Shown: piece after piece, positions 1 through 33,360 of the stretch
How positions within the stretch are numbered: the stretch's first letter is position 1
How the letters are laid out: every line of letters starts with the position of its first letter
Assembly (NCBI GenBank): GCA_030950195.1
Contig: JAUZRS010000157.1
Location: 1-33,360, forward strand
Origin: Gammaproteobacteria bacterium
GTDB lineage: Bacteria > Pseudomonadota > Gammaproteobacteria > JAUZRS01
Reading direction: 5' to 3'
DNA: 33,360 bases
Program-made: the position numbers and the translations under genes
The notes under the pieces: generated by a model
Seen by the model: the letters and a program-made list of their open reading frames with translations, nothing else
Databases searched by the model: none
What the model was told of the DNA's origin: nothing

Positions 1-269
1 GCCGACTCCTCACCGTGAAACTGCAACAGATCTATGGCAACGCCGTTTAATATTCGTTGCACCTCTGTCGCAGCGGCATCCATAAACAGCGCCACCGTGG
101 TCACAAACGGAGGCAGTGCTGCCACCAAGGTACGTGCTTGATCCACCTCAATGTGGCGCGGGCTGGGCGGATAAAAAACCAAGCCGATGGCATCCACCCC
201 CGCGTTGGCAATCAAAACCGCCTGCTTCACTTCAGTTAATCCACAAATTTTAACGCGCGTTCGAGCCAT
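1..269 (-). CDS. trpF: Phosphoribosylanthranilate isomerase, N-terminal part (cut by window edge)
   Basis: TrpF isomerises N-(5-phosphoribosyl)anthranilate in tryptophan biosynthesis, in the cytoplasm. The minus strand reads MARTRVKICGLTEVKQA, carrying the KICGLT motif of the first beta strand of the TrpF barrel with its conserved cysteine. It continues with GLVFYPPSPRHI, the family's phosphate-binding FxxxSxR-like region, and reaches LLQFHGEES before the window ends. The ATG is at 269-267. About 89 of the usual ~205 residues are visible. No strong Shine-Dalgarno was seen. Whether trpB or truA flank it cannot be known. The family assignment rests on motifs recognised by eye. Confidence 0.93.
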   Translation of the reverse strand, partial: MARTRVKICGLTEVKQAVLIANAGVDAIGLVFYPPSPRHIEVDQARTLVAALPPFVTTVALFMDAAATEVQRILNGVAIDLLQFHGEES

Positions 270-606
270 ACTCTAAGAGTGTGCCTAAAAAAGGCGTAAG
301 GGTAGCAGAAAATAGGCCCAAGAGGCAGAGTCAGCCCAACATCTCAACCTTGTTTCCTATTCACGACATCTGCATATAGAAAGTATTATCTGGAAATCAA
401 CCATTACCTCGCTTACCATAGGTCGCCGCTTACCATAGGCTTAATGAGTATTTGAGCAATACAGACTCAAAAATCATAAAACTCACGTCTGTGATAGAGG
501 TTATCTATTTTCCTTTTTACTTTTATGTCCCCATCATTACGCCCAAACCCTTGTTTGCACGGCGTTGCTGGGCAATACCCCCCCTATTTTGAGGAGAGAC
601 TCAATA
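270..606. other. Intergenic region between trpF and the repeat lipoprotein
   Basis: This 337-base gap separates two divergent genes and no convincing coding region was seen in it. It holds a 13-base direct repeat (cgcttaccatagg at 410-422 and again at 427-439, period 17) and a small palindrome (actctaagagt, 270-280) just upstream of the trpF start. The last part is AT-rich and contains the Shine-Dalgarno gaggag at 591-596 for the next gene. I could not place a convincing -35/-10 pair. Confidence 0.5.
410..439. repeat. 13-base direct repeat pair upstream of the lipoprotein gene
   Basis: Two exact copies of cgcttaccatagg lie at 410-422 and 427-439, separated by four bases, in the divergent intergenic region. 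The spacing is about 1.6 helical turns. It may be a regulator binding site or a small local duplication; the sequence does not decide. Confidence 0.6.
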
Positions 607-2175
607 ATGAAAAAATTCACCTTAAGCCATCTGGCTCTTAGCCTGATGATTTTGACTGCATCGGCTTGCAGCACCACCAAAGAGAGTGGCCATGCTCTCG
701 CTCTTAACGATGCAGAAAATCTCAAACTGAAATCCGAGCTGGCTGCAAAAGAGGCCGCTCTACAGGAAAAAGATCAGCAGATATCCTCCTATAAAAGTCG
801 GCTGGCCATTGCCAGCGCCTCACCCGCAGCGGCACATTCAAGCGCCTCCGCTTCACCGCTGCTACCCACCCAAGCCGTTGCAGGCGAATGTTATGCCCGC
901 GTCTGGGTACCGGCAAAATACCGCACCGTCACCAATGTCTTGGTGGTAAAAGAGGAGAGCGAACGAGTCGAAATCATCCCTGGTGAATACCAGTGGGCAG
1001 AAGAACAAATTCTGGTCAAAGAGGCCTCCGGCAAGCTGGAAACCATCCCTGCGGTTTTCGGCATCGAAGAAGAAATTGTGGTGGTACAAGAAGCCGCTCG
1101 CATCTGGAAAACCGGTCTGAAAAAAGCCTCCAGCCCAGCCAGCAGCGAGCTGCTCGCCACTGCCAAGACCTATGGCATTGATCTGGACAGCGCTCAAGTA
1201 GGCGAATGTTTCCATGAACATTATCATCCCGCCCAATACAGCACCGAAGCCAAACAGATCAAAATCAGTGAAGCCACCATTGATTTAGCCGCCGCTCCGG
1301 CTCAGTATCGCAACGTTGAAAAACAGGTGCTGGTCAAAGAAGCCACCTTTACACTCAAAGACATTCCGGCTGAATACGAATGGCTAGAAGAAAAAATGGT
1401 GGATAAACCCGCTCACACCACTTGGAAAAAAGGCAGCGGCCCAATTCAACGCATTGACGAAACCACCGGTGAAATCATGTGTTTGGTTGAAATTCCCGCC
1501 ACCTATAAAACCATTCGCAAACGTATTCTAAAATCTCCTGCGCATACGGAAGTGATTGAGATCCCCGCTCAATACAAAACCGTTAAAGTACGTGAATTGG
1601 CCGTCGCTGCCAAAGAGATCAAAACGGAAATTCCGGCTAAATTCAGCTCGGTGGATGTGACCAAAAAACTCTCTGACCCCGAGTTTGTTTGGCATGAGGT
1701 ACACAACTTAGAGGAACCCTCTCACACTCGCACCGGCACCAAAATCTGCTTAACGCAAATACCGGAAATCACCAAAACAGTAAAACGCAAAGTGGTTAAA
1801 ACCCCCGCCACCACCCGCGTCATTGAGATTCCCGCAGAATACGCCAGCATGAAAGTGCGCAAAGTCATCCGCAAACCGGAAGAAACACGCATCAAAATTC
1901 CAGCGGAATATGAAAATGTAGCGGTTAACGAACTGGACAAGGAAGGTTTTATGGAATGGCGTACCATTCTCTGTGAAACCAATATGACCGTGGATCGCAT
2001 CAGCTCTGTACAAACGGCATTACAAGACGCCGGTTACAACCCAGGCCCTATTGATGGCGACATCGGTACATTAACAATGGCGGCGGTAAACAATTTTCAA
2101 CGGGATAATGAATTACCCGTCGATAAATACCTCAACATTGAAACCCTCAAAGCTCTGGGTATTACAGCGAAATAA
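607..2175 (+). CDS. Envelope lipoprotein with a 4 x 3 repeat and a C-terminal peptidoglycan-binding domain
   Basis: The 522-residue product starts with a lipoprotein signal (MKKFTLSHLALSLMILTASA, then Cys21). Residues 35-65 look like a short coiled coil, followed by an Ala/Ser/Pro-rich linker to about 92. Residues 95-456 hold four blocks, each opening with a Cys (C95, C201, C292, C381). Each block contains three copies of a ~23-residue unit of the form IPAxYxxVxxxVLVKxA and closes with a Trp-containing stretch (IWKTG, TWKKG, VWHEV, EWRTI); a fifth Cys is C456. Residues 464-518 resemble the peptidoglycan-binding domain PF01471 (VQTALQDAGYNPGPIDGDIG). The ATG at 607 is chosen over an in-frame start at 565 because gaggag sits eight bases upstream and it yields a proper signal peptide. 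I infer a protein bridging a membrane and the cell wall; no name is recognised for the repeat. Confidence 0.88.
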   Translation: MKKFTLSHLALSLMILTASACSTTKESGHALALNDAENLKLKSELAAKEAALQEKDQQISSYKSRLAIASASPAAAHSSASASPLLPTQAVAGECYARVWVPAKYRTVTNVLVVKEESERVEIIPGEYQWAEEQILVKEASGKLETIPAVFGIEEEIVVVQEAARIWKTGLKKASSPASSELLATAKTYGIDLDSAQVGECFHEHYHPAQYSTEAKQIKISEATIDLAAAPAQYRNVEKQVLVKEATFTLKDIPAEYEWLEEKMVDKPAHTTWKKGSGPIQRIDETTGEIMCLVEIPATYKTIRKRILKSPAHTEVIEIPAQYKTVKVRELAVAAKEIKTEIPAKFSSVDVTKKLSDPEFVWHEVHNLEEPSHTRTGTKICLTQIPEITKTVKRKVVKTPATTRVIEIPAEYASMKVRKVIRKPEETRIKIPAEYENVAVNELDKEGFMEWRTILCETNMTVDRISSVQTALQDAGYNPGPIDGDIGTLTMAAVNNFQRDNELPVDKYLNIETLKALGITAK

Positions 2176-2187
2176 ACCGCAAACAAA

Positions 2188-2211
2188 AGACATCAACATC
2201 CGTTGATGTCT
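2188..2211. repeat. Perfect 10-bp inverted repeat after the repeat-lipoprotein gene
   Basis: agacatcaac (2188-2197) pairs perfectly with gttgatgtct (2202-2211) around a four-base loop, 12 bases after the stop codon. There is no T-run on its plus-strand 3' side, so it is not a classic plus-strand terminator. On the minus strand the stem is followed by ttttgttt, so it could stop antisense transcription. A weaker hairpin (agcctc/gaggct, 2220-2242) follows. Confidence 0.5.
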
Positions 2212-2376
2212 GGACTCAAAGCCTCTGGTCTCACTGGAGGCTGATCTATTTACAGATCAAACCGCATCAACACCCCATCTTGTGAACTCGGTCACCTACA
2301 AAACCGCCTGAAAAATTGTCGTTTTTAAACAGCTAAGTTAGACTTTCAGATCACAATTATTCTCTTACACCGAATG

Positions 2377-2393
2377 AACTTGGAACTCAAGTT
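2377..2393. repeat. Short inverted repeat upstream of the TraF_2-type gene
   Basis: aacttg (2377-2382) and caagtt (2388-2393) form a perfect six-base inverted repeat with a five-base spacer, about 63 bases before the start codon. It could be an operator half-site pair, but it is short enough to occur by chance. Confidence 0.3.
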
Positions 2394-2455
2394 GCTGGCC
2401 TTTTGCCACATCAAGATTACCCTCCCTTCCGTTACACTCATAAACAGGTCAGATT

Positions 2456-3790
2456 ATGTACACACACGCGGTAAAAAAAGTGATCCTACTCGGTGCTCTT
2501 ATGAGTCTCGGGCAGGCTTACGCCACCCCCTTCAGTAACTACGACCCACGTGCCATGGCCATGGGTGGCGTTGGTGTGGCCAGCTCGCACAGCAACCACG
2601 CCGCCAACTTCAACCCTGCTCTGTTAGCCAATAACATTGATAATTTCTCCCTCAATCTGCCCTCCCTCGGTGCCCGTGTGACCGACAGCGACAACCTTGC
2701 CGATGCAGCACAAGATTTTTGGGATCAAGATCTGGTCAACCGCCTAAGTAATGACATCAGCAGCTACAACAACAGCTTGGCCTCGATCACTCCCGCTCAA
2801 ACCATTAACAGCTTAAAAAAGATAGAACGGGCAATGAGAACCTTATCCAACAAACTTAACAGCCTCAGCGACAAACCCTTGCAAGCCGAAACCGGCATTA
2901 ATGTCGGTTTTGCCCTACCAGGAATGGAAAACGGCAGCGCGTTCTCCATCAGCTCGGTGGCTTCTGGTTCGGCCATCGGTTTTTATCGTGATAAAAATTT
3001 GTTACGTAACGTCGGTGAAGACATCAACACCCTCGCCACTTGCCTGCAACAAGCCCTCAATACCCAAACCATTTGCAATCAACCCACCCTTAACTTTATC
3101 GACAACAACGGTCAAATCAACTTTGACCCTCTGGACAGCACCAATGGCATCACCTCCAGCGCCAGCGCGCGAGGCCTGCATCTACTGGAAGTCAGCCTCT
3201 CTTTCGCACATTATTTTCCACAATACGACCTCAATGTGGGCATCACGCCCAAATACGTCACCGCAGAGCTGTTTGATTTTACCGCCGATATTGATCTGGC
3301 AAACAATCCCTTTCTGGTCAGTGATTACATCACCACCACCGAAAATTTTAATGCTGACATTGGCATGAGTAAAACAGTCAAAATCAAGGACAACAGCGTT
3401 GAAGTCGGTGCCATTCTAAAAAATATTTTGCCCCAAACCTATCGCTCCGACCTTGGCAATGAAGTAACACTCAACCCTCAACTGCGTGTGGGAGCCGCCT
3501 ACCGTGCCACTGACTGGGCATTAATTGCCGTTGATATGGATGTGACTCGTAACAATGCGATTGCTTTTGAAGACGCCAGCCAGTTTATTGGGGTCGGTGC
3601 TGAAATAGACTCTTGGGGGTGGGCGCAGTGGCGCATGGGTTATCGCTTCGATATGGTCAACAGCGACCGCAACACCTTCTCAGCGGGTCTGGGTCTATCG
3701 CCTTTTGGAGTCCATTTGGATCTGGCCATCACCGCCAACAGCAACCGCACTGAAATCGGCAGCGCGTTACAGTTGGCATTGCGTTATTAA
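2456..3790 (+). CDS. TraF_2-type outer-membrane beta-barrel protein
   Basis: A 444-residue exported protein. The signal peptide runs to about residue 23 (SLGQAYA, cleavage before TPF). The mature N-terminus YDPRAMAMGGVGVASS followed by NPALLA is characteristic of the FadL/OmpP1-like and PF13729 (TraF_2) barrel families. The rest has many alternating hydrophobic strands, and the last segment ends in RTEIGSALQLALRY, a terminal aromatic strand typical of outer-membrane insertion. Databases often label this family 'conjugal transfer protein TraF', but no conjugation gene is nearby, so I do not use the symbol. The ATG at 2456 has agg seven bases upstream. Role unknown; an outer-membrane channel or structural protein is inferred. 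It follows the lipoprotein gene in the same direction with a 280-base gap, so it probably has its own promoter. Confidence 0.8.
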   Translation: MYTHAVKKVILLGALMSLGQAYATPFSNYDPRAMAMGGVGVASSHSNHAANFNPALLANNIDNFSLNLPSLGARVTDSDNLADAAQDFWDQDLVNRLSNDISSYNNSLASITPAQTINSLKKIERAMRTLSNKLNSLSDKPLQAETGINVGFALPGMENGSAFSISSVASGSAIGFYRDKNLLRNVGEDINTLATCLQQALNTQTICNQPTLNFIDNNGQINFDPLDSTNGITSSASARGLHLLEVSLSFAHYFPQYDLNVGITPKYVTAELFDFTADIDLANNPFLVSDYITTTENFNADIGMSKTVKIKDNSVEVGAILKNILPQTYRSDLGNEVTLNPQLRVGAAYRATDWALIAVDMDVTRNNAIAFEDASQFIGVGAEIDSWGWAQWRMGYRFDMVNSDRNTFSAGLGLSPFGVHLDLAITANSNRTEIGSALQLALRY

Positions 3791-3810
3791 CAGGTGTTAC
3801 GTAGCTTATC

Positions 3811-3837
3811 GGCGCACTGCCCTTTGGTTAGTGCGCC
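3811..3837. terminator. Probable bidirectional terminator between convergent genes
   Basis: ggcgcact (3811-3818) and agtgcgcc (3830-3837) form a perfect 8-bp stem with an 11-base loop. It lies between the stop of the TraF_2-type gene (3790) and the stop of the convergent small TPR gene (3846). The T-run is weak on the plus side (ttacgctctta), so efficiency is uncertain. Confidence 0.55.
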
Positions 3838-3845
3838 TTACGCTC

Positions 3846-4391
3846 TTACAAAGCCGAAATCACCTGCCGAGCATCCGCAACCAGCGGGTGTTTTGGGGTC
3901 GTGCTGATAAAACGCTGCAACTGCTGCCGACTCTCTTTTGACTGACCCAACCCCGCATAAACCAAACCCAAAGCAAAAGTCGCATTGGGTAACAACTCAC
4001 CGTTGGGGTAATCGTGCATAAAGCTCTGCAACACCTGCTTGGCCTGTTGTAAACGCTGCGCCTCAACCAAATGCTGCACTCGATTCAAACTCTTCTGCTG
4101 CGCCACAAATTGGTTTTCGCTGCTCAAATCCTGCTTCCACACCGGCTGCATCATCGACAGCGTACTTTGTGCGCCACGAGTACCGGTCACCGCTGTCACC
4201 GTCACGCTGTGATTAAGCTCTCTGGGGTTGTAACTGCGCAGATGTTGCCACACCTGATAAAACAGCGTTTTTAATTGTGATTTTTGTTGCGACTGAACGA
4301 CGACAAAGGGCGATGAGGCCTCCTTAGCCGCCAGAGAAACACCGCTGGCAGTAATCAACAGTGCCACAACACCGAGTTTTAATAATTTCAT
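3846..4391 (-). CDS. Small secreted TPR-like protein
   Basis: A 181-residue product with signal peptide MKLLKLGVVALLITASGVSLA. The C-terminal ~70 residues (LVEAQRLQQAKQVLQSFM through NATFALGLVYAGLGQSKES) form two to three tetratricopeptide-like helical hairpins, resembling the CpoB/YbgF tail. The middle is Gln-rich and unassigned. The start at 4391 is preferred over 4412 because the minus strand shows gagagg about eight bases before this ATG and it gives a clean signal peptide. It lies about 100 bases downstream of the giant NHL/TPR/transglutaminase-like gene on the same strand and is likely co-transcribed. I infer a periplasmic partner of that protein; no specific function is recognised. Confidence 0.75.
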   Translation of the reverse strand: MKLLKLGVVALLITASGVSLAAKEASSPFVVVQSQQKSQLKTLFYQVWQHLRSYNPRELNHSVTVTAVTGTRGAQSTLSMMQPVWKQDLSSENQFVAQQKSLNRVQHLVEAQRLQQAKQVLQSFMHDYPNGELLPNATFALGLVYAGLGQSKESRQQLQRFISTTPKHPLVADARQVISAL

Positions 4392-4492
4392 AGTCGACCT
4401 CTCATGGTTCACCGAGAGTCCTTCCGTAGACCCTTATCATTTCCTTAAAAGAGTACAAAAACCGAGCAAAGTTATCCATGATCCCCGTCGCA

Positions 4493-7400
4493 CTATTGCA
4501 ACAGCTTATCAAAGGCGGCGAACGACTGCGGTGTGGCCGGTTGCAACAAGACCGCTTGTTCAAACTTCAAGCGCGCCTGACGCAGATCACCCAAACGGTA
4601 ATGGCTCATGGCCATATTAACCTTAATGCCCGCATCATCGTTCAACAGACGTTCGGCATAACGGTAATGTTCTAAGGCTTGCTCAAAATCCCCTTGAGCA
4701 AAAAAGAGGTTAGCGCGATTGTTGTACAACGCGCCATTCGCCCCTCTCTTTTCCAACCCATTCAAAACTCGATGCGCGCGCTCATAAAGGCCATAACGGG
4801 CATATAAAATCACCGTCTGCATTAAGAGTTTCGAATCATTTGGTCGGCTGGCCAACAGCGCTTGATAGGGTTTCAGCTCACGTTCAAGGCTTTTCTCCAA
4901 CAGCAGACGCTGTTCACGCTGCACTCGCAAACGCAGCGTCTGTGAATCAGCCACCTTCAGCTCAAAAGAGGCCGGTTGCAACGTCACCGGCTGATAGCGT
5001 TGCCATGCCTTTTTCAGGGCAATCACCTTGAGTTTATTCTGCGCCTGAAAACGCTGGTATTTTGCCGCACCTTCCGTCCACGCTTCACTAAACGAAATGG
5101 CAATCATGGTCGCTTCCAGAGGAATCCAAACTTGATCTTGATAGATCACCAACAGCTTATTTTGGGCGCTGATCCGATCCCAATCTTGTTTTGCCAAGCC
5201 TGTATTGAACATCAATAACAGATGCCCAGGCACATCCAAAAAAGCCGTTTCAATACCGAGGTTTTCCAGTGACGCACTGAGCAGCACCGACAGATCATCG
5301 CAATCGCCGCTTTTTAAATGCAAGGTTTCACGAGCAAATTGAACGTAATCCACCTGATCCCTATGCACCTTTGAATAAGGGCTGTTGGGGTCTTGAACGT
5401 ACTGAATGCCTTGAGCGGAAAAGGCATCAAACAGAGTCATAGCGGTGACCATATTCGCATTCAGTGGCCCTGGTTTGGGACGATGTTCGTTGATCACCTG
5501 GCGGACAAAGTTATGCAACACCTCATCTTTGGGGGTCACAAAAGAGCCCACCATATTGGCACGTTGCCACAAAATGGCATTTTTTCCGTACAGGGTCACC
5601 GGCTGAGTCAGGCTGATACTCTGCTCTCGACCGTCGCGCACAAACAGCAACTTGACCTCCACCTGCACCCCGGTATCTTCGTCAATCTGCAACACTCGAT
5701 TATTCAAGGCAGCGTACAAAGAAAGATTCAAACTGCTGTTGGCTTTCAAGCTGCCAATCTCTTGCAGTGAGGGGAAATCCATATAACCCTTTATCTCAAA
5801 GCTGAGCTTGAGATTGGCGTAACTGCTGCCACCGGTGTTGCGCAGCCGGATCGTCCCCACCGGCTCGGTGGCGTATTGTTTGTAAGCCACGGAAAAGAGT
5901 GTATTCAAACGCAGATCTTCAAACACCACCTGCGGTGCATTGGATTTAAACTGCATCGACTGTTTTTTATTGGCGTAGGCCGATTCCAGCAGTAATCTGT
6001 TTTCAGCCGTGGGCGCAATGGCCACCGCCTTATCCAAAGCGGCAATGGCACGCTCAAACAGGCGACGTTGACTGAACATGTTTGCCATCAAAAGATAAAT
6101 CGGCGCTTTTTTCGCAGCCAAAAGCAGCGCTTTTTGCAGCAACGGTTCGGCTTTTTCATACAGATTATTGTCAATGTACAATTCAGCCAGCGCCACCTGC
6201 ACAATTTCATTGGCCGGTTGCCGTTTAATCGCCTGTTTTAGGTAGCGTATCGCCTCACCGTTTTTGCCCTGTTCATGAGTGATCTCAGCCAGCAAGTGCA
6301 ACACCTCCACCGAGTCAGGCAAGAGACGTTTTGCCTCCAAGGCCTGTGACAGAGCCTCTTGCAAACGATCTAAATGGTAAAATGCGCTGGCCAAACGAAA
6401 ATGGACTTGACGGTGATCCGCCTGCAAAACCGCTGCCCGACCGAGACTCTCCAGTGCCAAAGGGTAATTTTTTATCGCCAACGCCTGTTCGCCTAACCCC
6501 CATGCAGCAGCAAAAGAATCAGGATTGGCTGCCACCGCTTTTTGCAGCCCATGCAGGACTTTTTTGGGCTCCAGGCGTTTTTTATACAGTTCAGCCAGAG
6601 CCAACCACGCTTGAGCGTTTTGATCATCGGCGTAGGTCGCTTTATTAAAGGCCAGCAGAGCCTCATCGGGATTTTTTTGCGCCACGGCAATCAAACCTAA
6701 CAGATAATGACCGTGACTGAGATGGCTGTTTTCAGCCAACAGAGAAAGAGCAATGTGACGCACTTTGGCGTATTTTTTCAGCGCTAAATAACTCTCTGCC
6801 AAGGCCAGCAAAATATCGCCCTCCTGATCAGACAAGGCTTTGGCCTCTTGCAGATAACGGATGGCACGCCGATGTTTGCCCAACCCCTGTAAAACCAAGG
6901 CCGCACGATAACGAATGGCGCTGTCGCCTTGATCCAGTTTGACTGCTGTATCAAACGCCGCCAGAGCTTTTTTCTGTAGACCCAGTTTCAAATACGCTTG
7001 CCCCAATAAAAAATGCGCTTCGGCGTGTTTTTTCTGCTCGGCCAACAGGCTCTCCAGACAGTTCACCGCCCCAATCGCATCACTCAAACGCAAACTGATC
7101 CGCGCGCAACGCAAATAAGTCGATTCATCGGCCAATTTGGCGGCAATCAACTGCTCCACAACCCGCTGAGCACGTAAATCCTGCCCACCTTGATAAAGCG
7201 CCTCCAACGTTAAACTCAATCCTTCCGCACGATGTTCATCCACCTCGGCCAACAAAGAAAAATAGAGCTGCGCCTCTTCGCTGCGCCCCAAGGCCAAGAG
7301 ACTTTTTCCCAACAGCAGCAAAATCTGCGGGTCATCTTCATAAAAAAGCTGGAGACGGGAAAAAAAATGAATCGCTTGTCTGTAATTGCGCAGTTGATAC

Positions 7401-9529
7401 GCACGGAAAGCCGCACGAAAAAGATCCTCTTGCGCCGTTGAAAGCGCCCCTTCTCGACCGTAATCACTCACTGCACTGACTTGATAATAGAGGGCACCAC
7501 TCTGCGTATGTTCGATGTAAGTATGATTCTCTTTTATCTCATGCAGCAGGCGAAAAGGGCCGCTCTCTTTCTCAGCAGCATAAACACGATAATGATCCAC
7601 AAACGAACTTGAAGCCGATGACCAGCTCAAATAACTGCCTTTTTTCTGGCCACGAATTTTCAACCCCATAACTTTGTCTGGTACTTGTCGATAAGCAAAA
7701 CGAAAAAAACGCCCCCAACCGCTGTCATACAGGCCAATTTCGGTTTTTTCACTGGGATAGAGGCTCAAATTGCGCGCCTGTTTAAAACCCGGAGTAAACA
7801 CCGCTGCCGAGCCAAAACTGAACAGCAGTTGCCGACCTTGAAAGATACGCACGCTGTAATCGTTGTCACTGCTCGCCGCCAAAACATAGAGTCGATCTTG
7901 CGAGTCAATGGCCAAATCATAAAAATGCTCAAAAGGACGTGCTAATGTTTGATTTTCATTCAAACGATAGAGTAATTTATGCTCTGGGCTAAAGACTAAA
8001 ATTTGACCACTGCCCTCATCGGCCACATAAATTCGATTCTGTGAATCCAGAGCCACCGCCACCGGTTTGTTCATCAAACCAGCATCAAGATCCACACGGC
8101 TGATCTTGTCGATAAAAACCCCATCCCGCGAAAATATTTGCAACCGAGCATTACCGCTGTCTGCCACATACAGTTTGTCATTTTTCAGCGCCACACCACG
8201 GGGCTGATTAAATGAACCGTCCTGACTTCCGGTACGACCAATGCTAAAACGCAAACGGCCATCGTGCCGATACACCTTAACGCTGTTGGCAGCCGTGATA
8301 ACAATATCCATAGCGCTGACCGCCACACCGGCAACCTGTTGCAACTGCCCCTCAAACTCTGTTTTTTTACCCTCGCGGCTCAAGCGGTAACTGTGACCGT
8401 TTTTATCCGCCACACAAAGCTGTTCATTGTTTTTCAGTCGATACGCAAATTGACAGTGCAAAACTTCAACACCCGCCTGCTGCAACGTAGCCAAACGACG
8501 CTCTTTTGGCTGCCGAGAAAGATCATCAACGTTATCGTTAAGATGAAAAATGTCTATTTTATGGTTGCCGCTGTCCGCCACCGCCAAACGCTGATCTGGC
8601 AACGCCAGCAAAGCTGTTATTTTACTAAATTGCCCCCGTAAATTACCTTTGCTGCCAAAACGATTCAGCAGTTTTTTCTGCTGCCAATCCAGTTGATATA
8701 CTCGGCCATTGCGATTATCCGCCACATACAACAAACCCTGCTGATCCAGTGCAATAGCCGAAAGTGACACCTGATCTGTGACAATGGTCGAAATCTCAGC
8801 GGCACTCAACTGCTGTAAAAAAGCACCGTCGTGGGCGTAGATCATAATGCGACCTGAATCCGCTGTCTCCAACACAAAAACACGTTCTTGAGCATCCACA
8901 ACCACTTGTTCAGGTGCCTTCAAATACGTTGTGGAACGCCCTGATTTTTTATCACCAAAACTGTGCAAAAACACCCCATCAGCACCAAATACCGACACAC
9001 GACCCGCCCCCATCTCCGCCACATAGAGACGACGGTTATGCGAAAAAAATAACCCTTTGGGTTTGTTTAAACGCCCCTGTTGCGAACCTTTCCCTGCCAA
9101 AAAAGCCGTGATTTTACCCTCGGCATCCAACAGAGCCAACGTACCACTGAGACTGTCGCTGACCACCAGATACCCCTCATCCAAGTGGGCGATGCCAGCC
9201 AAAAATGGACTCTGAAATTTAAGCCCCTTGTGGCTGCTATCAAACCCTTGCCAGCCCTCACTCGACAAGCTCATTACCTGACCCAACAACGAATCAACGC
9301 CATACAGCTTTCCTTCCTCTGTAACGCTCAATCCAGCAAGATAAGAAAAAATCGGCGTACCAGAAGCAGAGCTGATGCTCTTTTCAAGGGTAATATTGGC
9401 TGCGATCAATAAAGAGGGGAAAAGCGATACAGAAAAGAAAGTCAGAGCAAAAAAGAGGCTGTTTAACATAGGTGATAAAATCTGCTTGTCATCCAAAAAA
9501 GGGAATACAGTCCATCTAAGACCAAGCAT
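4493..9529 (-). CDS. Giant exported NHL-repeat / TPR / transglutaminase-like protein
   Basis: A 1678-residue exported protein. Residues ~21-45 are a hydrophobic signal; the ATG at 9529 is used, with an in-frame ATG at 9469 also possible. Residues ~55-615 contain about ten NHL-type propeller repeats (LYVADSGNARLQIF, IYVADEGSGQILVF and similar), probably two beta-propellers. Residues ~617-697 resemble an Fn3 domain. Residues ~703-1186 are about 14 TPRs. Residues ~1200-1315 look like a beta-rich domain. Residues ~1335-1480 are a transglutaminase-like cysteine protease fold with GDCDD (Cys1410), PGHLLLMF (His1436) and WIPLEAT (Glu1472) as a plausible triad. Residues ~1555-1675 are further TPRs. 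It is transcribed away from the MoxR-DUF58-TgpA operon, only 75 bases apart. I infer a periplasmic or surface scaffold with protein-processing or crosslinking activity; the substrate is unknown. Confidence 0.88.
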   Translation of the reverse strand: MLGLRWTVFPFLDDKQILSPMLNSLFFALTFFSVSLFPSLLIAANITLEKSISSASGTPIFSYLAGLSVTEEGKLYGVDSLLGQVMSLSSEGWQGFDSSHKGLKFQSPFLAGIAHLDEGYLVVSDSLSGTLALLDAEGKITAFLAGKGSQQGRLNKPKGLFFSHNRRLYVAEMGAGRVSVFGADGVFLHSFGDKKSGRSTTYLKAPEQVVVDAQERVFVLETADSGRIMIYAHDGAFLQQLSAAEISTIVTDQVSLSAIALDQQGLLYVADNRNGRVYQLDWQQKKLLNRFGSKGNLRGQFSKITALLALPDQRLAVADSGNHKIDIFHLNDNVDDLSRQPKERRLATLQQAGVEVLHCQFAYRLKNNEQLCVADKNGHSYRLSREGKKTEFEGQLQQVAGVAVSAMDIVITAANSVKVYRHDGRLRFSIGRTGSQDGSFNQPRGVALKNDKLYVADSGNARLQIFSRDGVFIDKISRVDLDAGLMNKPVAVALDSQNRIYVADEGSGQILVFSPEHKLLYRLNENQTLARPFEHFYDLAIDSQDRLYVLAASSDNDYSVRIFQGRQLLFSFGSAAVFTPGFKQARNLSLYPSEKTEIGLYDSGWGRFFRFAYRQVPDKVMGLKIRGQKKGSYLSWSSASSSFVDHYRVYAAEKESGPFRLLHEIKENHTYIEHTQSGALYYQVSAVSDYGREGALSTAQEDLFRAAFRAYQLRNYRQAIHFFSRLQLFYEDDPQILLLLGKSLLALGRSEEAQLYFSLLAEVDEHRAEGLSLTLEALYQGGQDLRAQRVVEQLIAAKLADESTYLRCARISLRLSDAIGAVNCLESLLAEQKKHAEAHFLLGQAYLKLGLQKKALAAFDTAVKLDQGDSAIRYRAALVLQGLGKHRRAIRYLQEAKALSDQEGDILLALAESYLALKKYAKVRHIALSLLAENSHLSHGHYLLGLIAVAQKNPDEALLAFNKATYADDQNAQAWLALAELYKKRLEPKKVLHGLQKAVAANPDSFAAAWGLGEQALAIKNYPLALESLGRAAVLQADHRQVHFRLASAFYHLDRLQEALSQALEAKRLLPDSVEVLHLLAEITHEQGKNGEAIRYLKQAIKRQPANEIVQVALAELYIDNNLYEKAEPLLQKALLLAAKKAPIYLLMANMFSQRRLFERAIAALDKAVAIAPTAENRLLLESAYANKKQSMQFKSNAPQVVFEDLRLNTLFSVAYKQYATEPVGTIRLRNTGGSSYANLKLSFEIKGYMDFPSLQEIGSLKANSSLNLSLYAALNNRVLQIDEDTGVQVEVKLLFVRDGREQSISLTQPVTLYGKNAILWQRANMVGSFVTPKDEVLHNFVRQVINEHRPKPGPLNANMVTAMTLFDAFSAQGIQYVQDPNSPYSKVHRDQVDYVQFARETLHLKSGDCDDLSVLLSASLENLGIETAFLDVPGHLLLMFNTGLAKQDWDRISAQNKLLVIYQDQVWIPLEATMIAISFSEAWTEGAAKYQRFQAQNKLKVIALKKAWQRYQPVTLQPASFELKVADSQTLRLRVQREQRLLLEKSLERELKPYQALLASRPNDSKLLMQTVILYARYGLYERAHRVLNGLEKRGANGALYNNRANLFFAQGDFEQALEHYRYAERLLNDDAGIKVNMAMSHYRLGDLRQARLKFEQAVLLQPATPQSFAAFDKLLQ

Positions 9530-9604
9530 AGTAGCAGAAATTCCTTTTTTGTCTGCTGAATAAATTAACCACTGAGATACGAAAAAGCGCTAAGATAATT
9601 CCCC

Positions 9605-10522
9605 ATGAAAGAAGCATCGCTGCAAGCAGCCATTACCGCCTGTGAAGAGATTATTTTGGGTAAAAGCCAACAAATCCGCTTGGCCTTTTGCTGCCTACTG
9701 GCCAAGGGGCACCTGCTGATCGAAGATCGACCAGGGGTAGGAAAAACCACTCTGGCCAATACCTTGGCGCAGGTACTGGGGCTGAGTCACCAGCGAATTC
9801 AGTTCACCAGCGACCTGCTCCCCGCCGATCTGCTCGGATGCGCCATCTACCAAATAGAAAACAGCCAGTTTCACTTTCATCCCGGCCCCATTTTCCACCA
9901 GCTTATTTTGGCCGATGAGATCAACCGCACCAGCCCAAAAACCCAAAGCGCGCTACTCGAAGCGATGGAAGAGCAACAGGTCACCGTTGAAGGCCAGACC
10001 CGCCCGCTGAATGTGCCCTTTTTTGTCATTGCCACCCAGAACCCCAACCAGCAATCGGGCACCTTCCCGCTGCCGGAATCCCAGCTGGATCGCTTTCTGA
10101 TGTGCATTTCACTCGGTTACCCCGATCCAGAAGCCGAGAGACGACTGCTGCAAGGCGAAGACCCACGGCATAAAATGGCTCATCTGAGTAATGCCTTAAC
10201 CCCCGAATTACTGCTCCAACTGCAACAACAGGTGAACTCTGTACACGCCTCCGATGCCCTGCTCGACTACCTGCAACACCTGCTCGCGTTCAGCCGCCAA
10301 ACAAAGCACTTTATTGATGGCCTCTCCCCCCGCGCGGGCATGGGCTTGCTGCGCGCTGCCCGTGCGTGGGCGCTGCTGGAACAGCGTGATTATCTGCTGC
10401 CCGAAGATCTGCAAGCGGTGCTGCCCGCCGTGGTGGGACACCGGCTGCAACTGAATCAAAACAGCCCCTCTGAACGAGAGGTTGTGGTGGAAAAACTGCT
10501 CAACGGCGTTGCCATTCCCTAA
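9605..10522 (+). CDS. MoxR-family AAA+ ATPase
   Basis: A 305-residue cytoplasmic ATPase. It shows Walker A (RPGVGKT, residues 42-48), Walker B (ILADE, 101-105) followed by the MoxR hallmark INRTSPKTQSALLEAMEE, sensor 1 (ATQNP, 133-137) and an arginine-finger region (LDRF, 151-154). A C-terminal lid follows (SPRAGMGLLRAARAWALL). MoxR proteins act as chaperones that mature or activate protein complexes, often with VWA or DUF58 partners. Here it is the first gene of a tight MoxR-DUF58-transglutaminase operon, a conserved bacterial arrangement. The start codon at 9605 has only a weak Shine-Dalgarno. Specific target unknown; the DUF58 and TgpA proteins downstream are the natural candidates. Confidence 0.93.
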   Translation: MKEASLQAAITACEEIILGKSQQIRLAFCCLLAKGHLLIEDRPGVGKTTLANTLAQVLGLSHQRIQFTSDLLPADLLGCAIYQIENSQFHFHPGPIFHQLILADEINRTSPKTQSALLEAMEEQQVTVEGQTRPLNVPFFVIATQNPNQQSGTFPLPESQLDRFLMCISLGYPDPEAERRLLQGEDPRHKMAHLSNALTPELLLQLQQQVNSVHASDALLDYLQHLLAFSRQTKHFIDGLSPRAGMGLLRAARAWALLEQRDYLLPEDLQAVLPAVVGHRLQLNQNSPSEREVVVEKLLNGVAIP

Positions 10523-10538
10523 GCCTTGCTGCATCACT

Positions 10539-10542
10539 GGAG
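10539..10542 (+). promoter_or_regulatory. Shine-Dalgarno placing the DUF58 start at CTG 10551
   Basis: ggag at 10539-10542 sits eight bases before a CTG at 10551. The reading frame has no ATG before the first membrane segment. The upstream TTGs (10482, 10509) lack a properly spaced Shine-Dalgarno. Confidence 0.45.
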
Positions 10543-10550
10543 TCACTGCC

Positions 10551-11489
10551 CTGTCTTTTTTTCAACGCTGGCTCGACAAACGCATTCCTTGGGATGAAAC
10601 CCCCAGCCGTCTGACACGCCAGCGCATCTACATTTTGCCCACTATCGCAGGCCTCTTTTACGCCCTACTGCTGATGATTTTACTGCTGGCGGCCAGCAAC
10701 TACGGCACCAGTTTGGGCTTTCTTCTGACCTTTTTTCTAACGGGTTTATCACTGGTCAGTATGCTGCACGGTTTTCGCAATCTGCTCAATTTGGAGATTC
10801 AAATTCACTCTGCCAACGCCGTTTTTGTCGGCGAAGAGAGCCATTTTAACATCGAAATTTACAACCCAAACAGCAGCCCACATCCGATGATCACTCTCGT
10901 TCACGCAACCCAACAGCACACTCTAAATCTGCTGGCAGACCAACGACACCGCTGCACTCTCTCCATAACCACCACTCGGCGGGGTTATCTCGCTTTGGGA
11001 AAAGTACACATCAACACACTCTATCCTCTCGGTCTGTTTCGCTGCTGGTCCAGCATTGGCTCTCGCCAACGGGTTTTAATCTACCCCAAACCTTTAAGCC
11101 ATTCAGCGCCTCTGCCTCATGTTCAAGACAACACTCAGCAAAACAACAACCAGAAAATCGACGAAGAATATCAAGGCGTGCGCGACTACCAACGCGGCGA
11201 TTCTGCCCGCCGCATCGACTGGAAAGCGCTGGCCAAAGGCCACGGCACACTGGTAAAAAACTACCAAACACCGCAAAACGAACGCCTGCAACTGCATTGG
11301 CAACTGACCCAAGGCGATACAGAACGCCGTCTGTCTCAGCTCTGTGCTTGGATTTTACAGGCCGAACGACAACAAAAAATCTACAGCTTGCATCTACCAC
11401 ACTCTCCTCCCTTGATCGGAAGAGGTGAACAACACAAACAGCGTTGCCTGAAAAACTTGGCTCTGTTTGGCTTAAAAGACGATGAATAA
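10551..11489 (+). CDS. DUF58-domain membrane protein
   Basis: About 312 residues. Two adjacent membrane helices lie near the N-terminus (ILPTIAGLFYALLLMILLLA and the following LGFLLTFFLTGLSLVS). The C-terminal half carries the DUF58 (PF01882) signature EEYQGVRDYQRGDSARRIDW followed by KALAKGHGTLVKNYQ, at about 11163-11268. DUF58 proteins neighbour MoxR ATPases and transglutaminases, and are thought to work with them at the inner membrane. The first residues SFFQRWLDKRIP match where family members usually begin, which with ggag at 10539 favours CTG 10551; TTG 10509 or TTG 10482 are alternatives that would overlap the MoxR gene. The stop overlaps the next start (atgaataa, 11482-11489), implying translational coupling to the transglutaminase gene. 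Confidence 0.9.
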   Translation: MSFFQRWLDKRIPWDETPSRLTRQRIYILPTIAGLFYALLLMILLLAASNYGTSLGFLLTFFLTGLSLVSMLHGFRNLLNLEIQIHSANAVFVGEESHFNIEIYNPNSSPHPMITLVHATQQHTLNLLADQRHRCTLSITTTRRGYLALGKVHINTLYPLGLFRCWSSIGSRQRVLIYPKPLSHSAPLPHVQDNTQQNNNQKIDEEYQGVRDYQRGDSARRIDWKALAKGHGTLVKNYQTPQNERLQLHWQLTQGDTERRLSQLCAWILQAERQQKIYSLHLPHSPPLIGRGEQHKQRCLKNLALFGLKDDE

Positions 11490-13431
11490 GCACAACAGAC
11501 TCAACCGTCAACCATTGCTGCTGCTCTGGTTTAGCTTTCTGCTCACCGCTCTGCCCCATCTAAGCCAACTCACGTTTTGGCTCTGGCCACTGCTGCTGGT
11601 CAGCGGTCTGCTACGTTACCTGCAATATAAAAAACAGCCATGGGCGCAAGCAAGAAGCCTGCGCCTTTTGTTGGTCGTGGCTGTAGCAGCCTTGGTGATC
11701 AGCAGCACTCAGGGTGTCTTTGGACGAGAGGCAGGCATTACCTTGTTAATCGCCATGATTGCCTTGAAATTTTTAGAGAGTCAGCAGCGCCGCGATGGTG
11801 TTTTGATCGTACTGCTGACCTACTTTCTCGCCAGCAGCCACTTTCTCTATCGACAAGATCTAAACATCAGCCTCTACCTGCTGCCCGTGCTGCTCTGCAA
11901 TGGCGTTGCCCTATTGGCACTCTACAACCCCCAACAAAACTGGCCACCTCGGCTTAAACTGCTCTTCAGCTTAAGCCTGCAAGCACTGCCTATTATGTTT
12001 CTGCTGTTTCTGCTTTTTCCGCGCATTTCAGGGCCTTTATGGGGACTCTCCAACAGTGAAAACCGCGCCAGCAGTGGTCTAAGTGAAAGCATGTCACCTG
12101 GCAACATCAGCCAATTGACCCGCTCAGCAAAAACCGTTTTTCGGGTTAACTTTGCCACCAATATTCCCAAAGCCAATCAACGCTACTGGCGCGGGCCAAT
12201 TTTGTGGCACTTTGATGGCCACACTTGGCGCGCAGGAAACAACAGACCTTGGGAAAAAACGCAACTGGATCAGCTCGCCGATCCCATCGATTATCAACTG
12301 GCGTTGGAACCTCATTATAAAAAATGGCTACTGGCTCTGGACATCACTCCACACGCACCGGCAGGCACACGGCTTAATGGCAACGCCCAACTGCTGAGCC
12401 AAAAAAGCATCCAACAAGCGCAGCAATACACCCTGCGCAGTTACCTCAGTTATCGACTGGATCTGCAGCTCCCTCTCTGGCAAAAAACGTTAGCACTGCA
12501 ACTGCCACAACAGCTCAACCCAAAAACCGCCGCACTGGCGCGCTCATGGCAAAAGATCAGCTCGGATCCCAACATCTTGGTAAAAAGCGCACTGAACTAT
12601 TTTAATCAGCAGAATTTTTATTACACTCTGCGCCCACCGCCCCTGCGCGGCAAGCATGAGATTGATGATTTTCTCTTCAACAGCCGCCGTGGATTTTGTG
12701 AGCACTACGCCAGCAGTTTTGTGGTGCTGATGCGTTCCATTGGCATTCCTGCGCGGGTGGTCACCGGCTACATGGGCGGCAGCATGAACCAATTGGGTAA
12801 TTATCTGATCGTGCGCCAGTGGGATGCCCACGCTTGGGCTGAGGTCTGGCTGGAGGGCAAAGGCTGGCAGCGCGTCGATCCTACCGCAGCAGTGGCACCG
12901 GAACGGGTCGAAGAGGGCATTGATGCGGCACTTTCAGCAGAAGAGAGACGCTCACTGGGCGGGCGACAGAGTGGCCTGTTTAAGCAGCTGAACTTTTTTT
13001 GGGATTCGATGAATCACCATTGGAATCGCTGGGTCGTGGGTTACGATTTGCAACAACAACAGCACTTTCTGGCCCATTTTGGCCTTAAAAACAGCTCCGA
13101 TGCAGTACTTGCTTTGAGCCTCGGCATCAGCACTCTGTTGGCGCTGTTGAGCCTCTGGTTTTTACGCCAACGGCGCAGACAAAAACAGCCCTTAAGCCTC
13201 AAAGCCTATACTCTTCTGCGCAAAAAAGCCGCCAAAGCAGGTGTCATCTCACCCCTCAACGAAGGCCCACAACACTTTCAACAGCGTCTCTGTCAAGCAT
13301 TTCCCAAGCAGAAAAACGACCTTGAGGCTCTATTTCAGCTCTTTATTCAGCTTCGTTACCAAAAAAAGGGCGGCCACAAAGATGCAAAACGGTTCTATCA
13401 ACAGGTAAAAAAATTACGTTTAAAACGCTAA
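11482..13431 (+). CDS. TgpA-type membrane transglutaminase-like protein (DUF3488 + transglutaminase core)
   Basis: 649 residues. The N-terminal ~190 residues contain five to six membrane helices (DUF3488 type, ending MFLLFLLFPRISGPLWGLS). A periplasmic region follows, with the transglutaminase core: Cys406 in RRGFCEHYASSF, His450 in WDAHAWAEVW and Asp466 in QRVDPTA, the expected catalytic triad. A further helix near 540-560 (VLALSLGISTLLALLSLWFL) leads to a cytoplasmic tail of the DUF4129 type. The family includes Pseudomonas aeruginosa TgpA. Its biochemical substrate is not settled, so crosslinking or peptidase activity are both open. It is the last gene of the MoxR-DUF58-TgpA operon and converges on the DUF1249 gene with only two bases between stops and no visible terminator. 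Confidence 0.92.
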   Translation: MNKHNRLNRQPLLLLWFSFLLTALPHLSQLTFWLWPLLLVSGLLRYLQYKKQPWAQARSLRLLLVVAVAALVISSTQGVFGREAGITLLIAMIALKFLESQQRRDGVLIVLLTYFLASSHFLYRQDLNISLYLLPVLLCNGVALLALYNPQQNWPPRLKLLFSLSLQALPIMFLLFLLFPRISGPLWGLSNSENRASSGLSESMSPGNISQLTRSAKTVFRVNFATNIPKANQRYWRGPILWHFDGHTWRAGNNRPWEKTQLDQLADPIDYQLALEPHYKKWLLALDITPHAPAGTRLNGNAQLLSQKSIQQAQQYTLRSYLSYRLDLQLPLWQKTLALQLPQQLNPKTAALARSWQKISSDPNILVKSALNYFNQQNFYYTLRPPPLRGKHEIDDFLFNSRRGFCEHYASSFVVLMRSIGIPARVVTGYMGGSMNQLGNYLIVRQWDAHAWAEVWLEGKGWQRVDPTAAVAPERVEEGIDAALSAEERRSLGGRQSGLFKQLNFFWDSMNHHWNRWVVGYDLQQQQHFLAHFGLKNSSDAVLALSLGISTLLALLSLWFLRQRRRQKQPLSLKAYTLLRKKAAKAGVISPLNEGPQHFQQRLCQAFPKQKNDLEALFQLFIQLRYQKKGGHKDAKRFYQQVKKLRLKR

Positions 13432-13433
13432 AA

Positions 13434-13895
13434 TCAGCCAGAAAAACAGTGGCCACGATGCAGACAAAACCCCAACCATTTGTACAAAAAACGGTTCAGC
13501 GTCCAGTTGCCCTGTCGAGATCGAGACGGCCCCCGCGCCTGCAAGCCACGATGCAAGCAGGCGCTGGTCACTTCCGCAATGCGCGCATCGTGGTAGATGC
13601 GAATCTGCATGTCCGGTTCACGACGTGAAAAATCACCCGACGCATCCAAAAAATGGTAGCTGAGGCGCAAAATGGTGGTGTATTTATGCTGCTCCAACAC
13701 CTCCAGATGCAGATCAAGACAGCCCTCCACTTTGGAAACCAAACCGCCTTCCAAGTGCTTCAAGTCCGGTACCAAACGCCGCATCTGCATGTAATTTTTT
13801 TCATACAGATCCATCAAACTGTTAAAAGAGTGACGCGCCACACCCTGTTGGCGTTCAAACTCCAAATGACTCTCTGCGATCACCACACCTCCCAT
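13434..13895 (-). CDS. DUF1249 (YqiB-like) protein
   Basis: 153 residues, close in layout to E. coli Yqi[19 protein letters not shown] near the N-terminus, a central [12 protein letters not shown], then [20 protein letters not shown], the most conserved DUF1249 stretch, and [16 protein letters not shown] at the end. No membrane segment or signal is seen, so it is probably cytoplasmic. The family has no agreed function. In E. coli yqiB lies beside nudF and cpdA; here it stands alone, convergent with the transglutaminase gene and divergent from infA. The ATG at 13895 is used; ggaggt falls just inside the frame, so a GTG a few codons downstream is also possible. Confidence 0.85.
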
Positions 13896-14030
13896 ATTGG
13901 AATTTATATTCCCTACATGCCCCTCAGACCAGCAAAGATCCGATTAAGCTCTTGTTATCGCCGCCATTTTATTGATAATGGTCGCCTTCGGCAAAACCCT
14001 TATATTTTAACTGCTTTTTTGGAGTGCCTA

Positions 14031-14249
14031 ATGGCAAAAGAAGATCATATCGAGATGGAAGGTACCGTGATTGATACCTTACCCAACACCCTGTTTCGAG
14101 TGGAACTGGAGAATGGGCATGTGGTTATCGCACACATCTCTGGCAAAATGCGTAAACATTACATTCGTATTCTTACCGGCGACAAAGTAACGGTTCAACT
14201 GACCCCCTATGATCTGAGCAAAGGTCGCATCACTTACCGTAGCCGTTAA
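14031..14249 (+). CDS. infA: Translation initiation factor IF-1
   Basis: A 72-residue OB-fold protein reading [20 protein letters not shown] and ending [12 protein letters not shown], the usual length and ends for bacterial IF-1. It binds the ribosomal A site with IF-2 and IF-3 during initiation. The start is fixed by ggag at 14021-14024, six bases before the ATG. In many gammaproteobacteria infA lies near clpA-clpS, as here, where it converges on clpA with a shared hairpin. Confidence 0.98.
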
Positions 14250-14254
14250 TCTGC

Positions 14255-14273
14255 GGCCCTAAACGTTAGGGCC
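14255..14273. terminator. Shared terminator between infA and clpA
   Basis: ggccctaa (14255-14262) pairs fully with ttagggcc (14266-14273) around a three-base loop. It lies five bases after the infA stop and 13 bases from the clpA stop. The following T content is low (ttagaactccctt), so termination strength is uncertain, but the position between convergent genes fits a bidirectional terminator. Confidence 0.75.
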
Positions 14274-14286
14274 TTAGAACTCCCTT

Positions 14287-16566
14287 CTATGAATCAGCGT
14301 TGTCGATTACGGCTTCTTTAAGCACTTCAATCGCCAACTTATCTCCCGCTAAGCTGATCTTGACGCGACCACCCTCAGTCAAACCACCAAACAGCAATTC
14401 GTTGGCCAGTGGTTTTTTAATGTGCTCTTGAATCACCCGCGCCATCGGTCTGGCACCCATTTTGGCATCAAAACCGTTTTCGGCCAGCCAATCACGCGCC
14501 GCTTCATCAATCGACAACAGAACGTGTTTCTGCTCCAGCTGCGCTTCCAGTTCAATAATAAACTTGTCCACCACATGGCTGATGGTGCGACGATCCAAAC
14601 TTCTGAACTGAATGATCGAATCCAAACGGTTGCGGAACTCCGGTGAAAAACTGCGTTTGATGATCTCCAAGCCGTCCGTCGAGTGATCCTGCTGCATAAA
14701 ACCCATTGTTGAACGACTGATCGCCTGCGCACCGGCGTTGGTGGTCATGACCAAAATGATGTTGCGAAAATCCGACTCACGACCGTTGTTGTCGGTCAAG
14801 GTACCGTGATCCATCACCTGCAACAGCAGATTAAAGACATCGGGGTGGGCTTTTTCCACTTCATCCAATAACAACACCGCATGAGGATGTTTAATCACTG
14901 CTTCGGTCAACAGACCCCCTTGATCGTAACCAACGTAACCGGGAGGTGCGCCAATCAAACGTGAAACCGTATGGGCTTCCATGTACTCAGACATATCAAA
15001 GCGAATCAACTCAATGCCCAGTACTTTTGAGAGCTGACGGGTAACTTCGGTTTTACCCACACCGGTAGGACCTGCAAAGAGGAAGTTAGCCACCGGTTTG
15101 TCTTCGTTACCCAAACCTGAACGAGACATTTTGATTGAAGAAGCCAACGCCGAAATCGCTTCATCCTGACCAAATACCAGCATTTTCAAGTCCCGCTCCA
15201 AGGTTTCCAAGACTTTCAAATCCGACGAGGAGACTGTTTTCGCTGGAATGCGGGCAATCTTGGCAATAATGGCCTCAATCTCCTCCACATCAATGCGTTT
15301 TTTGCGCGACTCCAAGGTCTGTAAACGCTGATACGCACCCGCTTCATCAATCACGTCAATGGCTTTGTCGGGCAAACGACGGTCATTGATGTATTTGCTC
15401 GACAGCTCCACCGCCGACACCAAAGCAGGGTTGCTGTATTCAATCTCATGAAACGCTTCAAAGCGGCTTTTAAGGCCGTGCAAAATTTTGATGGTCTCTT
15501 CTTCAGTGGGTTCAGGCACATCAATTTTCTGAAAGCGACGCGCAAGCGCGTGATCTTTCTCAAAAATGCCACGATATTCTTGGTACGTCGTCGAGCCAAT
15601 GCACTTCAACTCACCGCTGGCCAACATCGGTTTGATCAGATTGGAGGCATCCATCACCCCACCGGAAGCAGAGCCAGCACCGATGATGGTGTGAATTTCA
15701 TCAATAAAGAGAATTGCGCCGGGTTCACGTTTCAGTTGAGTCAAAATTCCTTTGAGTCGTTTTTCAAAATCACCGCGATACTTGGTACCGGCGACCAAAG
15801 AGCCCAGATCCAGCGAATAAATTTTCGCATCGGAAAGCACATCAGGCACTTCACCATCAACGATTTTTTTCGCCAAACCTTCCGCAATGGCCGTTTTACC
15901 CACCCCTGCTTCGCCCACCAGCAGCGGGTTGTTTTTACGTCGCCGACAGAGCACCTGAGTGGCGCGCTCCAACTCCTCTTCACGACCGATGAGAGGATCA
16001 ATTTTGCCCTGCTCGGCTTTTTTATTCAGCAAGGTAGCAAATTTTTCCAGAGGAGAGGCTTCACGGGGTTTTTCACTGCTCTCGGCACTGGGCATTGGTT
16101 CACCTTCACCTTCTACCCCATTTTCATCTTCGGAAATTTTTGAGATGCCGTGCGAGATGTAATTCACCACATCCAAGCGACTGACGTTCTGTTCACCGAG
16201 AACATAGACTGCGTGAGATTCCTGCTCACCAAAGATGGCCACCAGAGCGTTCGCGCCCAAGACCTCTTTGTTGCCAGAGGATTGCACATGAAACACCGCC
16301 CGTTGCAAAACACGCTGAAAACCCAAGGTCGGTTGGGTCTCGCGGCTGTCATTGGCATCCAGCAATGGGGTGTTTTCATCAATAAACACCACCAACTCGC
16401 GGCGTAGATTTTCAATTACCGCACCACAGGCCAGCAACACACCGGAAGCCGAAGTGTTATCCAACAGCGACAACAACAGGTGCTCCACCGTCATAAATTC
16501 ATAACGTTTTTCACGGGCTTCTTTAAAGGCTTTGTTTAACGTCTGTTCCAGATCTTTGCTTAACAT
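14287..16566 (-). CDS. clpA: ATP-dependent Clp protease ATP-binding subunit ClpA
   Basis: 759 residues, the normal ClpA length. An N-terminal Clp repeat domain (1-145, which docks ClpS) is followed by an acidic linker (~146-170). The first AAA+ module has Walker A GEAGVGKT (218-225) and [17 protein letters not shown]. The second has Walker [11 protein letters not shown] near residue 500 and [12 protein letters not shown]. The STMGFMQQ stretch corresponds to the ClpP-docking IGL/F loop. ClpA unfolds substrates and feeds them to ClpP. The ATG at 16566 has aagggga upstream. clpS lies 24 bases upstream on the same strand, the conserved clpS-clpA operon. Confidence 0.98.
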
Positions 16567-16590
16567 GACATCCCCTTCGAATTTATGAGC

Positions 16591-16908
16591 TTACGCCTCT
16601 TCCATTTCGCACAACAACGGGTGTTGTCTGTCCTGTGCACAACGGTTGACCTGCGCGACCTTGGTCTCTGCAACATCCTTACTAAAGACCCCACAAACAC
16701 CTTTACCACGAGTATGCACATGCAACATCACTTGTGTTGCTTGCTCTCGCCCCATGGAGAAAAAAGACTCCAATACTTCGACAACAAACTCCATTGGAGT
16801 GTAGTCATCGTTTACTAAAACCACCTGAAAAAGCGGTGGTTTTTTTAACTTTGGCTTTTCCTGTTCAACGACAGCGCCAAAATCATCGTTTTCTTCTTGA
16901 TTACTCAT
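16591..16908 (-). CDS. clpS: ClpS adaptor protein
   Basis: 105 residues. It matches E. coli ClpS through [14 protein letters not shown]-type sequence (here [14 protein letters not shown]), [27 protein letters not shown] and HPLLCEME. ClpS binds the ClpA N-domain and delivers N-degron substrates; the [10 protein letters not shown] stretch forms the pocket for the N-terminal residue. The N-terminal ~20 residues are the expected flexible acidic extension. First gene of the clpS-clpA operon. The upstream region (16909-17103) contains an AT-rich inverted repeat, attatt-aac-aataat at 16977-16991. Confidence 0.97.
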
Positions 16909-17103
16909 GGTTACTGTTCTAGCCCCAACGAGTCCAATTCAGTGAATGGATCAAACCACCCTACTCTAAGACCAAGATTATTAACAATAATTTCTTAGAC
17001 AAAAGTATAAAACAGCCGAACGGACAACAGTGTGAAATAAAAGGAGGGATTACTGAAAAGGCAAGAACCTGCGATGCAAGTTACTTACCTCAAAAGAGAC
17101 AAA

Positions 17104-18360
17104 CTACATGTTGTCGATCATCACATCGCCAAACGCAGAGCAGGACATCAAACTCGCACCGTCCATCAGGCGCTCAAAATCGTAAGTAACCTGTTTAGAC
17201 GCAATCGCACCTTCCATGCCTTTGATGATCAGATCAGCGGCTTCGTTCCAACCCAGATGGCGCAGCATCATCTCACCAGAAAGGATCAAGGAGCCGGGGT
17301 TAACCTTGTTTTGGGCAGCGTACTTAGGCGCGGTGCCGTGGGTCGCTTCAAACATGGCGATGGTATCGGACAGATTCGCCCCTGGCGCAATGCCAATACC
17401 GCCCACTTGCGCGGCCAAGGCATCGGAAACGTAATCGCCGTTCAGATTCAAGGTGGCGATCACATCGTATTCCGCCGGACGCAGCAAAATCTGCTGCAAA
17501 AAGGCATCGGCGATCACATCCTTAACCACAATCTCTTTGCCGCTGTTGGGGTTTTTAAAGCGGCACCACGGGCCGCCATCAATTTCAACAGCGCCGAACT
17601 CAGATTGAGCCAACTCGTAACCCCACGCTTTGAAACCGCCTTCAGTGAACTTCATGATGTTGCCCTTATGAACCAAGGTCACAGAGTCACGATCATTGTC
17701 GATGGCGTACTGGATGGCTTTACGCACCAGACGTTGAGTACCTTGTTTAGAGACCGGTTTAACGCCGATGCCTGAGGTTTCAGGGAAACGAATTTTGCTT
17801 ACGCCCATCTCATTGATGAAGAAGTCGATGACTTTTTTCACATCATCAGAGCCAGCTTCCCACTCGATGCCCGCATAGATGTCTTCCGAGTTTTCACGGA
17901 AAATCACCATATTGGTCAATTCGGGGTTTTTCAACGGGCTGGGGGTACCGGTGTAATAACGCACCGGACGCAGGCAAACGTAGAGATCCAGCATCTGGCG
18001 CAGAGCCACGTTCAGAGAACGCATTCCGCCACCGATGGGGGTGGTCAGTGGCCCTTTGATGGAGACAACAAACTCTTTAACCGCTGCCAAGGTCTCTTCA
18101 GGCAACCAGACATCGCCGCCGTAGAGGTTATTGGCCTTTTCACCGGCAAAAATTTCCATCCAAGCCAAGGAACGTTCGCCGCCGTAGGCTTTCTCCACCG
18201 CCGTATCGAGCACCTTTTTCATCACCGGAGTGATGTCAACGCCGATGCCATCACCTTCAATGAAGGGAATCACCGGACAGTTAGGAACCGTCAAGCTGTT
18301 GTCTGTGTTTACTGTAATGGTCTCCCCAACGGAAGGAACTTGAATCTTATCGTATGCCAT
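17104..18360 (-). CDS. icd: Isocitrate dehydrogenase (NADP)
   Basis: 418 residues, the E. coli-type dimeric enzyme converting isocitrate to 2-oxoglutarate and CO2 with NADP in the TCA cycle. [13 protein letters not shown] is the N-terminal family motif. [19 protein letters not shown] carries Ser115, the counterpart of the serine phosphorylated by AceK in E. coli. Substrate and cofactor segments follow: [17 protein letters not shown], then [10 protein letters not shown]. The ATG at 18360 gives the usual MAYDKIQVP-like N-terminus. It is preceded by a likely promoter with a consensus -10 at 18392-18397. The clpS-clpA genes follow downstream on the same strand with a 195-base gap. Confidence 0.98.
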
Positions 18361-18391
18361 GAAACTGCCTCGTAGTGATCGTTAGAGCGCG

Positions 18392-18422
18392 ATTATACGG
18401 AGCTTGACGGCGCTGCGCCATC
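18392..18422 (-). promoter_or_regulatory. Probable icd promoter overlapping a hairpin
   Basis: On the minus strand a perfect tataat lies at 18397-18392, 31 bases before the icd start, with a GC-rich segment (cgcgctc) after it. The -35 position has no good consensus (tggcgc at 18420-18415). That area is instead covered by a hairpin, gatggcg-cag-cgccgtc (18422-18406). The hairpin could be the weak terminator of the preceding gene or an activator site. Confidence 0.55.
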
Positions 18423-18449
18423 GGCCATTCTTTTCATCCCAAAACAGAC

Positions 18450-18998
18450 CTACACCCCGCACCACTGGCGCTCACAAGGCACGCCGTCGTTATTGCCGTC
18501 GATGGTGGTATTCGGGCAGTTATTCAGATAGAAGGTGGCCTCGGCACAAGAGGTCATCTCTGAGCAGGTGGTTTTCCCCTGACAACCGTAGAGGAAAAAT
18601 TCATACAAATTTTTCATCATCGCCGTGCTCACAAAATGTTTACCACTCACGCTGCCACAGGCGCTGTTATCGCTCTGATAAACACTCTGCAACCCCGCGC
18701 TGTCGGTGATAGTGGCGGTGTAAGTGGTTCCATCGGTGATGCAGCTCAAGTTCAACGTGGTCTCCTGCATTTTTGCCAAGTGCACCGCCGCTTCGGTGCT
18801 GAGCATGGCACGGTCGTAATCAAACACCGCACTGGGAGCCAATGCATTACCCCCGTTTTGACGCATCACCACCTTCTGGCTGCTGGCGCTCCAAATGGGA
18901 TCACCGCAGTTAAGACAGACCGCCTCATTGGGTTCACTGCACGCACTCAAAACAAAGGCGACGGGGATAAAAAAGCACAACGGCATGACTCTATTCAT
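18450..18998 (-). CDS. Secreted lipoprotein with C-terminal Excalibur-like Ca-binding motif
   Basis: 182 residues. The lipoprotein signal is MNRVMPLCFFIPVAFVLSAC with Cys20 as the lipidation site. The mature part is Cys-rich, with further Cys at 28, 31, 86, 114, 139, 145, 151, 161, 175 and 180 suggesting disulfides. Residues 151-181 (CAEATFYLNNCP, then DGNNDGVPCE and WC) match the Excalibur domain pattern (PF05901, DxDxDGxxCE), an EF-hand-like calcium-binding motif usually found on extracellular proteins. The middle region is not recognised. It starts only 20 bases after the ruvB stop on the same strand, so it is probably co-transcribed with yebC-ruvCAB although the function looks unrelated. 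Role unknown. Confidence 0.8.
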   Translation of the reverse strand: MNRVMPLCFFIPVAFVLSACSEPNEAVCLNCGDPIWSASSQKVVMRQNGGNALAPSAVFDYDRAMLSTEAAVHLAKMQETTLNLSCITDGTTYTATITDSAGLQSVYQSDNSACGSVSGKHFVSTAMMKNLYEFFLYGCQGKTTCSEMTSCAEATFYLNNCPNTTIDGNNDGVPCERQWCGV

Positions 18999-19018
18999 AA
19001 CAACTTTCTCGGTAAAAA

Positions 19019-20029
19019 TTAAGATTGATCGGTTTTAGGCGCTGTAATGCCAAAATGCTGATACGTATTGGCCGTCACAATCCGCCCTCTTGGGGTTCGC
19101 ATCAAAAACCCCTGCTGAATCAAATAAGGTTCAATCACATCTTCAATGGTGCCGCTCTCCTCACCGATGGCGGCGGCGATGTTATCCAACCCCACCGGTC
19201 CGCCGTCAAACTTCTCCATCATGGCGTAGAGCAGCTTGTGATCCATGCCATCGAGACCGTGTGAATCAACGCTCAACATATTCAACGCCTGATCAGCGAC
19301 CGCTTTATTCACCGCCCCATCGGCTTTCACTTGGGCGTAATCCCGCACTCGGCGCAGCAGACGGTTGGCGATGCGCGGGGTACCTCTGGCACGACGTGCC
19401 ACCTCCAGCGCCCCCTCTTCATCCATTGGCACACCGAGAATCTCCGCCGAACGCCGCACAATGGAACTCAACTCCGCCACGCTGTAAAACTCCAGCCGCT
19501 GCACAATGCCAAAACGATCCCGCAACGGCGAAGTCAACAACCCCGCTCGCGTGGTCGCCCCCACCAGCGTAAAGGGAGGAAGATCGAGCTTAATCGAACG
19601 CGCCGCAGGCCCTTCACCGATCATAATATCGAGCTGATAATCCTCCAACGCCGGATAAAGCACCTCCTCCACCGTGGGAGAGAGGCGATGAATCTCATCA
19701 ATAAAGAGCACGTCGTGCTCTTCCAAATTGGTCAACAGCGCCGCCACATCCCCCGGCCGCTCCAACACCGGCCCCGAGGTGTGACGAATATTGACCTCCA
19801 TCTCATTGGCAATGATGTTCGCCAAGGTCGTTTTACCCAGACCTGGCGGGCCAAAGATCAGCACATGATCCAAGGCCTCACTGCGCCCACGCGCCGCTTC
19901 GATAAAGATCCCCAACTGCTCATGCACCGCCGGTTGGCCGATGTAATCTACCAAACGTTTCGGGCGAATGGCACGGTCTTGCTCCTCAGACTCCTGCGCC
20001 TGACCGCTGATGATGCGTTCTTCGTTCAT
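19019..20029 (-). CDS. ruvB: Holliday junction branch migration ATPase RuvB
   Basis: 336 residues, typical RuvB length. It opens with the RuvB hallmark [20 protein letters not shown], followed by Walker A GPPGLGKT (60-67), Walker [12 protein letters not shown], the [22 protein letters not shown] segment containing sensor 1, and RTPRGRIVT in the C-terminal winged helix. RuvB hexamers drive branch migration with RuvA during recombination and replication-fork repair. aagga lies before the ATG at 20029. The gene starts nine bases after the ruvA stop. Confidence 0.98.
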
Positions 20030-20038
20030 CTCGATTCC

Positions 20039-20644
20039 TTAACCCAGCGACGCTTTCAAGGCTTGGCGAATGATCTCTTCGGTGGTCAAACCCTCAGCGG
20101 CGCATTTTTTCACCATCTTCTCCGCCTCCGTGGCTTTGTAGCCCAGCCCCAACAACGCACTGATCGCCTGCTCAGCCGCGCTCTCTGCGGGGCGATTGAG
20201 CACCGCGCTTCCCTCTTGCAATAAGGTTACGTCTTTCAGTTCTTTATCCAGCCGGTCGCGCATCTCAACGATCAGCCGCTCAGCGGTCTTTTTGCCGATG
20301 CCCGGCAGGCGCACCAAACTTTTCACATCCCCTTGGCGAATGCAGCGCGCAAACTCCTCACTGCTGCTGCCGGACAAAATCGCTAAACCCAATTTCGCCC
20401 CCACACCACTGGTCTTGATCAAAGCACGAAACAGACGGCGTTCGCCCTCAGTGGCAAAACCGTACAACAACTGCGCGTCTTCCCGCACCAGCATGTGAAT
20501 CTGCAAAATCACCTCGCTGCCCACAATCGGCAACTCGTAGAAGGTGGACATGGGCGCTTCCACGGCGTACCCCACACCGCCCACTTCCAACAGCAGTTGT
20601 GGCGGGTTTTTCTCCAGCAAGGTGCCTCTTAAACGAGCGATCAT
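20039..20644 (-). CDS. ruvA: Holliday junction DNA helicase subunit RuvA
   Basis: 201 residues starting [15 protein letters not shown], the usual RuvA N-terminus. The OB-fold domain spans ~1-63. Two helix-hairpin-helix motifs follow ([21 protein letters not shown] and [19 protein letters not shown]). The C-terminal RuvB-binding domain spans ~150-201 ([16 protein letters not shown]). The start at 20644 is preferred over the ATG at 20650: ggag lies six bases before it, and its ATG overlaps the ruvC stop as atga. RuvA binds four-way junctions and loads RuvB. Confidence 0.98.
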
Positions 20645-21177
20645 CTCCATCTCCTACTGCGGCGTTTACGGGTTGGAACGTGCAGCGGACGGTTGCGACT
20701 GTGGGCGTGACAAATCGCCACCCCCAACGCATCCGCCGCATCCTCTTGTAGAGGTGGCTCAAGGTTCAGCAACAGACCCACCATGTGCTGCATCTGCGCC
20801 TTGTCGGCAGCCCCGCTGCCCACCACCGCCAGCTTGACCATTTTGGGGGTGTACTCAAACACCGGCAAGCCAGCAGCCACCCCAGCACAGATGGCCGCAC
20901 CACGGGCTTGCCCTAACTTCAATGCCGACATGGCGTTGTTGCTGACAAACACCTGCTCCACCGCCATTTCGTCCGGCTGCCACTGTTGAATTAATTCAGT
21001 GAGCAATTGGAAAATTTTACCCAAACGCGGCGGCAATTCACCGCTGCCCAAGGCAAGGTGGCCGTGATCCAGATGCTGGCTCTTAACCCCATCGCTCTCT
21101 AAAAAACCGTAGCCGGTTTTCACCGAACCGGGGTCAATACCAAGAATGCGAACGAGTTTGCGAGGTTCAAAGGGCAT
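20641..21177 (-). CDS. ruvC: Holliday junction resolvase RuvC
   Basis: 178 residues. [15 protein letters not shown] carries the first catalytic Asp (D14), VEQVFVSNN the catalytic Glu, and the [14 protein letters not shown] segment the last acidic residues of the RNase H-like active site. RuvC cleaves Holliday junctions moved by RuvAB. The tail is Arg-rich (RKRRSRRWR). The ATG at 21177 directly follows the yebC stop (taa then atg) and the stop overlaps ruvA by four bases, so translation across yebC-ruvC-ruvA is probably coupled. Confidence 0.98.
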
Positions 21178-21918
21178 TTAAGCCTGCATCGCCTCATCGG
21201 GAATATTGGCGTTGCTGTAGACGTTCTGCACATCGTCCAGATCCTCCAACACATCCAACATGCGCAGCATCTTAATCCCTTGTTCCAGATCAAGATCCAC
21301 TTCCGTAGCCGCTTTCATGGTCACATCGCTGTTGTCCGGCTCAAAACCGGCAGCGATCATCGCCTCTTTGACGTTGACAAACTCATCGGCGCTGGTGAGC
21401 ACATCAATGGAGCCGTCATCGTGGCTCTCGACATCATCAGCCTCAGCTTCCAAAGCCGCCTCCATAATCGCATCTTCGTCTTTGCCCGGCGCGTAACTGA
21501 GAATGCCCAGCTTGGTGAAAATATACGCCACCGAACCTTCCGTACCCATATTGCCACCGTATTTATTGAAGGCGTGACGCACCTCAGCTACGCTGCGATT
21601 GCGATTGTCCGTCATGCAGTCCACCATAATCGCCACTCCGTTTGGGCCGTAACCTTCATAACGGATCTCATCGTAAACCACATCTTCCAATTCACCGGCA
21701 CCGCGTTTGACCGCACGATCAATGGTGTCTTTGGACATATTTGAGCCGAGGGCCTTGTCCACTGCCAAGCGCAAACGCGGATTGGAGCTCATGTCAGAAC
21801 CGCCCATGCGCGAAGCAACGGTAATTTCACGGATGAACTTGGTGAAAATTTTGCCACGTTTGGCATCTTGAGCGCCTTTACGGTGCTGGATATTTGCCCA
21901 CTTACTGTGTCCGGCCAT
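21178..21918 (-). CDS. yebC: YebC/PmpR (TACO1) family protein
   Basis: 246 residues starting [20 protein letters not shown], the invariant YebC N-terminus; a longer frame to 21972 is rejected for this reason and because gagg lies just before this ATG. Other conserved stretches: [55 protein letters not shown] and GSVAYIF. The family acts as DNA-binding transcription regulator and/or as a translation factor relieving ribosome stalling at proline runs; which applies here is unknown. It heads the yebC-ruvC-ruvA-ruvB operon as in many gammaproteobacteria. Confidence 0.97.
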
Positions 21919-22017
21919 GATTAACCTCGTCTGTTTTCGAAGTGCTGTAAAAAGTGGGGGCGATTTTAGCATTACCGCTCACTGGCGGGTATGTTTGAAA
22001 GAAATGAAAATGAGTGC

Positions 22018-22052
22018 TTGACCTGAGGCTGGAAGTCGCTAAAATGCCGCGC
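22018..22052 (+). promoter_or_regulatory. Stable-RNA type promoter of tRNA-Asp
   Basis: ttgacc (22018-22023) and taaaat (22040-22045) are separated by 16 bases and followed by a GC-rich discriminator, gccgcgc (22046-22052). That layout is typical of stringently controlled tRNA and rRNA promoters. Transcription would start near 22052, giving a leader of about 47 bases before the mature tRNA. Confidence 0.75.
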
Positions 22053-22098
22053 TCCAACGATCAACTTACATTCTTGTTTGTTTGATCATCTTACTGCT

Positions 22099-22175
22099 GG
22101 AGCGGTAGTTCAGTTGGTTAGAATACCGGCCTGTCACGCCGGGGGTCGCGGGTTCGAGTCCCGTCCGCTCCGCCA
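22099..22175 (+). tRNA. tRNA-Asp (anticodon GTC)
   Basis: A 77-base cloverleaf. The acceptor stem ggagcgg pairs with ccgctcc, followed by discriminator G and an encoded CCA (22173-22175). The D arm contains agttcagttggttaga. The anticodon stem ccggc/gccgg closes loop ctgtcac, with GTC at 22133-22135. The T loop is ttcgagt. It is a single tRNA and a short T-run (attttta) follows immediately. Confidence 0.99.
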
Positions 22176-22242
22176 TTTTTATTGTCGCATTCTGCGATAA
22201 AGCATCAAAAATCTCATAATCCTGTTTTGGTTTTTTCTCAGC

Positions 22243-23334
22243 TTAACCATACAAAGCAATGTTTTTTATCTGGGCAAAAACCCGCGTTCCAACTTTCAGC
22301 CGCAAACACACTTTGGCTTTCCGACTGACCTGAGCAAACAACGCTGTCCCTGCCAAATCCAAACGTAATAAAACCATGCCATTGGGTTGATCTAAAAGCG
22401 CAATGATCTGTGCCTTAAGCACATTGAGAACGGAAGTTTTACGCGGACAAACAAGGCTAATACTAACGTCACGGGCTTGAATACGCACACGCAAAGACTG
22501 GCCTATGGCAGACTTAACCTGCGGAATAAGCAACTCACCACCAGAAAAAACCACTTTAGTAAGAATAAAGGCCTCATCGTGTGCCACCACACCCACCTCC
22601 AGCAACACCCCTGCACCTTCTTGCTCTGAAATTGCCAAATCCAAACGCGCCAACATATCCGGCACATCACCAATTTCTGTCACTCGCCCCTCATCCATAG
22701 TCAAAAGTCGATCTGCCACATGTACAAGCTCTTCCACATCGTGGCCCACATACAGCACTGGAATATTTAAGTTCGTGTGCAGCGCCTCCAAATAGGGCAT
22801 TAACAGCGCCTTGCTCTCCAGATCCAAACCGGTCATCGGTTCGTCCATCAACAAAATGTGCGGTTGAATCATCAACGCTCGACCGATCACCACCCTGCGC
22901 TTCTCTTCTACGGTCAGCTGATGTGGATAGCGGCGCAGAATAGAACCGATACCCAACACCTCCACCACTCTCTTGAGGGTTTGGCGTTTTTGCTCTTCAT
23001 TATTACCCAGTGCTACCGAACGATAACCGTACTCTAAGTTTTCTCGCACCGGCATGTGCGGATGCAAACGCCCCTGACGATAGATGTAACCCAGTTGACG
23101 ACGGTGGGGGGGAATAAAAACGCCCCTTTCATCGTTCTGCCAACAAGTGCCATTAAGGCTAAAGAGGCCATTATTAGCCAACTCCAAACCGGCCATGCAA
23201 CGTAATAAAGTGGTTTTTCCAGCGCCAGAACGGCCAAACAGAGCGGTAATACCGCAACCAGGTAAGTGGGCATCAACGGAGAGGCGAAAACTGCCCCTCT
23301 CCAGATCAAAACGCGCCAAGATATCATCAGACAT
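22243..23334 (-). CDS. ModC-like molybdate transporter ATPase with altered signature motif
   Basis: 363 residues in the E. coli ModC layout: an ABC ATPase domain (1-~230) and a C-terminal molybdate-binding (Mop/TOBE) domain (~290-363, with SLRVRIQARDVSISL). Walker A is GRSGAGKT (34-41), Walker B LLMDE (161-165) and the H-loop His198. Two normally conserved sites differ. The LSGGE signature is LTVEE (140-144), and the Q-loop reads GYIYRQGRL, putting Arg86 where ModC has Gln. The start at 23334 is chosen over 23406 because it fits the family N-terminus and lies ten bases after the upstream response-regulator stop. No modA or modB is in the window. ATPase activity is doubtful; a regulatory role or a still-functional variant are both possible, so I withhold the symbol. 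Confidence 0.87.
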   Translation of the reverse strand: MSDDILARFDLERGSFRLSVDAHLPGCGITALFGRSGAGKTTLLRCMAGLELANNGLFSLNGTCWQNDERGVFIPPHRRQLGYIYRQGRLHPHMPVRENLEYGYRSVALGNNEEQKRQTLKRVVEVLGIGSILRRYPHQLTVEEKRRVVIGRALMIQPHILLMDEPMTGLDLESKALLMPYLEALHTNLNIPVLYVGHDVEELVHVADRLLTMDEGRVTEIGDVPDMLARLDLAISEQEGAGVLLEVGVVAHDEAFILTKVVFSGGELLIPQVKSAIGQSLRVRIQARDVSISLVCPRKTSVLNVLKAQIIALLDQPNGMVLLRLDLAGTALFAQVSRKAKVCLRLKVGTRVFAQIKNIALYG

Positions 23335-23344
23335 GCTTAAAGGC

Positions 23345-25126
23345 CTAGTGCGCCCGCCGCCAATTTTTATGCAGTGGTAGAGCCACCTTATCGGTGACCG
23401 AATCACAATGAATAAACTGCTGCGTAGCGCAAATATAAAGGTAATTATGCCCCTTACGCTTTGCCATCTGAGTGGCCAGCAAGGCCATATTGATCATCTC
23501 TGCGCTGTTATTAAAACCGTCATTGATCGCCACCAAACCGCCACTGCAATGCGCTTCATAATGACCACCTTTGGCAATGCGAGCACAAATGTCATCAATC
23601 AATTGCCCCACCACCAAACTGGCACTCTCCTCAGAGTTATTCGATAGCACCAAAGCAAACAGCCCTTTGCCAAAATAGCTCAAATAATCGCTGCTGCGAA
23701 AACGGTTTGATAGGGTTTGAGCGGAGGTATTCATAAGTTCTCGTCCACTCACCGCATCAATCGTTTCTCCATGCAGAGCATCAAACTCCAAACTCAAAAC
23801 CAATAAGTTGTCCGAGAAACCGGCACGGCGAGTACGATGAATTTCATTTTGCAAACAAGACTCAAAATAACGCCGGTTCATCAAGCCGGTCAATTCATCA
23901 TAAGCCAAACGCTGCCACACCTGATCTTCCAGACCACGCCGCTCTTCTCGTTTGGAAAAAACTACAATGGAACCCATCTCATTGCCACTAAGACGCAAGG
24001 GGCGAATGCTGTAATTCACTTCCAAAATGGTACCGTTGACATCAAAAAATATTCCGTCCATGTCTTCCACATCCACACCGTGTTCATAAGCGTACTGAAT
24101 ATGGCAGCGCTCAATATGAACAAAACGTTGTAAGCTGTCCGAATGATGAAACAGCTCATGAGCCAACCGCCCCAATAAGCTTTCATCCTCAGCGTAACCG
24201 AGCATTTTTTTAGCGGTGCGATTAACAAAGGTCAACTCACCGCGCTGATTTACACCATAAACCCCGTCGTGAACCGCACTCAAGATTTCATCCAAACGCT
24301 GCCGGTCTTCACGCAAATTTTTCTGCGCCCGCACCACCCGACTGAGGGCATCGAGACGCGCCAACAACAGCTCGCTGGACTCATCTTTAAACATGCACTC
24401 CACCGCACCCGCACGCAGACATTTTTTGATAATACTGTCAGAATAAGTCCCTGTTAAAATGGTGCAAATGGTGCGCTGGCTGCGATCATCCGTCATTATT
24501 TTTCGACAGACATCATCACCGGTCTCATCTACCAAATAAAAATCGATCACCGCAATATCAAAGGTACCTCTCTGTGCTCGACTCAAAGCATCATCGCCCG
24601 TAGCACAGACCTCAACTCGATATCCTTGCAAGGTCAATAACTTACGCAGTGATACCCGCACACTGGGAGAATCATCCACCACCAAAATACGGATGTCGTC
24701 GTTGGCAAATTTCGTACTGAAACGATCCCGTTTCACATCGCTCTGGCCGTCCAACAGCCCATCCAGAAGACGAATCAACTGGTCGTGATTTTCCCACAAA
24801 ACAAAAGTGGTATTGGGGCGTTGCGCCACCCAAGCACGAGCATCAGAACGCACCTCTTGGCTCAAGACAATCACCGGTAGATGACGGTGCTCGGCAGACT
24901 CAAAGGCGGTCAATAACTCATCGGACGCGTCGGTAGGATAGAGCGGCCAGTCAATAATAATGGCCTGAGGGATTTTTTCGGAATCAATCGGCAGAGCCTC
25001 AAACTGGCTCTGCGCTTCTTCAAAGCTGCTAAAACAGTCGGCTTTATAATCGGAAACACGGAAATCATTCTCTAACAAATAGAGCATGGTGAGCGACGGC
25101 TCAACAATCATAATCCGTGATTTCAT
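23345..25126 (-). CDS. Two-receiver response regulator with PAS and degenerate GGDEF domain
   Basis: 593 residues, cytoplasmic. Receiver-like domain 1 (residues 4-125) has the Asp59 position but lacks the acidic pair at its start (VEPS). Receiver 2 (145-260) is complete, with DD151-152, phospho-acceptor Asp195 (VIDFYL) and Lys247. A PAS domain follows (~275-395: ILSAVHDGVYGVNQRGELTFV). A GGDEF-fold domain (~405-565) starts LAYDELTGLMNRRYFE, but the active-site motif reads GKGLF (486-490) instead of GGDEF and the metal-binding region is LEFDALHG, so it should not make c-di-GMP. The ATG at 25126 is chosen because gggag lies about seven bases upstream. The modC-like gene starts ten bases after its stop, suggesting co-expression. 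Confidence 0.88.
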   Translation of the reverse strand: MKSRIMIVEPSLTMLYLLENDFRVSDYKADCFSSFEEAQSQFEALPIDSEKIPQAIIIDWPLYPTDASDELLTAFESAEHRHLPVIVLSQEVRSDARAWVAQRPNTTFVLWENHDQLIRLLDGLLDGQSDVKRDRFSTKFANDDIRILVVDDSPSVRVSLRKLLTLQGYRVEVCATGDDALSRAQRGTFDIAVIDFYLVDETGDDVCRKIMTDDRSQRTICTILTGTYSDSIIKKCLRAGAVECMFKDESSELLLARLDALSRVVRAQKNLREDRQRLDEILSAVHDGVYGVNQRGELTFVNRTAKKMLGYAEDESLLGRLAHELFHHSDSLQRFVHIERCHIQYAYEHGVDVEDMDGIFFDVNGTILEVNYSIRPLRLSGNEMGSIVVFSKREERRGLEDQVWQRLAYDELTGLMNRRYFESCLQNEIHRTRRAGFSDNLLVLSLEFDALHGETIDAVSGRELMNTSAQTLSNRFRSSDYLSYFGKGLFALVLSNNSEESASLVVGQLIDDICARIAKGGHYEAHCSGGLVAINDGFNNSAEMINMALLATQMAKRKGHNYLYICATQQFIHCDSVTDKVALPLHKNWRRAH

Positions 25127-25302
25127 CAATACTCCCCCAAACAAATCGCCATTAATAAAAATAAAGAGTAAGGACTACTCCAACAAACTGCAAACAAAAA
25201 TCACTCAGGCGACCGTACATCGTCCAGAGAGAGCCATTATTCTAACAGTCATGGCGCATATATTTCGGTAAAACAGCGGCAAAAACCACCTTTTTAAGCT
25301 GC

Positions 25303-25323
25303 AATCAGACAGATTGTCTGATT
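25303..25323. repeat. Perfect 9-bp inverted repeat downstream of gltX
   Basis: aatcagaca (25303-25311) pairs with tgtctgatt (25315-25323) around gat, 13 bases past the gltX stop. On the minus strand no T-run follows immediately (gcagcttaaaaagg), so a terminator role is likely but not classic. On the plus strand a seven-base T-run starts at 25332. Confidence 0.5.
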
Positions 25324-25336
25324 GGCTGTGATTTTT

Positions 25337-26752
25337 TTAAGCCGTCTGAAGCCGCCGCTCAATGTACTCCAACGCCATTTCAATGCGCGCCAAGGTACGC
25401 TCACGCCCCAACAGCTCCAAGGTAATATCAATTGGTGGCGAAATGCCCTTACCGGCCACCGCCACTCGTAGCGGTTGCGCCACCTTGCCCAGTTTTAACT
25501 CCAACTGCTCAGCCACCGCCATCACACACTGATGAATCGGCTCTGCTTGCCACTCAGGTAGTTCAGTCAACACCTGCTGCAGTTTCTGCAAAGGCGCTTG
25601 AGCTGCGGCTTTAAAGTTCTTTTTCGCCGCCTTTTCTTCAAATTCACTGAAATCAGCGTAGAAAAAGAGGCTGTTGTCCGCCATCTCCACCATCGTTTTT
25701 GCGCGTTCACGCTGCGCCTCCACCACCTTGGCCAATTCCGGCCCTTGCGAGCAGTCGCAATCCAGTTTAGCCAGATACGTTTTTAACACCCCACCCAGAT
25801 ACTCTGGATCAGAGGTTTTGATGTAGTGCTGATTGAGCCACAACAATTTTTCAGGATTAAAGGTCGAAGCCGCGCCGTTGACATCTTTAAGATCAAACAG
25901 CTCCGTCATTTCAGCACGAGAGAAAATCTCCTGATCGCCGTGTGACCAACCCAAGCGCATCAAATAGTTCAGCAACGCCTCGGGCAGAAACCCCTCCTCA
26001 AAATACTGCATCACACTCACCGCACCGTGACGCTTAGAGAGACGCTTGCCGTCTTCACCCAAAATCATCGGCACATGAGCGTAGTGCGGCAACGGCGCTC
26101 CCATTGCTTTGAGAATATTGATCTGACGCGGCGTGTTGTTCAGATGATCGTCACCCCGAATCACATGGCTGATCTGCATATCAAAATCATCCACCACCAC
26201 GGTTAAATTGTAGGTTGGTGTACCATCAGAGCGGGCAAGAATCAGATCATCCAACTCGCAGTTGTTCACCACCACCCGACCTTTGATCAAATCGTCGATC
26301 ACCACGCTGCCCTCTTGCGGGTTTTTAAAACGAATCACGGGCGAGACATCCGCAGGCGGCTGAGCCACACCGGCACGACAGCAACCGTCATAACGGGGCT
26401 TCTCTTTATTACTCATCTGACGCTCACGCACCTCATCAAGACGCTCTTTGGAGCAGTAACAAGGATAAGCGTGGCCATCGGCAACCAAGGTATCAATCAC
26501 CTCTTTGTAACGATCAAACCGCTGCGTCTGATAAAAAGGCCCCTCGTCGTGCGCCAGATCCAACCAACCCATGCCATCTAAAATCGCCTGAACCGACGCT
26601 TCAGTGGAACGCTCCCGATCCGTATCTTCGATGCGCAAGACAAACTCGCCCCCCATTTTTTTGGCGTACAGCCAAGAGAAGAGCGCGGTGCGAGCGCCGC
26701 CAATGTGCAAATATCCGGTGGGGCTGGGAGCAAAACGGGTTCTGACGTTCAT
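25337..26752 (-). CDS. gltX: Glutamate--tRNA ligase
   Basis: 471 residues, class I aminoacyl-tRNA synthetase that charges tRNA-Glu. The HIGH-type motif is HIGG (16-19) in [18 protein letters not shown], and the KMSKS-type motif is KRLSK (236-240). Zinc-site cysteines are visible at C98, C100 and C124/C125, as in the E. coli-type enzyme. The end is the usual anticodon-binding helical domain ([21 protein letters not shown]). The ATG at 26752 has a weak Shine-Dalgarno. It lies about 90 bases downstream of the arsenosugar-type genes on the same strand, with a possible weak hairpin (ccaag-ccc-cttgg) in the gap. Confidence 0.98.
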
Positions 26753-26841
26753 ATAAGGCCTATCTTAAGATCAACCGGCAGGAGAAGCCCCACCGAAAAA
26801 AGGAGGGCATTCTAACAAAGGCCAAGCCCCTTGGGGGAAAT

Positions 26842-27498
26842 TCAGATCAACTCCAAGGCCACTTTCGGTTCGGGCAACTCATAACCTTCGTCTAACAAAC
26901 GCGCCACATCTTCCGCCTCATCCACATCCCAACGGCTCGGCAGCGCCAACCAATCCCAACGCAAACGGCGCAGACGCTGCACAGTCTGGGCATAAACGTG
27001 CTCACTGCCCCAGTCAATGTCTTGAAACAGAGAATGATGATAACGAGACAGACCGATCAAAGCGTAACCGCCGTCTTCCGCTGGAATGATCACCGCATCC
27101 CGTCCCGCAGCCAGCTCAAACATGGCACGATGCAGATCATCAGCAGTGATCGAAGGACAATCACTGCCCAACAGCAACACATAAGGCGAACGCAACAGCG
27201 TGCGGCGCAAGGCATTACCCATGCGCTCACCCAGATCATGCCCACTCTGAAAACAGCGGTTAAATTTAAACGCACTCTGGCAAGTTTGCCAAAACGCATC
27301 TGCACGTTCACCGGCCTGCCAGACCTGCAAAGCTGCCACCTTCGAGTACTGCACTGTTTGCAAACTGTGCCACAGCAGACGCACATGCAGCTGCGCTGCA
27401 CCGCGCACCCCAAGGGAGAGAATCAGACGGGTTTTCACCACCCCAGGCTGGGGTGATTTTGCGAACAACACGATTTTCGCGTTGGGAAAAGCAACCAC
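26842..27498 (-). CDS. TIGR04282-family glycosyltransferase-like protein (arsenosugar cluster)
   Basis: 218 residues in the nucleotidyl/glycosyltransferase A fold. The N-terminus KIVLFAKSPQPGVVKTRL is the family hallmark; LLLGSDCPSITADDLHRAM holds the metal-binding Asp region; EDGGYALIGLSRYHHSLFQDIDW is the family's second conserved block. Members are named from their occurrence in arsenosugar biosynthesis loci and their reaction is not established. The start is a GTG directly after the TIGR04283 stop (tag then gtg at 27498), so translation is probably coupled. A GTG or TTG a few codons downstream is possible but would remove part of the hallmark. Confidence 0.87.
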   Translation of the reverse strand: MVAFPNAKIVLFAKSPQPGVVKTRLILSLGVRGAAQLHVRLLWHSLQTVQYSKVAALQVWQAGERADAFWQTCQSAFKFNRCFQSGHDLGERMGNALRRTLLRSPYVLLLGSDCPSITADDLHRAMFELAAGRDAVIIPAEDGGYALIGLSRYHHSLFQDIDWGSEHVYAQTVQRLRRLRWDWLALPSRWDVDEAEDVARLLDEGYELPEPKVALELI

Positions 27499-28176
27499 CT
27501 ACAAGACGCTGTAACGGTGTGCCAAACGACTCGGTGCAGCCCCAAAAAAGTAGCGTAAGCGCAGTGACCACATCAAAAATACGGTGCGCCAGATGCCGTT
27601 TTTCTCCCAGCGACGACTGGAGGTGGTCAAGGTCGCCGACAAACACTTAGGCCAAGAAAGACGCTTTAACGAACGACTCAAAGCGATGTCTTCCATCAGC
27701 GGCAAATCAGCAAAACCGCCCACCTTATTGAAAGCCGAATGCAAGACGAACAAACCTTGATCGCCTGTACAGATGCCCGACAGACAGGAGCGCAGATTCA
27801 TCATTCGCTCCACCAGCCGCAACGGCCACGCTCCACCCGACAAGCGCACATTAAACCGCCCCCAGAGCCGATCTTGCAACGCCTGCTGCAACAGCCGATC
27901 AGACTCTTTTGGCACCAAAGTATCGGCGTGTAGAAACCATAAAATCGCCCCCTCAGCCACCGCCGCTCCTGCGTTCATCTGCCGCGCACGGCCTTGATGG
28001 CCCAATAAAACCCGATCCGCCAACGGCTGCGCCAGCGCCACCGTCTCATCCTGACTCTGAGCGTCCACCACAATCACTTCATGCCCCAAGGCACGCAGCG
28101 GTTGCAAACGCTGTAAAGTCTCCACAATCACCTCAGCTTCGTTTAGAGCTGGAATCACCACCGAAATTTTAAACAT
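27499..28176 (-). CDS. TIGR04283-family glycosyltransferase (arsenosugar cluster)
   Basis: 225 residues, family 2 glycosyltransferase fold. The N-terminus is ISVVIPALNEAEVI, followed by VIVVDAQSQDET (nucleotide-sugar site), GRARQMNAGAAVAEGAILWF, LHADTLVP (DxD-like HAD), and ICTGDQGLFVLHSAFNKVGGF with LMEDIALSRSLKR. These match the TIGR04283 family placed beside ArsS in putative arsenosugar loci. gaggaggcgag directly precedes the ATG at 28176, overlapping the ArsS stop region. It lies between the radical SAM gene and the TIGR04282 gene in a tight operon. Confidence 0.9.
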   Translation of the reverse strand: MFKISVVIPALNEAEVIVETLQRLQPLRALGHEVIVVDAQSQDETVALAQPLADRVLLGHQGRARQMNAGAAVAEGAILWFLHADTLVPKESDRLLQQALQDRLWGRFNVRLSGGAWPLRLVERMMNLRSCLSGICTGDQGLFVLHSAFNKVGGFADLPLMEDIALSRSLKRLSWPKCLSATLTTSSRRWEKNGIWRTVFLMWSLRLRYFFGAAPSRLAHRYSVL

Positions 28177-28185
28177 CTCGCCTCC

Positions 28186-29151
28186 TCACTCACTCAAAGC
28201 ACCGCCGCAACTTGATCCTTGCCCAGCGGTGCAACCGTAGCAGTGATCTGCCACTTGAATCTCTCGACCATAAAGGTTTTCGCCCTGCAAGTCACTCAGA
28301 TGCCATTTTTTCTTCTGCGAATCACCAAGGGACAGATCCAACATCTGGTTAAAATCACAGTCATAAACAAAACCTTGCCAATCCACACTCAACAAGGAAC
28401 GACACATCACCGAGGCCAAATTATCCACCTGATAAGACGCTTTTAGCAGATCCATATACTCTTTGAATTTTCCCTTGGAGATCAACAGGCTACCAAAACG
28501 CTGAATCGGTAAGTTGGTCAAGGTCAGCAATTGATTAAAACGGATACCGTATTTCTGCCACAAAAACGTTTTATAATCCGCTTCCAAAGCCGCCTGTGGT
28601 GGCGGCAACGTCGCACCCTGAGGATTATAAACCAAGTTCAGTGACAGCCCAGAACCGTCGATCCCATAGCCCAACTCATTGAGCTGCTTTAAGCCACGCA
28701 AACTCTCAGCAAAAACGCCTTTACCACGCTGGGCATCGACATTTTCCTCTAAATAACAGGGCAGAGAGGCCACTACTTGCACCTGCTGCTCCGCCAAAAA
28801 TTGCGCCAAACCCTCTTGCCTAGGCTGCTCTAAAACGGTCAAGTTACAGCGATCAATCACCGTCACGCCCAATTTACGCGCCTCCGTCACCAAATAACGA
28901 AAATCGGGGTTCAACTCCGGCGCACCACCGGTCAGATCCAAAGTCTGAATCTGCTCATCACGCAGATAAGCCAAAACCATATCCATCGTGGTTCGATCCA
29001 TCAACTCGGTACGATTGGGGCCAGCATTGACGTGGCAGTGCAGACAAGATTGATTGCAGAGATAACCCAAATTAACCTGTAAGGTCTGTAATTGAGTGCG
29101 CTTTAAAGGGGGAAATTGGCTGTCAATCAGATGCGGTAAGGTCGCGTGCAT
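28186..29151 (-). CDS. arsS: ArsS-type radical SAM protein (arsenosugar biosynthesis)
   Basis: 321 residues. The radical SAM iron-sulfur motif is CNQSCLHC (C32, C36, C39), followed by LTGGAPELNPDFRYL (the GGxPE-like segment). The C-terminal DUF3641 region ends DHCYGCTAGQGSSCGGALSE, a second Cys cluster typical of ArsS. ArsS is reported to transfer a 5'-deoxyadenosyl group to methylated arsenic on the way to arsenosugars. No arsM methyltransferase is in the window, so the arsenic source must be encoded elsewhere or the cluster does something related. First gene of the arsS-TIGR04283-TIGR04282 operon. ATG at 29151. Confidence 0.88.
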   Translation of the reverse strand: MHATLPHLIDSQFPPLKRTQLQTLQVNLGYLCNQSCLHCHVNAGPNRTELMDRTTMDMVLAYLRDEQIQTLDLTGGAPELNPDFRYLVTEARKLGVTVIDRCNLTVLEQPRQEGLAQFLAEQQVQVVASLPCYLEENVDAQRGKGVFAESLRGLKQLNELGYGIDGSGLSLNLVYNPQGATLPPPQAALEADYKTFLWQKYGIRFNQLLTLTNLPIQRFGSLLISKGKFKEYMDLLKASYQVDNLASVMCRSLLSVDWQGFVYDCDFNQMLDLSLGDSQKKKWHLSDLQGENLYGREIQVADHCYGCTAGQGSSCGGALSE

Positions 29152-29239
29152 ATCGCCTGCCTTTTATTGTTTATGGAAGTCGTGCTCTTTGAGAGCGAAG
29201 AATAAGGGAAAAGTGCCACCAAGGGAGAAATTTTAACAC

Positions 29240-29245
29240 TATAAT
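29240..29245 (+). promoter_or_regulatory. Consensus -10 box before the ycgL-family gene
   Basis: A perfect tataat lies 31 bases before the ATG in the arsS/ycgL divergent region. No convincing -35 was found at the normal distance, so the promoter call is moderate. Confidence 0.45.
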
Positions 29246-29275
29246 ATGTGACTTAAAAAAACCAAGGTGATTCCA

Positions 29276-29563
29276 ATGCGCTGTTTTGTCTACAAATCGC
29301 TCAAAAAAACCGACCTGTACCTTTATCTCAAAGAGAAAGAAGCGTTCCCCAATCTACCCGAAACGCTGCTCAAATCCATCGGTGAACTGGCTTATGTACT
29401 GGAGTTTGAACTCACCCCCGAGCGCAAACTGGGGCGCGCAGACCCTAAAGAATTACTCCGTAATTTAGAGAACCGAGGCTTTCACCTACAGATGCCCGAA
29501 ACCATCGCCTCACTGCAAAAAACCCCCAACGAGCGCCTCAACACGCACCGTTCACACTATTGA
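29276..29563 (+). CDS. YcgL-domain protein
   Basis: 95 residues matching the YcgL family (PF05166): CFVYKSLKKTDLYLYLKEKE, then LPETLLKSIGELAYVLEFEL, LGRADPKELLRNLENRGFHL and QMPETIAS. The family is small, cytoplasmic and largely uncharacterised. The ATG at 29276 is used: aagg at 29264-29267 is eight bases upstream, whereas the in-frame GTG at 29267 overlaps that site. Its stop overlaps the stop of the convergent metallo-beta-lactamase-like gene by seven bases. Confidence 0.88.
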   Translation: MRCFVYKSLKKTDLYLYLKEKEAFPNLPETLLKSIGELAYVLEFELTPERKLGRADPKELLRNLENRGFHLQMPETIASLQKTPNERLNTHRSHY

Positions 29564-30681
29564 GCAGCGCTTTTTGTTAGGCTCTGATAGAACGCTCTAA
29601 CATTGGCTTGATGATGTTGCTCGTAAAGATGCCACTCACTCCAAGCGAGCAAAGTAACCTGAGCCAGAATTTCAGCGAGGCTCAAACCCAAGTCGAACCC
29701 GCGCTTCACCTCAACGTTCAAGCCATCAAGGTAGCGCACATTCTGCTCCAACATCACAAAAGGCGAGCTCTGAGCACTGCCGTGACCAGGCACCATCAAC
29801 TCCACCTCGGCAAAATGCTCTTGCAACCACTCCAAGGTTTGGCGGCGCAGATCAAGATCGCTCTGCGACAAATCGGGCACCACCTGATTGGAAGCCAGAT
29901 CCGAAAGCCAAAGAATGTCATCGTCCACCTGATACAGCATCAAAGCAGCGCCAGCTAAACTGTACATCTCAAAACTGTGCTCACCCACCAACAAAGTCTC
30001 GTAACCGTATCGAGGCGTAACAATGCGCTTGGATACAGAAACCGGTCGTAAGCCCTGCATATCCTCTGGCAACCGTTGCCGATATTCAGTCAATAAAGCA
30101 TCACTGTAACTCAACTCTGCCGGTGCTGAAGCCGCCGCAATCACCGTGACCCCAGGCAACTGCGCAATGGCTGAACTGCCCAAACTGTGACTCGACTCCA
30201 ATGACGTCAAAATAAGATGAGTAATGGGCAGATCCGTCACCGCTGCCACAGTGGCAATCAAACGCCGCCCTAGCATCGGCGTACCCAAGGCATCAATCAG
30301 CACCACCCCTTTGGAGGTCACAACAAAACCGGCGTTGCTGTTAAAACCGCGATTTTTACTGTTGAGGCTACCCACATTGCCAAACAGCAAATAGGTGTCA
30401 CGACCGACTTCATAATAGGGCAGTGGATCAACCCCCGAAGCGGGCTGCAACACCACAGTGGGCAAATCAGCACTGTCCACCGCCGATTCGGGTAACGCGT
30501 AATGCAGCGCGTTTAATTTCGGCAGCGCATTGGGTGCAGCAACCTCAACTCCAATCGGAACGTTCACAGCAGCAGCAACCGAGCCATTCTCCAAGCCAAC
30601 AGCAAGCGGAGCCTCTTGTGCCGTTTGCTCACACGCACTCAGCACAAAACTCAGCAGCACAAGCCCATAACGCAATATCAA
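29557..30681 (-). CDS. Lipoprotein with a degenerate metallo-beta-lactamase fold
   Basis: 374 residues from a TTG at 30681: MILRYGLVLLSFVLSAC, a complete lipoprotein signal with Cys17. The fold resembles quinoprotein-relay / SoxH-like metallo-hydrolases: NVGSLNSKNRGFNSNAGFVV, then GVVLIDALGTP (beta strands before the metal site), LILTSLESSHSLGSSA, ILWLSDLASNQVVPD and VELMVPGHGSAQ. The normal HxHxDH metal motif reads SLESSH (160-165), so only its last His is kept. The Asp of LSDL and the His of PGHG are also kept. Zinc hydrolase activity is doubtful. aagggg (30693-30688, minus) is six bases upstream of this TTG, which favours it over the frame start at 30831. Role unknown. Confidence 0.78.
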   Translation of the reverse strand: MILRYGLVLLSFVLSACEQTAQEAPLAVGLENGSVAAAVNVPIGVEVAAPNALPKLNALHYALPESAVDSADLPTVVLQPASGVDPLPYYEVGRDTYLLFGNVGSLNSKNRGFNSNAGFVVTSKGVVLIDALGTPMLGRRLIATVAAVTDLPITHLILTSLESSHSLGSSAIAQLPGVTVIAAASAPAELSYSDALLTEYRQRLPEDMQGLRPVSVSKRIVTPRYGYETLLVGEHSFEMYSLAGAALMLYQVDDDILWLSDLASNQVVPDLSQSDLDLRRQTLEWLQEHFAEVELMVPGHGSAQSSPFVMLEQNVRYLDGLNVEVKRGFDLGLSLAEILAQVTLLAWSEWHLYEQHHQANVRAFYQSLTKSAAQ

Positions 30682-30687
30682 TGGATG

Positions 30688-30693
30688 CCCCTT
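30688..30693 (-). promoter_or_regulatory. Shine-Dalgarno selecting the TTG start at 30681
   Basis: aagggg on the minus strand is followed by six bases and then TTG at 30681. The resulting N-terminus is a textbook lipoprotein signal. Starting at 30831 instead would place 50 residues before that signal. Confidence 0.6.
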
Positions 30694-30926
30694 ACCCAAC
30701 GAAGGTAGTAATTTACAGACAAAAGGTGACTGAGATAGTTGTACGGCGATTGTTGCTGCGCTGCAACCGACCTTTGCGGCATACTGTTGCCATGCAGGCC
30801 ATTTTCCGAAAAAGTTCCTGTTTGTTGGCAAAAAAAATCAAAACCAGCCACAACACAACTAAAATTCGGTATAAATCCTGCTTAAAATTCTTTTTTTAAG
30901 CCGATTGAACTATCAACACATCTACA

Positions 30927-33360
30927 ATGTCAAATTTACGTCACCTAAAAACAGAGCCTCTTCACCTAAAAACAGAGCCTCTTCAGCACTCAAAACAGCG
31001 CCCTAAACGCCATCCGACGTCCCTCCCCTTATCGGTAAAAATGGCTCTGTTTGGCTTGATGCTCGGTGCCTTGGTCTGGCAACTGCTGGCACTGCTGCAA
31101 GAACCCGCACTGCAACAGATTCTGAATAACGAACTCAAACAGCAACTGCAAATCGAAAACAGCACCTCGCGCAGTCAATTTGACCGCTACCTAAAACAGT
31201 ATCCAAAAATAACCCAATTGCTGGCCAAACAACACGATCTGATCCAGTACAGCAGCGAGTTGTTACCCAGTGGCTCAGTCTCCAGCAGCCGCCGTCCTCC
31301 CGCTTGGTTGCAACACAGCTCCAGCTGGCACGGCTTGATCCACCCCAGCCACATTGTGCTGCTCGACGCACAACACCGGCTACGTGAAATTTATCAGCTG
31401 CGCAAACAAGCCCTGCCCAGCGAACTGCAACAACCCAACGCAGAATTATTGCAATTAGCAAAAGACCAAAATTACCTCACCACCTTGAGTGATAAACCCT
31501 ATCTGCTAACCTTGTCGGCAATTAAAAACAAGCAACACACCGTTGCCTATTTACTGCTTCTAGCCCCCCTAAACAGCTCGTTTTTACGTCACTCTCAACA
31601 CGATTTTCATGGTCGAAAAGCGATTATCGCGCTGCTCAGCGGCTATCAACAACAGACGGTTTTTGCCAGCAGCGACCCCATTCGCCTGCCCCTGAACAGA
31701 CAGCTCAGCGAAGTACAAACGCAGTTTGTCGTCACCGGCAAGACCTTTTTCGACTACGGCTCCTCTGATCTGAAACTGCGTTTTTCCACCCTCTTGAGCA
31801 AAGACCAGATCAACACCCTCAACGCCAACCTTATCCAACTGACACAAAAGCAGTTGTTGATCGCCTCTCTCTGTTTTATCGGCGCGTTTATCGGCTTGAT
31901 GCTCTACTACGCCGCTCGCCTCAAACGACTGAATCGCAAAACCCTGCTTTTTTCTCAGCAACACCTTGGTCTGCAAACCGCCAACAAACCACACCCCGAT
32001 GAAATGATGCAGCTGGAAGTGAGTTTGAAGCAGCTTACTCAGCAGGTGCTCAAGCAGCAGCACGAACAGAAAAAACGTCATTCCATTGATAAAAAAATAA
32101 AACAGTTTGAAATCCTACAAACCGCCACCGAATCCCTCGGTGTCGGTGTCATCCTCTCTGGTGACATCAAAGGCGAAGGCTACGCCATCACCCAACAGAT
32201 GAAATGCTTTGCCGAAGACTGCGGCGGCATCGCCTTTTTTCTGCAACAGGCCGAGCAACACCAACAAATAGAATGCCTTGATCAACATCTGCAACAGCGT
32301 ATTTTTAAGCTGCGCTGGTTGTCGCTGGCCAACGAGCAAGAGCGCGTTTTATTGGTACAAGAAGAGACCGAACTGGTGGAAAGCATGGCCATGCTCGAAC
32401 ACCAAGCCCAACACGACAGCCTCACCGGACTACCCAATCGCAGCCTGTTTATGCAGCGCTGTCAGCAAACCATGAACGACTGCCATAAACAGCCCCAACA
32501 CCCCTTTTCATTGATGATGATGGATCTGGACCGCTTCAAAGCGGTCAATGACACACTGGGTCATCACATCGGCGACCAACTGCTGCAACAGGTCAGCCAA
32601 CGGCTCAGCAGCCGCTTGCGCAGCAACGACACTCTGGCCCGCCTTGGCGGCGATGAGTTCGCTTTGTTACTGCCCAACACCGACGCACAACAAGCCAAGC
32701 AGGTGGCCGAACTGCTGCAAAAACAGCTCAAAGAGTCCTTTACCCTCAATCAGCACAGCCTCTCCATCAGCACCAGCATCGGCATCGTCACCTGCCCCGA
32801 TCACGGTAAAAAAACCCATATCCTAATGCAACGTGCCGATGTGGCCATGTACGCCGCCAAACGCTCGCAAACGGGGTATTGCATTTACGACCCCAGCAAA
32901 GACCCCAACAGCGAAGAACGGCTGCAATTGATCAATGAATTAAGCGAAGCCATTGAAGCCGAACAACTGGAACTCTATTTTCAACCGCAACACGATTGCC
33001 AAAGCGGAAAAACCGCCGTCGTTGAAGCCCTGTTGCGCTGGCAACACCCTCGCCACGGCCTGCTGTCACCGGCGCGTTTTTTAGCTCTGGCCGAACAAAA
33101 TTCGCTGATGATCCCCTTAGGAAAAATGGTACTGAAAAAAGCCATTCAACAGTGTGAGCAGTGGAACCAACAAAGCCTGCCACTGACCGTCTCCGTCAAT
33201 CTCTCCGCCCACAGCTTTCAAGACGACGAACTGCTGCCCTACATTACCCAATTGCTCAACAACCACCACGTTGAAGGTCGTCAGTTGACTTTGGAGCTGA
33301 CCGAAAGCAGCCTCATGGACAACCCCAACAAAGCCCGCAGCCTTCTCACCAAACTGGACA
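30927..33360 (+). CDS. Membrane-bound GGDEF-EAL protein (cut by window edge)
   Basis: 811 codons are visible before the window ends. A membrane helix at ~39-57 and another at ~309-330 bracket a ~250-residue periplasmic sensor region of no clear family. A cytoplasmic coiled segment and an unassigned domain follow to ~500. The GGDEF domain (starting HDSLTGLPNRSLF, with intact RLGGDEF at 574-578) looks active as a diguanylate cyclase. An EAL domain begins at ~670 with EALLRW (700-705) and retains LSVNLSAHSF-like and LTLELTESSLMD blocks, so phosphodiesterase function is plausible but truncated here. The ATG at 30927 has no good Shine-Dalgarno; the ATG at 31041 inside the helix is a poorer choice. 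A 21-base tandem repeat (30942-30983) encodes HLKTEPL twice. Confidence 0.88.
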   Translation, partial: MSNLRHLKTEPLHLKTEPLQHSKQRPKRHPTSLPLSVKMALFGLMLGALVWQLLALLQEPALQQILNNELKQQLQIENSTSRSQFDRYLKQYPKITQLLAKQHDLIQYSSELLPSGSVSSSRRPPAWLQHSSSWHGLIHPSHIVLLDAQHRLREIYQLRKQALPSELQQPNAELLQLAKDQNYLTTLSDKPYLLTLSAIKNKQHTVAYLLLLAPLNSSFLRHSQHDFHGRKAIIALLSGYQQQTVFASSDPIRLPLNRQLSEVQTQFVVTGKTFFDYGSSDLKLRFSTLLSKDQINTLNANLIQLTQKQLLIASLCFIGAFIGLMLYYAARLKRLNRKTLLFSQQHLGLQTANKPHPDEMMQLEVSLKQLTQQVLKQQHEQKKRHSIDKKIKQFEILQTATESLGVGVILSGDIKGEGYAITQQMKCFAEDCGGIAFFLQQAEQHQQIECLDQHLQQRIFKLRWLSLANEQERVLLVQEETELVESMAMLEHQAQHDSLTGLPNRSLFMQRCQQTMNDCHKQPQHPFSLMMMDLDRFKAVNDTLGHHIGDQLLQQVSQRLSSRLRSNDTLARLGGDEFALLLPNTDAQQAKQVAELLQKQLKESFTLNQHSLSISTSIGIVTCPDHGKKTHILMQRADVAMYAAKRSQTGYCIYDPSKDPNSEERLQLINELSEAIEAEQLELYFQPQHDCQSGKTAVVEALLRWQHPRHGLLSPARFLALAEQNSLMIPLGKMVLKKAIQQCEQWNQQSLPLTVSVNLSAHSFQDDELLPYITQLLNNHHVEGRQLTLELTESSLMDNPNKARSLLTKLD
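30942..30983 (+). repeat. Two tandem 21-base units in the GGDEF-EAL N-terminus
   Basis: An exact 21-base unit (cacctaaaaacagagcctct plus t) occurs twice back to back, in frame, giving HLKTEPL-HLKTEPL before the first membrane helix. It looks like a recent slippage duplication. Confidence 0.85.

Follow-up and report, generated by a model that had tools for sequence, protein, structure and literature searches.

The window, a stretch of 33,360 nucleotides from a gammaproteobacterial contig analysed at its full length, encodes a giant repeat protein in which a candidate thiol enzyme is embedded. The protein (P0001, 1678 residues, 4493..9529, minus strand) combines NHL and TPR repeats with an Ig-like domain and a transglutaminase-like (TG) domain. 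The TG domain contains an invariant Cys-His-Glu triad and is homologous to other TG-type modules. The large gene is strictly linked to a gene for a short TPR protein. We propose, with about even confidence, that the large protein is an exported envelope scaffold carrying an Ig-like+TG thiol hydrolase that would work with this co-encoded partner.

The gene was delineated by its open reading frame (9529..4493) and by full-length homologues. The coordinates in the first-pass annotation proved exact; that annotation omitted the minus strand, on which all features of the protein described below lie, and the Ig-like domain (residues 1191-1320). On inspection, M21 (9469) fits better as the start codon, with the signal peptide beginning there, and is probably the real start. 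The signal-peptide-like N-terminus MLNSLFFALTFFSVSLFPSLLIAA (9398..9469) was recognised by inspection, and the pairing of cysteines (359/372 and 808/824) is consistent with an oxidising compartment. The protein is predicted to be exported via Sec to the envelope or periplasm.

The NHL-repeat region (residues 61-620, 7670..9349) is supported by a Pfam match (PF01436, 7e-27) and by blade motifs. About 12 blade-like repeats were counted by inspection, seven of which follow the strict blade pattern, and the region probably forms two propellers; the NHL assignment made earlier thus stands, the count of about ten does not. A candidate FN3-like linker domain (residues 621-690, 7460..7669) corresponds to a Pfam fn3 match at the equivalent place in a homologue (L056), and is below the Pfam threshold in the window protein itself. 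It is followed by the first TPR array (residues 691-1190, 5960..7459), the Ig-like beta-sandwich domain (5570..5959), the TG domain (residues 1321-1520, 4970..5569) and the C-terminal TPR array (residues 1521-1678, 4496..4969). Both TPR arrays were identified by Pfam (TPR_2, 9.5e-34) and, as the first reading had it, they flank the TG site on either side, downstream of the NHL repeats. The Ig-like domain was assigned from the structure model, matches to Ig/LEA-type sandwiches in PDB and alignment with the N-terminal domain of ProA, and the TG domain from sub-threshold Pfam matches and profile comparisons with ProA and LapG. No family spanning the full-length protein was found in Pfam or among the curated models. 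The PEP-CTERM families PrsT and ScyF (TIGR02917 and NF035926) reach 133.6 of 312.2 and 131.8 of 350 bits, respectively, and these matches reflect repeat similarity only, as do those to MamA and PilW, which are far below the cut-offs.

The predicted active site comprises three residues, identified in alignments. The candidate nucleophile C1410 (5300..5302) is situated within the invariant motif GDCDD, which starts at residue 1408; the candidate general base H1436 (5222..5224) is in VPGHLLLMF, from residue 1433; and E1472 (5114..5116), the predicted third member of the triad, belongs to WIPLEAT, with the general form WxPxE[AT]T. The residues, their order and the motifs are those originally noted. 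The third residue in the superfamily of TG-like cysteine proteases is Asp or Glu (PMC4866520). The superfamily pattern of Cys, His and Asp/Glu in this order, with Cys at the start of a helix and His and the acid on the following strands, is present in the window protein.

All three residues are invariant in 21 of 21 aligned near-full-length homologues from two classes. They are also kept in 15 gammaproteobacterial loci and in a diverged 1245-residue form, and no homologue without the Cys or the His was found. In the 21-protein alignment the TG region is the best conserved part of the protein: invariant columns make up 25.5% of it, compared to 17.7% of the Ig-like domain, 3.2% of the propellers and 2.4% of the first TPR array. 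When four ProA-type proteins with 13-18% identity are added, 14 of 310 gapless columns remain invariant, and all three triad residues are among them; the chance that three given columns would all fall into this set is 7.4e-5. Given this and the invariance in the 21 homologues, conservation of the triad is not a matter of chance, and strong constraint acts on the Cys-His-Glu site. That the site is catalytic is a well-supported prediction. Between two congeners, dN/dS is approximately 0.10 for the TG domain and for the whole protein alike, and the Ig-like domain is identical.

In the same alignment, the cysteine pair 359/372 is invariant and is accompanied by either 808/824 or 1051/1059. Of the cysteines common to all homologues, C1410 alone lacks a regular pair partner. 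This is consistent with an exported protein having disulfides and one catalytic thiol. The acidic residues D1409, D1411 and D1412 of the DCDD segment around C1410 are invariant in homologues of the large protein and only partly retained in the ProA branch, so they may not bind calcium.

Pfam families match the TG site below their thresholds. Transglut_core (PF01841) scores 16.2-17.9 bits against a gathering score of 23, and DUF553 (PF04473), a family without established function, scores 18.3 bits against 20.5. Nevertheless, these two families are the best Pfam matches, located at the Cys segment, in 15 of 15 members scanned, with scores below the gathering score in every member for which a score was shown.

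A stronger relationship was observed with ProA. Positions 2-324 of the ProA family NF058533 match the Ig-like+TG pair at 45.9 bits (E=1.5e-12), far below the family cut-off of 1500. In profile-profile comparison, the pair aligns over 285 columns (E=5.7e-16) with the Ig-like+TG modules of DUF4011-helicase proteins and of secreted stand-alone proteins, and the reciprocal search from ProA-type modules recovers the window protein at E=1.1e-15. Judging by these profiles, there is clear homology between the pair and the N-terminal module of the anti-phage protein ProA, whose first 320 residues or so have the same two domains and the same Cys-His-Glu order; Glu is the third triad residue in both families. 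The remainder of the proteins is different. ProA has the architecture DUF4011-helicase-MTES nuclease-DUF3320 and no NHL or TPR repeats, whereas the window protein appears to be exported and a Pfam scan detected in it neither DUF4011, helicase, MTES nuclease nor DUF3320, all present in the ProA-type protein L057.

ProA-type proteins with the complete DUF4011-helicase-MTES-DUF3320 arrangement (L057:5198-11113 and L087-L092) start with an Ig-like+TG module containing Cys-His-Glu, and this N-terminal module has no above-threshold Pfam annotation. Secreted stand-alone Ig-like+TG proteins occur in two related genera (G366 and G746; L058:2250-3488 and L059:2464-4077, both on the minus strand). They contain both domains of the window module and have signal-peptide-like N-termini, but are about 400 residues long and lack NHL and TPR repeats.

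Among characterised peptidases, the TG domain resembles LapG (PF06035, Peptidase_C93). In hhalign comparisons, LapG proteins match the TG domain around the Cys (E=2.3e-5), and with a wider TG profile both Cys and His are aligned (E=3.1e-5). The two families share the motif DYxxxPxExL..GDC[ED]D and the acids beside the Cys. LapG and DvhG require calcium, which they bind through acidic residues flanking the Cys (PMC13090378). However, LapG is a small single-domain protein with Asp as the third residue, whereas the window protein is a giant multidomain protein with Glu, and the Cys-His and His-acid distances are 35 and 17 in LapG compared to 26 and 36 here. The earlier claim that both order and spacing of a TG-like protease site are kept therefore holds for the order, while the spacing of the acidic residue differs (36 versus 17). 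The window protein is not itself LapG: it has no PF06035 match, its third residue is Glu, and a separate LapG is encoded on another contig of the genome.

TgpA (PF11992 plus Transglut_core) is a TG-type enzyme as well, and its operon adjoins the large gene in this genus and in genome G086. It is a membrane protein with TgpA_N and DUF4129 domains, both absent from the window protein, and no profile match was found between the module and TgpA; a paralogous origin was rejected for this reason. Profile matches to orotate phosphoribosyltransferase from PDB are located in the Ig-like part and are incoherent with it; they were taken as chance.

Structure prediction is compatible with a TG-type arrangement. 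The AlphaFold model of the Ig-like+TG region (pLDDT 76), based on an alignment of limited depth containing gammaproteobacterial sequences only, shows a beta-sandwich followed by a helix-strand arrangement. In the models the Cys immediately precedes a helix, the His opens a strand and the Glu closes one. The mean pLDDT of the TG-only model is 69, and the loop preceding the Cys is below 50. The top Foldseek matches of this model in PDB are TG-superfamily proteins (Rad4/XPC, PNGase, arylamine N-acetyltransferase), none of them significant (E 0.57 or worse), and the two-domain model retrieves only Ig-like sandwiches. The structural check proposed in the first-pass annotation thus gives models with the TG order of the site and TG-type but non-significant matches, which is compatible with a TG core but not decisive. 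Since no structural match is significant, the case for homology rests on the profiles (1.5e-12 and 5.7e-16 for ProA, 3.1e-5 for LapG).

The genome searches were confined to one phylum. One scan of species genomes yielded 15 gammaproteobacterial loci with the same large protein. The full module is present in 7 of 369 genomes of this class, and two more have weak TG-only matches. Of 78 genomes in a second class, 18 match, or 17 after removal of G580, whose match was false: the contig is phage-like and encodes a small unrelated TG-type protein (L084:5652-6143). The 1245-residue form is encoded in G713.

The partner gene (3846..4412, minus strand) starts 80 bp downstream of the large gene and encodes a short exported TPR protein of 188 residues, supported by Pfam TPR_6 and by conserved linkage. 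Alignment of partners revealed the motif GxRGxExT...PxWxxD (4125..4184, minus strand) before the TPRs; neither Gln nor Lys is invariant at any position. In each of the 25 loci that could be read (13 named and 12 further), the large gene is followed immediately downstream, on the same strand, by the partner gene. In a sample of 398 genomes it is found in 21 at no less than 95 bits, the next best match being at 47 bits, and each of these 21 genomes has the large gene: 20 by search, and G631 as a fragment of 129 C-terminal residues at the edge of a contig. A conserved wider operon was ruled out, as the neighbours vary by lineage (glycogen genes, lpxA/tsaB, gshA, a CHASE2 cyclase gene, pilBCD). 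Since all other neighbours differ, the large gene and its partner form a two-gene unit. In view of the strict linkage, the two proteins may also be in physical contact.

Several other genes were observed near the unit. In the window, a MoxR-DUF58-TgpA operon (9605-13431, plus strand) is divergent from the large gene at a distance of 75 bp; the arrangement recurs in G086 (L030), with ClpA further along. A gene encoding CHASE2 and an adenylate/guanylate cyclase adjoins the unit in two classes, divergently upstream in L007:295-2559 and L008:2203-4410 and directly downstream in L054:11901-14135. A signalling link is possible. Two related genomes (L028 and L029) have a periplasmic Lnb_N/DUF7840 protein (L028:16617-18521) a few genes from the unit. 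Elsewhere in the window, 565-2175 (plus strand) encodes a lipoprotein-like protein in which many degenerate P-A-x-Y repeats precede a peptidoglycan-binding domain, and 18450-18998 (minus strand) a small lipoprotein-like protein with a C-terminal Excalibur calcium-binding domain.

One mode of action can be suggested on this basis. The propellers and TPR arrays would serve as docking surfaces presenting a substrate to the Ig-like+TG module, so that the large protein would both bind and process its partners. C1410 would attack a carbonyl of the docked substrate, with H1436 activating the thiol and E1472 orienting the His; D1409, D1411 and D1412 beside the Cys would probably bind calcium, as in LapG, and the enzyme may be calcium-dependent. 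The reaction would most likely be hydrolysis of a peptide or amide bond, by a peptidase or amidase. The short TPR protein could be a dedicated co-factor or adaptor, or else the substrate.

Hydrolysis is preferred to cross-linking because the module is similar to LapG and because the partner has neither Gln nor Lys at an invariant position. The catalytic chemistry and the superfamily would be identical for a true transamidase or deamidase, cross-linking or deamidating Gln side chains of envelope proteins and so building structure; there is a sub-threshold Transglut_core match, and a TPR/propeller scaffold is suited to hold two substrates. However, among the characterised enzymes tested, significant profile similarity was observed only to the LapG peptidase set, and TgpA, a canonical Transglut_core protein, does not match the module. 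Cross-linking of the partner via a conserved Gln or Lys is not supported, and the partner is unlikely to have a conserved cross-link site. We consider a transamidase unlikely. The TG fold could also be a binding domain without catalytic activity, as in Rad4/XPC, where the TG domain is not an enzyme, the entire protein being a structural scaffold. Indeed, repeats make up most of this large protein, and Rad4/XPC are its nearest, albeit non-significant, structural matches. But non-catalytic TG domains usually lack the catalytic residues, whereas the full Cys-His-Glu triad is kept here and in ProA-type modules at 13-18% identity, which makes a purely structural role quite doubtful.

The kinship with ProA raises the further question of defence. 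An extracytoplasmic anti-phage or conflict system, in which the protein would be the envelope counterpart of the cytosolic N-terminal module of ProA and would sense or process phage proteins, agrees with the homology of the Ig-like+TG pair and with its patchy distribution (7 of 369 genomes and two weak TG-only matches in one class, 18 of 78 including the false G580 in the other). On the other hand, the protein shows long, slow vertical conservation, and synteny with MoxR/DUF58/TgpA and ClpA is common to G086; the neighbours are housekeeping genes rather than defence islands, and PADLOC gave no match. A defence system of this kind thus seems very unlikely, and the hydrolase scaffold working with its partner remains the reading we prefer.

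No description of NHL, TPR and TG domains in one bacterial protein was found in the literature searched. What appears to be new is the architecture, the presence of a Glu triad in such a setting, the association with an obligate partner and the relationship to ProA; the chemistry and the fold class were already known. A bolder proposal, which we regard as rather unlikely in its entirety, is that the pair forms an undescribed two-gene envelope system occurring in at least two classes: a giant NHL/TPR scaffold with a ProA-type Cys-His-Glu thiol enzyme would process, or be switched by, an obligate short TPR partner, and this envelope form may itself serve in defence or signalling.

An apparently ordinary repeat scaffold thus becomes a candidate enzyme, and since it has a defined predicted active site and one always-present partner, its function is directly testable. 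Relatives of an Ig-like+TG module known from an anti-phage protein also appear to occur beyond the cytosol, and the window protein, with no helicase or nuclease attached, provides a simple system for learning the role of the ProA-type module. If the bolder proposal is true, one enzyme module would be used in the biology of the envelope as well as in defence against phages in the cytosol.
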